Shown: positions 1-64,000 of the stretch, piece after piece
Numbering within the stretch: position 1 is the first letter of the stretch
Layout of the letters: the number at the start of each line of letters is the position of its first letter
DNA from: a virus
Strand: one strand, 5' to 3'
IMG/VR virus record: IMGVR_UViG_3300017917_003016
Coordinates: 124,001-188,000 of that record
DNA length: 64,000 bases
Made by a program: the position numbers and the translations under genes
The notes under the pieces: model-generated
What the model was told of the DNA's origin: nothing
The model's input: the letters and a program-made list of their open reading frames with translations, nothing else
Database searches by the model: none

Positions 1-852
1 AACTTACCAAGAATAAGTTATCTTGAGACCATGCTGACCTATGCTTGCACACTGAGTTGTCGCAGTTGTACAAACTACAGCGACTACGGTATGAAAGGTG
101 GGCATGTCAAATGGTCTACAGCGAAACCGTGGTTAGATGCATGGTTTGATCGTATACGAGTGGACTGCTTTGGTTTTATTGGTGGCGAACCTCTAATGAA
201 TCCAGAATTAGAAACATGGATTAGAGAATTTCGTAAAAACTATCCATTTACTACAATTATGATTGTAACCAATGCTCAACTGTTTACAAAAAATCTTTGG
301 ATACTAGATGTTATGGAAGAACTAGGTATGATTTACCTTAAGTTCACTAATCACATTCCCAAAGCCAAATATTTTACCAAAGCGGTGGATACAGTATTAT
401 CTAGATTTCCGTGGGAATATAAACCCGAGTGGGAAAGGTATTTTTATCAAGAAAAAATTCTAGACTTTCTTGTTAGTGAATCACCAACTTTTATGAAAAC
501 CTATCGGGGTGAGTATGGTTCAATGAAACCCTACAACAACGATCCACAACAGGCATTTAAGATTTGTAATCAACAAATTTGTCCTCTTCTTTATAACGGT
601 CGCCTCTACAAGTGTAGCAGCCTAGGTATGCTATCGAGAGTTTTACAAGACCACGGCCAAGTTGACGATCCTGACTGGCAACCGTTTGTGCAAAATCAAG
701 GATTGGATTTAAGTTGTTCTGATGAAGAATTGCGAGCATGGGCTGATAATTTTGGTAAGCCTATTAAAGAATGTAGGATGTGCCCAACAGAGAAAGATAA
801 ACCTTTTCATTCTCACTATGACACAGTTGTTAATAGAATTAACATTTTTTAA
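1..852 (+). CDS. Radical SAM protein, 5'-truncated by the window edge
   Basis: The reading frame is open from base 1, and the first in-frame Met (base 31) lies inside a typical radical SAM N-terminus, so the true start is upstream. The cluster-binding CxxxCxxC motif is seen as C-TLS-C-RS-C shortly after that Met, followed by a GGEP motif. Further cysteines in the C-terminal third (KICNQQICP, YKCSS, ECRMCP) resemble an auxiliary SPASM/twitch cluster. Radical SAM enzymes cleave S-adenosylmethionine to start radical chemistry; proteins of this shape often modify peptides or sugars. The substrate is unknown. A terminator-like hairpin follows directly, and a 41-codon peptide gene lies 90 bases downstream. 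Confidence 0.85.
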   Translation, partial: NLPRISYLETMLTYACTLSCRSCTNYSDYGMKGGHVKWSTAKPWLDAWFDRIRVDCFGFIGGEPLMNPELETWIREFRKNYPFTTIMIVTNAQLFTKNLWILDVMEELGMIYLKFTNHIPKAKYFTKAVDTVLSRFPWEYKPEWERYFYQEKILDFLVSESPTFMKTYRGEYGSMKPYNNDPQQAFKICNQQICPLLYNGRLYKCSSLGMLSRVLQDHGQVDDPDWQPFVQNQGLDLSCSDEELRAWADNFGKPIKECRMCPTEKDKPFHSHYDTVVNRINIF

Positions 853-856
853 TAGA

Positions 857-874
857 AATCACATGTGATTTTTT
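857..874 (+). terminator. Terminator-like hairpin after radical SAM gene
   Basis: The 14-base palindrome AATCACATGTGATT is followed by a T run, four bases after the stop codon. The stem is short, so termination may be weak. Confidence 0.5.
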
Positions 875-881
875 GGACAAG

Positions 882-889
882 TATAAATA
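882..889 (+). promoter_or_regulatory. T4-type late promoter (TATAAATA)
   Basis: Exact TATAAATA octamer upstream of the small ORF at 944. The same octamer, with a variable first base, recurs before other units in the window. Confidence 0.55.
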
Positions 890-943
890 AAATGTATGGT
901 TGATACAAGTCAACGTAAGTATTACAATAGGCGTTATACAAAG

Positions 944-1069
944 ATGAACACAAATCTTAACCTAAGACCAACACAGCCCAAAACACTAACCAGTGTTGTA
1001 GCATCCTATTGGTCACAGTTTGAGAGTCTAAATTGCGATCGCAGCATTGGCGGGGGGGTTCTAGGTTAA
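944..1069 (+). CDS. Small peptide (41 aa), possible radical SAM substrate
   Basis: ATG to TAA, 41 codons. The peptide has a polar Thr/Pro/Asn-rich first half, an aromatic patch (SYWSQFES), one Cys and a glycine-rich C-terminus (SIGGGVLG). It sits alone between a late-promoter octamer (882) and a strong terminator (1102), so it looks like its own transcription unit. The ribosome binding site is weak (AGG about 14 bases before the ATG). The place after a radical SAM gene and the leader/core-like layout suggest a modified-peptide precursor, but no family is recognised and the ORF could be fortuitous. Confidence 0.4.
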   Translation: MNTNLNLRPTQPKTLTSVVASYWSQFESLNCDRSIGGGVLG

Positions 1070-1101
1070 CGGTATAGCAGCACATGCACACTAACTTAGG
1101 A

Positions 1102-1132
1102 CCCTGGACAGAAAATCCAGGGTTTTTTGTTT
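1102..1132 (+). terminator. Rho-independent terminator
   Basis: CCCTGGA, a loop, TCCAGGG, then TTTTTTGTTTT. It closes the small-peptide unit and insulates the promoter of the giant RNA just downstream. Confidence 0.85.
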
Positions 1133-1151
1133 TGTGCAGTAGAAAAAGAGG

Positions 1152-1180
1152 TTGACACTGGCGCAGATTAGTACTATACT
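1152..1180 (+). promoter_or_regulatory. Sigma-70 promoter of the giant RNA/tRNA cluster
   Basis: TTGACA at 1152-1157, a 17-base spacer, then TATACT at 1175-1180. Expected transcription start is near 1187. Confidence 0.85.
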
Positions 1181-1186
1181 GTGCAA

Positions 1187-1957
1187 CATGTTAACTAAAC
1201 ATGCGGTTGTAAGGTGTGGTGGGTAACGAGGACCCAGACAGCACTCTAAACATTGTCAAACGGGCGGAGGCTGGGAGTCACAACAAACAGTCAGGGTACA
1301 GACGGTGTACCCACTATACATAAGCACACTGAAGGGCATTACCGCGTGTCTAACACTGCCCGATGAGTTAGACCAGTGTGCTTATGTATAGTGAAATCAG
1401 TTTTGGGGAGGGCACCTCCGTGACGGGAGGTTTTGATCGCCAGTGCAGTTGGGTCCCGGGTTAGTGGACAGAAAGACTGCCCTGCGTCACCAGAGTGCAC
1501 ATCAAGCGCCTCTCCAACCCTTTTATGAGGCTGCAGCCTCATATACGGAAGATGAGTAAACTCGAGTAAAACTCATCAAGGCACAAACAGCGGAGGCGTA
1601 TCGTCCCTCCCATGCTGAACCTGACAGCCTGGAAAGACAGGCACTATAGATAAGTGCTGTCAAGGGTATCGTTACGGGACGCCGTAACTATGCGGGCCTA
1701 ACTGGCGTGGAACAGGTCCTGATATAACCGCTATACGCTGTGGGATGGAAGCACCAGACCCCTAAATTGGCAAGACAGCACTTTTCTATAGTTTTCAAAA
1801 ACTATAAATCTGCACGGTAGCGAAAGGAGTCTAGTCAACTCGCCCACCTGCAAGGGTAGTACATATGCCATCCCTGGCCCTGCTGACCCAGGATAACCCA
1901 GGTGACACCAGAGCCGCTTACATGAGGCTCACGCAGGGTGCAGATCTATAGTTTTTT
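1187..1957 (+). ncRNA. Giant structured non-coding RNA (GOLLD/ROOL-like)
   Basis: About 770 bases with no credible gene, starting just after a consensus promoter and ending at the first base of tRNA-Tyr. Long helices close successive domains: 1312-1331 with 1374-1393 (20 perfect pairs), 1643-1661 with 1774-1792 (18 of 19) and 1797-1814 with 1938-1955 (17 of 18). Inside the first, 1334-1338/1357-1361 and 1348-1354/1367-1373 interleave as a pseudoknot. Local hairpins include 1294-1300/1306-1312, 1414-1419/1426-1431, the palindrome 1525-1542, 1551-1557/1571-1577 and 1671-1677/1682-1688. GOLLD RNA is known as a roughly 800-base ornate RNA of phages, often beside tRNA genes; ROOL is a smaller relative in the same settings. 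Size, complexity and location fit GOLLD best. Being a structured RNA is well supported; the family name is inference. Confidence 0.8.
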
Positions 1958-2045
1958 GGAAGTGCGGCTCAGATGGCGGATGGGCACCGGACTGTAAATT
2001 CGGCACACAGAAACGCAGTAGGTTCGAATCCTACCACTTCCACCA
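1958..2045 (+). tRNA. tRNA-Tyr(GTA)
   Basis: Acceptor GGAAGTG/CACTTCC with A73 and encoded CCA. Anticodon loop CTGTAAA. A long variable region marks class II, as expected for bacterial Tyr. It abuts the giant RNA and is probably cotranscribed with it. Confidence 0.93.
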
Positions 2046-2200
2046 TTCAATGACGACCGGCTAAATCTGCGGAGTGCAGGCCCAGGTTGGGGGTGATACG
2101 CCACTCAAGTTCCAACCCGTCATTTATCAAAAAGGGAGAGCGTTGAGCATGAAACCATGCCTGCTCTTAAACGACAATGACTGCGTCCCTAGAGATTCCC
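2046..2200 (+). other. Structured spacer between tRNA-Tyr and tRNA-Glu
   Basis: No convincing tRNA or gene, though a Phe tRNA was looked for. Two folded elements are visible: one closed by TGACG/CGTCA with internal CTGC/GCAG and GTTGG/CCAAC pairs, and a hairpin AGAGC..GCATG..CATGC..GCTCT near 2136-2168. Bases 2183-2191 (GCGTCCCTA) are perfectly complementary to the 3' end of the following tRNA-Glu. This may be a small RNA or a pre-tRNA leader. Confidence 0.4.
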
Positions 2201-2278
2201 GTCCCTATAGATTACGATTGGTTAGATCATCACCCTTTCAAGGTGAAGAACCGGGATCGTCGCCCGGTAGGGACGCCA
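2201..2278 (+). tRNA. tRNA-Glu(TTC)
   Basis: Acceptor GTCCCTA/TAGGGAC, G73, encoded CCA. Anticodon loop CTTTCAA. T arm CCGGG/CCCGG. Confidence 0.9.
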
Positions 2279-2284
2279 GTTTTA

Positions 2285-2373
2285 GGAGAGTTGCCAGAGT
2301 GGTAATGGAGCGGATTGCTAATCCGTCGTTTGCGAAAGCAGGCGCATTGGTTCGAATCCAATACTCTCCGCCA
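2285..2373 (+). tRNA. tRNA-Ser(GCT)
   Basis: Acceptor GGAGAGT/ACTCTCC, G73, encoded CCA, class II variable arm. Anticodon loop TTGCTAA. Confidence 0.92.
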
Positions 2374-2378
2374 AGTAT

Positions 2379-2455
2379 GGTCTGTTAGAATAGTGGCCTA
2401 ATTCGCCTGCCTGTCACGCAGGAGATCAGGGGTTCAAATCCCCTACAGACCGCCA
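2379..2455 (+). tRNA. tRNA-Asp(GTC)
   Basis: Acceptor GGTCTGT/ACAGACC, G73, encoded CCA. Anticodon loop CTGTCAC. Confidence 0.92.
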
Positions 2456-2457
2456 TT

Positions 2458-2532
2458 TGCCGCGTAGCTCAGAGGAAGAGCAATCGGTTGATAACCGATA
2501 GGTCGACATTTCAAAACTGTCCGTGGCAACCA
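2458..2532 (+). tRNA. tRNA-Ile(GAT)
   Basis: Acceptor TGCCGCG/CGTGGCA, A73, encoded CCA. Anticodon loop TTGATAA. The T stem has one mismatch. Confidence 0.85.
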
Positions 2533-2537
2533 ATTAT

Positions 2538-2611
2538 TGGGGTATGGTGAAATGGTATCACACAGGATTTTGATTCCCGTGTTCTTGGTTCGATTCCAAG
2601 TACCCCTGCCA
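2538..2611 (+). tRNA. tRNA-Gln(TTG)
   Basis: Anticodon loop TTTTGAT, G73, encoded CCA. The first acceptor position is U1 opposite U72, an unpaired variant of the weak U1-A72 pair usual in bacterial Gln tRNAs. One A-C mismatch in the anticodon stem. Confidence 0.85.
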
Positions 2612-2612
2612 A

Positions 2613-2688
2613 GGTAATGTAGCACAGCGGGAAGTGCAGCGTCTTCATATGTCGCAGGTCGTTGGTTCAAATCCAACCATTACCACCA
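2613..2688 (+). tRNA. tRNA-Met(CAT), probable elongator
   Basis: Acceptor GGTAATG/CATTACC, A73, encoded CCA. Anticodon loop TTCATAT; the anticodon stem has one mismatch. One of three CAT tRNAs in the window; assigned elongator Met because the other two look like the initiator (5154) and Ile2 (9608). Confidence 0.8.
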
Positions 2689-2692
2689 AAAT

Positions 2693-2769
2693 ACGCCTGT
2701 AGTTCAGCGGAATAGAACACTGGTCTACGAAACCAGAGGTCGGTGGTTTGAATCCACCCAGGTGTGCCA
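2693..2769 (+). tRNA. tRNA-Arg(ACG)
   Basis: Acceptor ACGCCTG/CAGGTGT, G73, encoded CCA. Anticodon loop CTACGAA. A34 would normally be deaminated to inosine by TadA. Its last base begins a 22-base palindrome. Confidence 0.88.
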
Positions 2770-2835
2770 AATTTACTGATCAGTAAATTTACAGTTAAAA
2801 CTAACTGAATTAGTAAAATTATTACTGATCAGTAA
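2769..2835. repeat. Two copies of a TTACTGATCAGTAA palindrome
   Basis: A perfect 22-base palindrome (2769-2790) and a second copy with a 14-base perfect core (2822-2835) share TTACTGATCAGTAA and lie about 50 bases apart between tRNA-Arg and tRNA-His. They could be a paired operator for a dimeric repressor or RNA hairpins that guide processing. Confidence 0.6.
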
Positions 2836-2842
2836 ATTTTAT

Positions 2843-2917
2843 GGTGTCTGTAGTGTAGCGGCAACACTCAAGATTGTGGATCTTGCATCATGAGTTCGAA
2901 CCTCATCGGGCACCCCA
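2843..2917 (+). tRNA. tRNA-His(GTG)
   Basis: The eight-pair acceptor stem, with the extra G at -1 opposite C73 characteristic of His, is GGTGTCTG/CGGGCACC, followed by CCA. Anticodon loop TTGTGGA. Confidence 0.92.
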
Positions 2918-2918
2918 C

Positions 2919-2947
2919 TTGACAATTGGTCAGTTTACAGTTATAAT
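2919..2947 (+). promoter_or_regulatory. Sigma-70 promoter, perfect consensus
   Basis: TTGACA at 2919-2924, 17-base spacer, TATAAT at 2942-2947, right after tRNA-His and 24 bases before the phosphoesterase start. Confidence 0.85.
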
Positions 2948-2970
2948 TATGAAAATTTAAAGGAGGCAAC

Positions 2971-3528
2971 ATGCCAGCAACATTTTTGGTCAGCGACACG
3001 CATTTTGGTCACGCTGGCGTCTGCCGATTCCTGCGTGAGGATGGTACTAAACTCAGACCATTTGACACGCCCGAAGACATGGACGAATTCATGATCAAGG
3101 CGTGGAACGACCGTGTTAAGCCTAACGACAAGGTCTACCATCTCGGTGATGTGGTCATTAACCGCAAGTCTCTCAAAACTCTTGCTCGCCTTAACGGTGA
3201 CAAAGTGCTTATCAAGGGTAACCACGATATCTTTGCACTAGAGGATTATACCACCTACTTTAGAGATATTCGCGGTTATCACGTCATGAATGGCATGATC
3301 CTTAGTCATATCCCTGTGCATGCAGACAGTCTTGCACGTTTTGGTACCAACATTCACGGACATCTGCACGCCAATCGTGTCATGAAAGATGGAGTTATTG
3401 ATCCAAGATACCACTGTGTTTGTGTAGAGCACACCGACTATGCTCCTATACTGTTTGAGGATGTAATCAAACGTATTCTAGAAGAAGGCGGCAGTGTGGG
3501 TTTTAGGAACGGCAACGGTCCACTTTAA
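2971..3528 (+). CDS. Calcineurin-like metallophosphoesterase
   Basis: 185 aa with the metal-binding motifs of the family in order: DTHFGH near the N-terminus, GDVV around residue 54, GNHD around residue 82, then SHIPVH and HGHLH. Such small proteins hydrolyse phosphomonoesters or phosphodiesters using two metal ions; phage members include nucleotide and RNA phosphoesterases, and the substrate here is unknown. AAAGGAGG precedes the ATG, and a perfect sigma-70-type promoter lies just upstream, so this is probably an early gene. A convergent gene starts its 3' end three bases before the stop codon ends. Confidence 0.85.
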   Translation: MPATFLVSDTHFGHAGVCRFLREDGTKLRPFDTPEDMDEFMIKAWNDRVKPNDKVYHLGDVVINRKSLKTLARLNGDKVLIKGNHDIFALEDYTTYFRDIRGYHVMNGMILSHIPVHADSLARFGTNIHGHLHANRVMKDGVIDPRYHCVCVEHTDYAPILFEDVIKRILEEGGSVGFRNGNGPL

Positions 3529-4541
3529 TAGGCCAGCAGATTTCTTGCTGGCCTAATCCAATCAGTCATTAGAAAATGCTGCTTGTTGTGATCTAATACA
3601 GGTTGCAACCTTTCAATTATTTGTCTGGGGTTCTGTTGACAAAGATATTCAACCTGCTGCCACGCTAGTTTGAATCGTGTTTGATCATTGGCATGGTCAT
3701 CATAACTTTCATCGATTACACTACTAAAAGTTTGAAAACCTAATTTTTTTAGATTTCTTAGATAGTGTTGACCTGCAAACACAACAAAAGGTCTTAATGC
3801 TACTATAGGTTTTGCAACTTTTTCTGTAAAATGACTGTATTCGTTTGTGGATATGGTCTCGGCAACAACGGAGTAGTAACTGTTGTTATAGATATCAGTG
3901 GGTATCATAGCACTGACGCGAGCGTCCTCATCGTCAATTTTAAATTGATTAGAAGTAAGAGGTACTCCAAGTTTTGAAGGATGATATTTTGAATCCCATA
4001 GACCATTTTCTATGCGGTATTTAAAATAAGAAAAAATAATTTGATCTTTATACGGACTAGTCTGATATAACTTTTCAATAAAATCTCTATGAGTTTTTGT
4101 TGAGCCCAAAAGACAATCAAACATTTTTGGTCTATCATAGGTATGATTTAGTTGCCCTAGTAATTTTTTAGCCCAGTTAGCAGTAGCATAGTAATTAACA
4201 TGATCAATGAACCAACAGACTAAAGGTAAACATCTAGCATGATTTAGATTAAAATTGAGAATTGTATCACTAAAAAAAATTATTTTTTCGTAGTCATTGG
4301 CTTTGATAAAATCAGCATAGTTAGTTGATTCGTTATGCACTGCTTCATTGTTATAGACAAAAAGTCTGGTACACCTGTTCAACAAATGGTTGATGATCTC
4401 AGACTGCTGATCATAGTCATAGGTATAAAAATCGATGGCAATCGTATCGGCTGATCTATCAAATTTGATAAAATCATCAGGTTCAATAAGATGATGTTCT
4501 TGTTGATTAAACTGCCAAAAAAAGGGTCCGGAATAAATCAT
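3525..4541 (-). CDS. Glycosyltransferase-like protein, paralogue of 15860-17023
   Basis: 338 aa. The C-terminal third shares a clear block with the product at 15860-17023: EK-KPIV--PF, then YL--L---GF--FSS-IDESYDD, then a D/N-Q-R segment and a His-Asn tail. That arrangement (a Glu-Lys followed by a conserved Pro-Phe and a GF-F-IDESYD stretch) is typical of C-terminal donor-binding regions in GT10/exostosin-like glycosyltransferases, so transfer of a sugar to a glycan is likely but unproven. No signal peptide. It is the only minus-strand gene in this part and converges on the phosphoesterase. Confidence 0.5.
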   Translation of the reverse strand: MIYSGPFFWQFNQQEHHLIEPDDFIKFDRSADTIAIDFYTYDYDQQSEIINHLLNRCTRLFVYNNEAVHNESTNYADFIKANDYEKIIFFSDTILNFNLNHARCLPLVCWFIDHVNYYATANWAKKLLGQLNHTYDRPKMFDCLLGSTKTHRDFIEKLYQTSPYKDQIIFSYFKYRIENGLWDSKYHPSKLGVPLTSNQFKIDDEDARVSAMIPTDIYNNSYYSVVAETISTNEYSHFTEKVAKPIVALRPFVVFAGQHYLRNLKKLGFQTFSSVIDESYDDHANDQTRFKLAWQQVEYLCQQNPRQIIERLQPVLDHNKQHFLMTDWIRPARNLLAY

Positions 4542-4578
4542 ACAGAATATTTAGCAAGTGTCAAGAGTCTCTATCCCT

Positions 4579-4586
4579 TATAAATA
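4579..4586 (+). promoter_or_regulatory. T4-type late promoter abutting a start codon
   Basis: TATAAATA ends six bases before the ATG at 4593, so the predicted transcript would be leaderless or nearly so; no Shine-Dalgarno sequence is visible. Confidence 0.5.
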
Positions 4587-4592
4587 TTTGAA

Positions 4593-5099
4593 ATGAAAAG
4601 ATACTTTTGGATCATAGCATTTTTATTGTCTCCTGCTAGAGCATCTGATACTATTGATTTTGATAAATTATCGCGAGAGACATTTGATCTATATCCTATA
4701 AAAGTAGAATATAGTCAACCTCCTTTAGAACGCATTTCTCCACAGGAACTACATCAATGGATCTGCGGAGACAAATGTCCTGAAGGCATTGAAGTCAAAG
4801 GAGTGTACTTCCAAGGAACAATTTATTTGATTGATAATATTGTTACCTGGGACGACTGGGAAAAAAGTCTTTATGTACATGAGGTCGTGCACTATATACA
4901 GGATTTGATAGGCAAAACTACCAGATCTGGTAGAGAACCATGTACAAATCATCTGGCATTAGAACTAGAAGCCTATAGCCTACAAAGTCAATGGCTCAGG
5001 CAACACGGAAAATTTATCAAACATTCAGACATAGTTGATCTAGCCAGGGCAAGTGCAGCCAGAGGCTGCAAAAAAACAGTTGACACTGTAAAAAAGTGA
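4593..5099 (+). CDS. Secreted HExxH metallopeptidase-like protein
   Basis: 168 aa. An N-terminal signal peptide (charged MKR, hydrophobic stretch, PARAS cleavage region) predicts export. HEVVH around residues 90-94 is a zincin motif, and ELEAYSLQSQWL downstream supplies a candidate third ligand Glu. Cysteines in the CGDKCPEG and EPC segments suggest an oxidised, periplasmic protein. It is a paralogue of the minus-strand protein at 7553-8047, sharing the HExVH, the -E-(E/H)AY--QS-(W/F)L-(Q/K)HG segment and the overall size. Possible roles are envelope degradation or proteolysis in the periplasm. The promoter for the tRNA cluster that follows overlaps its 3' end. Confidence 0.7.
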   Translation: MKRYFWIIAFLLSPARASDTIDFDKLSRETFDLYPIKVEYSQPPLERISPQELHQWICGDKCPEGIEVKGVYFQGTIYLIDNIVTWDDWEKSLYVHEVVHYIQDLIGKTTRSGREPCTNHLALELEAYSLQSQWLRQHGKFIKHSDIVDLARASAARGCKKTVDTVKK

Positions 5100-5108
5100 C
5101 TATATAAT
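5080..5108 (+). promoter_or_regulatory. Sigma-70 promoter of second tRNA cluster, perfect consensus
   Basis: TTGACA at 5080-5085, 17-base spacer, TATAAT at 5103-5108. The -35 box is inside the end of the preceding gene. It should drive the tRNAs from 5154 onward. Confidence 0.85.
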
Positions 5109-5153
5109 AGATGTATTGGTTAGACACGTTCATTAAAAATTTAGCAGTTCAGT

Positions 5154-5228
5154 CGCGGGATAGTGAAATGGCATCACGGTGGTCTCATAAGCCACAGTTC
5201 CTAGTTCGAATCTAGGTCTCCGCAACCA
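5154..5228 (+). tRNA. tRNA-Met(CAT), initiator-like
   Basis: Starts CGCGGGA and ends CCGCAACCA like bacterial initiator tRNA, giving the diagnostic C1-A72 mismatch. Anticodon loop CTCATAA. It lacks the full run of three G-C pairs in the anticodon stem (last pair is T-G), and the 3' acceptor strand seems to carry one extra base, so the fold is slightly irregular. Confidence 0.75.
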
Positions 5229-5234
5229 GATTTT

Positions 5235-5309
5235 GCCGCGTTAGCACAGTGGTAGTGCAACGGTTTTGTAAACCGTAGGTCGTCTGTTCGAATCAGACAC
5301 GCGGCACCA
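5235..5309 (+). tRNA. tRNA-Thr(TGT)
   Basis: Acceptor GCCGCGT/ACGCGGC, A73, encoded CCA. Anticodon loop TTTGTAA. Confidence 0.92.
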
Positions 5310-5316
5310 GATTATT

Positions 5317-5399
5317 GCCCGGGTGGTGGAATTGGTAGACACGCTGGTCTTAGAAGCCAGTGCTTCGGCGTAAGTGTTCGAGTCTCTTCTTGGGCACCA
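5317..5399 (+). tRNA. tRNA-Leu(TAG)
   Basis: Acceptor GCCCGGG pairs with the end CTTGGGC (one or two non-Watson-Crick positions), A73, encoded CCA, class II arm. Anticodon loop CTTAGAA. Confidence 0.9.
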
Positions 5400-5406
5400 A
5401 AGTTTT

Positions 5407-5480
5407 GCGGCGTTCGTAAAATGGTATTACCTTAGCCTTCCAAGCTAAAGTCGCGAGTTCGATTCTCGCACGCCGCTCCA
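5407..5480 (+). tRNA. tRNA-Gly(TCC)
   Basis: Acceptor GCGGCGT/ACGCCGC, T73, encoded CCA. Anticodon loop CTTCCAA. Confidence 0.92.
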
Positions 5481-5484
5481 AGTT

Positions 5485-5576
5485 TCACATAAGTCAGATG
5501 AAGATGATGCCGTTGAAAGCGTGTGAAGATAGTGGACGATAAAACTTTAATTATAGCAGTACACTGGCTTATGTGA
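5485..5576 (+). ncRNA. Hairpin-closed small RNA candidate between tRNAs
   Basis: TCACATAAGTCAG (5485-5497) pairs over 13 positions, one being G-U, with CTGGCTTATGTGA (5564-5576). The pair encloses about 65 bases and abuts tRNA-Ala. No ORF or tRNA fold inside. It could be a small RNA released when the flanking tRNAs are processed. Confidence 0.45.
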
Positions 5577-5579
5577 TTT

Positions 5580-5655
5580 GGGGGTGTAGCTCAGTTGGGA
5601 GAGCGCCAGCTTTGCAAGCTGGATGTCGCAAGTTCGATCCTTGTCACCTCCACCA
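5580..5655 (+). tRNA. tRNA-Ala(TGC)
   Basis: Acceptor GGGGGTG/CACCTCC, A73, encoded CCA. Anticodon loop TTTGCAA. Confidence 0.93.
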
Positions 5656-5662
5656 AATTTCT

Positions 5663-5738
5663 GCGGGCGTAACTCAGTTGGGAGAGTGCAACCTTGCCAA
5701 GGTTGATGTCGAGAGTTCGAACCTCTTCGCCCGCTCCA
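5663..5738 (+). tRNA. tRNA-Gly(GCC)
   Basis: Acceptor GCGGGCG/CGCCCGC, T73, encoded CCA. Anticodon loop TTGCCAA. Confidence 0.93.
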
Positions 5739-5745
5739 TGTTTTT

Positions 5746-5821
5746 GGAAGGTTAGCTCAGTTGGTAGAGCATCGCCCTTACAAGGCGAGGGTCACTGGTT
5801 CGAGCCCAGTACCTTCCACCA
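5746..5821 (+). tRNA. tRNA-Val(TAC)
   Basis: Acceptor GGAAGGT/ACCTTCC, A73, encoded CCA. Anticodon loop CTTACAA. Confidence 0.93.
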
Positions 5822-6040
5822 AACACTACCGTGTCCTGACGGTTTATCAGGAGGTTGTGAGTATAGGTTGGCCAAACCTTCCAGAAACTCTCAGGTGCTC
5901 TGTCCACCTTAAGGCTACAGCGTAGACGTAGGCCCTGCGATAACGGCCCGCAGGTGTGATGTTCCTCTAGAGTGAACATACGGACAGGGTAACAACTCAG
6001 TTAGGGGCCATGGTGGTGCAGGTAGCCTAACACTGACACT
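5822..6040 (+). ncRNA. Structured RNA candidate (about 210 nt) inside the tRNA array
   Basis: This GC-richer stretch fills the whole gap between tRNA-Val and tRNA-Asn. Helices seen: outer GTGTC 5831-5835/GACAC 6035-6039, 5835-5839/5847-5851, 5865-5869/5875-5879, CTAC/GTAG near 5915-5925, CTGTCC 5900-5905/GGACAG 5982-5987 enclosing CTGCG 5935-5939/CGCAG 5949-5953 and ATGTTC 5959-5964/GAACAT 5974-5979. The pattern is a multibranched RNA. The 5' helix and the CCTGA hairpin share base 5835, so the exact closing pairs are uncertain. Overlapping minus-strand ORFs run into tRNA genes and are not credible. No known family recognised. Confidence 0.6.
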
Positions 6041-6117
6041 TCCCCGATAGCTCAGTTGGTAGTAGCAATGGACTGTTAATCCATGTGTCCCTGGTTCGAG
6101 CCCAGGTCGGGGAGCCA
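6041..6117 (+). tRNA. tRNA-Asn(GTT)
   Basis: Acceptor TCCCCGA/TCGGGGA, G73, encoded CCA. Anticodon loop CTGTTAA. Confidence 0.92.
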
Positions 6118-6122
6118 TTATT

Positions 6123-6199
6123 CGGACATTAGCGCAGCCCGGTAGCGCATCTGCTTTGGGAGCAGAGGGTCGTAGGTTCGAATCCTACATGTCCGACCA
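6123..6199 (+). tRNA. tRNA-Pro(TGG)
   Basis: Acceptor CGGACAT/ATGTCCG, A73, encoded CCA. Anticodon loop TTTGGGA. Confidence 0.92.
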
Positions 6200-6224
6200 T
6201 TTTTAATTTAACTAAAGGTAATGT

Positions 6225-6695
6225 ATGCAAAAACTTGACTTTGACGAAGTGCGGACGTTTATTCAGCAGCAAAGCCCAGAAACCAAAATCTACATTGGTG
6301 GCGATAGTCGTAGATTTCGTAAGGACAATACCTGGCATGCTGAATACACCCTTGCTGTTGTAGTTCATATCGATGGCAAGCATGGCTGCAAGATTTTTGG
6401 TGAGTCTTGCATTGAGCGTGATTTTGATCAACGTCGAGACCGCCCTAGCATGCGTCTTATGAATGAAGTCTACAAGATTAGTGAACTTTACCTTAAGTTA
6501 CACGAAGTTTTAGAAGATCGTGATGTTGAAGTACACCTAGATATTAACCCCAATGAAATGTACGGCAGTAGTTGTGTGGTACAACAGGCAGTGGGTTATA
6601 TTCGTGGTGTATGTAATGTTGTACCAATGGTTAAGCCTCGTGCGTTTGCTGCCAGTTACGCCGCAGACAGACTCAAGGAGGTATTGGCAGCATAA
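6225..6695 (+). CDS. YkuK-type RNase H-like protein
   Basis: 156 aa resembling the YkuK/DUF458 family, which has an RNase H-like fold. IYIGGDSRR near residue 23 carries the first acidic strand, a long charged middle follows, and VEVHLDINPNEMYGSS near residue 105 gives the second acidic strand, followed by VQQAVGYIRG. Family members are predicted nucleases or RNA-binding proteins without a settled substrate. It is embedded between tRNA-Pro and tRNA-Lys, so a role in RNA processing would be natural, but that is inference. Confidence 0.7.
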   Translation: MQKLDFDEVRTFIQQQSPETKIYIGGDSRRFRKDNTWHAEYTLAVVVHIDGKHGCKIFGESCIERDFDQRRDRPSMRLMNEVYKISELYLKLHEVLEDRDVEVHLDINPNEMYGSSCVVQQAVGYIRGVCNVVPMVKPRAFAASYAADRLKEVLAA

Positions 6696-6703
6696 AAGTT
6701 TAC

Positions 6704-6779
6704 GGGACGGTAGCTCAGTTGGTAGAGCAGCGGACTTTTAATCCGTTGGTCGCGAGTTCGAACCTCGCTCGTCCTACCA
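6704..6779 (+). tRNA. tRNA-Lys(TTT)
   Basis: Acceptor GGGACGG/TCGTCCT (G-U at both ends), A73, encoded CCA. Anticodon loop CTTTTAA. Confidence 0.92.
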
Positions 6780-6799
6780 ATATTAAAGGAGATCACAAA

Positions 6800-6982
6800 A
6801 TGAAAACGGTGGTTTTTAAAAATCGAAGATCAAATGAAAAATTTGTCTGCGACAACGTCCGTGATGTCCGTGTGATTGAAGGAGTTGAATATCTACAGGT
6901 ACATCGTCCGGACAATCCTAGAAACTTTTTGATGCGTAAAGATGCACTAGAAAGGGTAGAATCATCCCGCTTGCCGCGTTAG
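6800..6982 (+). CDS. Small hypothetical protein (60 aa)
   Basis: ATG at 6800 with AAAGGAG ten bases upstream; longer upstream frames run through tRNA-Lys and are ignored. The product is basic and short, with a beta-rich look (KTVVFKN, REVRVIEGVEYLQV-like strands) and no family recognised. Its last 21 bases overlap the 3' end of the convergent AdoMet-decarboxylase-like gene. Confidence 0.65.
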   Translation: MKTVVFKNRRSNEKFVCDNVRDVRVIEGVEYLQVHRPDNPRNFLMRKDALERVESSRLPR

Positions 6983-7324
6983 GAAGTTGGCTCGCATGCT
7001 CTTTGGTTTGAAATATTCACGCACAACTTCTTTGACAATATCTATGCTGAATTCTTTGCAACTAAAAACGTCTAGATATAGATCGCCGGTTGAATCTATA
7101 AAGTGTGCAACAATACTGGATGTAACTATGATCTGCACAGCAGTGAATCCTGCTTTGTCGGGTTGATCTCCTGCTGTGTATTCTATCCAAGGTGTGCCAA
7201 TTGGCTCCATGTCAATTCTTTGCACTAGTTCTTCGATAAAGTTTTTAACATTCCATTTTTCCATGATCAGTGCACGGTTGCAGTCATGACAGTCTAATGT
7301 TAGATGATAACCCCAAAAACTCAT
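6962..7324 (-). CDS. speD: S-adenosylmethionine decarboxylase-like protein (SpeD family)
   Basis: 120 aa. The N-terminus WGYHLTLDCHDCN and the block TSSIVAHFIDSTGDLYLDVFSCK align without gaps with the bacterial SpeD/SpeH core TESHISIH..LDVFxCG. The self-cleaving Ser that becomes the pyruvoyl cofactor is present; the preceding Glu and the following His are both Ser here, which may change processing. SpeD enzymes supply the aminopropyl donor for spermidine, and polyamines neutralise phage DNA charge. An AAGGAG site precedes the start, and an AATAAATA octamer lies 40 bases upstream on the same strand. Family assignment is good; activity is uncertain because of the changed residues. Confidence 0.7.
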   Translation of the reverse strand: MSFWGYHLTLDCHDCNRALIMEKWNVKNFIEELVQRIDMEPIGTPWIEYTAGDQPDKAGFTAVQIIVTSSIVAHFIDSTGDLYLDVFSCKEFSIDIVKEVVREYFKPKSMRANFLTRQAG

Positions 7325-7363
7325 TGATGTCTCCTTGACATAGAATTCGTAAGAAAGTATAGT

Positions 7364-7371
7364 TATTTATT
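7364..7371 (-). promoter_or_regulatory. T4-type late promoter variant (AATAAATA)
   Basis: On the minus strand, 40 bases upstream of the AdoMet-decarboxylase-like gene. Confidence 0.4.
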
Positions 7372-7395
7372 GTGCAGAGCAAAAAGTTAGATATA

Positions 7396-7469
7396 CCCGG
7401 TGTAGTTTAATGGTAGAACCGCAGCCTCCAAATCTGCATGTGGGAGTTCGATTCTCTCCACCGGGCCCA
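7396..7469 (+). tRNA. tRNA-Trp(CCA)
   Basis: Acceptor CCCGGTG/CACCGGG with encoded CCA. Anticodon loop CTCCAAA. Position 73 is C, unlike the usual bacterial G73 for Trp, and the last anticodon-stem pair is mismatched. Confidence 0.82.
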
Positions 7470-7474
7470 TTTAT

Positions 7475-7552
7475 GTAGAGGTGGCAGAGTGGCCCAATGC
7501 AAGGGATTGCAAATCCCTAAAACCGTGAGTTCGAATCTCACCCTCTACTCCA
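7475..7552 (+). tRNA. tRNA-Cys(GCA)
   Basis: Acceptor GTAGAGG/CCTCTAC, T73 (the Cys discriminator), encoded CCA. Anticodon loop TTGCAAA. Confidence 0.92.
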
Positions 7553-8047
7553 TTACCTGCACTGTTCTATTAGATTGGGCACTGCAAACCCTGTACTACC
7601 GTGTTTTTTCAAAAAATTACTCTGTGCGGTATAGGCATGCTGTTCGCTCTTAGCCCAGTGTAGGCAGTCTGGTTCATTTTTAAACAAATTGTTTTTTACC
7701 TGAGCCCAGTGTACTAATTCATGAAATACCACACTGGCAGTGAATAGGTTAATCTGCAGCAATGCTGGACTGATCAGTATCTCACCAGTCTCGTCGTCTG
7801 TGATAGCAGCCACATGACAGTCATGATTGACATCTTTGCAGTAGGCTGCTTCTATGGCCTGCCTGCTGGCTAGATAAACTTTGGGTTGTTCTTTAGGCAA
7901 AGGTAATCTGGTTATTTCAGTTATTTCTGTCATCAAAGGTCTGATCAGATTCTCATACATAATTGGCGGAATTGGAGTCTTAGAAATTTCTTGTGCATGG
8001 CTCCGGGCTGTGACCAGCAGCGCCAGGAGGAATATAATTTTTTTCAT
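7553..8047 (-). CDS. Secreted HExxH metallopeptidase-like protein, second paralogue
   Basis: 164 aa with a clean signal peptide (MKKIIFLLALLVTARSHA). HELVH near residue 104 is a zincin motif, and SEQHAYTAQSNFLKKHG is the downstream helix with a candidate Glu ligand. Cysteines flank the active region. Similar in size, motif order and C-terminal helix to the plus-strand gene at 4593-5099, so the two arose by duplication or separate capture. It sits between tRNA-Cys and tRNA-Arg on the opposite strand to them; the stop codon directly abuts the tRNA-Cys 3' end. Confidence 0.7.
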   Translation of the reverse strand: MKKIIFLLALLVTARSHAQEISKTPIPPIMYENLIRPLMTEITEITRLPLPKEQPKVYLASRQAIEAAYCKDVNHDCHVAAITDDETGEILISPALLQINLFTASVVFHELVHWAQVKNNLFKNEPDCLHWAKSEQHAYTAQSNFLKKHGSTGFAVPNLIEQCR

Positions 8048-8078
8048 TTTAATTCCAAGTATCTACATACTTATGCTA

Positions 8079-8155
8079 GCCCCCGTAGCTCAGTGGACCA
8101 GAGCGGTGCGCTTCGAACGCACGGGTCGGGAGTTCGAATCTCTCCGGGGGCTCCA
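8079..8155 (+). tRNA. tRNA-Arg(TCG)
   Basis: Acceptor GCCCCCG/CGGGGGC, T73, encoded CCA. Anticodon loop CTTCGAA. Confidence 0.9.
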
Positions 8156-8201
8156 AATAAATAACTGTTGACAGCGGTTTAATGTATTTGATTTGATTTT
8201 T

Positions 8202-8209
8202 CATAAATA
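8202..8209 (+). promoter_or_regulatory. T4-type late promoter abutting a start codon
   Basis: CATAAATA ends five bases before the ATG at 8215; a transcript started from it would have essentially no leader. Confidence 0.4.
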
Positions 8210-8214
8210 AAATT

Positions 8215-8850
8215 ATGCATACTTGTTTATACTGTCAAAAAAATTTTACTAACCTGGGTGGTTTGGGGGCGCATCACCCTTATTGTAAATCTAACCCAGA
8301 AAGAAAACAGCGTACAAAATCTCCCAATGCACATCGTAAAAAAGGTTCAATACCCTGGAACAAAGGGTTATCTATAGAAACTGATCAAAGAATAAAACCA
8401 AGATTAGAACTACAAGGTAAAAGATTTGGTGCTTCGTTAAACGGTCACAGTGAAGAGACTAAGAAAAAACTATCAGAAATCGCCAAAGAACGTAAATTAG
8501 GTGGATATGTAAAAGGCTCCGGAAGAGGTAAAAAAGGCTGGTACAAAGGATTTTTTTGCGACAGTAGTTGGGAACTTGCCTATGTAATTTATTGTTTAGA
8601 ACACGGTATAGATATTAAAAGAAATACAGAAATCAGAGAATACATATGGAAAGGGCAAGTTAAAAAATATATTCCTGATTTTAATGTACAAGGTGTAATA
8701 ACTGAAATTAAGGGTTACAAGACAGAACAATGGCTAGCAAAATTAAAAGCAAATATTGATGTAAAAGTCTTGTATGAAAAAGATTTAGAGTATATAATAG
8801 AGTATGTTAGTAGCAAATACGGTAAAGATTTTGTAAAGTTGTACGAGTAA
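8215..8850 (+). CDS. Homing endonuclease: C2H2 finger, NUMOD-like, PD-(D/E)XK
   Basis: 211 aa in three parts. Residues 1-25 form a C2H2-like zinc finger (CLYC...HHPYC). The middle (about 30-105) is basic, with NKG and SEETKKKLSEIAKER typical of NUMOD3-like DNA-binding repeats of homing enzymes. The C-terminus (about 115-211) has SSWELAYVIYCLEH, a Lys/Arg-rich strand, then IPDF and ITEIKGY, which fits a PD-(D/E)XK nuclease core. No Shine-Dalgarno site is visible, and a late-promoter octamer is only five bases upstream. Such free-standing endonucleases move between phages by cutting cognate sites; here it sits between two tRNA genes. Confidence 0.75.
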   Translation: MHTCLYCQKNFTNLGGLGAHHPYCKSNPERKQRTKSPNAHRKKGSIPWNKGLSIETDQRIKPRLELQGKRFGASLNGHSEETKKKLSEIAKERKLGGYVKGSGRGKKGWYKGFFCDSSWELAYVIYCLEHGIDIKRNTEIREYIWKGQVKKYIPDFNVQGVITEIKGYKTEQWLAKLKANIDVKVLYEKDLEYIIEYVSSKYGKDFVKLYE

Positions 8851-8855
8851 TGTTT

Positions 8856-8946
8856 GGAGGGGCAAACCGATTGGTGACGGTACCTGTCTTGAAAACAGTT
8901 GAGCGTTAATAGCGCCTTGGGGGTTCGACTCCGCCTCCCTCCGCCA
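8856..8946 (+). tRNA. tRNA-Ser(TGA)
   Basis: Begins GGAGGGG and ends CCTCCCTCCGCCA, giving a GC-rich acceptor stem, G73 and CCA. Long variable arm. Anticodon loop CTTGAAA. Confidence 0.88.
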
Positions 8947-8961
8947 ATTTTATGAGGCTGT

Positions 8962-9582
8962 ATGATTAAACTGCTAGGAAAACTACCGCGAGAAATTTGG
9001 GTAGCCTGCTCAGGTGGTGTCGATAGTCTTGCTGCTGTAGATTTTCTCAAAAACAATCATCGCGTTAGTGTGGTTTTTGTGCATCATGGCACAGAAGCCA
9101 GCGACCAAGGCATGATCAAAGTCTGCGAATATGCAGACACACACGCACTGCCGGTAGTGGTAAAATACATCGATACCCATCGGCCGCGCCAGCAAAGTCA
9201 GGAAGAATACTGGCGTCGAGAACGCTATGAGTTTTTTGATGAATTGCACAACGAATGGCCGTTGGTCACTGCACATCATCTAGATGACTGTGTGGAAACT
9301 TATGTATGGAGTATGTGTCATGGCCGCGGCAAGGTAATTCCCCATCGTCGTGGTCGCGTGATTAGGCCGTTTCTTCTTAACTCTAAACAGGAATTGATTG
9401 ATTGGGCTGAACTGCATGGCCTGTCCTGGCATGATGATGCCAGCAATCACGATATTAAGTATACACGCAATCTTGTACGACACGAAGTACTTCCACAGGT
9501 TCTACGGGTCAACCCCGGCATCGCACAAGTTGTGCGCAGGATTGTTAAAGATAATTTTGATCTTGACAGGCATCAATACTGA
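8962..9582 (+). CDS. tilS: tRNA(Ile)-lysidine synthase, short form
   Basis: 206 aa. The PP-loop ATPase signature SGGVDS is at about residues 17-22, followed by HHGTEA, HHLDDCVETYVWSMCHGRG (the TilS counterpart of HHxDDQxET) and RNLVRHEVLP. TilS converts C34 of the CAT-anticodon Ile tRNA to lysidine so that it reads AUA instead of AUG. Bacterial enzymes are usually over 300 aa; this one is the N-terminal catalytic domain only. A tRNA with anticodon CAT starts 25 bases after the stop, so enzyme and probable substrate are neighbours. Confidence 0.88.
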   Translation: MIKLLGKLPREIWVACSGGVDSLAAVDFLKNNHRVSVVFVHHGTEASDQGMIKVCEYADTHALPVVVKYIDTHRPRQQSQEEYWRRERYEFFDELHNEWPLVTAHHLDDCVETYVWSMCHGRGKVIPHRRGRVIRPFLLNSKQELIDWAELHGLSWHDDASNHDIKYTRNLVRHEVLPQVLRVNPGIAQVVRRIVKDNFDLDRHQY

Positions 9583-9607
9583 ATATATACTATGTAATGA
9601 AAGTTAC

Positions 9608-9684
<77 letters not shown>

Positions 9685-9704
9685 ATATATTACTAGGTTT
9701 AATC

Positions 9705-9914
9705 ATGATAGAAAAAGAGTTGATTGATCTAATGCTAAGTATTAAGCATGAATTAATTGCTATCAGAACTGATCTAACATTGATTAATCATGATGTAATT
9801 AAAATTAACGAACGTATAGATACGTTGACAACTTTGGCTATGCAACCTCAAGAAAGTATTGGAATCGCTCCAAACACACCGCATCCAAGTTATCTTCCTC
9901 CAGAGGTAATGTAG
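9705..9914 (+). CDS. Small helical protein (69 aa)
   Basis: The ATG at 9705 is preferred because longer frames run into the tRNA. Residues 1-45 form a heptad-like amphipathic helix (IEKELIDLMLSIKHELIAIR), ending in a Pro-rich tail. The pattern LINHDVIKINERIDTL resembles the C-terminal helices of the small membrane proteins at 14330 and 15488. No enzyme motif. Weak ribosome binding site. Confidence 0.6.
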   Translation: MIEKELIDLMLSIKHELIAIRTDLTLINHDVIKINERIDTLTTLAMQPQESIGIAPNTPHPSYLPPEVM

Positions 9915-9947
9915 TCAAAACTTAAATTATTTTATAAGGAAACTAAA

Positions 9948-10277
9948 ATGTTAACAATGCTTTCTGTAGTAGTGGTACTGCTGGTAGCAGGGTATATTAT
10001 TAATACACGACTGCAAAAGTCGCAGACTAAGACCAGCCAACCTACTCCCACTGAACCCGTCAAAGTTACTGTCAGTGAAGAAGTTGTCACAGGGTTGACT
10101 GATCAAAAGATTGATGAAGTTGCTGCGGTAGTCGAGGGTGTTGAAGCAGTAGTGCCAGAAACTAAGGTAGAGGTTGTAGTCGAAACTACTGCCAAGAAGC
10201 CTGCAGCACGTAAGTCTTCAGCACGTAAGCCCGCTGCTAAGAAGGCACCTGCTAAGAAGCCTGCTGCTAAGAAGTAA
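9948..10277 (+). CDS. Membrane-anchored protein with Lys/Ala/Pro-rich tail
   Basis: 109 aa. One N-terminal transmembrane helix (LSVVVVLLVAGYIIN), an acidic Val/Glu middle, and a basic C-terminus of KPAAK/KKAPAKK repeats like the tails of histone H1-like and AlgP-like proteins, which bind nucleic acid. It could tether DNA or RNA to the inner membrane; that is inference. AAGGA lies before the start. Confidence 0.65.
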   Translation: MLTMLSVVVVLLVAGYIINTRLQKSQTKTSQPTPTEPVKVTVSEEVVTGLTDQKIDEVAAVVEGVEAVVPETKVEVVVETTAKKPAARKSSARKPAAKKAPAKKPAAKK

Positions 10278-10286
10278 AGTTTAATT

Positions 10287-10374
10287 GCCCGGGTGGTGAA
10301 ATAGGTAGACACAACGGACTTAAAATCCGTCGCCCTAAACAGGCGTACCGGTTCGATTCCGGTCCCGGGCACCA
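10287..10374 (+). tRNA. tRNA-Leu(TAA)
   Basis: Acceptor GCCCGGG/CCCGGGC, A73, encoded CCA, class II variable arm. Anticodon loop CTTAAAA. Confidence 0.93.
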
Positions 10375-10382
10375 ACAATACT

Positions 10383-10586
10383 ATGGACGTTAATCAACTT
10401 ATTAATCGTGTAAAAAATCTCCAGTACTGGGAAGTGACAATACCAGTACCACCGTTGGTAAAGTTTTCTGGGCGTGTGCCTTTTACTGTAAAAATAGTTG
10501 ATGACCGTGCTGTATGTAAGGTTTTAGCAGTTGACATAGTTGAAGCAGAACGCAGGGTTTTAGAATACTTTAATTCACAAGTTTAA
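10383..10586 (+). CDS. Small hypothetical protein (67 aa)
   Basis: The ATG lies nine bases after tRNA-Leu and the stop just before the next tRNA. The product has an N-terminal helix, an aromatic/proline strand region (YWEVTIPVPPLVKF) and a C-terminal helix (VEAERRVLEYFNS). No family recognised and no clear ribosome binding site. Confidence 0.55.
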   Translation: MDVNQLINRVKNLQYWEVTIPVPPLVKFSGRVPFTVKIVDDRAVCKVLAVDIVEAERRVLEYFNSQV

Positions 10587-10587
10587 A

Positions 10588-10662
10588 CTGCTCGTAGCCT
10601 AATGGAAAGGCAACACTCTTCTAAAGTGTCTTATGGGGGTTCGAGTCCCTCCGGGCAGGCCA
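10588..10662 (+). tRNA. tRNA-Arg(TCT)
   Basis: Acceptor CTGCTCG/CGGGCAG, G73, encoded CCA. Anticodon loop CTTCTAA. Confidence 0.9.
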
Positions 10663-10668
10663 AGTTAA

Positions 10669-10759
10669 GGAGAGTTGGCCGAGCGGTCGATGGCACCGGT
10701 CTACTAAACCGGCATACAGTTAACCTGTATCCAGGGTTCGAATCCCTGACTCTCCGCCA
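10669..10759 (+). tRNA. tRNA-Ser(ACT), unusual anticodon
   Basis: Acceptor GGAGAGT/ACTCTCC is identical to that of tRNA-Ser(GCT) at 2285; G73, encoded CCA, and a class II arm (ATACAG/CTGTAT). Anticodon stem CCGGT/ACCGG with loop CTACTAA gives anticodon ACT. Bacteria normally read AGY with GCT; A34 here is rare. Confidence 0.88.
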
Positions 10760-10762
10760 TTT

Positions 10763-10770
10763 TATAAATA
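10763..10770 (+). promoter_or_regulatory. T4-type late promoter (TATAAATA)
   Basis: Exact octamer between the last tRNA and the cyclase gene, about 60 bases before its ATG. Confidence 0.5.
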
Positions 10771-10832
10771 ATTTAGTAAGACACCTATCTGTAACAATTC
10801 TTTAGACATGGTGTTAACAGGGGATCCAAACC

Positions 10833-12851
10833 ATGAAAAAACATCTAAAGAAAATTTTGCTAACTCCTTGGACTGCACTGGTTACTCTAGCAGTGATTGT
10901 GGCCACAGTCTATCAAGGACCTGTGTTTGTTGAATCAGTTAAGTTACGATATTTTGACCAACTGATAACCAGTCAAACGCCGGTAGACAACCACATCTAT
11001 ACCGTAAACATAGATGAAGACACACTGAACAAGTACGGACAGTGGCCTTTCCGTCGCGATGTATATGCTCGTATCATCCAAGACCTTTATGCACACAATG
11101 CTGGTCTTGTGGTTTGGAACATCATGATGCCCGAGAGAGATCGACTGGGTGGCGACGATGCTCTTGCACAGACTCTGCAGAAGTATCCTGTAATCCTGAG
11201 CAATACTGTAGCAGAAAAAACTAAAAACACACCCAAGCGTCCAGGTAGTGCTGTTATTGGCTCTGAAAATCTAGATACCATTTATAACTATCCGGGCATT
11301 ATTGCTAATATTTCAGAATTAGAAAAACCTGCAGCGGGTGTAGGACTGGCCAACACTCTGCCGGAAATTGATGGTGTTAATCGTAGACTGCCGTTGTTTG
11401 CTGCCTATGATGGCAATGTTTATCCCAGCATACCTTTGGAAGTACTCAGAGTCGTAGCACAGGATTCAACATTTCAAGTTAAACTCAATGCCAACGGCGT
11501 TGAGAAAATGCGGGTACCAAGTTTTCGTCCCATAGCCACAGACAGTCTAGGTCAAATTTGGATCGACTGGAGTCAGAAGTCTTCTGCAGTGTCTGCAGTT
11601 AATTTGCCCACGGATTTTAATGGTGCTGTTGTAATTGTAGGTACCACTGCTGCCGGTCTAGGTAATCCAGTACCAACTAGCCTGGGCAGCATTTGGCCGC
11701 AGGAAATGCAGGCCGCAGTCATAGGTACGCTAGCCAACAATGTCAACATTGAACGTCCAGATTGGGCGCCTGCTGCAGAATTGTTGACCTTGATTGCTGT
11801 GAGTTTGGTTTTACTAACAGCCAGCAGATGGACCTATGCAGGCCTAGTCAGTGGAGTGGTTCTGTTGGTCAGCATAATTCCCATCAGTATGTATCTCTTT
11901 AACGAATACAAATTCCTAGTCGACGGTATAGTTCCAACTATAGGTGGCGGTATTGTCATGCTGCATGCCTATGGGGTCAAATTCATACAAGAATTCCTAC
12001 AAAAGCAGCAGATCAAACGTCAGTTTGGCACTTATCTGTCGCCTGACCTAGTAGCACAACTACAACGCAATCCAGACCTACTGCGTCTGGGGGGCACCAA
12101 GCAAGATCTGACCATCATGTTTACAGACGTCAGAGGATTTACCACAATCAGTGAACACTATGGTGAGGACGTTGAAGGATTAACCAGCATCATGAATCGT
12201 TACATGACTGCTATGACTCGTAAAATTTTGGAAAATCGTGGAACACTCGACAAGTATATCGGTGATGCTCAAATGGCCTTTTGGAATGCGCCAATTCAAG
12301 ATCCTGAACATGCTGTCCACGCAGTGCGTACAGGCCTAGAAATGATGGAGAGTTTAGATGCGTTTAATAAAGAAATTGCTCTGGAGGGAGTTCCCGCCTT
12401 CGGGATGGGGCTTGGCATTAATACTGGTCCTGTTGTTGTTGGTAATATGGGGAGTGAACAGCGTTTCGACTACACCTGCCTCGGTGACGCCGTTAATTTG
12501 GCGAGTCGCCTAGAGGGTCAATCAAAGCCCTACGGAGTCAAGATGATTCTAGGAGCCAAGACTGCTGATTTGGTCAAGGATCATTTTGACCTAGTAGAGT
12601 TGGATAGGATTGCAGTCAAAGGCAAAACAGTGGGTGTTAAAATCTACACCATTGGCAAGACTATCAAATACAAGCACGATGAATTTCTAAAATCTTATTA
12701 TAGGGGTGATTGGGACCGTGCTAAAAAGTTTTGCCGAGAACTAGTCAATGACAAGACCAATGTCACTGACTACTATGAGAAGATGCTGGAACGACTCAAT
12801 GAAGGTATCCCAGATAACTGGGATGGTACCTACCGAGCAACCAGCAAGTAA
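10833..12851 (+). CDS. CHASE2-domain class III adenylate cyclase
   Basis: 672 aa. After an N-terminal membrane helix (about 12-32) comes a CHASE2-type extracytoplasmic sensor (about 35-295), two or three transmembrane helices (about 305-390), then a class III cyclase domain (about 425-610). The metal-binding Asp residues are present in FTDVRGFT and IGDAQMAFW. The purine-recognising Lys (DKYIGD) and Thr (YTCLGD) match the K/T pair of bacterial adenylate cyclases, and GDAVNLASRLE supplies the transition-state Asn and Arg. All catalytic residues are therefore intact, and cAMP is the expected product. The ATG is preceded by AGGGGATC. A D-Ala-D-Ala carboxypeptidase gene follows 12 bases later. A full-length membrane-sensing cyclase is very unusual in a phage. 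Confidence 0.9.
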   Translation: MKKHLKKILLTPWTALVTLAVIVATVYQGPVFVESVKLRYFDQLITSQTPVDNHIYTVNIDEDTLNKYGQWPFRRDVYARIIQDLYAHNAGLVVWNIMMPERDRLGGDDALAQTLQKYPVILSNTVAEKTKNTPKRPGSAVIGSENLDTIYNYPGIIANISELEKPAAGVGLANTLPEIDGVNRRLPLFAAYDGNVYPSIPLEVLRVVAQDSTFQVKLNANGVEKMRVPSFRPIATDSLGQIWIDWSQKSSAVSAVNLPTDFNGAVVIVGTTAAGLGNPVPTSLGSIWPQEMQAAVIGTLANNVNIERPDWAPAAELLTLIAVSLVLLTASRWTYAGLVSGVVLLVSIIPISMYLFNEYKFLVDGIVPTIGGGIVMLHAYGVKFIQEFLQKQQIKRQFGTYLSPDLVAQLQRNPDLLRLGGTKQDLTIMFTDVRGFTTISEHYGEDVEGLTSIMNRYMTAMTRKILENRGTLDKYIGDAQMAFWNAPIQDPEHAVHAVRTGLEMMESLDAFNKEIALEGVPAFGMGLGINTGPVVVGNMGSEQRFDYTCLGDAVNLASRLEGQSKPYGVKMILGAKTADLVKDHFDLVELDRIAVKGKTVGVKIYTIGKTIKYKHDEFLKSYYRGDWDRAKKFCRELVNDKTNVTDYYEKMLERLNEGIPDNWDGTYRATSK

Positions 12852-12863
12852 AAGGAGACTTGG

Positions 12864-13631
12864 ATGAAAAAATTACTATGCGTGGCTCTTGCCACCTTTG
12901 TAAGTTTCACCGTACAGGCAAAAGCAATTACTGCCAAAAGTTTTTTAGTAGCCGACAATCACGGCGAAATACTTGCAGAAAAAAACCCAGAAAGAACACA
13001 ACCCATTGCCAGTATTACTAAACTAATGACGGTAATGGTTGTGTTAAATGCCAGACAAGATTTGTCTGATGATCTAAATCTTGAATGGAAATTGAGAGGT
13101 AGATATCACACTAGACTACCTAGATATCTGAAAACTCTAACCCGAGGCGAACTTGTACAATTGGCCATTGTAAAGAGTGATAACTTTGCTGCATATACTC
13201 TTTGTCAAAATTATCCTGGGGGTGTAGAAAATTGTGTGTTGGCTATGAATCGAGAAGCCGCAAGAATAGGCATGCGCGATACCTATTTTACTGATCCAAC
13301 TGGATTGGACCGGGGCAATGTCAGCAATGCTCGAGATTTGGTTAAATTAGTATTAGCCGCGCATCAATACTCAGAAATCACTGCTGCTAGTTCTCAGGCT
13401 AAAGTCAGTATAACTGCACGCCGCGGCCATGCCGAATTTGGCAATACCAATCCTATGGTTAGAATGGGCGAGGATGTAATAGTCAGCAAAACGGGTTATA
13501 TTAACAGCAGCGGCGGCTGTATTGTTATGATGTTAAACACTCGCGAGGGGCCGCGTGTTGTAGTGGTCCTGGGCAGTCGTAATACTCGTACACGAATACC
13601 TGAGGCTAAACTGATTATGGCTAGGCTCTGA
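12864..13631 (+). CDS. D-alanyl-D-alanine carboxypeptidase/endopeptidase (S11)
   Basis: 255 aa with a signal peptide (MKKLLCVALATFVSFTVQAKA). All three penicillin-binding motifs are present in order: SITK (SxxK) around residue 50, SDN around residue 109, and KTG around residue 212. S11 enzymes trim the terminal D-Ala from peptidoglycan stems or cut crosslinks in the periplasm. It lacks the C-terminal membrane anchor of DacA-type proteins and resembles short PBP7-like endopeptidases. AAGGAG precedes the ATG, and it is probably cotranscribed with the cyclase. Likely roles are cell-wall remodelling during infection or an aid to lysis. Its last bases overlap the convergent desaturase gene. Confidence 0.88.
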   Translation: MKKLLCVALATFVSFTVQAKAITAKSFLVADNHGEILAEKNPERTQPIASITKLMTVMVVLNARQDLSDDLNLEWKLRGRYHTRLPRYLKTLTRGELVQLAIVKSDNFAAYTLCQNYPGGVENCVLAMNREAARIGMRDTYFTDPTGLDRGNVSNARDLVKLVLAAHQYSEITAASSQAKVSITARRGHAEFGNTNPMVRMGEDVIVSKTGYINSSGGCIVMMLNTREGPRVVVVLGSRNTRTRIPEAKLIMARL

Positions 13632-14322
13632 TTTTAGCCAATTTGAAGTATTCAAATAACTTAATCCAGACCCATCCAATGTCAAACTCATACCATTTTA
13701 GGCTTAGTTTGGCATTGGCTCCATTGCCATGATGATTGTTGTGTAATTCTTCGCCGCCAATCCAAATCCCCCATGGCAGCAAATTGCGGCTGGTGTCTGC
13801 AACATCATAGTTGCGATATCCCCACCAGTGTGCTAGGCCATTAATAACACCTGCTGCCCAAAAAGGTATCCATAGCAGTTGAACTAGCCACACTAAAATT
13901 CCCCACCAATCAAACAGCAGAACGTTAAAAAACAGCAGAATGGTAAACCCAAGGGTACTATATTTAGAGTAGACGTTACGTTCAACCCAATCATTGGGTG
14001 TACCTACTCCCAATTCCAGTACTTTGGGATCACGAGCAGCCCGTTTGTATAACCATACCCCCTTGAACAAGACTGTCCAAATTCCGTAAATTTTAGGACT
14101 GTGCGGATCTAATTCAGTGTCACTGGCCTGATGATGTTTGCGATGCACTGCCACCCACTCTCGAGTAACCATGCCAGTGGTTAGCCATAACCAGAAACGC
14201 ATAAAGTGTGATATCGCAGGATGAAATGTTACCGAACGATGTGCTTGACTACGGTGTAGATAAAGTGTGACGCACATAATAGTAATGTGCGTCAACACCA
14301 AAGTATAGATGACAGGAGACAT
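13621..14322 (-). CDS. Fatty acid (acyl-CoA type) desaturase
   Basis: 233 aa membrane protein with the three histidine boxes of membrane desaturases: HRSQAH (about 23-28), HRKHH (about 61-65) and HNNHH near residue 195. Hydrophobic pairs between the boxes are predicted to cross the membrane. These di-iron enzymes introduce a cis double bond, typically delta-9, into acyl chains and raise membrane fluidity. It is shorter than bacterial homologues of about 300 aa but complete in motifs. It lies at the end of the minus-strand run 14330-15769, with a few bases between it and the preceding gene. Confidence 0.88.
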   Translation of the reverse strand: MSPVIYTLVLTHITIMCVTLYLHRSQAHRSVTFHPAISHFMRFWLWLTTGMVTREWVAVHRKHHQASDTELDPHSPKIYGIWTVLFKGVWLYKRAARDPKVLELGVGTPNDWVERNVYSKYSTLGFTILLFFNVLLFDWWGILVWLVQLLWIPFWAAGVINGLAHWWGYRNYDVADTSRNLLPWGIWIGGEELHNNHHGNGANAKLSLKWYEFDIGWVWIKLFEYFKLAKIRA

Positions 14323-14329
14323 CTAGTAT

Positions 14330-14671
14330 TTAACCTTCTCCTGCCGCTGCTGTATTATCGTCTTCTGTTCGTTTCTTTTCCGCGTCGAAGTGCGGACGAT
14401 TTATTATTTTTTCTGCTTCGACACGTTCATACTCAATGGTTTTACCGCGTAGGTGTAGCACTGTATTGACCTTTTGATTAAGTCTAATTAGGTCGTTGTC
14501 CAGCATACGAATGCGGTCAATCAGTGCAATCAACACTGTATTGGCCTCGCTCAGCACGGGTTTGGCTTCTTTTGTAGCCCATAACCACACATAGTACACC
14601 AAATAACCCGCACCAACTGCTGCTACTATAGGAAAACCATATTTTGAAATTAAACCAGCGATGTCTTCCAT
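14330..14671 (-). CDS. Small membrane protein with GFPI motif (YvrJ/holin-like)
   Basis: 113 aa. KYGFPIVAAVGAGYLVYYVWLW near the N-terminus is a transmembrane helix preceded by the GFPI signature seen in small phage/YvrJ-like membrane proteins. A coiled helix (LIALIDRIRMLDNDLIRLNQ) and a charged tail follow. Paralogue of 15488-15769. Holin function is possible but unproven. Confidence 0.6.
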   Translation of the reverse strand: MEDIAGLISKYGFPIVAAVGAGYLVYYVWLWATKEAKPVLSEANTVLIALIDRIRMLDNDLIRLNQKVNTVLHLRGKTIEYERVEAEKIINRPHFDAEKKRTEDDNTAAAGEG

Positions 14672-14681
14672 TTTTTAATCC

Positions 14682-15257
14682 TTAGAAAAATAAGAATAAA
14701 CCCTGCAGCATTAAAACCAGACCAGCGCCAGCCACAACAAAACTTCCCCAAAACAATGCCATGCTTATTGATAAAATACTAGCACTTAATAATACAATGC
14801 TCAATTGATAAGCAGTGCTGGCATATCCTACCCATGGAAGTTGTTCTTTGTGATGATCACGTTCTGCTTCTAATGCTTTGGCTCGAACAAATAGTTCTTT
14901 CTTTCCTTCTCCAGAGGATACATCGCTTTCATAACTTTCAGCCTTGTTTTGATATTTGGCTGCTGCTATAAAATTACCTCGATCCTGTGCTTGCTGTGCG
15001 GCTAACTCATACTGAGTTTGTTTAATTGATTTGGCTTGATAGAAAGCCCATAAGTCATTGGCCTGTATGGTATTGTTCATTACCTTACTGTTAAGACTGC
15101 CCTGCAGCCACATGTTAAAAGCCAACAGTGCAGCAAACACATTGATGACCATCCCTGCGCGAGTTTTGATGAATCTTTCTCTCGCAGTAACTTCGATGGG
15201 CATTTCTTTTTCCTTATGCCGAGTAACCATTTTTAAAACGGTGTCTGTAAATGCCAT
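14682..15257 (-). CDS. DUF4337-like membrane protein
   Basis: 191 aa. One transmembrane helix after a basic N-terminus (about 33-50) and two or three near the C-terminus (about 145-190) enclose a long Gln/Ala/Lys-rich helical stretch (QANDLWAFYQAKSIKQTQYE). This layout and the WAFYQAKSIKQ signature match DUF4337, an uncharacterised bacterial membrane family. It lies in a tightly packed minus-strand set of small membrane proteins. Confidence 0.75.
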   Translation of the reverse strand: MAFTDTVLKMVTRHKEKEMPIEVTARERFIKTRAGMVINVFAALLAFNMWLQGSLNSKVMNNTIQANDLWAFYQAKSIKQTQYELAAQQAQDRGNFIAAAKYQNKAESYESDVSSGEGKKELFVRAKALEAERDHHKEQLPWVGYASTAYQLSIVLLSASILSISMALFWGSFVVAGAGLVLMLQGLFLFF

Positions 15258-15278
15258 TTTTCTAGCTCCTAGTGTCGT

Positions 15279-15488
15279 TTAATAAACAGGAATAGGTGGT
15301 ATAGATTCTTCTGTAGTTGTTTTAGAAATCTCACCTTGTTTGATTTTATATAATACTATCCTGTTATTGAATAGTTTTACTTCAAAATGATCTCCGTCAC
15401 TCCAGTTTAATTTTTCTAGAGTAAGTTCTCGATCTAAAATCATGTTACCATTTGGACCAACTTCAAAGTAGTAATCGACGAATAACAT
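15279..15488 (-). CDS. Small hypothetical protein (69 aa)
   Basis: Its start codon overlaps the stop of the upstream gene, which indicates translational coupling. The product looks beta-rich, with an alternating pattern (FEVKLFNNRIVLYKIK) reminiscent of AbrB/MazE-type swapped-hairpin DNA-binding domains; this resemblance is weak and unverified. Confidence 0.6.
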   Translation of the reverse strand: MLFVDYYFEVGPNGNMILDRELTLEKLNWSDGDHFEVKLFNNRIVLYKIKQGEISKTTTEESIPPIPVY

Positions 15489-15769
15489 TAGTCTCTCCTT
15501 GCGTCATTTTTACCGTCAGCACGGGCTATACGGTCAACATCAGGGCGCAGACCTAATGCATTTGAAACTATGGTATCTATACGTACTACATCATGGTTCA
15601 TGGTCTTAACACGATTATCTAGGGCCACAATGATACCAGCCATGCCTTTGATACTACCAAGCACGCCTGCTAGGATAAATTTTAGTGTTAGGAAAACGAA
15701 ATAACCACCCGCCGTTGCGGCGGCAATCGGAAAACCCACCTCGCCGATGAGTTTAAATATATCACCCAT
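15488..15769 (-). CDS. Small membrane protein with GFPI motif, paralogue of 14330
   Basis: 93 aa. EVGFPIAAATAGGYFVFLTLKF is a transmembrane helix with the same GFPI signature as 14330-14671, followed by a helix (VALDNRVKTMNHDVVRID) matching the paralogue's LIALIDRIRMLDNDLIRL. First gene of the minus-strand operon; GGAGCA precedes the start, and a minus-strand TATAAATA lies about 70 bases upstream. Confidence 0.6.
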   Translation of the reverse strand: MGDIFKLIGEVGFPIAAATAGGYFVFLTLKFILAGVLGSIKGMAGIIVALDNRVKTMNHDVVRIDTIVSNALGLRPDVDRIARADGKNDARRD

Positions 15770-15838
15770 TTGTCTGCTCCTTGAAACTCTTTTATGCCAC
15801 TTTGAATTATTATTATCGGCAAGTTTTTATTGTAAAAA

Positions 15839-15846
15839 TATTTATA
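15839..15846 (-). promoter_or_regulatory. T4-type late promoter, minus strand
   Basis: TATAAATA reads on the minus strand upstream of the 15769-13621 operon. It sits in the gap between two minus-strand genes. Confidence 0.5.
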
Positions 15847-15859
15847 GGAGTTGAATAAT

Positions 15860-17023
15860 TTAATGTGTTAGCACTTTATAAATTGCCTTATAGTCAATAT
15901 GGCTATCGTCATATCCTAATTCTTTGAACAGTGTTTGACAATTTTCTAACAGTTCTTTGGTGATGACGTGTTTAAAGTCACTGTAAAAGTGATTGAAGTT
16001 ATGCTCAACGATGGGAGCAATTTCTCTAGCGATTTCTAATTTTTCTCCAGCAGACAAATTGCAGTATCGATGCAGTTCTTGAACCACAAATTCAATTCTT
16101 TGATCATTGTCTTTGATATCATCATATGATTCATCGATGAATGGCGAGAAACTTTTGAAACCGTAGTGTTTTAGATAGGCTAGATTGCCTGGTGCAGCCA
16201 AAAGAATAAAAGGTTGTTTGCTGACAATAGGTTTAAATGTTTTTTCTGTTAAGTGCAGTTTATCATAGTAGAAAACCGTTTCGGTTACCACATGCCAAAA
16301 TGCACTGTAGTCTTTGACATTATTGTTTTCGTCGTGTATGTCTAGAGTTCTGGGAATATCAGCACTGGCACTACCGTGTACATAAGGTCGATCGATTACC
16401 AATTTGTCAAGTTTGGCCATGTGCGTTTGTATATGTTGTATGGCATTGTAACTAAGTTTAGTTTGAGGATCTGTCACCTCAACACGCCAATCTGATTCAT
16501 CGTTATCGGTAACTCCAAAACTGACCAGCCCTTGATTGAGTAACTGATGTTCTTTTAGAAGAGACACAAAATAAATCCTAAAACTTCGATCCCCATATAT
16601 AAGTCTATTATAGGTGATAAAGTCTTTTTTAGGTTGTTCCGTCATTGGTTTATTATAATTCAAAGTATGATAACCACGGAACCAATCTAGAGCCGCAAAG
16701 CCATGAAAAAAGTAGTAAAGCGAACTGAGTTTATACTTTGTGCAGATGTCAGTTACTAATCGAGATTTTTCACTGGACACAAAAACACCGGGTACTGGAA
16801 TATTTTCAAGATGATCTAAGTAAGGTTTTGTTGTTGAAAGTAATACCGGTTCTTGGTCATAAAAAAAGATTTTTCTCTCAGCGTGGGGAGTTTGCGTAAA
16901 TACCATTATGTCAGATCTTGACGCATTTACTATGATTGGTACTCCTCTATCTAGATACCAAAATAAAAAATCTTTAAAAATTTTATCGTAGAAAAATTCG
17001 TAAACGTGATCAACTTGGAGCAT
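15860..17023 (-). CDS. Glycosyltransferase-like protein, paralogue of 3525-4541
   Basis: 387 aa. The N-terminal half contains a YDQEPVLL segment, and the middle has an ITYNRLIYGDRSFRIYFVS region. The C-terminal block (HLTEKTFKPIVSKQPFILLA, then YLKHYGFKSF and IDESYDD) is shared with 3525-4541 and resembles the donor-binding half of exostosin/GT10-like glycosyltransferases. It is divergent from the UDP-sugar dehydrogenase gene, separated by one base, so the two start codons practically abut and probably share regulatory DNA. A role in glycan decoration together with the neighbouring sugar dehydrogenase is plausible. Confidence 0.55.
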   Translation of the reverse strand: MLQVDHVYEFFYDKIFKDFLFWYLDRGVPIIVNASRSDIMVFTQTPHAERKIFFYDQEPVLLSTTKPYLDHLENIPVPGVFVSSEKSRLVTDICTKYKLSSLYYFFHGFAALDWFRGYHTLNYNKPMTEQPKKDFITYNRLIYGDRSFRIYFVSLLKEHQLLNQGLVSFGVTDNDESDWRVEVTDPQTKLSYNAIQHIQTHMAKLDKLVIDRPYVHGSASADIPRTLDIHDENNNVKDYSAFWHVVTETVFYYDKLHLTEKTFKPIVSKQPFILLAAPGNLAYLKHYGFKSFSPFIDESYDDIKDNDQRIEFVVQELHRYCNLSAGEKLEIAREIAPIVEHNFNHFYSDFKHVITKELLENCQTLFKELGYDDSHIDYKAIYKVLTH

Positions 17024-17024
17024 T

Positions 17025-18272
17025 ATGTCATTTCAATTAAAAACTGTAGGTTTTGTTGGTATTGGTAAACTAGGACTTCCCTGCGCTGAGTCAATGGCGC
17101 AAAAATATGATGTTACGGGCTATGATATTTACTCTAAAAAGTCAGACAAGATCAAGATATCTGATAATTTAGAGGGTGCTTGTAAAAACAAGGATGTTAT
17201 TTTTGTGGCTGTGCAAACACCGCACGATCCAATATATGATGGTAGTCAACCTATCACACATTTGGACAACAAAGACTTTGACTATACTGCAGTCAAACAA
17301 GTGCTGGCTAACATAAATCAATATGTAAACAATCAACAACTAGTGGTTCTTATATCAACAGTTCTGCCCGGAACCACACGACGAGAACTACGTAAATGTA
17401 TATCTAATGCAAGATTTATATACAATCCTTATCTAATTGCTATGGGCAGTGTGGCCTGGGACATGGTCAATCCTGAAATGATCATTATTGGTACCGAAGA
17501 CGGCAGTTTAACTGGTGACGCTCAATTGCTCAAAGACTTCTATGATCCGTTAATGGAAAACAATCCTCGCTATGCCATTGGCACATGGGATGAAGCCGAA
17601 GCAATTAAAATTTTCTATAATACATTTATCAGTGCTAAGATTGGCCTAGTAAACATGATTCAGGACGTGGCTATGAAAAACGGTAACATCAACGTTGATA
17701 TAGTTACAGAGGCTCTGGCAAACAGCACTAAACGCATAGTCAGCAGCAAATATATGAAGGCAGGTATGGGAGATGCTGGACCTTGTCATCCCCGCGATAA
17801 CATAGCATTGCGTTGGTTAGCAGAACATTTAGATCTAGGCTATGATATTTTTGATACCATCATGCATGCCAGAGAAAAGCAAGCAGAAAATTTGGCTAAA
17901 TTTTTAATTCAACTACAAAAAGAAAACAATTTGCCCATAGTCATGCACGGCAAGGCCTACAAGCCAGACATCGACATCTTAGATGGTAGTTACAGTCTGT
18001 TAATCGGCAGTTATCTAAAAGAATCTAAGGCTAATTTCTTTTATGTCGATCCCATGACCAAAGATCTTTGGCACGACCCAAAGCCAGCAATTATTCTTTT
18101 GGCACACAATAGACAGGTTACCTATGGATATACAGGCACTGCAAGTGAACAGGATTTATATTTTATTCCCTCTGGTGGCAGCATCATTGTTGACCCGTGG
18201 AGAACCTTCACTACTGATATAAAAAACTATCGAGTAATTCACTATGGCAACACTAGAAAAATTTCATCTTGA
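17025..18272 (+). CDS. UDP-glucose/GDP-mannose-type sugar dehydrogenase
   Basis: 415 aa. The N-terminal NAD-binding Rossmann motif is VGFVGIGKLGLP (GxGxxG). The middle carries the family's dimerisation helices (EAEAIKIFYNTFISAKIGLVN), and the catalytic Cys lies in AGPCHPRDN, the counterpart of GxCxPKD. The C-terminal part has GKAYKPDIDILDGS, matching the family GxxFKxxxxDxRxS. These enzymes oxidise a nucleotide-sugar hydroxymethyl group to a carboxylate, giving uronic acids. It overlaps the next gene by 29 bases, starting a four-gene plus-strand set. Confidence 0.85.
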   Translation: MSFQLKTVGFVGIGKLGLPCAESMAQKYDVTGYDIYSKKSDKIKISDNLEGACKNKDVIFVAVQTPHDPIYDGSQPITHLDNKDFDYTAVKQVLANINQYVNNQQLVVLISTVLPGTTRRELRKCISNARFIYNPYLIAMGSVAWDMVNPEMIIIGTEDGSLTGDAQLLKDFYDPLMENNPRYAIGTWDEAEAIKIFYNTFISAKIGLVNMIQDVAMKNGNINVDIVTEALANSTKRIVSSKYMKAGMGDAGPCHPRDNIALRWLAEHLDLGYDIFDTIMHAREKQAENLAKFLIQLQKENNLPIVMHGKAYKPDIDILDGSYSLLIGSYLKESKANFFYVDPMTKDLWHDPKPAIILLAHNRQVTYGYTGTASEQDLYFIPSGGSIIVDPWRTFTTDIKNYRVIHYGNTRKISS

Positions 18273-18756
18273 ACCTTTTTGGGATAACCAATATGTTAGA
18301 CTAGAATACAAAAATGAACCATTTAACAGCCACCTTGATGTGTCACGGTGGTTGGTAATGGGCTACGGACCTAAATTCACTGGCGACATGTGTGACATGA
18401 GAAAATCTCAGCCCGATTGGAACAATCAAATAATCAAACACTTTCAAAATTTGGGTTGGCAAGATGTCTGCACTAGTTACTACCGAATGACCAGCGGCAC
18501 TGTATTGCCCGAACATATTGATACCTACAAACGATACATAGAAATTTTTAACCTCAAAGGTTGCGAACAGACCATACAACGTGCATTGATATTTTTAGAA
18601 GATTGGGCCAGTGGTCACTATTTGGAAATAGAACAGGTTCCCATAACGGGCTGGGCACGAGGAGACTACTATGTTTGGTCTAAAGACACACCACATATGG
18701 CTGCAAACCTAGGTGCAAGACCTAGATATACTCTACAGGTCACTGGACACCTATGA
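18244..18756 (+). CDS. 2-oxoglutarate/Fe(II) oxygenase, Asp/Asn hydroxylase-like
   Basis: 170 aa. The facial triad is visible as PEHID (HxD, around residues 85-88) and DTPHMAAN (distal His near residue 150), followed by the Arg of RYTLQVTGH that would hold 2-oxoglutarate. This layout matches small aspartyl/asparaginyl beta-hydroxylase-like proteins. The substrate could be a peptide, an amino acid or a sugar. Its start lies inside the sugar dehydrogenase gene and its end overlaps the amidinotransferase gene by four bases, so the genes are translationally linked. Confidence 0.7.
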   Translation: MATLEKFHLEPFWDNQYVRLEYKNEPFNSHLDVSRWLVMGYGPKFTGDMCDMRKSQPDWNNQIIKHFQNLGWQDVCTSYYRMTSGTVLPEHIDTYKRYIEIFNLKGCEQTIQRALIFLEDWASGHYLEIEQVPITGWARGDYYVWSKDTPHMAANLGARPRYTLQVTGHL

Positions 18757-19664
18757 TAATAAACAGCACCAACGAATGGGGAAGATTGCGCAGTGTAGTT
18801 GTGGGCACGGCCAATCATGCTAACTGGCCAACAAATGATCCAGTTTTTTCTCAAGAAAGTCTCAAAACAACATGGAAAGAAACCCCAGTGCCACAGGGTC
18901 CCGTTCCACAATGGATTATCGACGAAACCAACGAAGACTTAGAAAAATTAGTCGATACTTTGAAACTAATGTCTATAGATGTAGTACGTCCTAAAGACAT
19001 GAATTTTCAACAGTTGGGGGGAATGTATAACTACTGCCCCCGTGATCGCTTGTTAATCTGGAAAGATTATATAGTTGATACTGCCATGATGTATCCCTGT
19101 CGAAACATGGAAATTCATGCATTGTCTGACATAACCGCTGCCGGAAAAGTAATCAGCATGCCTCGTGATCAAGGTCTGATCCTTGATGCGGCCAATATCT
19201 GTCGATTAGGCAACACTTGGTTATTTTTAGAAAGTTCTAGTGGCAATCGTTTGGCCTACGAGTGGTTACAAAAACGATTTAGCGATATCAATATCGAGTT
19301 GGTAAATTTTTACTCTGGTGTACATATTGACTCGACTATATGTCCGCTGCGTGAGGGATTTGTAGTGTTAAATGCCAGTCGTGTCACAGCCAGCAATTGT
19401 CCTAAAGCCTTTGACGGGTGGACGAAGTTATGGGTTGACCATGTAGAAGCACAGAGTTTCTACCAATATCCCTATGCCAGCAAATGGATCGGTCTTAACA
19501 TGTTAAGTATCGATCCAAACACCGTTGTTGTTGATCAAAATCAAGTGCAGTTAATCAAAGATCTAGAAAAATTTGGGTTTACGGTAATACCTTTAGAACT
19601 ACGACATTCACGTACTCTAGGGGGAGGGTTCCACTGTGTAACCCTTGATTTACTTAGGGATTAA
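18753..19664 (+). CDS. Glycine amidinotransferase-like enzyme
   Basis: 303 aa. The family signature steps are in place: NEWGRLRSVVVG at the N-terminus, the DAANI acidic motif in the middle, HIDS with the catalytic His-x-Asp, and GGGFHCVT at the C-terminus with the nucleophilic Cys. Such enzymes move an amidino group from arginine to an acceptor amine (glycine, inosamine) or hydrolyse arginine derivatives. The acceptor is unknown. With a uronate-forming dehydrogenase and a hydroxylase alongside, guanidino-modification of a sugar or a small metabolite is an attractive inference. Confidence 0.85.
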   Translation: MIINSTNEWGRLRSVVVGTANHANWPTNDPVFSQESLKTTWKETPVPQGPVPQWIIDETNEDLEKLVDTLKLMSIDVVRPKDMNFQQLGGMYNYCPRDRLLIWKDYIVDTAMMYPCRNMEIHALSDITAAGKVISMPRDQGLILDAANICRLGNTWLFLESSSGNRLAYEWLQKRFSDINIELVNFYSGVHIDSTICPLREGFVVLNASRVTASNCPKAFDGWTKLWVDHVEAQSFYQYPYASKWIGLNMLSIDPNTVVVDQNQVQLIKDLEKFGFTVIPLELRHSRTLGGGFHCVTLDLLRD

Positions 19665-19688
19665 TAAATAATAAAAAATGGAAATTTT

Positions 19689-20420
19689 ATGTCCCAAAGT
19701 TTTGCTAGGTACACAGAAACATCTGTAAAAGCCTACCAGTTCAATCCAAAGAAGAACGAGATCATTGATCGTAAAAAAGAAATATTGGATTCTATAATCG
19801 ATCATTATGGTAGTTCTCCTTCCTCTGTTCTATTCTACGGGTTTAGTCCTCTTATGCTGGGCTGTAATTCCAAACAGATTGCAGTGGCCAGTATAACTTC
19901 TGAAATAAAAACTTTTCTGGATACGCTGTCAATTAAATACAGTTATATCAAAGAAGAAGATTTAACACAGTATCGCAAGAAATTTAACTGGGTAATTGCT
20001 GGAGATGAGTATTTTACTTTTGCGCAGTCTGAACAGGAACAAATGACTAAAATACAAGAAACCTGCTCGTTGGCACAAGATCTAATGATTACAACCCTAA
20101 AAGACTACAAGAATCAAGATTTTCGAGACCGTGAATTTAGCCAGCCGTTGGCTGTGCACTGTCAAAATAATACAAAAATATTTTTAGAGAATCATGACCA
20201 TGATTTAACTGATAGAAATTCATGGCAAACCACAGTGTGGGAATTAGAAAAAACAAAGTCTAACGTATACGGACCTTTTGCCAGACGTAGCATGTATTTT
20301 AAACAGATGGCTAAATTTTCAATTGATGCAGGTGCTAAGAATTTCTTTGTACATAAGAATTTAATGTACAAAAGTTTAATAAAAAAGAACTACGAGCACG
20401 TAATATCAATTAGTTTTTAA
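19689..20420 (+). CDS. Unrecognised protein, possible methyltransferase-like fold
   Basis: 243 aa. PSSVLFYGFSPLML followed by IAVASIT, and later FNWVIAGDEYFTF, alternate strand and helix as in Rossmann-type methyltransferases, but no clear SAM-binding glycine motif is present. The C-terminal half is basic and Phe/Lys-rich. An AATAAATA octamer lies about 20 bases upstream. It follows the amidinotransferase and may belong to the same cluster. Function unknown. Confidence 0.6.
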   Translation: MSQSFARYTETSVKAYQFNPKKNEIIDRKKEILDSIIDHYGSSPSSVLFYGFSPLMLGCNSKQIAVASITSEIKTFLDTLSIKYSYIKEEDLTQYRKKFNWVIAGDEYFTFAQSEQEQMTKIQETCSLAQDLMITTLKDYKNQDFRDREFSQPLAVHCQNNTKIFLENHDHDLTDRNSWQTTVWELEKTKSNVYGPFARRSMYFKQMAKFSIDAGAKNFFVHKNLMYKSLIKKNYEHVISISF

Positions 20421-20453
20421 AACTTGTAAACTGATAGTTTAATTCAAAGACAT

Positions 20454-21728
20454 ATGGATATCAATAGCCAATTACAGCCAATTATTGCCGGCATGATAAA
20501 TGATCTTAAGGTACAGATCAATCATGAATTGCGGCAACAATTATCCGGTGAAATAGTCAAAAGTTTGGCTGCTACAGAATTGACCAGCATAATTCAACAG
20601 GCAGTTAAAAATCAAGTTGAGGCCAGATTAGAAAAATTTGATTTTGCTGGTACCGGACAGCAGGAATTAAAAATAGCATTTAAACAGATCACTGACACGG
20701 TTAATAAAAATCTTGCCGCAGCCACTAACAAACAAATCACTGAGTTTGTCAATCAAAAATTAGCCCAGATAAACATACAAGATTCAATTGCAGCCGTGGT
20801 ACAGACAGCCTTGGGAGAAAATCTCAAAGGTACTACATTTCCTGCGGGCAGTATTCATCATTCATCTGTTAACTTTGCTGGATTTCAAATAACAGGTAGT
20901 GCGATCAAAGGCGGAATCATTGAAAATTTTGGCAGCGTTGGCGTAGAAGATCGTGCCAGTCATGTTCAAATGACCATAATGGACCATGCTGTGGCTTTTG
21001 AAAATCCTGTATACAGCCCCGAGTTAAATGTCACAGGTAACCTCACAGTAAATGGTCAGGTTGTTTTATATGGTGGGTTAGACAGCGATTCTCCGGGATT
21101 TAAACAATTGGTTAATAAAACCAGCGATGCTGTTAGAGAAGACCTAAATGATGAACTATTCTCTGGCTTTAGTGACACTGTCTTTAATCAAATCAAAAAC
21201 CAAGGAATAGATCTAGACAAGGTTTCACAAGGCGGCCGCGAAATTGTCAGTGGCAACCGACTGGGTTATCATATTGTTGATACTAATATTCAACGTGTTG
21301 GGATATTGAATGATCTACAGACCTCCGGCGAAAATCTTCTGTGTGATACCTTGTATGTGACTGCGCGCCGCGTGGGTATTAACACCATGGAGCCGACTAA
21401 TACCCTGAGCATATGGGATCAGGAAGTTGAATTTTCTGTAACCAAACATAGTCAAGACACTGGCTACATCGGCACTCCTCGAAATCAAAAACTAGTCTTA
21501 GGATCAAACAACAAACAAAATCTTGTGCTTAATCCAGACGGCACTGTCAAGGTAGAACACCTAGATATTGGTCCCATTGCCATGACCAGCCATAATGTAA
21601 TACCTAATTATCCCAGCAGGGCTGGACATATAGTTTGGAACACTGCACCAGCAGAAGGTGGAGTTATAGGATGGGTCTGTCTAGGTGGTGCCCAGTGGGC
21701 AGGGTTTGGCAAGATAGAAAACCATTGA
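20454..21728 (+). CDS. Fibre-like structural protein with N-terminal coiled coil
   Basis: 424 aa. Residues 1-130 are helical and Gln/Lys-rich with heptad-like spacing. Residues from about 185 contain SPELNVTGNLTVNGQVVLYG, the beta-type phrase (NVTGNLTVNG) found in the phage's other fibre proteins. The C-terminus includes a Cys-containing GWVCLGGAQWAGF strand. This is the usual shape of a trimeric fibre or whisker protein. It ends just before a sigma-70-type promoter. Confidence 0.7.
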   Translation: MDINSQLQPIIAGMINDLKVQINHELRQQLSGEIVKSLAATELTSIIQQAVKNQVEARLEKFDFAGTGQQELKIAFKQITDTVNKNLAAATNKQITEFVNQKLAQINIQDSIAAVVQTALGENLKGTTFPAGSIHHSSVNFAGFQITGSAIKGGIIENFGSVGVEDRASHVQMTIMDHAVAFENPVYSPELNVTGNLTVNGQVVLYGGLDSDSPGFKQLVNKTSDAVREDLNDELFSGFSDTVFNQIKNQGIDLDKVSQGGREIVSGNRLGYHIVDTNIQRVGILNDLQTSGENLLCDTLYVTARRVGINTMEPTNTLSIWDQEVEFSVTKHSQDTGYIGTPRNQKLVLGSNNKQNLVLNPDGTVKVEHLDIGPIAMTSHNVIPNYPSRAGHIVWNTAPAEGGVIGWVCLGGAQWAGFGKIENH

Positions 21729-21753
21729 CAATCTTTAAGATTGTACGTATAAT
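21725..21753 (+). promoter_or_regulatory. Sigma-70 promoter, perfect consensus
   Basis: TTGACA at 21725-21730, 17-base spacer, TATAAT at 21748-21753, 31 bases before the UV endonuclease start. ACAATCTTTAAGATTGT is a hairpin-forming dyad inside the spacer. Confidence 0.85.
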
Positions 21754-21783
21754 AAACTATCTTGTACTTTATCGGACACTGTT

Positions 21784-22815
21784 TTGACCACTCAACGCAT
21801 CGGCTTTGCCTGCAAATGGATTGATGACCCCAGTCAAGTTAACGGCATCAAAGCCAAAGACACCTGCAAAATCTATAACACTGGCACTACCACAGTAGCA
21901 TGGTTAAATAGACAGGCACGAGATGTGTCTGTGGCAAAACTGTGGTCTTTAATGCAACAGAACATTGAATCTACACAAAAACTTATCGAAAAGGTTGGTG
22001 CACTAGATGAACACCTTAGAATGGTTCGTCTCTCAAGTGATATACTTCCAGTATATACAGAGTCTAATTGGAGTTGGTTTTGGCGTGAGCCTGACGTTAG
22101 GCTTTATGCTGAACGGGCGTTTGGCAAGGTTGGTGATGCTGCTAGGCGCCTTGGTGTGCGCATTAGTTTTCATCCGGGTCAATTCTGCGTTTTGGCTTCA
22201 GATTCTGTCAACATTGTTGACCGTAGTATAGAAGAATTTGAATATCACGCGGACATGGCTCGCTGGATGGGCTACGGCCGTGAATTCCAAGACATGAAGA
22301 TCAACGTACACATTGCCGGCCGGCAAGGCCCTGAAGGTATTCGTCGTGTACTAAACAGACTCACACCCGAAGCACGTAATTGTATTACTATTGAAAACGA
22401 GGAGATGAAACATGGACTTGACGATTGTCTCAGCATCAGTGATTGTGTGCCTATTGTTCTTGACATACACCATCATTGGGTTCGCGAGGGGGAATACATT
22501 CAAGCAAATGATGATAGAGTTAAACGAGTTTGGGATAGTTGGCGCGGCCGTCGTCCTACTTGCCATTATAGTGTTAGTCGAGAAGACGTCCTTGTAAACC
22601 ATTGCGGCCAAACTCTGCCCGATCATCAGATCTTGTTAGAAACAGGCTATAAGAAAAGCCATCTCCGTGCACACAGCAACTTCTACTGGAACTCTAAGGT
22701 CAACGATTGGGCCTTGACTTTCTGGGAAAAATTTGATATAATGTGTGAATCAAAAGCAAAAAACCTTGCTAGTTTTGCCTTGTTTGAGCATGCTAAGGCT
22801 AACGGGGTAGTGTAA
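21784..22815 (+). CDS. uvsE: UV damage endonuclease (UvsE/UVDE family)
   Basis: 343 aa TIM-barrel type protein that starts with TTG or GTG-like usage near GFACKW; I keep the reported start. Metal-binding signature segments of UVDE are visible: SSDILPVYT, ISFHPGQFCVL, INVHIAGRQG, TIENEE and LDIHHHW, with His and Glu ligands. The family nicks DNA 5' of UV photoproducts as a first step of repair, and phages in sunlit water carry it. The flanking sigma-70 promoter suggests early expression. Its stop overlaps the next start (TAATG). Confidence 0.88.
   Translation: MTTQRIGFACKWIDDPSQVNGIKAKDTCKIYNTGTTTVAWLNRQARDVSVAKLWSLMQQNIESTQKLIEKVGALDEHLRMVRLSSDILPVYTESNWSWFWREPDVRLYAERAFGKVGDAARRLGVRISFHPGQFCVLASDSVNIVDRSIEEFEYHADMARWMGYGREFQDMKINVHIAGRQGPEGIRRVLNRLTPEARNCITIENEEMKHGLDDCLSISDCVPIVLDIHHHWVREGEYIQANDDRVKRVWDSWRGRRPTCHYSVSREDVLVNHCGQTLPDHQILLETGYKKSHLRAHSNFYWNSKVNDWALTFWEKFDIMCESKAKNLASFALFEHAKANGVV
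22714..22742 (+). promoter_or_regulatory. Internal sigma-70-like promoter
   Basis: TTGACT at 22714-22719, 17-base spacer, TATAAT at 22737-22742, inside the end of the UV endonuclease gene; it could drive the small genes from 22815. Confidence 0.55.
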
Positions 22816-23066
22816 TGTTTGGTGGCCCAAGTATTCCTGAACGTTTTTTATGGTGGAAGCATCAGATGGACGGCAGGTACGTTTGGCAGCGCAGATTCGC
22901 ACTACTACCACGTCGGAGTATGAGGTCAGACACAATGATTTGGCTGCAATGGGCCTGGCAAGGTCAGAGAATTATTACCGGACCTGGAGAACCAGTGGTT
23001 ATGATTCAATGGTTGACTGATAAAGAATTTACCTGGGAACAACTAAGGAGTAAAAATGGGACTTGA
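22815..23066 (+). CDS. Small hypothetical protein (83 aa)
   Basis: Starts in a TAATG overlap with the UV endonuclease gene and ends overlapping the next gene. Trp/Arg-rich (RFLWWKHQMDGRYVWQRR) with a C-terminal PVVMIQWLTDKEFTWEQLR segment. No family recognised; the tight overlap with neighbours supports it as real. Confidence 0.6.
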   Translation: MFGGPSIPERFLWWKHQMDGRYVWQRRFALLPRRSMRSDTMIWLQWAWQGQRIITGPGEPVVMIQWLTDKEFTWEQLRSKNGT

Positions 23067-23466
23067 TATGTATGCCTATAGTGCTACCAAAGTCAACACA
23101 CAACGAGACTATTGGGATGGATATGATTTTGAAAAGAAAAAGTCTAACAGTCCAGAGCCCAAAGAACTGGCCTACTGGCGCAAGCATCCCAACCTCCATG
23201 GTTGGATGGAACGTCTATGGGAAAGCAAGGGCTGTCCTGGAGACAATCCAGAAGATATGTTCAACGGTGTAGAACTGGAATTGACCTGGGAGGATCTTGA
23301 ACAACTAGAACAAGATGTCAGTGCTGGTCGATTACCTGAAACCGCAGGTTTCTTTTTCGGCGCCGCCAGCGATGAATATTATCGAGAACAGGATCTTCAG
23401 TTTATTCGTGAGGCCAAAGCAGATATCATTGTGGGACTAAAGGTTTTTTACAATAGTTCATGGTAA
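23056..23466 (+). CDS. Conserved phage-type hypothetical protein (136 aa)
   Basis: Begins MGLDMYAYSA and contains AYWRKHPNLHGWMERLW, the MGLDMY..YWRK...LH.W pattern that recurs in small uncharacterised phage proteins. Trp, Tyr and acidic residues are abundant. AAGGAG is just upstream. Function unknown. Confidence 0.7.
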   Translation: MGLDMYAYSATKVNTQRDYWDGYDFEKKKSNSPEPKELAYWRKHPNLHGWMERLWESKGCPGDNPEDMFNGVELELTWEDLEQLEQDVSAGRLPETAGFFFGAASDEYYREQDLQFIREAKADIIVGLKVFYNSSW

Positions 23467-23693
23467 CTGATCAATTGAATTGGTATTTGGAGTGGATAGC
23501 CACAGCCGTGCTGATCTTTGGTACTGCTGTAAACAGTCTTGGCTACTATCCCCTGGGTCCCATTCTCTTGTGCCTGGGCGGCGCTATTTGGACTGTGGTA
23601 GCGATACGCTGGCGTAGACCTAGTCTAATTGTAGTTAATATCATTATGCTACTAACAGGCATTACTGGTCTAGCATGGAATTATCTTGCATGA
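23460..23693 (+). CDS. Small membrane protein, three helices
   Basis: 77 aa with three hydrophobic segments (IATAVLIFGTAVNSLGYY, ILLCLGGAIWTVVAIR, IIMLLTGITGLAW) and almost no loops. It overlaps genes at both ends. The size and composition resemble small transporter-like or holin-like membrane proteins; the role is unknown. Confidence 0.65.
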   Translation: MVTDQLNWYLEWIATAVLIFGTAVNSLGYYPLGPILLCLGGAIWTVVAIRWRRPSLIVVNIIMLLTGITGLAWNYLA

Positions 23694-23944
23694 AAGAATT
23701 AGAATTTAACGATGATTGGCAGTATAATAATGAAGAAGAAGCCGAGATGGGCCAACTTCATGCCATTCACAACAACATGAATGCTGTAGCAGATGTTCGC
23801 CGTAGACTTGAAAAACAGTCAAGTCAACCATCGGCTGAATTCTGTGAAGAATGTGGTGATGACATTCCTTTGGCTCGCCGCACGGCTGTGCCCGGAGTAA
23901 AGTATTGCATTTTTTGTCAAGAAAAACACGAACGGAGATATTAA
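23690..23944 (+). CDS. DksA/TraR-type zinc finger protein
   Basis: 84 aa from the ATG at 23690 (ATGA overlap with the preceding stop). The C-terminal CEECGD...CIFCQEKHE is the four-cysteine zinc finger of the DksA/TraR family, preceded by a helical acidic N-terminal half. TraR-like proteins bind in the RNA polymerase secondary channel and mimic ppGpp/DksA action. A phage version could re-tune host transcription. Confidence 0.8.
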   Translation: MKELEFNDDWQYNNEEEAEMGQLHAIHNNMNAVADVRRRLEKQSSQPSAEFCEECGDDIPLARRTAVPGVKYCIFCQEKHERRY

Positions 23945-23947
23945 AAC

Positions 23948-24538
23948 ATGCCTAATCTAGTACCAATGGTTCTTGAACGCACCAGTCAAGGTGAACGCAG
24001 TTATGATTTGTATTCAAGACTGCTCAAAGACCGCATTGTGATTCTTGACACTGACGTCAACGAACACTCAGCAAGTCTTATTGTTGCTCAATTGCTGTTC
24101 CTTGAAGCAGAAGATGCTGAAAAAGATATTTTGTTCTATATCAACAGTCCAGGGGGTATTATCACTGCTGGTATGAGCATTTATGATACCATGCAGTTTA
24201 TTCGTCCTCAGGTCAGCACCATTGTAATGGGACAGGCCTGCTCAATGGGCAGTTTTCTTGCACAAGCAGGGGCCCCAGGCAAACGTATGATGCTGCCCAA
24301 TGCTCGACACATGATTCACCAACCTAGCGGTGGTGCACGTGGCATGGCTTCAGACATTGAAATTTCCTACAAGGAAATCATGCACTGGAAGCAACGTCTA
24401 ACAGAACTTTATGTAGAGCACAATACCTCAGGTAAAACCTATGAAGATTTTGAGCGGGACATGGATCGTGACACTTTTATGAGTGCACAGGAATCTCTGG
24501 AGTATGGCCTCTGTGACGAAATTATCACTAAACGATAA
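23948..24538 (+). CDS. clpP: ATP-dependent Clp protease proteolytic subunit ClpP
   Basis: 196 aa, a typical ClpP length. The catalytic Ser lies in [10 protein letters not shown], the His in [10 protein letters not shown] and the Asp in [24 protein letters not shown] and [12 protein letters not shown] are family hallmarks. ClpP forms a barrel protease that works with ClpX/ClpA on tagged proteins, including those carrying tmRNA tags, and this phage encodes its own tmRNA 4 kb away. No Clp ATPase is in the window, so a host unfoldase would be needed. Confidence 0.95.
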
Positions 24539-25841
24539 TTTTTGCTCTAGCCCGTGGTTTCATGTCAAAATAAATCCCGGCGGTGACTTTGTTCCTTGCC
24601 GCTGGGACGCCGTCACGCTGACTAGTGATTATAATATTGCAAATACCAGTATCAGCGAATATATAAATTCCTTGCCCATGCAAACTTTACGCATGGATCT
24701 ACTAGAAGGAAAACAAATAAAAATCTGTGATTCATGTAAAAATGAAGATCGGAATCACAAGGTCAGCGGAAGAAGTCGACAACTGCTCAAAAGTGCAATA
24801 GACATAGAAAATTTTAATAAAACTTTTTGTGCCAGTCCGCATTTTGAATGGTTTGACTATTCCTATAGAAATCAAGGTCTGACTAAAAATTTGCCTGTAG
24901 ACCTTCAAATTGATTTGGGCAATGCCTGCAACAGCGGGTGTTTAATGTGCCATCCAATTTATAGTAGTAGGTTGCATACAGATTATCAAAAACTTTACAA
25001 ATCAGATCCAATTGTTTTTGATTACACTACACCAAAACGAAATTGGACCGATGACAAATTTCTAGTGGATAAGTTTGTAGATGAACTATCAACTATTCCA
25101 AATTTGAGATATCTGCATTTACTTGGTGGTGAAACACTTTATCTAGAAAGTTTTTATGCTATATGTGAAAAACTTATCGAAAAAGGGTTGGCTAAAAATA
25201 TAAGCCTAGGCACTACAACAAACTGCACAGTGTATACCCCTAGATTAGAAAAAATACTACAAGAGTTCAAACATGTTCATATTGGTCTGAGTATCGAAGC
25301 ATTTCATCCTCTCAACGATTACATTAGATGGCCTAGCAAATTAGAAGACGTTCAAGAAAATATCAAAAAATTTGTGGCTTTGAGAAACTCCTCAGATCTA
25401 CAGTTGAGTTTGAGAATTACTCCCTGTAATCTCAGTATTGGTCACTTGGATACTGTGTTTGATTTTATGATCAAACATTCTATAATTGCTGAAAGTTGTA
25501 ATCTCTTAGTGAACCCTAGTTTCTTACGAATTGAAATTCTACCGCATAACCTGTTAATGTCCGCTTTAGATAAAATCAATAATGTGATTAAAAAACACAA
25601 GTTGATCCCCAATTATGATGCATATGTCAATAGAAGAAACGAGTCTATTAGAAATGAAATTGTTTCTAAGACTATTTTTGAATACAAAGACCTATTAGAA
25701 AATCTGCAACCAGTTGAAAATCCAAAGCAGGAAAGACTGAATTTGGTTAAATTTTTAAAGGGATTTGAAGAACTTAGAAAAAACTGTATCCTAGACTATC
25801 TGCCAGAATATGAAGAATTTTTACGAAGCCACAATTACTAG
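24504..25841 (+). CDS. Radical SAM protein with N-terminal SPASM-like cysteines
   Basis: About 445 aa. I prefer the ATG at 24504 (GGAG about nine bases upstream) to the first ATG at 24483; both lie inside clpP. The N-terminus has CSSPW....PGGDFVPC and CDSCKNE, a twitch/SPASM-like arrangement. The canonical radical SAM motif follows as [10 protein letters not shown] around residue 145, then [12 protein letters not shown]. The layout, with auxiliary cysteines before the radical SAM core, is seen in twitch-type radical SAM proteins of marine phages. The next gene overlaps its end and may be a partner. Confidence 0.8.
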
Positions 25842-26193
25842 ACCTAAACTAAAACTAGACCTGTGTCTGAAGTTAGACCCGGTTGGTGCAGTTCCCTGTC
25901 GAGTTGTTATAAATGAAAAACTGCTCTGTGACGGATTACTTGACTGTGAAAAAACTGTAGTATATCAGATTCCTCTGACAGACCCAATTGACCTGGAGAT
26001 TCAAATACAGAGACTACATCCAGAGGCAGTCAAGGTATCTTTGCAAATTGACGGCAAAGAAATCTTGCCAAGATATCAGGCCATGGCAGCACCGCCAACC
26101 TGCTACTTAGACAATAACGACCTTTGGAGATTTAAGATTCCAAATTTCTATTCTTGGTATCATGAGATTACAGGGCAGGGATGGATTATCTAA
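25810..26193 (+). CDS. Small beta-rich protein with C-terminal WYH-TGQGW motif
   Basis: 127 aa, predicted to be mostly beta strands. It ends YSWYHEITGQGWII, a tail resembling one seen in small phage proteins found near radical SAM genes. It overlaps the radical SAM gene by 32 bases, so the two are probably coupled and may be enzyme and substrate or chaperone. Function unknown. Confidence 0.6.
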   Translation: MKNFYEATITRPKLKLDLCLKLDPVGAVPCRVVINEKLLCDGLLDCEKTVVYQIPLTDPIDLEIQIQRLHPEAVKVSLQIDGKEILPRYQAMAAPPTCYLDNNDLWRFKIPNFYSWYHEITGQGWII

Positions 26194-26201
26194 GATTTTG
26201 G

Positions 26202-26230
26202 TTGACAATCTCATCGAAATATCTTATACT
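26202..26230 (+). promoter_or_regulatory. Sigma-70 promoter
   Basis: TTGACA at 26202-26207, 17-base spacer, TATACT at 26225-26230, about 40 bases before the start at 26272. Confidence 0.8.
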
Positions 26231-26271
26231 AACAGAGTAGTAAATTTTAACCATCCAACAAGGAGATGTAC

Positions 26272-26457
26272 ATGCAGTACGAAGTTAATGTTGACACCGC
26301 AATTCAACGTTTTAACAGCGGCAGTTACATCAGCCAAAGCCGTAATCAAGGAACTGTCACGGTCAATGCCAGCAGCATTAACCAAGCACAACGGTTGGTT
26401 TCTAATATGTTTGGCGGTTACAACAACTGTCAAGTTCGTTCAGTCCATCAAAAGTAA
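26272..26457 (+). CDS. Small hypothetical protein (61 aa)
   Basis: AAGGAG sits about five bases before the ATG at 26272, which is preferred to the ATG two codons earlier. The product is Ser/Asn/Gln-rich (RFNSGSYISQSRNQGTVTVN) with a C-terminal YNNCQVRSVHQK. No family recognised. First gene after a sigma-70-type promoter. Confidence 0.65.
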   Translation: MQYEVNVDTAIQRFNSGSYISQSRNQGTVTVNASSINQAQRLVSNMFGGYNNCQVRSVHQK

Positions 26458-26466
26458 GGAGTAGTT

Positions 26467-26805
26467 ATGTTTACAGTAGCAGGTGTTAGTACTCATCGCG
26501 GACAGACTAAGGTCCGTTTCGCTAATGATTTGGTCAGTCGAGTTAAGATGCTAGTCAAGGACGGTCATACTGATGTAGAACTTTATGAATTGCCTGAACC
26601 TATGACCAAGGCAGAAGCCTGTGACTATCTTCGGCACAGCGACCTTGCACTTATGACTGTGCCGCATCTCGCTGAGGCTGTGGTCTCTGCCTGGGACAAG
26701 TATCATACGGTCAAGGTCACTAAGACTGCTAAGATTACTGTTAACCTTGAAGATCTCAAAGCACGTGCAGAAGCAGCCACTACCAAGAACGACGTTCCTT
26801 TTTAA
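26467..26805 (+). CDS. Hypothetical protein (112 aa)
   Basis: Starts nine bases after the preceding gene with AAGGAG. The N-terminal half is beta-like with GVSTHRGQTKVRF, the middle has an acidic helix (TKAEACDYLRHSDLALM), and the C-terminus is Lys/Ala-rich (ITVNLEDLKARAEAATTKND). No motif recognised. Followed by a strong terminator. Confidence 0.65.
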   Translation: MFTVAGVSTHRGQTKVRFANDLVSRVKMLVKDGHTDVELYELPEPMTKAEACDYLRHSDLALMTVPHLAEAVVSAWDKYHTVKVTKTAKITVNLEDLKARAEAATTKNDVPF

Positions 26806-26825
26806 CCTGTAACAAATTTCTTGCA

Positions 26826-26851
26826 AAAAAAGGGGGTACTGCCCCCTTTTT
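26826..26851 (+). terminator. Rho-independent terminator
   Basis: A-run, GGGGG, TACT loop region, CCCCC, T-run; symmetric, so it could act in both directions. Confidence 0.85.
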
Positions 26852-26852
26852 C

Positions 26853-26860
26853 CATAAATA
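26853..26860 (+). promoter_or_regulatory. T4-type late promoter abutting a start codon
   Basis: CATAAATA ends four bases before the ATG at 26865, again predicting a leaderless transcript. Confidence 0.45.
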
Positions 26861-26864
26861 CATT

Positions 26865-27041
26865 ATGGACAAGAACTTTTATTACTTTAGCGATGTTGAA
26901 TGGAGCAAAGTATTTGGCTATAGTTCTAGCCCTGAAGACTGCAGATATCCAGAAAATTGGCATCGCGAAGGGGAAATAAGAGTTACTCCCACGGGAGATT
27001 TGGAGATATACAGTGAAGGTTCATGGATCCCAAAATACTAA
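26865..27041 (+). CDS. Small hypothetical protein (58 aa)
   Basis: ATG to TAA, aromatic and acidic (MDKNFYYFSDVEWSKVFGY at the start, then REGEIRVTPTGDLEIYSEG). No Shine-Dalgarno site; the late-promoter octamer sits four bases upstream. No family recognised. Confidence 0.5.
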   Translation: MDKNFYYFSDVEWSKVFGYSSSPEDCRYPENWHREGEIRVTPTGDLEIYSEGSWIPKY

Positions 27042-27102
27042 AATAACTTTTTGGCCATGGCATGCGTTTGGCTGCACTTGTCCCTTTTGTGCGAGATAAA
27101 TC

Positions 27103-27219
27103 ATGTGGCCAGCACTGATAGGTTTTTTTGTATTAATAGCAGTTTACTGCATAGTTACTTTTTCTGACGATATATTTGATATTTTTAACAACGACAACAA
27201 CGACAACAACGAGCAATGA
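27103..27219 (+). CDS. Single-pass membrane peptide with Asn/Asp tail (38 aa)
   Basis: One hydrophobic helix (WPALIGFFVLIAVYCIVTF) followed by an acidic NDNNDNN repeat tail. Its stop overlaps the start of the next small gene. Possible membrane accessory peptide; low certainty because of its size. Confidence 0.4.
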   Translation: MWPALIGFFVLIAVYCIVTFSDDIFDIFNNDNNDNNEQ

Positions 27220-27377
27220 TTGTTTGTATTTGTAGAGATATTAGAACCAGCCAATACACTTGCGAAGAAGAACTTCGTGAGCGTATACTAGAGAATGACT
27301 TCAAGTGCGGTCTCTGTCAACTTCAATATCTAAATGAGTGCCCAAACAATAATCGAGTTCTTCAGGACCAACAGTGA
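27216..27377 (+). CDS. Bfd-like [2Fe-2S] protein (53 aa)
   Basis: Begins MIVCICRDI and ends with KCGLCQLQYLNECP, giving C4, C6, C31 and C34. This CxC...CxxC order is that of bacterioferritin-associated ferredoxins, which carry a [2Fe-2S] cluster, with a shorter spacing than usual. It overlaps the membrane-peptide gene by four bases and the start of the methylase-like gene by 44. Role unknown; iron release or electron transfer to a radical SAM enzyme are possibilities. Confidence 0.5.
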   Translation: MIVCICRDIRTSQYTCEEELRERILENDFKCGLCQLQYLNECPNNNRVLQDQQ

Positions 27378-28611
27378 CCATAGGGGAATACCCCACATAC
27401 CTAACAGTGTTTGGTTAGAGTTTATCAACAAACACGATCGTCAACTGATCAAAGATGCACTGGCTGACTATATTGTAGATAACCGTGTGCCCTTTCCTAG
27501 CGCAGAGATTGATTTAACTGATTTTGAAAATCTCTTTGTTAAATTTGCCAACACAACAATGTTGGACGAGTTCAAAACATTCGATCAAGTTCTAGAAAAA
27601 CATCCTTATCAATATCCATATGAGGACAAGCCTCTAGGAGTCATTGACAAAAGTCATGTTTACAATCCTGTGAGTAATTATTTCCAGCAGGAAAATCGCA
27701 TGCGTTGCGGTAGTAATCAAGTGGCCAGTCCCTGGGAATTTTGGCATGACCGAGAACTGTTGGCCAAAATGAATTGGCATTTTTGGCGCAAGGGCGCACT
27801 GGGGGACAGTGATGTCTGTGCACAGACTTTTCGATCGGCATTTCGTATCGGTACATACACAGCCACTCAGTTTAGACCTAGTGTGGCCAAAGCCATATAC
27901 GAACGTCACCGTGCTGAGTATGTGTTAGATACCAGTTGTGGTTGGGGCGATCGACTAGCAGGATTCTATGCTACACCTTGTACAAAGACCTATGTTGGTT
28001 GCGATCCAAATCCTGAGGTCTATACCACGTATCAACAGCAGTGCCTAGCATACGAACGCTTGTTAGGTCATACCGCCACACTAACCGTCTACGACGACCA
28101 CTTTGTGTGTCAAGGTAGTCGACGTGTAGAAATTTGGAATCTACCTAGTGAGGACGTCAACTGGCTGCAGTATCAAAATACATTTGATCTGTATTTTACT
28201 AGTCCTCCTTACTATTCTACAGAAAAGTATGCAGAGCATACTAGCAATAGCGCAGCACAAAGTTGGTGCCGCTATCCCTCATTTGAGTCATGGAAGCAGG
28301 ATTTCTTTTTTGCTATTAATCGCAAGATTTGGCAAACAATGAAAAGCCAGGCCTATTTTATGATCAACATTGTAGAACCTGTGAATGGCCGATATAAACT
28401 ATGCGATGACATGGTCAATGACATCCTGACCTATCCTGGTGCTAACTATGTTGGTAAGATTGGCATGCGGCTACAGGCCCGCCCGCATTCAATTGTACAA
28501 GCCAACAAAAATTCTGTGTTTGTAGAACCCATATGGGTGTTTCGCAAAGATACCTCTAACTACGATATAACTAAGGCATCAACATTTTGTAGTTTGTTTG
28601 AGTTTGCTTAA
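27334..28611 (+). CDS. DNA methyltransferase-like protein
   Basis: 425 aa. VLDTSCGWGDRLAGFYAT (around residue 200) is a SAM-binding motif I with an Asp, and LYFTSPPYYSTEKYAEHT is the SPPYY catalytic motif of amino-methylating N6-adenine/N4-cytosine DNA methylases. YFMINIVEP and RPHSIVQANKN follow, as in the C-terminal part of this group. The 180-residue N-terminal extension has no clear match. The expected role is modification of DNA; an unusual base-modifying activity is possible. Confidence 0.75.
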   Translation: MSAQTIIEFFRTNSDHRGIPHIPNSVWLEFINKHDRQLIKDALADYIVDNRVPFPSAEIDLTDFENLFVKFANTTMLDEFKTFDQVLEKHPYQYPYEDKPLGVIDKSHVYNPVSNYFQQENRMRCGSNQVASPWEFWHDRELLAKMNWHFWRKGALGDSDVCAQTFRSAFRIGTYTATQFRPSVAKAIYERHRAEYVLDTSCGWGDRLAGFYATPCTKTYVGCDPNPEVYTTYQQQCLAYERLLGHTATLTVYDDHFVCQGSRRVEIWNLPSEDVNWLQYQNTFDLYFTSPPYYSTEKYAEHTSNSAAQSWCRYPSFESWKQDFFFAINRKIWQTMKSQAYFMINIVEPVNGRYKLCDDMVNDILTYPGANYVGKIGMRLQARPHSIVQANKNSVFVEPIWVFRKDTSNYDITKASTFCSLFEFA

Positions 28612-28641
28612 ATACTTTATACTACTATATGGACGAATATT

Positions 28642-28773
28642 ATGAAAGTCAAAAACCTAATTAAAAAACTTTATAGTTCTATAATCAGCGGTCGTAAAAA
28701 TTTAGAAAAGAAAGTCTACGAAAAAATAACTCGTAAAAGTTTGAAGCACAAGCACACACAGGCTGTGAGATAA
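28642..28773 (+). CDS. Small basic peptide (43 aa)
   Basis: ATG to TAA, Lys/Arg-rich throughout (KVKNLIKKLYSSIISGRKNL, then KKVYEKITRKSLKHKHTQ). Likely nucleic-acid or membrane binding if translated. No clear Shine-Dalgarno site. Confidence 0.4.
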   Translation: MKVKNLIKKLYSSIISGRKNLEKKVYEKITRKSLKHKHTQAVR

Positions 28774-28813
28774 AATTATGAATTATAAAATTGGTGAATA
28801 TTTACTGACTGCA

Positions 28814-28842
28814 TTGACATACATTGCCATTGCTGTTATAAT
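28814..28842 (+). promoter_or_regulatory. Sigma-70 promoter of the tmRNA, perfect consensus
   Basis: TTGACA at 28814-28819, 17-base spacer, TATAAT at 28837-28842. Expected transcript start is near 28849, just upstream of the tmRNA acceptor piece. It lies inside a 28-codon ORF (28778-28864) which I therefore do not annotate. Confidence 0.85.
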
Positions 28843-28848
28843 TATTGA

Positions 28849-28936
28849 ACTATTTTTGAAGTAAATAAGAGTATTGCTGTATGAAGTTGATGGAAAGGTG
28901 TTCTGGACGCGGGTTCGACTCCCGCCGACTCCACCA
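28849..28936 (+). ncRNA. ssrA: tmRNA acceptor piece (3' half) of a permuted ssrA gene
   Basis: Ends with GGACGCGGGTTCGACTCCCG followed by CCGACTCCACCA, which closely matches the 3' end of bacterial tmRNA (T arm GCGGG/CCCGC, then acceptor strand CGACTCC, A73, CCA at 28934-28936). It lies upstream of the coding piece, so the gene is circularly permuted. The acceptor strand pairs with GGGGTCG at 29131-29137. The 5' limit is inferred from the promoter. Confidence 0.88.
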
Positions 28937-28948
28937 AAAATGCACTGT

Positions 28949-29161
28949 ATGACTGAAGACCAAAGACGTTACGCCTATGAATTGTTTTACCTAGTAAAAG
29001 GCCATGTCAAGTATTTTGACGATGCTGACCTAGAGGCCATAGTCAAAGATTATACTCGGCGTCTGTGGTACAATGAAGAAGCACATTTGTACCGTGAAGG
29101 GTTTGAAGAAGCATATCGTGTGTTTTCGCTGGGGTCGTACAGGTTTCGACAGGGCAAATGA
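28949..29161 (+). CDS. Protein encoded in the tmRNA intervening segment (70 aa)
   Basis: An open frame from ATG 28949 (or 28940) runs through the whole intervening segment between the tmRNA pieces, and its stop lies 31 bases into the coding piece. The product is acidic, helical and aromatic-rich (TEDQRRYAYELFYLVKGHVK, then DADLEAIVKDYTRRLWYNEE). The ATG lies only 4-13 bases after the CCA end, with no Shine-Dalgarno site. Translation would have to precede tmRNA processing or use a leaderless cleaved segment. Composition resembles real phage proteins; no family recognised. Confidence 0.5.
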   Translation: MTEDQRRYAYELFYLVKGHVKYFDDADLEAIVKDYTRRLWYNEEAHLYREGFEEAYRVFSLGSYRFRQGK

Positions 29162-29350
29162 GTACGGATATGGACAGCACGGTAGGCGAAGACCGTAAAT
29201 CTAGCAAAACTTATAGATGCCAACACATCTAAATTTGGTACTGCAAAAGTATCTATGGGCCGCGGCTTCCGCTTCGGTACTCGTAGTGCTGAGGCAGTAG
29301 CAGCCTAAACTCTGCAACCACGGGGTTGGTTAGCCTTGTTACCCAATTAA
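29131..29350 (+). ncRNA. ssrA: tmRNA coding piece (5' half) of a permuted ssrA gene
   Basis: GGGGTCG (29131-29137) pairs with CGACTCC of the acceptor piece, with one G-U, forming the tRNA-like acceptor stem; TTTCGACAGGG follows as in tmRNAs. The likely resume codon is GCC at 29219, after AAAACTTATAGAT, giving a tag that begins Ala-Asn-Thr and ends Glu-Ala-Val-Ala-Ala before TAA at 29306. The tag would be 29 residues. ACTCTGCAACC after the stop and the strong terminator at 29354 mark the end. Alphaproteobacterial two-piece tmRNAs also end AVAA. Confidence 0.9.
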
Positions 29351-29353
29351 CCA

Positions 29354-29377
29354 AAGCCCACTTCGGTGGGCTTTTTT
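29354..29377 (+). terminator. Rho-independent terminator of tmRNA
   Basis: AAGCCCAC, TTCG tetraloop, GTGGGCTT, then T-run. Confidence 0.92.
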
Positions 29378-29394
29378 ATCTTGATTATAGACAA

Positions 29395-29402
29395 AATAAA
29401 TA
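29395..29402 (+). promoter_or_regulatory. T4-type late promoter (AATAAATA)
   Basis: Located 20 bases before the start at 29422. Confidence 0.45.
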
Positions 29403-29421
29403 TCTAAAAGGATGAGAAAGC

Positions 29422-29796
29422 ATGGGAATTATTATCAGACCCGGGGTTACTATTGGTGGTGGTGTCTCCATAACAGCAGCAGGTGGCGGCGGTAGCCCGC
29501 CCACAGGGGTATATGGATCCGCAGAAGGACTTGGTACGTTTTTTTATACCAGTTTTTCGGGCGGACTTGATGTAAGCTATACCACAGGAACTGCTGCGGA
29601 AACCGCACTGGCAGCATTGAAAACCGGTTCTACACTGATTTTACTTGCCGGAAACGGGTTCAACAATGTAGGAGTGACCGTGAACGCTCCCGGCACTGGC
29701 GGTGGAGGTCTGTATTCGTTTACCGTGACTTTCAATAACACCAGTGGTTTCAACTTTAGTGAAAACGGCAGCAGTATTAACATCCTGTCTTTTTAA
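29422..29796 (+). CDS. Gly-rich small structural protein
   Basis: 124 aa. Starts MGIIIRPGVTIGGGVSIT, a phrase that recurs as IGPGITIGSGITVT in the protein at 46749, so both may share an attachment motif. The rest is Gly/Ser/Thr-rich and beta-like, as in phage fibre or decoration proteins. AAAAGGA precedes the start. A hairpin with AACATCCTGT/ACAGGATGTT overlaps its stop. Confidence 0.6.
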   Translation: MGIIIRPGVTIGGGVSITAAGGGGSPPTGVYGSAEGLGTFFYTSFSGGLDVSYTTGTAAETALAALKTGSTLILLAGNGFNNVGVTVNAPGTGGGGLYSFTVTFNNTSGFNFSENGSSINILSF

Positions 29797-29892
29797 AACA
29801 GGATGTTGAGTTGTCTTATTCAAATTATATTGTACAGGTCAACTGCCCCAAAAATATGTATACCTTATAAAAAGATAGTCTTGCTCTAATGG

Positions 29893-29921
29893 TTGACAAT
29901 CTAAACGATTGATGTTAGACT
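29893..29921 (+). promoter_or_regulatory. Sigma-70 promoter
   Basis: TTGACA at 29893-29898, 17-base spacer, TAGACT at 29916-29921, 11 bases before the ATG at 29932. Confidence 0.7.
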
Positions 29922-29931
29922 GCTTGTTATT

Positions 29932-30519
29932 ATGCAACCTCTAGAAAAGATCTATACCGATATGAACTATGCTGCTGAAATTCGCCAGTCTCTAGATTTC
30001 AATCGTTATGCTAAACTGATTCAAGCATTGGGCAATTCACTCAATGACCGCAAGAGCCGCTTTGACAAAAGCGACATCATCGAACAAAGCATTGAAACCT
30101 ATAGCAATGGTCGGTTCAAGTGGGTTGACGATATTGGTCGTGACCATGTTGACACTGAAACAGGCCATGATCTAGAGTTCAAATATGCGCAGAGCAGTCT
30201 TTACAATCACAAGGGCAAGCCCAAGGCCACAGTCAAGGTCAAGATTAAAAACAGCCTAGGTGAACACAAGGGTACTAATATTGACAATCCTGCAGACTAC
30301 TATGTGATTGGCCAGCAAGATGCTATGGCTGTGATTTCCTATGAACAGTTGAAACCTTACTTGGTTGCAGTGCCCGACGGCATCGAAGCACATATTCCTT
30401 TTGAACAACTGTCGGTGATTTTTGCACCCAGCGATGTCAAAAACTCCTCTGCCCAGTGCCAGGTAGATTATCTCAAATTCAAGCGCGAGGCACAGCGCCG
30501 CCTTATTGAGAGTGTATAA
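29932..30519 (+). CDS. Possible PD-(D/E)XK nuclease-like protein
   Basis: 195 aa. HDLEFKYAQSS in the middle, after an acidic DDIGRDHVDTETG stretch, has the D-x-E-x-K spacing of a restriction-endonuclease-like core; QQDAMAVISYEQLKPYL follows. No other signature is seen, so the nuclease assignment is tentative. It has no visible Shine-Dalgarno site but is close to a sigma-70-type promoter; the next gene starts right after its stop. Confidence 0.5.
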   Translation: MQPLEKIYTDMNYAAEIRQSLDFNRYAKLIQALGNSLNDRKSRFDKSDIIEQSIETYSNGRFKWVDDIGRDHVDTETGHDLEFKYAQSSLYNHKGKPKATVKVKIKNSLGEHKGTNIDNPADYYVIGQQDAMAVISYEQLKPYLVAVPDGIEAHIPFEQLSVIFAPSDVKNSSAQCQVDYLKFKREAQRRLIESV

Positions 30520-30520
30520 A

Positions 30521-31015
30521 ATGGATGATCAGCAACTAAATGAGATTCTGGTAATCGACAGAGAGACTCTAATGTCAGTGGTGCCAAAAATTAATAATCG
30601 CCCGTTGAATATTGGAGACTATGATAAAATTTGGCGTTTAAATTTTAGATGGCACGATGTAGTCCAGGGGTTGAACAACAGACTGTCAAACTGCAAAAAA
30701 CGTGCTAAAAATATGAATTTTGATGTTGACCTTGATCTGGGTTATCTTTCAAATCTTTGGTTAGATCAACAGGGTAGATGCGTAATTACAGACAAGATTA
30801 TGAGTTTCACTAGCGGTTCTTTGTATGATAAAAATCCCCTGGCCTGTTCCATTGATAGAATTGACAACGACCATGGATATATTCGAGGTAATGTGCGATT
30901 ATTGACGCATTGGGCCAACAATGCTAAAAGTACCTGGGATCATGACATCTTTGAATCAATGATTGCCAGTAGTGCACGTAAATTGCAACTTGTTGAGCAT
31001 AACCAAAAAGTTTGA
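30521..31015 (+). CDS. HNH endonuclease-like protein
   Basis: 164 aa from ATG 30521 (two bases after the previous stop). The C-terminal part reads GRCVITDKIMSF, then SIDRIDNDHGYIRGNVRLLT and NNAKSTWD, matching the C..T...SIDRID...GY..GNV...N..K order of phage HNH-like endonucleases. The N-terminal half is helical and basic. It may be a free-standing homing or restriction-type nuclease. Confidence 0.75.
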   Translation: MDDQQLNEILVIDRETLMSVVPKINNRPLNIGDYDKIWRLNFRWHDVVQGLNNRLSNCKKRAKNMNFDVDLDLGYLSNLWLDQQGRCVITDKIMSFTSGSLYDKNPLACSIDRIDNDHGYIRGNVRLLTHWANNAKSTWDHDIFESMIASSARKLQLVEHNQKV

Positions 31016-31040
31016 CATAAATAATTCTGCTATGTATCAT
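31012..31040 (+). promoter_or_regulatory. Sigma-70-like promoter of groESL with overlapping dyad
   Basis: TTGACA at 31012-31017, 17-base spacer, TATCAT at 31035-31040. A dyad CTGCTATG-TAT-CATAGCAG spans 31028-31046 over the -10 box and may be an operator. CATAAATA (31016-31023) also overlaps the -35 region. Confidence 0.7.
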
Positions 31041-31105
31041 AGCAGTTTCGTGCCTAGATCAGGGCGGAACGAAAATTTTATTTGCTTACTAAAAGGAGTA
31101 AAACA

Positions 31106-33039
<1,934 letters not shown>

Positions 33040-33061
33040 TTAACTAACCAGTTAACTGCAC

Positions 33062-33092
33062 TAAAAATAGCGGCCCTGGGCCGCTATTTTTT
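33062..33092 (+). terminator. Rho-independent terminator of groESL
   Basis: AAAAATAGCGGCCC, loop, GGGCCGCTATTTTTTT; strongly symmetric. Confidence 0.92.
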
Positions 33093-33106
33093 TATAAATA
33101 TAAATA
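33093..33106 (+). promoter_or_regulatory. Tandem T4-type late promoters
   Basis: TATAAATATAAATA contains two overlapping TATAAATA octamers, upstream of the first tail fibre gene at 33139. Confidence 0.6.
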
Positions 33107-33138
33107 AGATAAACAAGTCATTTGGGAGATATGGAACA

Positions 33139-33687
33139 GTGGCTAACTCATACTTCGTAGTCCATAATGGACTTACGGTAGGTCCTCTTAGCATCGATGC
33201 AACAACTGGTGACATTTCTACACCAGGCAATGTTAACTTATCCGGTAATATTGGTGTAAGTGCAATAAGATCAGGTGATTCAAGTGTTGCAGTCACAGAT
33301 CTTGGAACTAACAGTGTTATTAATTTTAACGTTGATGGTAATACTGCTGCCAATATTACCACCGCCGGTGCATGGTTTGCTGGTAATGTCTATGCTGCAT
33401 CTATAAACACCGTAGGAGGTGGCTCCGCTAATATTTCAGGAGTTAACGGTCTAAGTGCGGTCACTATAAGTGCCAGCGGGTTTATTAACTCTTCGGGCAA
33501 CATACTTGGTCGAGGGGGTATATTTAATGGATTAACGGTTAATGGTAACGAGTCTATTACTGGTTATTTAAATGTCACTGGTAATATTCTTGGCGCCACT
33601 GCAACATTTTCAGCATTGAACGTTGCTGGTGCAGCAGTGGCTTCAGTAGATGATGCCACAGCATTGGCAATTGCATTAGGCGGGTAA
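33139..33687 (+). CDS. Fibre-like structural protein (182 aa)
   Basis: A GTG start at 33139 is the only one that fits (the nearby ATG leads to an early stop), with GGGAG upstream. Product is beta-rich with the phrases NLSGNIG, NSSGNILGRGG and LNVTGNILGATATFSALNVAGA that also occur in the giant fibre protein. Likely a short tail-fibre or baseplate component. Confidence 0.65.
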   Translation: MANSYFVVHNGLTVGPLSIDATTGDISTPGNVNLSGNIGVSAIRSGDSSVAVTDLGTNSVINFNVDGNTAANITTAGAWFAGNVYAASINTVGGGSANISGVNGLSAVTISASGFINSSGNILGRGGIFNGLTVNGNESITGYLNVTGNILGATATFSALNVAGAAVASVDDATALAIALGG

Positions 33688-33700
33688 TTAGGAAAATATT

Positions 33701-34033
33701 ATGGCAAATACTTTTTATAGAAAAGTCAGCGCAAACGTAGGTACATCGGCAACCCCAGTAGGAGGATATACTGTTGGTGGTAGTACCACCACAATTGTAA
33801 TAGGACTGACAATTTCAAATACCACAGGAGCCACTGTGAATGCTAGTTTGTTTTTGAACAACGGCGCAAACAACTACTATATAGTTAAAAATGCTCCAAT
33901 TTCTTCAGGTGCAACATTAGTTCCGATTGGCGGCGAACAAAAAATGGTCTTGCAAACCAACGACAACGTAAAGGTTGTAAGCGACTCGGCCAGTTCACTT
34001 GATGTGGTCATGAATATCATGGAGATAACATAA
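33701..34033 (+). CDS. Small structural protein (110 aa)
   Basis: Starts MANTFYRKVSANVGTSATPV and contains the beta-sandwich-like TTIVIGLTISNTTGATVNAS, a pattern of small head or tail attachment proteins. Tightly packed between structural genes. Confidence 0.6.
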   Translation: MANTFYRKVSANVGTSATPVGGYTVGGSTTTIVIGLTISNTTGATVNASLFLNNGANNYYIVKNAPISSGATLVPIGGEQKMVLQTNDNVKVVSDSASSLDVVMNIMEIT

Positions 34034-34034
34034 G

Positions 34035-35510
34035 ATGGCTTATGTTGGATTACGGCCGGTTACACAAACTCTAAGCACTGCCACACAATACTTTAATGGT
34101 AACGGTAGTACCTTAGAATTTACTCTACAGCAGGGAATTGGCAAAGCCTCAGACATAATTGTGGTAGTGGGCAACACCCTGCAGGTTCCCGGCACTGATT
34201 ATACAGCATCCGGAACGGCACTGATTTTTAATTCAGGTAAAGCACCAACTGCTGGCACAAATAACGTTGCTGTAACATTTATCAGCGGACAGTTGCAGAC
34301 ATTATATGTAACTGCCAATGCCTATCCAACAGGTAACACAGTATCACCGTCTATATACAGTGTAAGCAGTCCGGCTACTGGTATATACTGGCCAAGTGCT
34401 ATTTCTTTGGCATTGACTGCATCCGGTAACACGCGAGTTATTGTAAGTGATGCTGCTTCGGGGGTAGCAACCAGTACTGGAACAGGCGCCCTACGTGTCA
34501 GTGGTGGTGCTGGTGTTACAGGTGCGCTATATGCGAACTCTTTGGTTATTGTAGGGGGTGCTCCCAGTACCAGTACAGCCTCCGGTGCTGTACAGGTCAC
34601 CGGAGGCGTTGGTGTAACAGGAGCATTTTACCTAGGTGGGTCAATGACTATCTCCGGAGGACTAACTGTTGCTGGAGCATTCAATACCACCGCAACCAAT
34701 AGTTTAACCATAAACACCCCCTTTATCTTCGTAGCCAATACCAACGTTGGTGATGCAATTGACCAGGGATTAGTTGGGACCTACAATGATGGCGTACAGA
34801 GATATACTGGTGTCGTGCGTACACAGTCAGATGGTCGATGGAAGATTTTTGCTAATCTTACTAACCCGCCAACCACTCTGGTAGACACTGCCAATGTAAG
34901 TTATCGCTATGCTGACCTATGGGTAGGCAATGCTAATATAACCGCAACCACAGAGTCAACCACATCGTTAACTGGTGCATTGACTGTCAACGGCGGTCTT
35001 GGCGTTCGTAGCAGTATGTATGTAAACAGTAACAATAATGGTATAGCAATTGGTAACGGCGGAACCAGCGGGGTTGGCAACATCGGTGCGTCTGGCTCAG
35101 CATTTGGCACGGTCTTTGCCGTATCAACTTCGGCGCAATATGCTGACCTTGCAGAAAAATATCGTGCAGACGCAGATTACGAACCGGGAACAGTTCTAAT
35201 GTTTGGTGGCACTGCAGAAGTAACTCTGGCAGAAAACGAAACAGCAAGAGTAGCCGGAATAGTGTCTACTAAACCTGCATATTCAATGAATGATCAATTG
35301 ACCGGAGGACACATTGTAGAATTAGCATTGCAAGGGCGTGTCCCCTGCAAGATTTTAGGTACAGTTCGCAAGGGCGACATGATGACTGCGGCCGATAATG
35401 GACGAGCGCATGCTAATCCTAATCCAGTTATGGGCAGCGTAATTGGCAAGGCTCTGGAAGATCACGATGGACCCGAGGGCATAATTGAAGTTGTAGTTGG
35501 AAGATTATAG
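34035..35510 (+). CDS. Tail fibre protein with C-terminal chaperone/peptidase-like domain
   Basis: 491 aa. The N-terminus (MAYVGLRPVTQTLSTATQYF, then PGTDYTASGTALIF) is a tail-anchoring module related to that of the next protein. The middle has SGGAGVTGALY and TGGVGVTGAFY repeats. The C-terminal 150 residues (AQYADLAEKYRADADYEPGT ... VAGIVSTKPAYSMN ... GRVPCKILGTVRKGD) match the end of the 2280-aa fibre, a module resembling Peptidase_G2-type C-terminal autoprocessing domains of phage fibres. Confidence 0.8.
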   Translation: MAYVGLRPVTQTLSTATQYFNGNGSTLEFTLQQGIGKASDIIVVVGNTLQVPGTDYTASGTALIFNSGKAPTAGTNNVAVTFISGQLQTLYVTANAYPTGNTVSPSIYSVSSPATGIYWPSAISLALTASGNTRVIVSDAASGVATSTGTGALRVSGGAGVTGALYANSLVIVGGAPSTSTASGAVQVTGGVGVTGAFYLGGSMTISGGLTVAGAFNTTATNSLTINTPFIFVANTNVGDAIDQGLVGTYNDGVQRYTGVVRTQSDGRWKIFANLTNPPTTLVDTANVSYRYADLWVGNANITATTESTTSLTGALTVNGGLGVRSSMYVNSNNNGIAIGNGGTSGVGNIGASGSAFGTVFAVSTSAQYADLAEKYRADADYEPGTVLMFGGTAEVTLAENETARVAGIVSTKPAYSMNDQLTGGHIVELALQGRVPCKILGTVRKGDMMTAADNGRAHANPNPVMGSVIGKALEDHDGPEGIIEVVVGRL

Positions 35511-35518
35511 GAGTTCAT

Positions 35519-35923
35519 ATGGCATACTTAGGTCAACCCCCGCAGGTAGGAAACTTTGTAAAATTAGATGATATCAGTACCCAGTTTAATGGTGTCCTTT
35601 CTACTTTCAATACCACAGTCAGTGGGACAGCATATACGGTAAGTAATCCATATGCAACTATTTGCGTTTTGGGAGGATTAGTAAAAAATCCTGGAATTGA
35701 CTATAACTTTAATGGAACAACTGTGGTTTTTTCGCAGGCACCTAGTGCTAGTTTTTTAGGTAATAGTTGGATTATGGTATTTGGAGATGTGCTGACTACA
35801 GGAACTCCCAGTGATGGTACTATTACCAACAGTAAACTAGCACAGGGAACAGTACAATACGACAGACTAGCAGCAACTACCAAGGCAACATTGCTAGCAA
35901 ATTCTTTACTATTTGGGGCATAA
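35519..35923 (+). CDS. Small structural protein (134 aa) with tail-anchor module
   Basis: Begins MAYLGQPPQVGNFVKLDD and has NPGIDYNFNGTTVVFSQAPS, which matches the anchoring module at the N-terminus of 34035-35510. The C-terminus is ITNSKLAQGTVQYDRLAAT. It may be a connector or small baseplate part. Starts in a tight gap after the preceding fibre gene. Confidence 0.65.
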   Translation: MAYLGQPPQVGNFVKLDDISTQFNGVLSTFNTTVSGTAYTVSNPYATICVLGGLVKNPGIDYNFNGTTVVFSQAPSASFLGNSWIMVFGDVLTTGTPSDGTITNSKLAQGTVQYDRLAATTKATLLANSLLFGA

Positions 35924-35926
35924 AAG

Positions 35927-38900
35927 ATGGCAAGACAACAACTTAAAAATTATGTTTTTACTCCGGGCGGTGCAGGTGTTGGCACAGTTAAAGTACCGGG
36001 AAACTATAGCAGTGCTCAAATTATTGCAATCTTAAATGCTACCAAACAGCAATTTATCTATAATTTCGCAGACAGTACATTGCTAGGTACAATATCCTGG
36101 AACAGTCAACCTGATGCAAACTTTCCACAGAGTATCGATGGCATAACCACCATTACCTTGTCAACTAGTACATCAACTATGAGTTCTAGTGATAAGTTAG
36201 CCATTTATATTGAACAACCTTATCAGGCACTGCGCCCATTTGCCACAGATGCTGTTGAAAGACTGCGAGTCGCTAACCCAACATCTTTAATTGATGCTGA
36301 CTTTGAATATGGTTTGCAGCAGACCAAATGGCAATCATTGTTTGTCAATAATGATAATCCAAGTATTTTTGAAATCCCGGGATCAGACTCATATGCTAAT
36401 ACTGTGTCATATGTTGGATTTTTAGGTAATAGTTTAAACACAACTTCAAACGTTATTATTCTATCAAATGGTGGCTCAGTAGGCAACAATCAACCCAATT
36501 GGACCCAAAACGACTATGCATTAGTGTGGAACACTGATCCAGTGGGAAGACCCCCAACAGTAACCTATCTAACTGCAAATGTCCCTTCATTAAATCAGCG
36601 TGCACTAACTGTAACCAACAGTTCTGGATTCAACGTAGGAGATGCGATTACTATAATATACCAAGGTAATATACAGGCAGGTGCGACTGTTACCACCACA
36701 ACTGCTAACCTCACTGCAGGACAAACTACACTAGGCATTTCTGGTACTAATGCTATTGTAAACGGTAGCATGATCATGGTTACTACAGGCAACACAGCGG
36801 CTGCTCCTGTGGCAGGCTACTGGACCGAACTCATGACCGTGGCCAGCGGTGGCGGATCGGGAACACTTACAGTCATAAGAAATCGCTGCGGCACTAACCG
36901 CACTAATGTATCAATAGTTTCTGGTGCCAGAGTAACCTTGATCGGACAAGTTGAAATCGCAAATATTACCAGTGTTGATAGTTCAACTCAGATCACTGTA
37001 AACCGTGGATATATGAACTCTGTCCCACAAGATGACATGCCTGTTGGCACAGTGGTGTTAGAAAATCACTTTGATCTTGGCGGTACCTCAGGCGGAAATC
37101 TAGAAATTGTAAGAATGACCAAGATTGGCACTGCTGCAGGCAATATTGCTGACGTTGGTCGAGCACAACTTGGTACTAGTACCATAAGTTCAATTGTTGG
37201 TGCTGGATCAGTTATTTTAAGATTGAGCGGAATATTTGTAGCAGGCGATGCTAATTTGCCACTGGCAGTGATTAATCTGCCAAATCATAGTTTTGTTGCA
37301 AACAGCGCATTGTCAACTACCAATCACACTAATCCAAACAGTGAAGGCCAAGCACAGGTTGGTTTCCCTGTTGATACTAATTACATCAGATACTATCCTC
37401 GTAGAGCCAGTGGCTTGCATATTGGTTATCCACTGAATCGTTGGGATACTTATGTGCGTTATGCAGGTTTTTATGGTACTGCATCTTTACCTCCGGTAGT
37501 ATTGTCCACTAACGGTGCTAACCCTAGTACAATTACTGCTACCTCGGCTTATGCACATGGATTAACTCCAGGAACTCCAATTCTTGCTAACATTGCCAGT
37601 GCAGGTTCAAACGGCCAATATGCCACAGGATCGTTTACAATTTTAAGCATTCCAACTCCAACGTCATTTACCTACCAAGCACGATCAGGCGCCGCAGTCA
37701 CTGGCAGTGTGGTCGGAACAATTTATGTAAGACCCAGTGCATTCTTCGTACACCGTGCTGCAGATGGCGGCGTACTACTTGGCACCGGAACACCTCATAC
37801 TGGTGCTTCGGCAAGTAGACAGAGTAAAAAATATTTCCGTTATCAATCTGGTAAAGGCATAATGTGGACTTCAGGTACTCTGCTTGGCGCCAACTATGAC
37901 ATAGTCAGCGTCAGTTCCACTGGAACAGGCGTGGGTAACACTATCACTATCACAACAGATCTACAACACCAATTGCAAATTGGTGCAAATGTTTTAGTCA
38001 GTGGTATTACTACCAGCGGATATAATGGTTATTATATAGTAAGTGCAGTCACCGGTGACTATACATTCCAGGTGAATGCGCAGTCAACTCTAGGCAACAC
38101 TGGCACAATCACTGGAAGTATTCAATATACTGATTCGGCTCCAGGACCCAAAATTGCTGTAGCCAATTGGGTTGGCGCATCGGTTAGAGCCGGTATGATG
38201 GACGACCAAAACGGTGTTTATTGGGAAAATACCGGTGTTACTATTAACGTGGTGCAACGTAGTTCAACTCAGCAAACATCGGGATATGTAAGTGTTGAAG
38301 TTGCTACAAACCTATGTACTGGCGACGGTACCTGCAGATTTACCCAGGAATATCGCGCTGGTGATAAGATTGTTCTTCGTGGTATGGTGCACACTGTGAC
38401 TTCGGTTATTGATGACAACGCTCTGACTATTTCTCCAGTTTGGCGCGGTCTTACCAATCAAACACGCATTAAGCCGCAGAAACGTGTTGAACGTAGAGTT
38501 CCACAACGACAGTGGAATATTGATCCCCTAGACGGTACCGGGCCATCTGGATATCTATTAGATGCCACACGCATGCAGATGTTAATGATTCAATATACTT
38601 GGTATGGTGCAGGCTTTGTGGATTTTGGTGTGCGCGGACCTCTGGGTAATTATATTTTCTGTCACAGATTTATGAACAATAACCTAAACTATGAAGCATA
38701 CATGCGTTCAGGTAACCTTCCGGCTAGATATCAAGCAGTAAATGACTCTCCTTACCTAGTATTACGTGCACCAATGGATGCAAGTCAGACTACATTTGAT
38801 GTCTACGATGTTACGCAATTCCCTGTGCCAAGCAGTACTAGTCCCGTGTTTGTGTTAGTTGAAAATGAAATTATGAAGGTCACAGGACTAACTGCCAATG

Positions 38901-39787
38901 TGGCTAATGCTGGTGTACAGACAGGAACTCTAACCGGTGTAACTCGTGCTGCTACATACAGTCTATGGCAAGATGGTAGTAGCAAGTCATTCTCAGCAGG
39001 ATCGGCCAATGTTCACCCTGCTAATGTTTCGGCACGTATTATTTCAGCAACATCAGCACCTACCCTAAATCACTGGGGTTCTGCTGTGATACTAGACGGT
39101 GGATTTGATACTGACCGAGGATATGCCTATACGTACTCATTAGCAAATATTAGATTCCCAACTGGAACCAGCATAAATGACACTACCATCACAGCGTTTG
39201 CCATTAGACTAGCACCTTCTGTAAGTAACCAGATTCCTGGCGATCTAGGATCGCGAGATTTAGTTAATCGAGCCCAGGTGATTCTAAACAACATGCTGGT
39301 AAACTTCTCAGGAGCCAACGTGGCCACAACCACAGGTGCACGCTATCTAATCGAAGGTATTCTAAATCCCAATAATGTTAGTACAACCACTACCACTTGG
39401 AATTACCTGTACAATCAACCTTATGATGCAAGAAACAACCCAAGTGCAAGTATTCAACCAAGTTATACGCAGGTTGCATTTGGCAACATCAATGGGGTTG
39501 CAAACTACAATGGTCAAATTGGCTTTTCAACCTATAGTTTTGCCAGCGGTGGCATAAGTTATGCTCGTGGGGGAGAACGCTTGTTTGCTATACCGGTTAA
39601 CTATACTAACTCAGGTCAACTTGATTTATCTATGGTTAAACAGTTGGGCAACTCAGGTATACCTGGCTATAACATTTATCCAGACGGGCCAGAACTGTTA
39701 TGTATTAATATCACGGCACTGGTACCTACTTCCGGCGTGAATGCCACAGGTGAAATTCAATTACAGTGGAATGAATCACAGGCCTAA
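35927..39787 (+). CDS. Large tail or baseplate structural protein (1286 aa)
   Basis: 1286 aa, four bases after the previous gene. Rich in Gly/Thr/Ser/Asn beta motifs (SGTNAIVNGSMIMVTTGNTA, ALTVTNSSGFNVGDAITI) with an aromatic C-terminal half. No recognised enzyme motif; repeated VG--I-I-Y-NI segments suggest beta-helical architecture. Size and neighbours indicate a tail, baseplate or fibre protein. Confidence 0.7.
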   Translation: MARQQLKNYVFTPGGAGVGTVKVPGNYSSAQIIAILNATKQQFIYNFADSTLLGTISWNSQPDANFPQSIDGITTITLSTSTSTMSSSDKLAIYIEQPYQALRPFATDAVERLRVANPTSLIDADFEYGLQQTKWQSLFVNNDNPSIFEIPGSDSYANTVSYVGFLGNSLNTTSNVIILSNGGSVGNNQPNWTQNDYALVWNTDPVGRPPTVTYLTANVPSLNQRALTVTNSSGFNVGDAITIIYQGNIQAGATVTTTTANLTAGQTTLGISGTNAIVNGSMIMVTTGNTAAAPVAGYWTELMTVASGGGSGTLTVIRNRCGTNRTNVSIVSGARVTLIGQVEIANITSVDSSTQITVNRGYMNSVPQDDMPVGTVVLENHFDLGGTSGGNLEIVRMTKIGTAAGNIADVGRAQLGTSTISSIVGAGSVILRLSGIFVAGDANLPLAVINLPNHSFVANSALSTTNHTNPNSEGQAQVGFPVDTNYIRYYPRRASGLHIGYPLNRWDTYVRYAGFYGTASLPPVVLSTNGANPSTITATSAYAHGLTPGTPILANIASAGSNGQYATGSFTILSIPTPTSFTYQARSGAAVTGSVVGTIYVRPSAFFVHRAADGGVLLGTGTPHTGASASRQSKKYFRYQSGKGIMWTSGTLLGANYDIVSVSSTGTGVGNTITITTDLQHQLQIGANVLVSGITTSGYNGYYIVSAVTGDYTFQVNAQSTLGNTGTITGSIQYTDSAPGPKIAVANWVGASVRAGMMDDQNGVYWENTGVTINVVQRSSTQQTSGYVSVEVATNLCTGDGTCRFTQEYRAGDKIVLRGMVHTVTSVIDDNALTISPVWRGLTNQTRIKPQKRVERRVPQRQWNIDPLDGTGPSGYLLDATRMQMLMIQYTWYGAGFVDFGVRGPLGNYIFCHRFMNNNLNYEAYMRSGNLPARYQAVNDSPYLVLRAPMDASQTTFDVYDVTQFPVPSSTSPVFVLVENEIMKVTGLTANVANAGVQTGTLTGVTRAATYSLWQDGSSKSFSAGSANVHPANVSARIISATSAPTLNHWGSAVILDGGFDTDRGYAYTYSLANIRFPTGTSINDTTITAFAIRLAPSVSNQIPGDLGSRDLVNRAQVILNNMLVNFSGANVATTTGARYLIEGILNPNNVSTTTTTWNYLYNQPYDARNNPSASIQPSYTQVAFGNINGVANYNGQIGFSTYSFASGGISYARGGERLFAIPVNYTNSGQLDLSMVKQLGNSGIPGYNIYPDGPELLCINITALVPTSGVNATGEIQLQWNESQA

Positions 39788-39806
39788 TCGGCTTTAGTTG
39801 GTCATG

Positions 39807-39836
39807 ACAAAACAGGAGCCCAGGCTCCTGTTTTGT
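39807..39836 (+). terminator. Rho-independent terminator
   Basis: ACAAAACAGGAGCC, loop, GGCTCCTGTTTTGT; closes the large structural gene. A late-promoter octamer follows directly. Confidence 0.9.
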
Positions 39837-39837
39837 T

Positions 39838-39845
39838 GATAAATA
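39838..39845 (+). promoter_or_regulatory. T4-type late promoter (GATAAATA)
   Basis: Just after the terminator and 22 bases before the giant fibre start. Confidence 0.55.
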
Positions 39846-39867
39846 TAAGAACTTACCAGAGATATCA

Positions 39868-42800
39868 ATGGCATCACTAACTAAAGTTAAAATAACCAAC
39901 ATCGATACTAGTATAGTATACGTAGCAGATCCCCTAGTATCACTGAACTACGGTTCAACCTTGGCCAACACTGACATAGGTTTTGTCTTCAATCGAGACG
40001 GCGGCATTTCTTCTAATGTGGCTTTATTTTGGAACGAAACTACAGATCGACTTACCGTTGCCTATACAACCAGTGCAGGATCTATCAATAGTAATATATC
40101 CATTGCCAAATATGCAAACATTGCTGCAGATTGGTATTTTGGAAATCTGGCCGGAGGTACCAATGGTAATACCTATGTCATAGGCAACATTCTACCCACC
40201 GCCAACGGACTTTATAATTTTGGCAGTCCTACAGCACGTTGGAACATTGGATATTTTGCTGCTAGTACTATAGATCTTGGCGGAAGCCAGATATCTGTTG
40301 ATCCTGTAAACGGTTTTAAATTTTCAGTTGGAGGAACAGGTACTCCAACATTTTTAGCATCCAACGGTTTGGTATCGGGTTCTAGTTTAACAACGTCTGG
40401 TACATTAAATGTAGGAACCACAGCCGCAGTGGGCAGTAATTTAACTGTTGGTGGTTATATAAATTCCCTAGGTAATATTATTGCTGCTGCAGGAACTTTT
40501 AATAACTTAGTTATAAACTTGGGTAATATTATTGCTCAGGGAGGCTATTTCATAGGTAACGGTAGCCAACTGACCGGTATACCCGCTGGATACAGTAATG
40601 TACAAACTGCTGCTTATCTGAACACACAGGGGTATAACTTATATTCAAATGTCAACGTTGCTGCTTATCTGAACACACAGGGGTATAACCTCTATTCAAA
40701 TGTCAATGTTGCTGTTTATTTAACTAATAATGGGTATATCAATACCAACAGTGCTTATAGCAATGCTAACGTAGTCAGTTATCTAACAACAAATAATTAT
40801 ACAACACAACTTTACGTAGATTCTGCGAATACTTCTTTAAAGAACTACGTAGATGGTCAAATTACAGCAGCCAATGCAGGTGTAACTGCTGCTAATATAG
40901 GAATTCAAGGGTTCATCAATTTAGGAAATGTTAATCTAAGAAACTACGTAGATGGTCAAATTACAGCAGCCAACGCGGGTGTAGTTGCTGCCAACGTTGG
41001 AATGAAAGGGTATGTTGATAGTCAAGTTTCTGCCGCTAATATTGCTTGGCAGGCCAATGCCTATCAGCAACAGGCCTTAATAGGCAATATTCAGTCTAGT
41101 TCTTACAGCAACGTTAATGTCAATGCGTATCTAACAACCAACGGATATATTAATACCAACAGTGCTTATGGCAATGGTAATGTTGCTAGTTATTTGCCTA
41201 CATACACCGGTAATCTTAGTGCCGGTAATCTTACTGTAAATGGATCAATTACCATCAGTGGTAGTGATGGTAATATCAGTGGTGTTAATAACCTAACTGC
41301 GTCCGGTTATATTAATACCTCAGGTAATATACTAGCAAAAAACATCGTTGGTTCTTTGGTGACTGCTAGTCAGGCCAATATCACCACAGTGGGCAATCTC
41401 ACTGGCCTCAGTGTTGCAGGAACTACCACAGTCTACGGAACTGCGCAGTTTGCCTCAGCCATACGCGACAATGTTGGCAGTCTGGGTTCAACCGGTAGAT
41501 TCCTCATGAGCAGTAGCACAGGTGCACTGTGGACTATACCCTATGGCCTAGGCAACTTTGCCAGTAATGTTCTAGTAGACCAATTGTCTGTGAATGTTGC
41601 AGTGGCTGGTTCTAACGTGATTTTTGTAAGTCAATTTGGATTGACCACTCAAGGTTGGATCAATGCTACCGGTAATGTAATGGCCGGAGATGCCACAGTA
41701 TTCAAAGCCAATATCAACAGTACTCAGAATTCCACTGAATTTAACAACGGTGCATTGGTTGTGGCTGGTGGTGTGGGTATTGCTAAAGATGTTTACATAC
41801 AAGGTAATTTGTACGTGGCAAATGTCATTGCCACCGCATCAAACGTACTGACCATAACCAGCCCCTTGCTGTATCTTGTCAGTAATGCCTATCCCTACAA
41901 CTATGACATAGGCTTTTATGGCCACTTTGTAGGCGGCGTAGGAAATATATATCAACACAGTGGATTCGTTAGAAATTATCTAGACGGCACATGGCGATTA
42001 TTTAGCAACGTCATAACTGAACCAAGCGAAGGTATAGTTACATTTGACAGTGGCATTCTATATGATCCAATTTGGACCGGAGGTATGGATTCCTACGGCA
42101 ATATTAACCTTAAGAACAACAGTTTACTAAACATCAACAATCCACCAGGCACCTACTCAAATAGCCCAATCAATGCCAGTTGGAATGCCAATGGTTATGT
42201 TCAAATAAACATACAAAATATTAATTCTGTAGGCAACCTAGTCAGTGCTGACTTTATTGCCACTGCCCCAGATGGCAATGACGGTAGTAAATTCATTGAT
42301 CTGGGCATCAACGGCAACAATTGGAGCAGCGGTTCATGGACAGTTAGCGGGGCCAACGATGGTTATCTATATATAAATCAGGGCAATCTGACCATAGGTA
42401 CGGAAACTCCTGGCAAGGTGCCCAAAATTCACGTTGGCGGTCTGCTGTCCCAAAATATTACCACAACCTTTGATATCAGCACCACTTACTTTACCACACA
42501 ACTTAACATCAACAGTCAGAATTTATCTGCAGCAGTGGTCAATGGTGGAACCAGCGGTATTGGCAACATTGGTGCTGCCAGTGGAAGATTTGGCACAGTA
42601 TTTGGCAGTGATTTGAATGTCACTGGAAATGTCTTGTCCGCTGGCGGTACTTTTAACAACATAGTGGTCAATTCAGGTAACATCAACGCCGTCGGTGGAT
42701 ATTTCATAGGCAATGGTGCTTTCTTAACTGGTATAGTAACCGGTGGCGGCAGCAGTTACTCAAATGTACAGGTAGCCACATATCTACCAACATACTCAGG

Positions 42801-45800
42801 TAACATCGCTAATATTGTATTGTCTCCCGCGGGAACTTTAATAGCCAACGTACCGAGCCAAAGAATAATGATCAGTGGTGCAAACATAAGCATCACCGGT
42901 GATGATGGTAATCTGCAGTATACACACATTCCTAGTGGTATTACCTGGAACAAATATGACACTAGTCCAAGTTATACTGGCTATTACAGGCCCGACAGTA
43001 TAGGTTTATATCGAGGCGACTATAGTTCACTGATGGACATAGCGCCAGAAAACATTAAGATTAGCAGTTTAGGAAGCACAAAATTTGAAGCCAATGCTAC
43101 AACTATATACACTGTTGGTAATGTCCGAGCCGGTAATATGTTCTTGTCCGCTAGCGGCAGCATTACCTTTGCTGATGGCACAGTACAGACTACGGCTGCT
43201 AGTTATTCAAATGTACAGGTGGCTACATACCTGCCCACATATACCGGCACAGTTGGAGCCAGTTTAGTTAATTCAACCGGTAACATACTTGGCGCCGGCC
43301 TATCAGTGTTTGGAAATGTCAGAATGGGCATTGCTGGTGCTGTTAGTGGTCAATTTCACTCATTTGTTGGTAACGTAACTCAAACATCATCGGGTGGTGC
43401 TGTCTACATTAATACCACCGGTAATATCATTGCGGCCAATATTACTGCGGCCAACATCACCACAACCGGTAACGTATTATTTGGCAATGTCGTCACTGGT
43501 AATATAATCGCTGGAAATCTGTTGGTTGGTAATATTGTCAGCACTGCCAACATAAATGCCATAGGTCACTTAAGAGTCTACAGTGGCCAACAGGCTTTTG
43601 GTGGGTCGGGTAATATACAACTAATTAGTTCATCCGGTACTCCATGGCTAAATCTAGGGATTACCCCAGGTCCTAGCAATGCCATAATAGAAATGCAAGT
43701 TGCAACAGCAACCTCACCTGCCCTACGTTTTAGTGCATCATCAGCCGGTGGATCAAACATCACTTTGTACAGTACAGGAACTGTTGCTGGTGCCTATACC
43801 TATACAAATATCATAGATTCAGGAAGTGGTGCAGATATATTATTAGCCACAAGAAACCTAGTGATTTCAGGCAGCGGCGCATCAGCATCAGTAACGGTTA
43901 ATATAAACGGCAGCATCACTGCTAACTCTTTAACGGCGAGCGGTAATACTTCGCATGGTACAGTGGGTGCGATCAGTGGTCAATTCCACTCATTTGTTGG
44001 TAACGTAACTCAGGTTACATCGGGTGGTGCGGTTTACTTCAATACCACCGGTAACCTATTAGTTGGTGGTAATGTAGCACTATTTGGCAACACCAGATTT
44101 GGCACAGCGGGTATTGTGTCGGGTGCATATCACAACTTCGTTGGTAACATTAACCAATACACATCGGGAGGTGCAGTTTATTTCAACACCACCGGTAACT
44201 TGCTAGTCGGTGGTATTGCACAAATTTCCAACATTAGATTAGGGGCCAGCGGTAATATTCAATTCGCTGACGGCACCGTACAGACCACTGCGGCTACTGG
44301 GGCTGTTAGTACAATTTATGCAAATGTGGGTGTAATACTTGGCAACCCAACTAGCAGTAATCTTGCAGTTGGAACCAATGCAGGATCAACCAATCAAGGC
44401 GCTAATGCTATATCAATAGGATTTAACGCCGGTAGTCAAAATCAAGGCGTTCAAGGCATAGCGATCGGCGCAACGGCAGGTAACGCATTTCAGGGCACTG
44501 TCGCAGTGGCCATTGGTGTTGGAGCAGGTCAGATAAATCAAGCAAGTGGCGCTACCGCAATTGGTTATCAAGCGGGGCAAAATGGACAAAGAGGTTTGAG
44601 CGTTGCCATTGGTTATCAAACAGGACAAAATGATCAGCAAGGTACAGCAACAGCAGTTGGTATGTGGGCAGGACAGAATAGCCAAGGAAACAACACTGTG
44701 GCTATGGGTTATAATGCTGCAGTTTACTCTCAAGGAGACCAAGGCATAGCCTTGGGATATTATGCTGGTTGGTCTAGCCAAGGACCGAGTTCAATAGCCA
44801 TTGGCGAAAGCGCCGGGCAAACTTCTCAGGGAACTGCTGCTGTTGCCATTGGTAGACTTTCAGGCACAGATAATCAAGGGCCTTATACTGTTGCCATTGG
44901 TTATCAAGCAGGATATCAATCTCAAAGCGCAAACAGTGTGGTGATCGGAACCAACGCAGGTTACTTGAATACACCCGCCAATACCATTGTAATATCAGGC
45001 GATGGTAGTAACCTAAGTCCCGCAAGTTGGGGTACTTTCCTTAACCCGATTAAACCAGACACATCACCCAGTAACATACTTTATTACAACACCACTACCA
45101 AAGAAGTGACCTATGGTGCTGCTGCTGCAGGCAGTTATTCAAATGTACAGGTAGCCACATACTTGCCAACTTACACCGGCACAGTTAGTGCTAGCCTAGT
45201 TAACTCAACTGGTAACGTCCTGGCTGCTGGCCTATCAGTGTTTGGTAATGCTAGAATAGGTATTGCCGGAGCGGTTAGTGGACAGTTCCACTCAGTTGTA
45301 GGTAACATAACCCAGACATCATCAGGTGGTGCTGTGTACATCAACACCACTGGTAATATACTAGCCAACGTTGGTACATTTTCTAGTCTAAATGTCAACG
45401 GTAGCATTACTGCCAGTAACCAAATTAGCATTACTAGCCTTACTGGTTTGGGAATAGGCATAGGGGCCAGTGCCCCTTCTACCGGGTTAAGTCTTCAAGC
45501 GGGATCTGGAAGTATACTTTTGGGCACCTCGGGCGCAATAACAAACGTGCAAATAGGAGCGGGTTCAACAACTTCAATTGGTATTGGAACTAGTCCGCCA
45601 ACAGGTGGTATACAAATAGGATCAGGTGCATCAACTTCTATTGGTATTGGGGCAACTGCACCAGGATCAGGTATACAAGTAGGATCAGGCTCTGGTTGTA
45701 TAGTTGTAACCGGTAGCACAGTAACATTGGGACAAGCCGGAGCATCGGTTGCAATTGGTACAAGTTTGCCCGGTGGCGGTGGCATTGCAATAGGCGGCAG

Positions 45801-46710
45801 TGGTACAAGTATAGGCATTGGAATAGCACCAACTGTTGGCGGAGGTATAGTAATCGGTGGTACGAGTGGTGTAAACGTTTCTGTCTCTGGCGCCGGTATT
45901 ATAAACCTTAATAATGGTACACAATTTCTACAGGTTAACTCTGGTAACATACTTGTTTCTGGAACTTTGTTAACCACAACCGGTAGCAACATTCTACTTG
46001 CGGGCAATACCTCACATGGTACTGTGGGCGTAGTATCAGGAGCATATCACAACTTCGTTGGTAACATCAACCAGTACACATCAGGTGGTGCTGTGTACAT
46101 CAACACCACTGGCAATGTAATGGCCCAAGTAGGTAACTTTGTTGATGTAAACCCCTTGGGTAATCTGGTTGCGGGACAGTCTATTGGGGATACAACTGCT
46201 GTTTGGAATAATGCCTACGTGGGTAACGTTTGGGCATATGGTAATATCATACCTAGTTCTAGCAATACCTATACTTTGGGAAGTTCCACTGTTTGGTGGA
46301 GTAGAGTGTGGTCAGTGGCAGTCAATGCACAATACGCTGACTTGGCAGAAAACTACACCAGTGACTGCAACTATGAACCCGGAACTGTGGTGGTTTTTGG
46401 TGGTGAAAAAGAAGTTACAGTGTCAACCGCATCTCATGATCCTGCTGTGGCAGGTGTAGTTTCTACCAATCCAGCCTATCTGATGAATGCAGCCACAGAG
46501 GGTATATCTGTTGCACTACAAGGACGAGTACCCACTTGGGTCAAAGGACCAGTACGTAAGGGCGATAGATTGGTCTCTAGTAAAATCAAAGGAATTGCTG
46601 AACGCCTATACACTCCAAATTATGTTCCAGGATGTATCATTGGCAAGTCTTTGGAAAATATAGATACTGATGAAATTTGCCTGATCGAAGTGGTAGTAGG
46701 CAGAGTTTAA
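39868..46710 (+). CDS. Giant tail fibre protein (2280 aa)
   Basis: 2280 aa. Repeated modules include YSNVQVATYLPTYTG, FVGNVTQTSSGGAVYINTTG and ASG-I-FADGTVQTTAA, each recurring several times. Near residues 1490-1710 there are about a dozen A-IG--AG---QG-type repeats (AIGYQAGQNGQRGLSVAIGY), resembling YadA/Hep-Hag head repeats. The C-terminal block (AQYADLAENYTSDCNYEPGT ... VAGVVSTNPAYLMN ... QGRVP-WVKGPVRKGD) equals that of 34035-35510. Expected to be a long adhesive fibre, probably trimeric. DNA-level tandem duplication is visible near 40612. Confidence 0.85.
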   Translation: MASLTKVKITNIDTSIVYVADPLVSLNYGSTLANTDIGFVFNRDGGISSNVALFWNETTDRLTVAYTTSAGSINSNISIAKYANIAADWYFGNLAGGTNGNTYVIGNILPTANGLYNFGSPTARWNIGYFAASTIDLGGSQISVDPVNGFKFSVGGTGTPTFLASNGLVSGSSLTTSGTLNVGTTAAVGSNLTVGGYINSLGNIIAAAGTFNNLVINLGNIIAQGGYFIGNGSQLTGIPAGYSNVQTAAYLNTQGYNLYSNVNVAAYLNTQGYNLYSNVNVAVYLTNNGYINTNSAYSNANVVSYLTTNNYTTQLYVDSANTSLKNYVDGQITAANAGVTAANIGIQGFINLGNVNLRNYVDGQITAANAGVVAANVGMKGYVDSQVSAANIAWQANAYQQQALIGNIQSSSYSNVNVNAYLTTNGYINTNSAYGNGNVASYLPTYTGNLSAGNLTVNGSITISGSDGNISGVNNLTASGYINTSGNILAKNIVGSLVTASQANITTVGNLTGLSVAGTTTVYGTAQFASAIRDNVGSLGSTGRFLMSSSTGALWTIPYGLGNFASNVLVDQLSVNVAVAGSNVIFVSQFGLTTQGWINATGNVMAGDATVFKANINSTQNSTEFNNGALVVAGGVGIAKDVYIQGNLYVANVIATASNVLTITSPLLYLVSNAYPYNYDIGFYGHFVGGVGNIYQHSGFVRNYLDGTWRLFSNVITEPSEGIVTFDSGILYDPIWTGGMDSYGNINLKNNSLLNINNPPGTYSNSPINASWNANGYVQINIQNINSVGNLVSADFIATAPDGNDGSKFIDLGINGNNWSSGSWTVSGANDGYLYINQGNLTIGTETPGKVPKIHVGGLLSQNITTTFDISTTYFTTQLNINSQNLSAAVVNGGTSGIGNIGAASGRFGTVFGSDLNVTGNVLSAGGTFNNIVVNSGNINAVGGYFIGNGAFLTGIVTGGGSSYSNVQVATYLPTYSGNIANIVLSPAGTLIANVPSQRIMISGANISITGDDGNLQYTHIPSGITWNKYDTSPSYTGYYRPDSIGLYRGDYSSLMDIAPENIKISSLGSTKFEANATTIYTVGNVRAGNMFLSASGSITFADGTVQTTAASYSNVQVATYLPTYTGTVGASLVNSTGNILGAGLSVFGNVRMGIAGAVSGQFHSFVGNVTQTSSGGAVYINTTGNIIAANITAANITTTGNVLFGNVVTGNIIAGNLLVGNIVSTANINAIGHLRVYSGQQAFGGSGNIQLISSSGTPWLNLGITPGPSNAIIEMQVATATSPALRFSASSAGGSNITLYSTGTVAGAYTYTNIIDSGSGADILLATRNLVISGSGASASVTVNINGSITANSLTASGNTSHGTVGAISGQFHSFVGNVTQVTSGGAVYFNTTGNLLVGGNVALFGNTRFGTAGIVSGAYHNFVGNINQYTSGGAVYFNTTGNLLVGGIAQISNIRLGASGNIQFADGTVQTTAATGAVSTIYANVGVILGNPTSSNLAVGTNAGSTNQGANAISIGFNAGSQNQGVQGIAIGATAGNAFQGTVAVAIGVGAGQINQASGATAIGYQAGQNGQRGLSVAIGYQTGQNDQQGTATAVGMWAGQNSQGNNTVAMGYNAAVYSQGDQGIALGYYAGWSSQGPSSIAIGESAGQTSQGTAAVAIGRLSGTDNQGPYTVAIGYQAGYQSQSANSVVIGTNAGYLNTPANTIVISGDGSNLSPASWGTFLNPIKPDTSPSNILYYNTTTKEVTYGAAAAGSYSNVQVATYLPTYTGTVSASLVNSTGNVLAAGLSVFGNARIGIAGAVSGQFHSVVGNITQTSSGGAVYINTTGNILANVGTFSSLNVNGSITASNQISITSLTGLGIGIGASAPSTGLSLQAGSGSILLGTSGAITNVQIGAGSTTSIGIGTSPPTGGIQIGSGASTSIGIGATAPGSGIQVGSGSGCIVVTGSTVTLGQAGASVAIGTSLPGGGGIAIGGSGTSIGIGIAPTVGGGIVIGGTSGVNVSVSGAGIINLNNGTQFLQVNSGNILVSGTLLTTTGSNILLAGNTSHGTVGVVSGAYHNFVGNINQYTSGGAVYINTTGNVMAQVGNFVDVNPLGNLVAGQSIGDTTAVWNNAYVGNVWAYGNIIPSSSNTYTLGSSTVWWSRVWSVAVNAQYADLAENYTSDCNYEPGTVVVFGGEKEVTVSTASHDPAVAGVVSTNPAYLMNAATEGISVALQGRVPTWVKGPVRKGDRLVSSKIKGIAERLYTPNYVPGCIIGKSLENIDTDEICLIEVVVGRV
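40612..40713 (+). repeat. Tandem 51-base repeat in the giant fibre gene
   Basis: Two adjacent, nearly identical 51-base units (beginning GCTGCTTATCTGAACACACA) encode AAYLNTQGYNLYSNVNV twice. Confidence 0.8.
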
Positions 46711-46720
46711 ACTCTATGTC

Positions 46721-46728
46721 GATAAATA
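46721..46728 (+). promoter_or_regulatory. T4-type late promoter (GATAAATA)
   Basis: Lies between the giant fibre gene and the small gene at 46749. Confidence 0.55.
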
Positions 46729-46748
46729 AGTAAAATATAGAATAAATT

Positions 46749-46922
46749 ATGTCTGGAAATTTATACATAGGTCCTGGTATTACAATAGGCAGCGGTATTA
46801 CTGTTACCATGTTGCCCTACGTTCCTGAGCCCGGGTGGGATTTTTCTGGTGACATGATGGTACTAACTGGCACAGTTGATCTGACCACAGAGACTGGTGC
46901 TGATGTAGATTTAAATGCATAA
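46749..46922 (+). CDS. Small structural peptide with PGITIGSG motif (57 aa)
   Basis: Product begins MSGNLYIGPGITIGSGITVT, matching the start of the protein at 29422 (IIIRPGVTIGGGVSIT). Then a Trp/Asp segment (PGWDFSGDMMVLTGTVDLTT). Likely a small decoration or anchor protein of the fibre cluster. Confidence 0.6.
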   Translation: MSGNLYIGPGITIGSGITVTMLPYVPEPGWDFSGDMMVLTGTVDLTTETGADVDLNA

Positions 46923-46934
46923 AAGAGAATAAAC

Positions 46935-47900
46935 ATGCCAAAGACCCTACAATTTAGAAGAGACACTACCGCAAACCTAGCAGCCGTAACAGGTTCAATT
47001 GGAGAATTGTTTGTTGACACTACTAAAGACACAGTAGTAGTCATGGATGGCAGCACAGCAGGCGGTTTTCCTTTGGCTAAATTTACTGATGTCACTGCTG
47101 CAAATTTGGGTATGAAGGGATATGTTGACAGTGTTGCCGGCGGCAGTTATTCCAACGTACAGGTGGCTACATACTTGCCCACGTATTCGGGAAATATTGC
47201 CAACGTCAGACTTGGTGTAAGTGGAAGATTAACATTCCCAGACGGTACAGTACAGACCACAGCAGCCGCTGGGGGTGGCTCAAGTTATAGCAATTCCAAC
47301 GTGGCCAGTTACTTGACCACAGGTCAAATTACTATATCTAACATCAAACTAGCACCAAGTGGTAATATTGTATTTGCTGATGGTACAGTACAGACTACTG
47401 CTGCCGCAGGCAGCGGATCAAGTTATGGCAATGCCAACGTAGCAAGTTACTTACCAACGTACTTGGGTAACATTTCTGCAGCCAATGTTTGGGTAAACAG
47501 TGGTGCTGTACAAATTTCTGACAACAGCATTGTACTACCAAATGATACCAGCAGTCTAAGTATTGGTCAAACTTTTGGTAACAGTTTCGCTTTTAGTACT
47601 TCGTTTGTTGGTAGCAATTGGCCTGTTCTGCAGATAAGAAAATCTACATTCAACGCTAGCAGCTTTATCTATGCAGAGGGATTAAGTGTAAACGATTTCA
47701 GTGGTAATACTACCCAATATTTCTTCAATGAAATGCGAATTATCAGCGGTAGTAATGTTACAGTTGCTAATACACAGGGTGTATTTGCCAATGCAATTTA
47801 CAGCACAGGAGGATTCTTCTGGGCTAACGGGACACCATATTCAACTGGCAGTGCCTCTTTAACATTGGCCAACTTACATGCAGTGGCCTTATCTTTTTAA
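46935..47900 (+). CDS. Tail fibre-like protein (321 aa)
   Basis: Starts MPKTLQFRRDTTANLAAVTG and includes GELFVDTTKDTVVVMDGST, the typical N-terminus of phage tail fibres that bind the tail tip. It reuses the cassettes of the giant fibre: YSNVQVATYLPTYSGNIANV, PDGTVQTTAAAGGGSSYSN and SYGNANVASYLPTYLG. Confidence 0.75.
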   Translation: MPKTLQFRRDTTANLAAVTGSIGELFVDTTKDTVVVMDGSTAGGFPLAKFTDVTAANLGMKGYVDSVAGGSYSNVQVATYLPTYSGNIANVRLGVSGRLTFPDGTVQTTAAAGGGSSYSNSNVASYLTTGQITISNIKLAPSGNIVFADGTVQTTAAAGSGSSYGNANVASYLPTYLGNISAANVWVNSGAVQISDNSIVLPNDTSSLSIGQTFGNSFAFSTSFVGSNWPVLQIRKSTFNASSFIYAEGLSVNDFSGNTTQYFFNEMRIISGSNVTVANTQGVFANAIYSTGGFFWANGTPYSTGSASLTLANLHAVALSF

Positions 47901-47912
47901 AAGGAATAAATT

Positions 47913-48344
47913 ATGGCAAAAACATTTACAGCACCATTTGCTCAAGCACCAAAATGTGTAACTGCAGTAAGTTCAAATACTGCAGCAGGTATCACCACAG
48001 ATTCAATATCGAACTCAACGCTACTGCTGACAGCAGGGGCTGACGGTGCTCTAATAACTCGACTAGTAGCAATGCCAAGAACCACAATTGGAGCAACTGC
48101 TGCTTATCTTTTCCATTCAAATAACAGTGGAACTACACAAAGAATTATAGATAGCATCACTTTAGGAGCACAAACTCTTGCGAGTTCTACTCAAAGTTCT
48201 GGTATTATATTGACTGCATTTACCAATATCAGTGAAACTACTCCCTTGCGTTTAGGGGCAGGCGAATCAATTTATGTTGGTATAGGAAACACCCAACCGT
48301 CTGGTAATGGTATTGTGTTTAGTGCCCAATATACGGATTTCTGA
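47913..48344 (+). CDS. Small structural protein (143 aa)
   Basis: Begins MAKTFTAPFAQAPKCVTAVS, with a beta-sandwich-like interior (GALITRLVAMPRTTIGATAA and LRLGAGESIYVGIG). AAGGAAT precedes the start. The position in the fibre cluster suggests a tail or fibre accessory. Confidence 0.6.
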   Translation: MAKTFTAPFAQAPKCVTAVSSNTAAGITTDSISNSTLLLTAGADGALITRLVAMPRTTIGATAAYLFHSNNSGTTQRIIDSITLGAQTLASSTQSSGIILTAFTNISETTPLRLGAGESIYVGIGNTQPSGNGIVFSAQYTDF

Positions 48345-48346
48345 CC

Positions 48347-49765
48347 ATGACCTATGCATTTGCTCCACGCGGCGCGCCAACAGTTGGCAAAGGATTGGGC
48401 GGCCTTCCACAAAGAACAGATTCAGAGATAGTTACCACAACTGTTTTAGGATCTTGTGCAGTGGGTGATTATGTATACACAGCAATGAGCGGTTATCCTT
48501 CCTATGCTTTTAAATCGTTTGCTACAAATGGTACTGGACCTGCTGCAGTAAATTTTCAAAATCGTGTTCGAAAAGGAAGTTCAGTTGCAACACCATCTAT
48601 AGGTGCCAGTTCGTTTGGGGCTAAATTTAATCCCATTACAAATCAATTTATGGTATTTGATACTACTAAAATAGGAATTTATAATTCTAACCTGACTTTG
48701 CAGGGCACAGTTACTAGTACATCAATTACTAGTTATTTAATTCCAAGAATGTCTGTTAATTCACTCAATGGAGATTTTGTTCTCAGTGTAGTTGATAGCA
48801 GCGATGGTTACAAATCAAAATTAATTAGATATGATAGATTTGGTACACTGCTAGGAAATACAACCATAGATACTACCTTAGATTATGGCGGAGCAGCAGT
48901 TGCACACCATCCAGTTACTGGCAATATCCTAGCAGTTTTTACTAATCAAGGAGCAGGACCGGGGTGGCCCAGTTATGCTACATTTTATTCTAACGGAAGT
49001 GTAATTACATCCAAAACCTCGTTGGTCTCGGGCCCAGCACCATACTACTCAGAGTTAGGGTATAATCCTAATGATAACAGTTGGGTATATACCTATAGAG
49101 ATCAAGGCGCGCCTCTTGGTTATGCAGGGTATTTTCTAATTCAAAGCGGTAATACCTTAGTAAAATCTCAAACTTTATTTAGTAATGTTGCAAACTATGT
49201 ACCGAGCAGAATTAGTTTTAATTCAAGCAACGGCGATTTTATGGTAACATATCTTAACTCTAGTTCTTACCCTAGTTTTCAAATTTTTAATAAGTCAGGA
49301 AACGTAGTTGTAAGTGAAACAGTTGTAGAAAGCGTTGCCAGTGGTCAAGTGCTTTCGGACTGGAACAGTAGCACTCAACAATTTTTTGTACTATATGCTA
49401 CCAGTTCAGGCATCTCAGTAAAACTTGCTAATTATAGCGCAAACGGTGTTATTAGCGGATCAATTGTTACTCTCGAAAGCAATGTGGCTGGATTCACTGG
49501 CCAATTTACATCATTTTCTTATATTCCCAATGTTGACGAACTTTTCTATTTTGACTACCCAAATTCTCTTCCAACATTAAATTTTGCCACACAAACAGTA
49601 TCAACTGGTGATTATTATATATCTGGTATTTCACTAGATAGTGCTTCTACTATAAGCGGACAAACAGTAAGGATATTAAAATCAGGAACACCGTCTTCCT
49701 TAACCGCAGATTTTCGTGCGGCTAATCCCAAGGGAGTAGCAATAGGTACCGGAGCATTCAAATGA
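48347..49765 (+). CDS. Beta-propeller-like receptor-binding candidate (472 aa)
   Basis: Repeats of about 45-50 residues with the pattern FNP-TN-FMVF, SVNSLNGDFVLSVV, AHHPVTGNILAVF, GYNPNDNSWVYTY, SFNSSNGDFMVTYL and DWNSSTQQFFVLY look like successive blades of a beta-propeller. At the end of the fibre cluster, this is a good candidate for receptor binding. No enzyme motif. Confidence 0.6.
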   Translation: MTYAFAPRGAPTVGKGLGGLPQRTDSEIVTTTVLGSCAVGDYVYTAMSGYPSYAFKSFATNGTGPAAVNFQNRVRKGSSVATPSIGASSFGAKFNPITNQFMVFDTTKIGIYNSNLTLQGTVTSTSITSYLIPRMSVNSLNGDFVLSVVDSSDGYKSKLIRYDRFGTLLGNTTIDTTLDYGGAAVAHHPVTGNILAVFTNQGAGPGWPSYATFYSNGSVITSKTSLVSGPAPYYSELGYNPNDNSWVYTYRDQGAPLGYAGYFLIQSGNTLVKSQTLFSNVANYVPSRISFNSSNGDFMVTYLNSSSYPSFQIFNKSGNVVVSETVVESVASGQVLSDWNSSTQQFFVLYATSSGISVKLANYSANGVISGSIVTLESNVAGFTGQFTSFSYIPNVDELFYFDYPNSLPTLNFATQTVSTGDYYISGISLDSASTISGQTVRILKSGTPSSLTADFRAANPKGVAIGTGAFK

Positions 49766-50103
49766 AATATTTATCTAGAGACAATAACTATATTGCAGAA
49801 GCAGAGTCCATAGTCTACGATGATAATCGTAGGGGTTGGGTAGTTGACAATGTTCTATATTCAGATGTTGGCGGAACCATGTATTCTGTTGTCGACACCA
49901 GACCCCCAAAAGATTCTAGAGAGATTATACTAGAGCGCAATCGCAGATTGGCAGAATCAGACTGGACCCAATACCCAAAATCCACAGTTGACAAAACTGC
50001 ATGGGAAATTTATCGACAGGCTCTAAGAGACTTACCGAAACAAGAAAATTTTCCCTATCAATTTATTTGGCCAACTCCTCCAGGATCATTAACATCCCCT
50101 TAA
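49762..50103 (+). CDS. Tail assembly chaperone-like protein
   Basis: 113 aa. The core ERNRRLAESDWTQYPKS followed by AWEIYRQALRDLP and the C-terminal WPTPP match phage fibre/tail assembly chaperone proteins, which guide fibre trimer formation. It overlaps the preceding gene by four bases and is last of the fibre cluster, where such chaperones are usually found. Confidence 0.8.
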   Translation: MKYLSRDNNYIAEAESIVYDDNRRGWVVDNVLYSDVGGTMYSVVDTRPPKDSREIILERNRRLAESDWTQYPKSTVDKTAWEIYRQALRDLPKQENFPYQFIWPTPPGSLTSP

Positions 50104-50118
50104 ATTGTAATTTAACAG

Positions 50119-50147
50119 TTGACAACACTGTCAATTGATCTTATAAT
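50119..50147 (+). promoter_or_regulatory. Sigma-70 promoter, perfect consensus
   Basis: TTGACA at 50119-50124, 17-base spacer, TATAAT at 50142-50147, upstream of the SWIM-ligase operon. Confidence 0.85.
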
Positions 50148-50180
50148 AGGCTATCGATACTAGCAAAAAAGGTCGCAATT

Positions 50181-50555
50181 TTGCAAAATCTTCTGCCAAT
50201 TGGTAGCCAAATTACTGTTACTACCCAATATAATCTACCCAACGTCAAACCTCGCACTGTTACTGGTACTGTTTTGCCCAGGCCTCGTTGGCTGCAGCCC
50301 AATGAGATTGCAGTGAGCAATCCCTATCATCTAGATGGTATGTCCGTGATCAATCTCAATCGTGTGGTTAACCTGCGTGATGCTCAAGGACGCAAAATTG
50401 ATTTTACCATGCCCGATGTCAGCGATCGTACTTGGACTGTACAGGGCAGCAAGGGCAAGGTATATCAAGTGGTTCGCAAGTCTGGCGCGGTCAAATGTTC
50501 CTGCCCAGGATTTCAATTTCGCCGTAACTGTCGACATATTCTAGAGGTGGCCTAA
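50181..50555 (+). CDS. SWIM zinc finger protein (124 aa)
   Basis: Probable TTG start at 50181, with AAAAAAGG eight bases upstream. The C-terminus VVRKSGAVKCSCPGFQFRRN followed by CRH is a SWIM zinc finger (CxC..CxH). The N-terminal part is beta-rich with KPRTVTGTVLPRPRWL. SWIM domains bind nucleic acid or protein. The gene abuts the DNA ligase gene, suggesting a DNA repair or recombination role. Confidence 0.75.
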   Translation: MQNLLPIGSQITVTTQYNLPNVKPRTVTGTVLPRPRWLQPNEIAVSNPYHLDGMSVINLNRVVNLRDAQGRKIDFTMPDVSDRTWTVQGSKGKVYQVVRKSGAVKCSCPGFQFRRNCRHILEVA

Positions 50556-51868
50556 TGGACACAGCCAGTCAAATTATTCGTGCGCTGGAAACACACAACC
50601 TGCGTACTAACAAAGAAGCAATTATTCTTGCACAAGCGCAAGCAGGTAACGATGAATTCTTTGAAGGATGTCGTCTTGCTCTGGATTCGATGATCACCTT
50701 TGGCATCAAAGCAGTCAGTGAAAAAACTGATCAGGTTGGCACAGGTCTCAGTTGGCAGGGGTTTCGTAAACTTGCAGATGCACTGGCTTCGCGACAACTC
50801 ACAGGTAACGAAGCACAGACTGCGGTAGCACATGCTCGTCTCAAAGCCACTCAAGAACAATGGAACTATTGGTATCGCCGTATTTTGATCAAAGATCTAC
50901 GCTGCGGTGTCAGTGAAAAGACCATTAACAAGGTGGTTGGTAAGAAATTTAAACAGTATGAAGTTCCTACGTTTACCTGCCAACTGGCGCATGACAGTGC
51001 CAATCACGAAGAAAAGATCACCGGTGAACGATTGATTGAAGTTAAACTTGACGGTGTGCGTGTGATCACTATTGTGTATCCCAACGGTCATGTCACCCAA
51101 TACAGTCGCAACGGCAAAGAATTGGTAAACTTTGAACATATTAAGCAACAGATCAGTCGACATGCATTTATGTTTGCAGAGCCTGTGGTACTCGATGGCG
51201 AAGTAATGTCAGCAAGTTTTCAAGATCTTATGAAGCAGGTACATCGTAAGAGCAATGTTGCTGCTGATGATGCGGTACTGAATCTGTTTGATATCGTTAC
51301 GCTGCAGGAATTTCTTGCAGGTCAAGGTCAGCATCGTCAGATTGATCGCAGTTACAGTCTTGCAGCCTGGTATCGACAGTGTGCAGAACATATGCCTAAT
51401 GTAACCATAGTTGGGCAAGAACTTGTTGACCTGCGCGAACCTGCAGGTCAGGCTAGGTTCCGAGAAATCAATCAAGAAGCCATTGCAGGTGGATACGAAG
51501 GTATCATGATCAAAGATCCCAGTGCGATCTACGAGTGTAAGCGCACTGCGTCGTGGCTCAAACTTAAACCTTTTATTGAAGTTAGTCTGGAGGTTAAAAG
51601 TGTCGAAGAAGGAACAGGTCGTAATCAGGGACGGCTCGGAGCATTTGTTTGTCAAGGAATCGATGACGGACGAACCATTAGTACCAATGTGGGTTCGGGC
51701 TTTACCGATAGTGACCGTAGCGTATTTTGGAACTCACGTGCTGATTTGGTTGGTCAGATCGTTGAAGTCCGCGCCGACGCCGTGACACAGAACCAAGATG
51801 GCTCATACAGTCTGCGTTTCCCGCGTTTTCTTCGTTTTCGTGGTTTTGAGCCCGGGGAAAAACTGTAA
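50555..51868 (+). CDS. ATP-dependent DNA ligase
   Basis: 437 aa with nucleotidyl transferase motifs: EVKLDGVRV (KxDG, active-site Lys near residue 157), YSRNGKEL, VLDGEVM, EGIMIKDP and SWLKLKP, followed by an OB-fold C-terminal domain. It seals nicks in duplex DNA using ATP and is a normal replication or repair enzyme of T4-like phages. The start overlaps the SWIM gene stop by one base. Confidence 0.95.
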   Translation: MDTASQIIRALETHNLRTNKEAIILAQAQAGNDEFFEGCRLALDSMITFGIKAVSEKTDQVGTGLSWQGFRKLADALASRQLTGNEAQTAVAHARLKATQEQWNYWYRRILIKDLRCGVSEKTINKVVGKKFKQYEVPTFTCQLAHDSANHEEKITGERLIEVKLDGVRVITIVYPNGHVTQYSRNGKELVNFEHIKQQISRHAFMFAEPVVLDGEVMSASFQDLMKQVHRKSNVAADDAVLNLFDIVTLQEFLAGQGQHRQIDRSYSLAAWYRQCAEHMPNVTIVGQELVDLREPAGQARFREINQEAIAGGYEGIMIKDPSAIYECKRTASWLKLKPFIEVSLEVKSVEEGTGRNQGRLGAFVCQGIDDGRTISTNVGSGFTDSDRSVFWNSRADLVGQIVEVRADAVTQNQDGSYSLRFPRFLRFRGFEPGEKL

Positions 51869-51886
51869 TTTTGGTTAGATTATCAA

Positions 51887-51915
51887 TTGACCTAGATTGC
51901 AGTATAATGTATTAT
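51887..51915 (+). promoter_or_regulatory. Sigma-70 promoter
   Basis: TTGACC at 51887-51892, 17-base spacer, TATTAT at 51910-51915. An additional TATAAT-like hexamer overlaps at 51903. Confidence 0.65.
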
Positions 51916-51975
51916 ATTGACTGCTGATAGTTATCAGCATTTCTATTTCACTTTTTCAACTAGGAGAAACAAGCG

Positions 51976-52332
51976 ATGTCAAAGAAGCAAACCAAGCAAG
52001 TAAAGAAGTCTAAGCAAAGTATGGTCACTACCACGGTAACCTCATCCAAGGCTGCAACTTCTACTAAGTCAGTTAACAAGCCCACTGTTAACCTAATGAA
52101 GGTTACCAATCAGACTGCATTCCTTGAGAAGTATCTGCGTGGCACCGGCCGCACCCTTAGCGAAGCACAGGCTCGCGCTAACTATGGCATCACTAATTTG
52201 AGCGCACGTATCAGTGAACTGCGTAAGGCTGGTCTTAAGGTTCTTGCTGCACCTAACAGCACTGGCAAGGTTGCCTACAGCGTTAGTGCACGTTCCATCA
52301 CTGGCTCACGTGCACGTGTGTTTAATGTCTAA
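51976..52332 (+). CDS. Basic helix-turn-helix DNA-binding protein
   Basis: 118 aa. The N-terminal 45 residues are Lys/Ser/Thr-rich. The segment GRTLSEAQARANYGITNLSA followed by RISELRKAGLKV is a winged helix-turn-helix of a type common in phage proteins. AGGAGA precedes the ATG. Its own sigma-70-type promoter and following terminator make it a single-gene unit, perhaps an early regulator or nucleoid-like protein. Confidence 0.7.
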   Translation: MSKKQTKQVKKSKQSMVTTTVTSSKAATSTKSVNKPTVNLMKVTNQTAFLEKYLRGTGRTLSEAQARANYGITNLSARISELRKAGLKVLAAPNSTGKVAYSVSARSITGSRARVFNV

Positions 52333-52349
52333 TTAGATTTTAAACCATT

Positions 52350-52378
52350 AAAAAACCGCCCATATGGGCGGTTTTTTT
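52350..52378. terminator. Bidirectional terminator
   Basis: AAAAAACCGCCC, ATAT loop, GGGCGGTTTTTTT between convergent genes. Confidence 0.92.
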
Positions 52379-52706
52379 ATTCTGGAAATACCGGAGTTGG
52401 TCTTGGTGTGATGTCAGTTGTATGATAAAAACTTTGTACAAGGGTTATTCCGTGAGAAGTATGCCAAGCAGCGAGGTCTGCTATCATCTGCGGGTCAGTT
52501 AAACGCCATTGATCTAAGAATTCGTTTAATTTTACATCATCATCAAAAACAAATGTCATTTGTTTTTGAAAAACCAAAAAATTTTCAGATTCTACATATG
52601 CCATGAGTTGATTATACCACTCAGTGGAGTAAAAGGATGGAGGGAAAAAATCAACATTGTCCGGGGGATCATTACCTAAAACTTGTAAATGATAAACTGA
52701 TTTCAT
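52377..52706 (-). CDS. Hypothetical protein (109 aa), minus strand
   Basis: Starts MKSVYHLQVLGNDPPDNVDF, with Trp- and Phe-rich segments (STEWYNQLMAYVESENFLVF) and a Pro-rich end. It is the only minus-strand gene in this part of the window. No motif recognised. Confidence 0.6.
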   Translation of the reverse strand: MKSVYHLQVLGNDPPDNVDFFPPSFYSTEWYNQLMAYVESENFLVFQKQMTFVFDDDVKLNEFLDQWRLTDPQMIADLAAWHTSHGITLVQSFYHTTDITPRPTPVFPE

Positions 52707-52726
52707 TTTAATTTAACCTTTGCCAA

Positions 52727-52755
52727 TTGACAAACACGTAAAACGATGTTAGAAT
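52727..52755 (+). promoter_or_regulatory. Sigma-70 promoter
   Basis: TTGACA at 52727-52732, 17-base spacer, TAGAAT at 52750-52755. Confidence 0.75.
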
Positions 52756-52809
52756 AGTAATATCTTAACCGTTTATTATTATTTATTTAATTTAGGAAAA
52801 AATATAACT

Positions 52810-53268
52810 ATGAAATATTTTGCATATGGAATGAACACCAATCTACAGTCTATGCGAGGTCGATGTCCCCACGCACAAAGTCTTGGTCAGGCTGTGCTGC
52901 AAAACTATCAATTTGAATTCAAGGGTTGTGCAACAGTAGTTCCCAACTTTGACAGTAAAGTAGACGGTGTACTTTGGGAAATCACTGATCAATGTGAAAG
53001 ATCTCTGGATATGCTAGAAGGATACCCGCATCTTTATTTTAAAGTCAATGTTATGGTCGTCAAAGACGGTCTATATGTGCCAGCAATGACCTACATGATG
53101 CCACCTGAGTTGTCTTTGTCTTACCCCAGCGAACACTATCTTAACATGCTAGATCAAGGATACATTGAGCATGGAATTAGTCTGCGCCAGTTGAACCATG
53201 CCCTAAAAAGAGTCAATCTTACCAAAGATCGAGACTTGACATTTTGGGAAAAAGAATATACTATGTAA
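52810..53268 (+). CDS. Gamma-glutamylcyclotransferase-like protein
   Basis: 152 aa. The N-terminal YFAYGMNTN is the YGxN/LxxxG-like substrate loop of the gamma-glutamylcyclotransferase (AIG2/BtrG-like) fold, and LDMLEGYPHLYFKVNV contains the catalytic Glu region. These enzymes cleave gamma-glutamyl amides to release 5-oxoproline; phage members have unknown substrates. Confidence 0.75.
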   Translation: MKYFAYGMNTNLQSMRGRCPHAQSLGQAVLQNYQFEFKGCATVVPNFDSKVDGVLWEITDQCERSLDMLEGYPHLYFKVNVMVVKDGLYVPAMTYMMPPELSLSYPSEHYLNMLDQGYIEHGISLRQLNHALKRVNLTKDRDLTFWEKEYTM

Positions 53269-53307
53269 CTGTCGTGACAAATGTCACATTTTGAGAAGGA
53301 GTAATAG

Positions 53308-53988
53308 GTGAACACCAAGCAACTAGCAGTGGCAGTTTGTGTGGCCGTGGCTTTGGCTGGATGTAGTTCCACTAAGAATGTAGCAAAGAATGCCGAACTC
53401 AAACCCGATTCGGACAGCATTCGACCCAAACCAGTTAGTACAGTTTTTCATAGGCCCCAAGGTACCATGACCATTGTGTTTACCAGCGATGGCAAACTGC
53501 AGGAACTGATCAGCAAGGGATCCGCACCAATTGCAGGCAATAATGCATTCTCAGTAGAGCAGGCAGCACAGGTTGCTCGACTACGTGCAGAGCGCAGCAT
53601 CGCTGACTTCCTGGGCACACAGGTTAACAGTCAGCGTACCGTTAAGGTTCTGAGCACCGCAGTGCAAAAAAGTCTTGAGAACACTACCAATGGCATGAGT
53701 GACGAAACTCGTGTTGACGACAAGGACTTCGATGCCAACGGAGATCCTATTATCTCTAGGTCAGCACAAACGGTGGTAAACGAATTTAATCCCAATACCA
53801 ACAGTGAAAAAGTAGCACAGTTGGTCAAGGAAACTATTATCACTAACAGCACTGCACTGCTTCGTGGTGTCATGGTTACTGAAGAAAAGATTGACTCTGC
53901 TGGACGTACTGTACAGGTTGAAGTTCGTACAGGTCCGCAGTCTATCGGCATTGCTAACGAACTGCGTCGTCAAATGGGGAGTCATTGA
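53308..53988 (+). CDS. Lipoprotein, LPP20/FlgP-like
   Basis: 226 aa with a GTG start and GAAGGAG upstream. The signal LAVAVCVAVALAGC ends in a lipobox (LAGC), so the mature protein should be anchored in a membrane. The rest is helical, with AAQVARLRAERSIADFLGTQ, as in LPP20/FlgP-type outer-membrane lipoproteins. It is followed by a one-base-overlapping TM peptide gene and a secreted protein of related type, suggesting one envelope unit. Confidence 0.65.
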   Translation: MNTKQLAVAVCVAVALAGCSSTKNVAKNAELKPDSDSIRPKPVSTVFHRPQGTMTIVFTSDGKLQELISKGSAPIAGNNAFSVEQAAQVARLRAERSIADFLGTQVNSQRTVKVLSTAVQKSLENTTNGMSDETRVDDKDFDANGDPIISRSAQTVVNEFNPNTNSEKVAQLVKETIITNSTALLRGVMVTEEKIDSAGRTVQVEVRTGPQSIGIANELRRQMGSH

Positions 53989-54116
53989 TGCGTAACTTCC
54001 TAGCGGGCATGGTTGTGGGTATTGTTGTGGCCAGTGTGGGATTTAGTGGAGTGGCTCGCATCCTAGACAAGGGTGTAGACACTGTTAAAACCCATAGTCA
54101 AGAACTGGCACAATAA
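53988..54116 (+). CDS. Small membrane protein (42 aa)
   Basis: Starts in a TGATG overlap with the lipoprotein gene and stops overlapping the next start by one base. One transmembrane helix (FLAGMVVGIVVASVGFSGVA) and a short soluble tail. Its tight coupling on both sides supports it as real. Confidence 0.65.
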   Translation: MRNFLAGMVVGIVVASVGFSGVARILDKGVDTVKTHSQELAQ

Positions 54117-55192
54117 TGCGCTATTTGCTTGCTGTTTTGACCCTGTGGTCTTGTGTGGCCGCGGCTGGACAAAAAATTGAAGTTGATGGGCACGGTGCCA
54201 ACTTCAACGAAGCCAAACTTAACGGTTTTCAAACTGCAATTGAATTCGTAGTTGGTCAGGTCTTGGTCGCAGACACCGAAGTCAACGGCGATCAGATTAC
54301 CAAAGAATTCATTGGTAGTTATTCAGCAGGCTATATTGAAGGCTATGAAATCCTTAATACCTATCAAGCAGGCGGAAAGGTCATGGTATCAATGCGTGTT
54401 GCTGTGGCCACTAGTAAGATTGCCCAACGTATGATGTCTAGTTCTAATCATAGAATTGTTTTGATTGGGCAACAACTTCAAGACCAATTGGATTCTGTAG
54501 TTGATCAACGACAACGAGGGGACAGAATTCTTAGCGAAGTTTTAACGAGTTATCCCAACAATGCTTTTACTGTAAACTTGGGCAAGGTTGGACTTGCTGT
54601 AAATGAAGTTCGACAACCAATCATTGAAGCCACCTACGAAATAAAGTGGAATCAGGCATGGTTAGAATCTTTGATAGAAACTCTTGATGTAGTTGCTGTC
54701 GATAGTCGCAGTTGTAATAGTTGGTTTGCCAAGTGGGACAAAAAAATTGAGTTGGGCTACACACAGGGTCTGATTGGCCGCATGCGAGACACTCCCTGTG
54801 GACAGGAAGCAGACATGCAGGTAACCTATCGTCAACCCAAAAGTTGGCTGTCTACTACAAAAAGTTTTTATTTCCCTGACCTAAATACCTTAGATGTGAT
54901 CAAAAGCAATCTTATGAATACTGCAGGTCAGCACATTGGCGTTAGTGTATTGCTTATCGATGCTGGTGGGGGCGTTCTAGATCGTAGATGTGCTAACATT
55001 GATAGTTATGATCTAATTCGTTATCATGAACCTAAATTTGAAGTGATTAATCGTGCGCAGGTTCAAAAACATGTCAAACCAAGAATTCTTGGTCTGGGTA
55101 GTATCCAGGGAAATCTTGCTATTCATCCCCGCGGTATCAACTTAGCCAGCGTTGCCAGAATTGATATTAGTGTTGTAAAAACCTGCAATTAA
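54116..55192 (+). CDS. Secreted protein with FlgT-like N-terminal domain
   Basis: 358 aa. Signal peptide MRYLLAVLTLWSCVAAAG. The next region (EVDGHGANFNEAKLNGFQTA, then YSAGYIEGYEILNTYQAGGK) is like the N-terminal domain of FlgT/LPP20-type proteins that build the flagellar outer ring. The rest has cysteines and no recognised motif. With the lipoprotein and TM peptide it resembles a FlgO-FlgP-FlgT-type set. What it does in a phage is unknown; altering the host envelope is one guess. Confidence 0.55.
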   Translation: MRYLLAVLTLWSCVAAAGQKIEVDGHGANFNEAKLNGFQTAIEFVVGQVLVADTEVNGDQITKEFIGSYSAGYIEGYEILNTYQAGGKVMVSMRVAVATSKIAQRMMSSSNHRIVLIGQQLQDQLDSVVDQRQRGDRILSEVLTSYPNNAFTVNLGKVGLAVNEVRQPIIEATYEIKWNQAWLESLIETLDVVAVDSRSCNSWFAKWDKKIELGYTQGLIGRMRDTPCGQEADMQVTYRQPKSWLSTTKSFYFPDLNTLDVIKSNLMNTAGQHIGVSVLLIDAGGGVLDRRCANIDSYDLIRYHEPKFEVINRAQVQKHVKPRILGLGSIQGNLAIHPRGINLASVARIDISVVKTCN

Positions 55193-55402
55193 ATGACACG
55201 CAAAACAAAATGCCAAGTTGACCTGCAAGGTGTAAATATTAGAAACACAGTGGATTGGTGCAGCGAAAATTTAACTGAAAATCAATGGGAAGTAATTCCT
55301 TTGCACTTGTTTCCTTTAGAATGCCGATTTACCTTTGACACTGAACAAACCAAACTACTGGTTCTTTTGAATCTTGACTTTGCCAATAAACAGATAGTAT
55401 AA
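55193..55402 (+). CDS. Small hypothetical protein (69 aa)
   Basis: Starts at the base after the preceding stop codon. Contains NTVDWCSENLTENQWEVIP and ECRFTFDTEQTKLLVLLNLD. No family recognised. The -35 and -10 boxes TTGACT/TATAAT with an 18-base spacer (55374-55403) overlap its end. Confidence 0.55.
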   Translation: MTRKTKCQVDLQGVNIRNTVDWCSENLTENQWEVIPLHLFPLECRFTFDTEQTKLLVLLNLDFANKQIV

Positions 55403-55409
55403 TGCAACT

Positions 55410-55748
55410 ATGATAGACTTTATTCTACAAATTTTTATTTGGTGGATGATTTTTGAAGCCGTGTTTTTTGTCGCGCGATGGTATTTCAATTATCGCATGG
55501 AAAGTCGCATTGACCAAGAAATCACAGGTCTGCTCAAAGAGGTTCGTGAAAACTGCAAGTTGGTTAGTACTGAAGTTGTAGATAATGTACATCTCATGTA
55601 CGACCAACTGACTGGTGATTTTGTCTGTCAAGGCAACAGCGAAGCAGAACTCTGGCAACGTGCTAAACAGCGATTTCCCAACAAAGAATTTGTTGTCAAA
55701 GAAAACGCAGATGGTGTTCCAACTTTTAAGTTTAGGAGAGAGCGGTGA
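55410..55748 (+). CDS. N-terminally anchored membrane protein (112 aa)
   Basis: One N-terminal transmembrane helix (FILQIFIWWMIFEAVFFVAR) followed by an acidic, helical soluble part (RIDQEITGLLKEVRENCKLV). A sigma-70-type promoter lies just upstream. No family recognised. Confidence 0.6.
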   Translation: MIDFILQIFIWWMIFEAVFFVARWYFNYRMESRIDQEITGLLKEVRENCKLVSTEVVDNVHLMYDQLTGDFVCQGNSEAELWQRAKQRFPNKEFVVKENADGVPTFKFRRER

Positions 55749-56173
55749 GCATGCACCTTGTAGGTCCTTATCTTACTACCACTAACTATCGCAAGCGTAA
55801 GGTCACGGTAACCAAAGCCAAACAAGCGCAGTGGCATGATTGGTGGATGGCGCGCAATCGAGAACTCAAACGTCAAGGGCTACCTAAGATTTCATTTGAA
55901 CAATTTGTAGACGAACTACACGGTCGTGTGCATGTCGCTAAAGTTCGCCCTAATCAACAGGGACAACTTGCGGTCAATTATCAGGTGCCACGCGAACGTA
56001 GTACTGCACATATCCCCTCCCGTGATTCGTGGCAAGGTTCAACGGCTAAGAAAGAATCGCCTAAGTACACCGGTGATGCTATGATTGGTATTGGTGTTAT
56101 GCACAAGAGCAACAGTGTGCCTATTTTTAAGGCAGAAGACGCACGTGATATCAGCAGCATGCGCCGAGGATAA
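55745..56173 (+). CDS. Hypothetical basic protein (142 aa)
   Basis: GTG start overlaps the preceding stop by four bases; an ATG six bases later is an alternative. Basic throughout (NYRKRKVTVTKAKQAQWHDW), with a conserved-looking C-terminus (PIFKAEDARDISSMRRG). Possible nucleic-acid-binding protein. It overlaps the next gene by one base. Confidence 0.6.
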   Translation: MSMHLVGPYLTTTNYRKRKVTVTKAKQAQWHDWWMARNRELKRQGLPKISFEQFVDELHGRVHVAKVRPNQQGQLAVNYQVPRERSTAHIPSRDSWQGSTAKKESPKYTGDAMIGIGVMHKSNSVPIFKAEDARDISSMRRG

Positions 56174-56370
56174 TGAAACAGTCTGTGATTTTTTTAGTTA
56201 TGATTGCATTGACTGGCATTGCAATGGTTATGTTCATAACAAAGAACTATTTAGAACCCCAGCAAAAGACTTTTAATTGCGGCCTGCTCGTTGGCGGCTG
56301 GCATCCAGATGTGCCTCAGCACATACAAGAATACTGCAGAAAAAGGAGTACAACCAGTGAGCAAGGATAA
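56173..56370 (+). CDS. Small membrane protein (65 aa)
   Basis: Starts in a TAATG overlap. One transmembrane helix (FLVMIALTGIAMVMFI) followed by a Cys-containing soluble tail (CGLLVGGWHPDVPQH). Overlaps the next gene by 14 bases. Function unknown. Confidence 0.6.
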   Translation: MKQSVIFLVMIALTGIAMVMFITKNYLEPQQKTFNCGLLVGGWHPDVPQHIQEYCRKRSTTSEQG

Positions 56371-56749
56371 AGACATAGAAACCATATGGTTAGATACATT
56401 TGATTCAAATACCATAGACCTTACCCAAATAGGTAATATTGTCATTGATAGCACTGATAGCATGGTGTCAGACTATTGGAGCAGTATTATTAGTGGAGCA
56501 GATTACGACACACTTACTATCGGTGGTGGCGGTACCGATATATGGACCAGCAGTTCCTATCCAATTAATCAAGAAGTGGTACTCAGTGCTGGTGGCGAAG
56601 AAATGATCAAAATTACTCCAGAAGGATTTTGGGTGCGAGGTGTTAAAGTTGAACAAGATTCTAAAGAAGCACAGGCTGTCTACGAAGCATTTAGACGTTG
56701 GCAGACTGCACAGATTTTAAATTCCGACAGTGAAATTATCATTAAATAA
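56357..56749 (+). CDS. Phage structural-type protein (130 aa)
   Basis: GTG start at 56357 with AAAAGGAG upstream. Acidic and Ser/Thr-rich with beta strands ([33 protein letters not shown]), then a helical C-terminus ([14 protein letters not shown]). [16 protein letters not shown] resembles segments of small phage structural or baseplate proteins. Function uncertain. Confidence 0.55.
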
Positions 56750-56754
56750 CTATA

Positions 56755-56970
56755 ATGGCTAAACAAGATGCGATTGTAATGAGCGGTGTTGTTGAAGAAG
56801 TATTAGGCAACAGTATGTTCAGAGTTAAACTAGAAAATGATCACATGATCACTGCCTACATCGGCGGAAAACTGCGTATGCACACTATCAAGATCATTAT
56901 GGGAGACGAAGTAGAAGTTGAAATGACTCCTTACGATCTATCCAAAGGTAGAATTACATTTAGGAAATAA
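56755..56970 (+). CDS. infA: Translation initiation factor IF-1
   Basis: 71 aa, the usual IF-1 size. Starts [20 protein letters not shown] and contains [19 protein letters not shown] and [15 protein letters not shown], all close to bacterial IF-1. IF-1 binds the A site of the 30S subunit during initiation. A phage-encoded copy could retune initiation for phage mRNAs or supply IF-1 when host synthesis stops. No internal gap. Confidence 0.95.
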
Positions 56971-56972
56971 AC

Positions 56973-57296
56973 ATGGTAACAATGACCACAGAAGCCATAG
57001 CCAAAATTAAAACCATGTTAGCAGAAGAGTCTGACCCAAATTTAAAACTGCGTATGTTTGTGCAGGGAGGCGGCTGTTCGGGTTTTCAATATGGCTTTAC
57101 CTTTGACGAAGAACAAAACGACGACGATTTTGAGTATGAGTTTGACGGTGTAAAACTACTAATTGATGCTATGAGCAGCCAATATGTACAAGACGCTGAA
57201 ATTAACTATGTAGAAGATGTCAACGGTAGTCAATTTAGTATCAAGAATCCTCAAGCAGTGACCACATGTGGTTGTGGGAGTAGTTTCAGCGTATGA
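56973..57296 (+). CDS. Iron-sulfur cluster carrier, IscA/ErpA family
   Basis: 107 aa. The three cluster-ligand cysteines occur as [11 protein letters not shown] and TTCGCGSSF, the family signature. ErpA/IscA proteins deliver [2Fe-2S] or [4Fe-4S] clusters to apoenzymes. Two radical SAM genes and a Bfd-like gene in the window need clusters, which gives a plausible purpose. Starts three bases after infA; overlaps the next gene by four bases. Confidence 0.92.
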
Positions 57297-58138
57297 AAAT
57301 AGCACTGTGTTTTAGCGGACAAAACCGTACGGGGCACGTTACCGCTGAAAACATCAAACGTTATGTGGGTGATCTACTGCCCAATTGTGATGTGTTTGCG
57401 CACTTTTGGGACAGCGAAACACGCGGTACAGGATATGCTAATCGAGAAGGTGCAGTTAGCACCAATACAGAATGGCACAGTCCTCAACCATCTTCACAGA
57501 ATAAATTTGTAGAGTTTTATAATCACTGGATGCCTCGTACCATTATGGTAGAGGAATATGATCTACAACCAACTCGCCCTAAGTGGGGAGGTCGCAGATG
57601 GGACCCAGTGGAAGGCAAATGGCACGTCAGTATGTGGCGCAGTCTTTGGGAAGCCAATCGCCTTAAAATGAACTATGCTCAGAAAAATCAAATTGTCTAT
57701 GATTATACTCTACGACTGCGTAGTGATTTGGTTTTTGATTCTAGTAAAAGTTTAGAAGAGGACCTAAAACTAATACAAAACAATCAGATGTTGCTTTTTG
57801 GTGATCATTATGCCATATGGCCAATACATGGTATGACGAGAATTGAAGATATCTTTTGGATTGGTCCCAGTAATGTCATAGATCAGGTCAGCACTTACTA
57901 TGCGGCCTATACCAACACTGTAATCAATATTGATGAACCTCAACAGCCCGGGTATCAGGATTGGCAGTGGCATAGTGCTGCTTGGATTACCCGTGCACTG
58001 GGTTACAGGTTTTATCCTTTAGAAAACAATACCATTCGTATCTACACTGAACAAGATATTCAGGCAGGTATAGATCCCTTATCGCCTGGTTTTGGGCCTG
58101 CACCTCGTTACGGTGCTTTTGAAAATAAAAACCTTTGA
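57293..58138 (+). CDS. Glycosyltransferase-like protein (WavE-like)
   Basis: 281 aa. Starts [16 protein letters not shown] with a Rossmann-like first strand; the segment [14 protein letters not shown] holds the LR-DL pattern used by WavE/LPS-type glycosyltransferases, and later residues [17 protein letters not shown] resemble acceptor regions. Probable sugar transfer to lipopolysaccharide or virion glycans. Starts within the end of the IscA gene. Confidence 0.5.
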
Positions 58139-58168
58139 CCTGCGTTCTGCGGGTTTTTAATTATTCAT

Positions 58169-58213
58169 AGTTCGATAAATACTAGATAACAAAGATTATC
58201 TAGGTATCGAACT
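58169..58213 (+). repeat. Nested inverted repeat flush with a start codon
   Basis: AGTTCGATA (58169-58177) and TATCGAACT (58205-58213) enclose CTAGATAA (58182-58189) and TTATCTAG (58196-58203). The repeat overlaps the late-promoter octamer at 58174 and ends exactly before the ATG at 58214. Confidence 0.75.
58174..58181 (+). promoter_or_regulatory. T4-type late promoter (GATAAATA)
   Basis: Upstream of the second structural module, 32 bases before the ATG. Confidence 0.55.
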
Positions 58214-58765
58214 ATGACCATAACCACTCAACCTTTTTTAGCAGTAGCCGTTGGCTCAAGTGCTAACGATGGCACCGGCGACGACCTGCGCACTGCCTTT
58301 CAAAAAGTCAACGCAAATTTTGGATGGATGGGCAACATTGGATTCAATGCAGCCAATCTAAGTGTTAGTACCGTTGAAGTGTCCGGAAGTTTAACTGTGT
58401 CCGGGCCTACAACGATCAGTGGTAATTTAATTTCAGGTGGCGCACATGTTGAAACTGGGTACAGACAGTTAAAACCTACAGGAAATGTGGAAGTCACAGC
58501 CAATGTAGGTATAAATCGTTTATTGTTACATCCAACCGGAACTATTATTAGTTTTGGTGCAAATGTAACTCTTCCTAATACACAAGCAGATGGAACTATT
58601 TTTAGTATTTCATCAAATGTAACTATATCACAACTGTCCGTTCAGCCAAATTGGAATGGAGTAGTCACTGTATCGCCTTTTGGTAACATAAGTTCAGTGA
58701 CTGCAGGCACAGTTACAAGATACATGTATATTGCTGCTGACTTTAAATGGTATAGAATAGCCTAA
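58214..58765 (+). CDS. Structural protein with ANDGTGDDLRTAF motif (183 aa)
   Basis: The N-terminus SSANDGTGDDLRTAFQKVNA is a widely shared phage motif at the start of tail or baseplate proteins. It is followed by fibre-type strands (TVEVSGSLTVSG). Its C-terminal 95 residues (YRQLKPTGNVEVTANVGINR ... SPFGNISSVTAG) are repeated in the protein at 63082. Confidence 0.8.
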   Translation: MTITTQPFLAVAVGSSANDGTGDDLRTAFQKVNANFGWMGNIGFNAANLSVSTVEVSGSLTVSGPTTISGNLISGGAHVETGYRQLKPTGNVEVTANVGINRLLLHPTGTIISFGANVTLPNTQADGTIFSISSNVTISQLSVQPNWNGVVTVSPFGNISSVTAGTVTRYMYIAADFKWYRIA

Positions 58766-58774
58766 GGAAATTAA

Positions 58775-61700
58775 ATGGCATACCCAGTTTGGTTAACCCC
58801 CGCAGGTAATCTAGGCACAGTTCCGGAGGCTGAATACTATCAATTTACCCTGGACGCCTATGATACATCAGGTGGAATTCTTAAATTCTTCAAACTCAGC
58901 GGAACACTGCCTCCAGGTTTGCAAATTACCCAAACTGGTAGTCTACAAGGTATACCTATCAGTACTGGCGGTCCTGATCTTAATCAAACCTATACATTTA
59001 CTGTTAGAGTACAAAATCAAACTACACTATTAATTTCTGATCGATCGTTTAATCTAACAGTAACTAACATTGCACCACCAATAATTGTGCCAAGAAACGT
59101 AGATCTTGGCGAATACTTTGATGGTCAACCAATTAATATACAACTTGAAGCCACAGAATTCATTGCTGGAGGCAATCTTGTTTGGTCATTGAAAAGTGGA
59201 ACACTACCCCCGGGGTTGACAGTTTCGTCTTCTGGTTTAATTGGTGGATATATCAATCTAATACCGGCTGTTGGCCCCGCGGGAGATCCGGGGTGGGATG
59301 ACAATCAATGGGATACATCTTTTATCTATGCTAATGCTTCAGCCAATCTAGGATGGGATTTTCCATTAGGAACTGCGGCAAAACACTTTGAATTTACAGT
59401 TGAAGTTACCGACGGTGGATTATCCAGTACGTCGACTTACAAAATGTATGTGGTTCCAAAAAAGGGAACCACAGCAGACAGTACTTTAATAACAGTAGAC
59501 ACCACTATCATCAATGGAGTTAAGTTTACTGTTGACACAGGTGGCAAACACAATCCAATTATCATCAGTACTCAAGATAATGTTCCCTTGTCTAGACAGG
59601 GGTCTTGGTTTTCTCTGCAGATACAGGCCATTGATCTAGATGAAGATATTCTAGAATATACTGTTCCAAATCTATCTGCAGGAACGGTTGACGAACAAGT
59701 GGTAGTTGGTAACGGTGTCCCGTATATAGGAAGATCTTTTGTTATTGACGGTAATATTTCAGTAGGTATTGCAAACATCAGCAGCACCATTCCAGATTTA
59801 ATCAGCGGAGATGTGGTACAGGTATTAAATCCATTCTATGATTTTGCCAGTGGTCAAACCAGTTATGTTTGGTACGATGCCACTATTAACAATCATGGAA
59901 AAATTCGTATCACTGGCAATACTATAATTACAGCCAACGTTGGAGACTACATAAGCCAATCTATAGGCAATGCCAATGCAAAGATCACTAGTACTACTTC
60001 TACTACCGGTAATATTCTATTAGAAGGAACAACCATCCTTGCTGACATCTTAATTGGCGGCAATTTGATTGTCAGTGCAAATGTTGGAGATATTATTACA
60101 CAAATTGGTTCAACAGGCAATGCCACAGTGACTTCAAATGTAAGATTGGGTGCACTGGTATCTGCAACTTATAATTCTGGTGTTTTTAGCACTACTGCAG
60201 GAAATTTAAGAATAAATGGTATAAATGCCAATGCCTATCCAGTGAGTGTTTCAACTTCACTGATTTATCCTTATTTCAGAGCCAACATTGGTGATACTAT
60301 AACCCAAACAAGCACTGGGGCAAATGCTACGGTGACAAAAAATCACAGTACTTTAAATGCTGACACCATGCGACCTTCTCTGTTTGAAGTGCAGTTTAAT
60401 TCAGGAACTTTTGCTGTTGGCGCAACTGGTGGTAATGTGAAAATTAACGGTAATGATGTCGTTGCGTGGCCCGCAGAGGTCTTTACCAATGCAGATATAG
60501 GATATATCTATAATACATCAAATACTTTTAGATTGAATGCATCGAGTGCTGCAGGTTTGGTTTATATCGATGGAAGAAACAGTTTTGCTATACCCACTAA
60601 CTTTTTAGAAGTAGGTGTTGATGTTGGTGCTAGTCCCAGTACACAGGGAACAATTGGGTTTGACGAAAATAAGTTTGATCAAACTACTCTGATATTGCCA
60701 GGATCGTTATCAATAAACACGGCATCTGGATGGATCACTGGATTTTTACCTGCGCAGACTGCCAACGAAACTACTTATAATTTTGAAGTAATCGCTTTTA
60801 AAAGAGATTATCCAAGTTATCAAACTAGTCAACTTTTTGATATTATCGTGCTTGGGGACTTGTACAATACTGTTGAATGGTTAACTCCTAGTTTCCTTGG
60901 TACTATCGAAAACGGCGAAGTAAGTGATCTAGGTGTGGTTGCATTTAGTCCAGAGGGTAGAAATCTTTACTATTATTACACTCCCGGATCTTACATTAAT
61001 ATGGTCCAGGGTCTAAGACTTCAACCAGATGGTTTAATCAGCGGAAGAGTTAGTTTTGAACTATTTGGTTTAGATTCAGGTGAAACTACATTTGATGCAG
61101 ATATCATAACCAGAAACCCAACTACTACTTTTGATCACACATTTGAATTTACTGTCACTGCAAGAACCTACGACCAAACAGCATCTTCAAATAAAAAATT
61201 TACCATACTAGTACGCGAGCGTAATGTACGCCCATATGACAATGTATACCTAAAAGCCCAATTAAACAACTATCAGAGATTAGAATTTAGAGACATAATA
61301 CAGAATACAAAAGTATTCCCACCTGAACTTATCTATAGAGCCACAGATCCGTGGTTTGGTCTTGCTCGCGATGTTAGAACATTGTTTTTACCAGGTCTAA
61401 ATGCCAGTAATCTAGCCGTATGGTCGGAAGCAATTCGCACTAACCATTTTAGTAAACGCCTACTGTTCACTGAAGTTAAAACCGCAGTGGCCAAAAAAGA
61501 TGGAGTCTACGACGTCATAGAAAATATCACTGGGGACGCCATCGGAACGTTCAATGCCTATACTAGAATTTTTGTACCTTTTGATTTAAATTCTGGTTAT
61601 TCTGTGCTGTCAAATTCGATACCAACAGGAACCACCATTGGAGATCAATCTATCAAATATGAAGTGGTATACGCTGAACTTAAAGACCAAAACAGCAATG

Positions 61701-63010
61701 CAGAAGGACAGGGCCCAGCAAACTCGATTGATTTGCAAAAAGAAATAACCAATCCATACTATGATAGCAACGGAAATGCTTATGTCATTGCTGCTCCCAA
61801 TGCTTTTACTAACATGGACGACATTGTGGTTAAACATATTGGCTATCAAGATCAGGGTGTGTTGCCCGATTGGATGACCAGTATTCAACCAAATGGTCAA
61901 CAACTTGGATTTGTTAGAGCCGTAGTATTGGCCTATACTGTACCAGGTGCCGCTGAAACTGTGGCCTGGAGATTTAAAGAACTAAACTTTGACCTTAATG
62001 AGATAAATTTTGTTGCCGATCGCTACTATCTTGACAATATCTATTCATCAAACTATGATTTAACTGCTAATGCTTACATTACTAGTCGAGAAACCAGTTT
62101 TGATCGGTACCCTCCTTTGGGCACCAGTTTTAGTCCAATTTCCTCAGTCGATTATGCAGTTACTCAATCATTCCAAGATATAAATGAAAAAGCAGTATCT
62201 GAAATAGTTTTATCAGGCGGACTGGACGGTATTACTTCATTTAGAAACGGTGAAACTTTGGTATTTTACGAACAGGAATTCAACTATGGAATTGCAATTT
62301 CTGATTCATATAATCAAGGCTGGGCAATAAGTACGGCTCCATGGGATGACTCAGACCCTGCAATCGGCGACTGGGATTTTAACAGCCTACAAGGTTGGGA
62401 TCCGGCTAGTTATGTTCCGGGATACAGAGAATGGATCAGTAGCAAACAAGTTTTTGGATCTAATGTTGTTTATTCTACACCAAATCAACGTATGGGCATA
62501 TGGAGAATAAATGTTAACAATGATTTTGTTAGGTTGACTCTTGCCAACGTTTCTGTCAATGTTGTGTCCGCAGCAGCAAATACTACAGGTTATGGGTCTA
62601 ACGTTAGCGTGTCTAGTACAAATAATCTTTTTGTTGGTATGCCTATTAGAGGAGTTGGATTGGGTAGTGACAGTTCAATAACTGACATAATTGGCGGCAA
62701 TATTGTTGTATATCCTGCGGTTTCTGGTACAATCACTAACCCATGGACAGCAGTGCCAACAGCAAGCCTTAATGATGTTGTTTTTGTTAGAAATGGCTTT
62801 ACCAATGGCGGTGTAAATATTTACTATGATCCGGTGATAAAAACTAACAAAACCGTACCAAGTTGGAATCGCTTGCCACAACAGGTCAAGGCCAAGGGGA
62901 CAACATTTGACGGAGACGGGACTAAATTCTATGATTATCGAGATAATTATGTAATTCCTCAACAGGGAGAAAAACTTGTTAGATTCCCACGTACTAATGT
63001 ATTTGTTTAA
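58775..63010 (+). CDS. Large structural protein with Ig-like modules (1411 aa)
   Basis: 1411 aa. Two copies of the putative Ig (He_PIG) signature, GTLPPGLQITQTGSLQGIP and GTLPPGLTVSSSGLIGGYI, lie near residues 45-65 and 145-165. A cadherin-like LDEDILEYTVPNLSAG block is near residue 290. The middle has SVGANVGDTITQ-type repeats, and the C-terminal part is Trp/Pro-rich. It is probably a large tail, baseplate or fibre component that binds glycans or other surface structures. Confidence 0.75.
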   Translation: MAYPVWLTPAGNLGTVPEAEYYQFTLDAYDTSGGILKFFKLSGTLPPGLQITQTGSLQGIPISTGGPDLNQTYTFTVRVQNQTTLLISDRSFNLTVTNIAPPIIVPRNVDLGEYFDGQPINIQLEATEFIAGGNLVWSLKSGTLPPGLTVSSSGLIGGYINLIPAVGPAGDPGWDDNQWDTSFIYANASANLGWDFPLGTAAKHFEFTVEVTDGGLSSTSTYKMYVVPKKGTTADSTLITVDTTIINGVKFTVDTGGKHNPIIISTQDNVPLSRQGSWFSLQIQAIDLDEDILEYTVPNLSAGTVDEQVVVGNGVPYIGRSFVIDGNISVGIANISSTIPDLISGDVVQVLNPFYDFASGQTSYVWYDATINNHGKIRITGNTIITANVGDYISQSIGNANAKITSTTSTTGNILLEGTTILADILIGGNLIVSANVGDIITQIGSTGNATVTSNVRLGALVSATYNSGVFSTTAGNLRINGINANAYPVSVSTSLIYPYFRANIGDTITQTSTGANATVTKNHSTLNADTMRPSLFEVQFNSGTFAVGATGGNVKINGNDVVAWPAEVFTNADIGYIYNTSNTFRLNASSAAGLVYIDGRNSFAIPTNFLEVGVDVGASPSTQGTIGFDENKFDQTTLILPGSLSINTASGWITGFLPAQTANETTYNFEVIAFKRDYPSYQTSQLFDIIVLGDLYNTVEWLTPSFLGTIENGEVSDLGVVAFSPEGRNLYYYYTPGSYINMVQGLRLQPDGLISGRVSFELFGLDSGETTFDADIITRNPTTTFDHTFEFTVTARTYDQTASSNKKFTILVRERNVRPYDNVYLKAQLNNYQRLEFRDIIQNTKVFPPELIYRATDPWFGLARDVRTLFLPGLNASNLAVWSEAIRTNHFSKRLLFTEVKTAVAKKDGVYDVIENITGDAIGTFNAYTRIFVPFDLNSGYSVLSNSIPTGTTIGDQSIKYEVVYAELKDQNSNAEGQGPANSIDLQKEITNPYYDSNGNAYVIAAPNAFTNMDDIVVKHIGYQDQGVLPDWMTSIQPNGQQLGFVRAVVLAYTVPGAAETVAWRFKELNFDLNEINFVADRYYLDNIYSSNYDLTANAYITSRETSFDRYPPLGTSFSPISSVDYAVTQSFQDINEKAVSEIVLSGGLDGITSFRNGETLVFYEQEFNYGIAISDSYNQGWAISTAPWDDSDPAIGDWDFNSLQGWDPASYVPGYREWISSKQVFGSNVVYSTPNQRMGIWRINVNNDFVRLTLANVSVNVVSAAANTTGYGSNVSVSSTNNLFVGMPIRGVGLGSDSSITDIIGGNIVVYPAVSGTITNPWTAVPTASLNDVVFVRNGFTNGGVNIYYDPVIKTNKTVPSWNRLPQQVKAKGTTFDGDGTKFYDYRDNYVIPQQGEKLVRFPRTNVFV

Positions 63011-63030
63011 TTTTTAAGCAGCGGAATTCT

Positions 63031-63058
63031 TATAAATACACTTGTTAGTAGATAAATA
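63031..63058 (+). promoter_or_regulatory. Two T4-type late promoters
   Basis: TATAAATA at 63031-63038 and GATAAATA at 63051-63058, both upstream of the last gene. Confidence 0.55.
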
Positions 63059-63081
63059 ACTACATATTTGAGAGACTTTAG

Positions 63082-63978
63082 ATGAGTAACATAAACCCAC
63101 AAAATATTGACGGTACATTTCCTATAGCGGGACAAGACAATAACAGTCAAGGTTTCCGAGATAATTTTACCAACACAATTAACAATTTTACCTTTGCGGC
63201 TGCTGAGTTAACTGATTTGCAGACTTATGCAGTATTAACAGGTCCTCTAGGGTCGGTTGGTCAAACTGGTACACCAACTAACAATATGAATTATACCTAT
63301 TTGACCGCTCCTCAATTGAAAAAAGCAGTTGAAACTATCAATGCACTAGGTAACGTTTCCCCGGGCGGAAGTCAAACAATTGATTGGAGTGTTGCTCACT
63401 TTCAAACCGTAAGTGTTTCAGGATCAGCCACATTAAGTTTTGCCAGCACATGGCCTGCTAGTGGACTATGGACAAAGTTAAGATTGCGAGTTCTATCTTA
63501 TGGGATTACTGCACTTACTTTACCGGCCACTGTTACAGAAAACGTATCAAAACTGCGAGGATGGACCAGTGGCACCACTGTTTATCTATCAGACGGTTTA
63601 CATGAATATGAATTTTCAACTTACGACAACGGTAGCACTGTTGCTGTACGAGACCTTACAAGAAATTGGGGACCGGTAATACAACAACTTAAACCAACTG
63701 CAAATCTAGCAGTAACTGCCAACGTTGGTGTTGATCGCGTGCTACTTACGCCCACTGGCACTGTAGTTTCCTTTGGTGCAAATGTAACACTACCTAATAC
63801 TAGAACTAACGGAACAACTTTACAAATTTCATCAAACATCGCTGTGTCGCAAATGGCAATAACAGCATCTTGGACCAGCGCAGTGAGTCCTTTTGGAAAT
63901 ATTTCTTCACTGTCGGCCGGTAGCACTGTAGAATTTGTTTATGTAACTGCTGACAATATATGGTATAGAACTAGATAA
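63082..63978 (+). CDS. Structural protein of the tail/baseplate type (298 aa)
   Basis: 298 aa. N-terminus NINPQNIDGTFPIAGQDNNS followed by QGFRDNFTNTINNF is characteristic of tail or baseplate proteins in T4-like phages, including cyanophages. The C-terminal module (QLKPTANLAVTANVGVDRVL ... NISSLSAGSTVEFVYV) repeats that of the protein at 58214, so it is a shared domain. A TTTGAGAGA-type leader precedes the start. Confidence 0.8.
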   Translation: MSNINPQNIDGTFPIAGQDNNSQGFRDNFTNTINNFTFAAAELTDLQTYAVLTGPLGSVGQTGTPTNNMNYTYLTAPQLKKAVETINALGNVSPGGSQTIDWSVAHFQTVSVSGSATLSFASTWPASGLWTKLRLRVLSYGITALTLPATVTENVSKLRGWTSGTTVYLSDGLHEYEFSTYDNGSTVAVRDLTRNWGPVIQQLKPTANLAVTANVGVDRVLLTPTGTVVSFGANVTLPNTRTNGTTLQISSNIAVSQMAITASWTSAVSPFGNISSLSAGSTVEFVYVTADNIWYRTR

Positions 63979-64000
63979 TTGTTCAAATTAGTTGACTCCT

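What the first reader, a model, noticed from the sequence alone, without database searches (positions are those of the whole stretch)
28849..29350. Circularly permuted phage tmRNA whose intervening segment is an open reading frame
The 3' tRNA-like half (T arm, CGACTCC, A73, CCA ending 28936) lies upstream of the 5' half (GGGGTCG at 29131), and the two acceptor strands pair. Between them lie 194 bases that form one continuous ORF of 70 codons, whose stop falls inside the coding piece. Known permuted tmRNA precursors are two-piece RNAs with a discarded spacer; here the spacer seems to code for a protein. A perfect sigma-70 promoter (28814) and a terminator (29354) bracket the whole unit. After cleavage at the CCA end the mRNA would be nearly leaderless (ATG 4 or 13 bases later). 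If real, it couples ribosome rescue RNA maturation with protein production.
Basis: partly seen in the sequence, partly recalled or inferred. Interest (0 to 1): 0.92.

Follow-up and report, generated by a model that had tools for sequence, protein, structure and literature searches.

The report
Protein gene nested inside phage tmRNA
In this phage the segment normally thrown away when a two-piece ribosome-rescue RNA (tmRNA) is cut out of its precursor is itself a real protein gene, and a survey shows that many phages have put different small genes in that same slot.

Summary
Rfam RF04321 (permuted tmRNA) matches window 28875-29308 (119 bits), and the 194-nt spacer 28937-29130 is fully open in one frame. 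The ORF (28949-29161, 70 aa) is a real gene. 39 viral loci encode relatives, and the in-spacer copy in L003 has dN/dS about 0.17. In other phages the same gene lies 58-127 bp upstream of the tmRNA spacer instead, so it is a neighbouring gene captured by the spacer.

Pattern scans of viral contigs gave 127 distinct permuted-tmRNA spacers of at least 140 nt. In 109 of them one forward ORF covers at least 70%. The ORFs fall into many unrelated families (TM microproteins, DUF6356, PGDYG, and HNH endonucleases in longer spacers). A bacterial control scan gave one true long spacer, without such an ORF. The spacer ends pair in an 8-9 bp helix with abundant two-sided changes.

Here, 5' maturation would remove the stop codon, so the excised spacer would be a nonstop mRNA. 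In most other families the stop lies inside the spacer. Expression, cleavage and any regulatory coupling are inferred, not shown. I found no report of protein-coding permuted-tmRNA spacers. Verdict: new variant of a known kind, high interest.

The parts
28814..28842 (+). sigma-70 type promoter TTGACA-17-TATAAT upstream of the whole unit
   Evidence: 12 of 12 matches, TG before -10; consensus match only
28875..28936 (+). 3' (acceptor) piece of the permuted tmRNA: T arm 28909-28925, acceptor strand CGACTCC, A73, encoded CCA
   Evidence: Rfam RF04321 and beta_tmRNA alignments, ARAGORN, coordinates
28937..29130 (+). intervening segment (spacer), 194 nt, open throughout in one frame
28937..28945 (+). 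5' strand of the helix that extends the acceptor stem in the precursor (AAAATGCAC)
   Evidence: 9/9 pairs with 29118-29126; L003 AAAGTGTAC/GTGCATTTT also 9/9; present in the minimum-energy fold
28949..29161 (+). spacer gene, 70 aa (73 aa if ATG 28940 is used), conserved core F-x3-KG ... RLWYNEEA-x5-GF; no Shine-Dalgarno; stop TGA inside the 5' half of the tmRNA
   Evidence: 39 viral relatives
29118..29126 (+). 3' strand of the acceptor-extension helix (GTGTGTTTT), which also codes for part of the protein's C-terminal region
29131..29308 (+). 5' (coding) piece of the tmRNA up to the end of the tag frame; first 31 nt also encode the last codons and stop of the spacer ORF
   Evidence: RF04321
29219..29308 (+). 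tag reading frame ANTSKFGTAKVSMGRGFRFGTRSAEAVAA*
   Evidence: ARAGORN
29353..29377 (+). intrinsic terminator after the coding piece
   Evidence: 9-bp stem, U-rich tail

Best explanation
One transcript (promoter 28814, terminator 29353) carries a circularly permuted tmRNA whose intervening segment is a genuine small phage gene captured from next to the tmRNA. The precursor folds so that the acceptor stem continues into a 9-bp helix, with the gene in its loop. tRNA-type processing (RNase P at 29131, 3' processing after the CCA at 28936) yields the two-piece tmRNA and cuts the spacer out. The 70-aa protein is made from the same transcript. Because its stop lies 31 nt inside the coding piece, it can be finished normally only on uncleaved precursor; cleaved spacer is a nonstop message. 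The arrangement is one case of a general phage habit of using the permuted-tmRNA spacer as a gene slot. Shown by sequence: the tmRNA, the conserved gene, the helix, the stop position, the recurrence and the gene relocation. Inferred: co-transcription, cleavage at these points, translation. The protein's function is unknown.
For: tmRNA by two independent models and ARAGORN. Protein family in 39 viral loci with 12 invariant columns. In-spacer relatives L003, L081, and L177 more distantly. Purifying selection: window-L003 pS 0.56, pN 0.16, dN/dS 0.17; codon-position differences 9/7/22. The same gene lies 58-127 bp upstream of the tmRNA spacer in L004, L007, L014, L015, L037 and L053. Parallel case: family C is inside the spacer in L089, L116 and L047, but in phage Melnitz and in L137 it sits just upstream of a tmRNA whose spacer holds a different ORF. 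Of 127 distinct long viral spacers, 109 have an ORF covering at least 70%. dN/dS was 0.03-0.43 in the nine other families tested, wherever computable. Pfam or PHROG domains in spacers: DUF6356, PGDYG, HNH endonuclease. Terminal helix: 64 of 66 distinct helices pair at 8 or 9 of 9, with two-sided changes at every position. Rfam confirms the tmRNA in 15 of 15 spacer loci tested.
Against: No expression data of any kind. The window ORF has no Shine-Dalgarno sequence. The spacer RNA of the window does not fold unusually stably as a whole (z -0.86). No known fold or function.
Confidence: 0.78

Rival explanations
1. Regulated switch: translation of the spacer gene and maturation of the tmRNA exclude one another. 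A ribosome that reads the ORF to its stop enters the 5' half and opens the acceptor stem, while processing leaves a stop-less message whose product is tagged and destroyed by the same tmRNA, so the protein is made only when tmRNA maturation lags.
For: The stop lies 31 nt inside the tRNA-like domain in the window, 34 nt in L003 and 13 nt in L081. 19 of 127 surveyed spacer ORFs end beyond the spacer, including those of isolated phage Melnitz (D family) and the DUF6356 family in L046, L067 and L078.
Against: In 108 of 127 spacers the stop is inside the spacer, including the distant in-spacer relative L177, so nonstop release is not a general requirement. No functional data.
Confidence: 0.25
2. 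Passive packing: the gene simply sits in a tolerated loop of a dense phage genome. It is translated independently of tmRNA processing and nothing is coupled.
For: Many unrelated gene families occupy the slot. The same genes work elsewhere in other phages. Two-piece tmRNA tolerates any spacer length in principle.
Against: Most spacer ORFs put their start within about 10-20 nt of the CCA end, and in several families the Shine-Dalgarno lies in the strand that pairs with the 3' end of the spacer (AAAGGAGA/TCTTTTTT), so processing must at least touch translation.
Confidence: 0.4
3. Selfish insertion: spacers are occupied by mobile genes, as group I introns in standard tmRNA genes are occupied by homing endonuclease genes.
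For: HNH endonuclease genes fill the 359-nt spacers of L361 and near-identical loci and of L371 (PHROG E 1.5e-22 and 7.9e-24).
Against: Most spacer proteins are not endonucleases. The window protein has no nuclease-like match, and its relatives are stable neighbours of the tmRNA on other phages.
Confidence: 0.08
4. Chance open frame in a noncoding spacer, or a tmRNA pseudogene.
For: Open frames of 60-70 codons do occur by chance, and antisense frames are also long in some spacers.
Against: Homologues, dN/dS, codon-position pattern and known domains; intact tRNA-like halves and tag frame.
Confidence: 0.02

Closest known systems
Permuted two-piece tmRNA (Rfam RF04321; alpha, beta and cyano tmRNA)
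   Same: Order of halves, tRNA-like domain, tag frame, encoded CCA, intervening sequence absent from mature RNA (PMC11915505)
   Different: The intervening sequence here is a conserved protein gene; described ones are discarded spacers, one with a tRNA-Ala gene and one with a repeat (PMC11915505)
tmRNA genes with a group I intron carrying a homing endonuclease gene
   Same: A protein gene nested in an intervening sequence of a tmRNA gene (36 of 883 intron forms, PMC11915505)
   Different: Self-splicing intron in the T loop of standard tmRNA; here no intron, excision by tRNA-type processing, and mostly non-nuclease genes
Two-piece tmRNA of OM43 phage Melnitz (PMC9004378)
   Same: Phage permuted tmRNA; by this analysis its spacer holds a family D ORF (L043), not annotated in the record
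   Different: Different spacer protein; the paper's tmRNA text discusses a glutamine riboswitch and no spacer ORF

Membership tests
Permuted (two-piece) tmRNA, RF04321 | 3' acceptor half upstream of 5' coding half, model score above gathering | tested here: met
   119.2 bits against 47
Permuted (two-piece) tmRNA, RF04321 | Acceptor strands pair; T arm; CCA | tested here: met
   GGGGTCG/CGACTCC, 5-bp T stem, encoded CCA
Permuted (two-piece) tmRNA, RF04321 | Tag reading frame ending in small hydrophobic residues | tested here: met
   ...AEAVAA*; 29 aa, unusually long
Permuted (two-piece) tmRNA, RF04321 | Intervening segment removed; two RNA pieces in mature form | not testable with these tools
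   needs RNA end mapping
Protein-coding spacer (class proposed here) | ORF fills the spacer and is under purifying selection | tested here: met
   dN/dS 0.17, 39 homologues
Protein-coding spacer (class proposed here) | Translated product | not testable with these tools
   no ribosome profiling or proteomics available
T4-type late-transcription coactivator gp33 (considered for the spacer protein) | Homology to gp33 | tested here: not met
   Melnitz gp33 is a different sequence next to its tmRNA; L005 has a separate gp33-like ORF (3327-3575) besides the family member
Group I intron with homing endonuclease | Intron in the T loop, nuclease ORF | tested here: not met
   T loop uninterrupted; no nuclease match for the window ORF

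The most novel reading that the evidence does not exclude
Phages use tRNA-processing enzymes to excise small translatable mRNAs from tmRNA precursors. In the window type the excised message has no stop codon and feeds its own product to the tmRNA it was cut from, a built-in feedback between ribosome-rescue RNA supply and a phage protein.
Probability: 0.25. Interest if true: 0.93.

Novelty: new variant of a known kind. Interest (0 to 1): 0.83.

Why it matters
Permuted tmRNA spacers are treated as waste and phage genomes are annotated accordingly; even the isolated phage Melnitz has an unannotated spacer ORF. If the slot is a regular home for small phage genes, a set of unannotated phage microproteins (membrane proteins, DUF6356, PGDYG, HNH nucleases and many unknowns) becomes visible. 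It also gives a natural case where one transcript is cut into a structured RNA and a message, and, for the window type, one where making the rescue RNA removes the stop codon from the neighbouring message. The swap of the same gene between upstream and spacer positions gives a direct handle on how circularly permuted RNA genes rearrange.

Tried and rejected
gp33 late-transcription coactivator as identity of the spacer protein: rejected. Pfam, PHROGs, PDB folds and viral folds for the spacer protein: nothing significant. tblastn of several family members against isolated phages: no match. SmpB in the same virus record: none. A strict first filter on the tRNA halves missed true cases because of a one-base frame of the acceptor; redone with T-stem and shifted acceptor. 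An early note of mine called the window/L003 helix changes compensatory; between those two they are one-sided (A-U to G-U and the like), and the two-sided changes are across families.

Full report
Observation. The window is bases 124001-188000 of a 201,732-base virus record. Rfam places tmRNA_permuted (RF04321) at 28875-29308 with 119.2 bits against a cut-off of 47. beta_tmRNA also passes its cut-off, and ARAGORN independently reports a permuted tmRNA with a 29-residue tag. The 3' half ends with the encoded CCA at 28936 and the 5' half begins at 29131, so the spacer is 194 nt. A frame is open through all of it, from ATG 28940 or 28949 to TGA 29159-29161, which lies 31 nt inside the coding piece. 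A 12/12 sigma-70 match at 28814-28842 and a terminator at 29353-29374 flank the unit.

Is the spacer coding? Yes, by comparison. A search of viral contigs with the 73-aa frame found 39 loci that encode relatives. Nineteen aligned members share 12 invariant columns around RLWYNEEA and GF. The conserved start is ATG 28949 (MTEDQ; MDEQ in L003, MDQN in L004, MTEE in L005); ATG 28940 is GTG in L003. In L003 the relative is also inside a permuted tmRNA spacer of the same length, 194 nt. Between the two, pS is 0.56 and pN 0.16, dN/dS 0.17, and differences fall 9/7/22 on codon positions 1/2/3. L081 and, more distantly, L177 also hold the family inside spacers. The protein is predicted as three helices with moderate confidence (pLDDT 75), and no solved or viral fold matches. 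Function is unknown. It is not gp33.

Where the gene comes from. In L004, L007, L014, L015, L037 and L053 the same gene lies on the same strand 58-127 bp upstream of the spacer of a permuted tmRNA, that is, directly before or overlapping its 3' half. In other loci it lies 1.6 kb upstream or next to a ThyX-like gene with no tmRNA match nearby. So the window and L003 carry a neighbouring gene inside the spacer. Another family shows the same swap at DNA level. The spacer gene of L089 is 73.5% identical to Melnitz gene 85, which ends 3 bases before the annotated Melnitz tmRNA. The Melnitz spacer holds a different, unannotated ORF (L043).

Recurrence. They gave 127 distinct viral spacers of at least 140 nt. 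In 109 one forward ORF covers at least 70% of the spacer. The ORFs form many unrelated clusters, 15 of them with two or more distinct spacers. Before refiltering, 40 of 59 spacers had longer ORFs than dinucleotide shuffles at p<0.05. In the nine other families tested dN/dS is 0.03-0.43 wherever computable. Pfam matches above cut-off are DUF6356 in two separate clusters and PGDYG in L192. Scans for longer spacers gave 26 more true loci, most filled by one ORF of about 80-115 codons, among them HNH endonucleases. Rfam confirmed a permuted tmRNA at all 15 spacer loci tested. The survey is not a census: it is biased to encoded CTCCACCA and to long spacers.

Anatomy of the spacer. Its first and last nine positions (four bases before the 5' half) pair in 8 or 9 of 9 positions in 64 of 66 distinct helices, with changes on both sides at every position; random cross-pairing gives 6.4 of 9. 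The window helix 28937-28945/29118-29126 is 9/9 and appears in the minimum-energy fold of the precursor, although the fold as a whole is not unusually stable (z -0.86). In many families a Shine-Dalgarno lies in or next to the 5' strand and the stop codon in or next to the 3' strand. About 69 of 117 ORFs have at least a 4-base match to AAGGAGGT within the spacer upstream of the start. The window has none.

Mechanism. Established knowledge of permuted tmRNA says tRNA-processing enzymes cut the precursor into two pieces (PMC11915505, PMC9004378). Applied here, processing frees the spacer RNA. In 108 of 127 surveyed spacers that RNA would contain a complete ORF with its stop. In 19, including the window, L003, L081 and Melnitz, the stop lies beyond the cut, so the freed spacer would be a nonstop message, the class of substrate that tmRNA rescues. 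I take as most likely that the gene is expressed from the shared transcript, and as possible (about 0.25) that the stop-less design is regulatory. No SmpB is found in the virus record, so the tmRNA would use the host's.

Known or new. The 2025 tmRNA database paper describes intervening sequences as absent from mature tmRNA. It reports a tRNA gene in one and a repeat in another, and homing endonuclease genes only in group I intron forms (PMC11915505). The Melnitz paper's tmRNA section describes no spacer ORF. Searches of the open-access library found no report of protein-coding permuted spacers; subscription papers and most preprints are not covered. I file it as a new variant of a known kind.

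Noticed in passing
L361:1945-2303 (also L362, L365, L370, L373, L374) and L371:1214-1572: HNH endonuclease genes occupy the spacer of permuted phage tmRNAs (PHROG E 1.5e-22 and 7.9e-24), a possible homing-type mobility of the tmRNA locus.
   Followed up: partly
L056, L054, L062, L085, L094 and other members of the largest spacer family (159-192 nt): The spacer seems to hold two overlapping frames: a short one starting after AAAGGAGA (..GDSDEEPSS..) and a second TM microprotein (..FKAYIVWSICADITLLAGLIYLVFF) starting inside it.
   Followed up: no
L043:4079-4220 (Methylophilales phage Melnitz, MZ577097.1): Isolated phage with an unannotated spacer ORF (MFKWLSKTRLVVITRDYF...) whose stop lies beyond the spacer; a cultivable model for testing.
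   Followed up: partly
29219-29308: The window tmRNA tag is 29 aa and basic (ANTSKFGTAKVSMGRGFRFGTRSAEAVAA), much longer than the 10 aa most common in bacteria.
   Followed up: no
L005:1283-1312: The same gene outside a tmRNA starts 5 nt after a tRNA-like T arm and CCA (GGTTCGAATCCAGGCTGGGCACCA), so again directly after a possible tRNA 3' processing site; ARAGORN calls no tRNA there.
   Followed up: no
L009:5001-5114: In a 215-kb relative the gene upstream of the tmRNA looks decayed (no ATG, truncated after RLWYNEEA).
   Followed up: no
L081:421-619: In-spacer relative of the window gene has no ATG, GTG or TTG at the expected start; ATA is the candidate start codon.
   Followed up: no
23948-24538, 31082-31396, 31417-33039, 1958-10759: By sequence the phage carries ClpP-like, GroES-like and GroEL-like genes around the tmRNA and an array of 27 tRNAs.
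   Followed up: no
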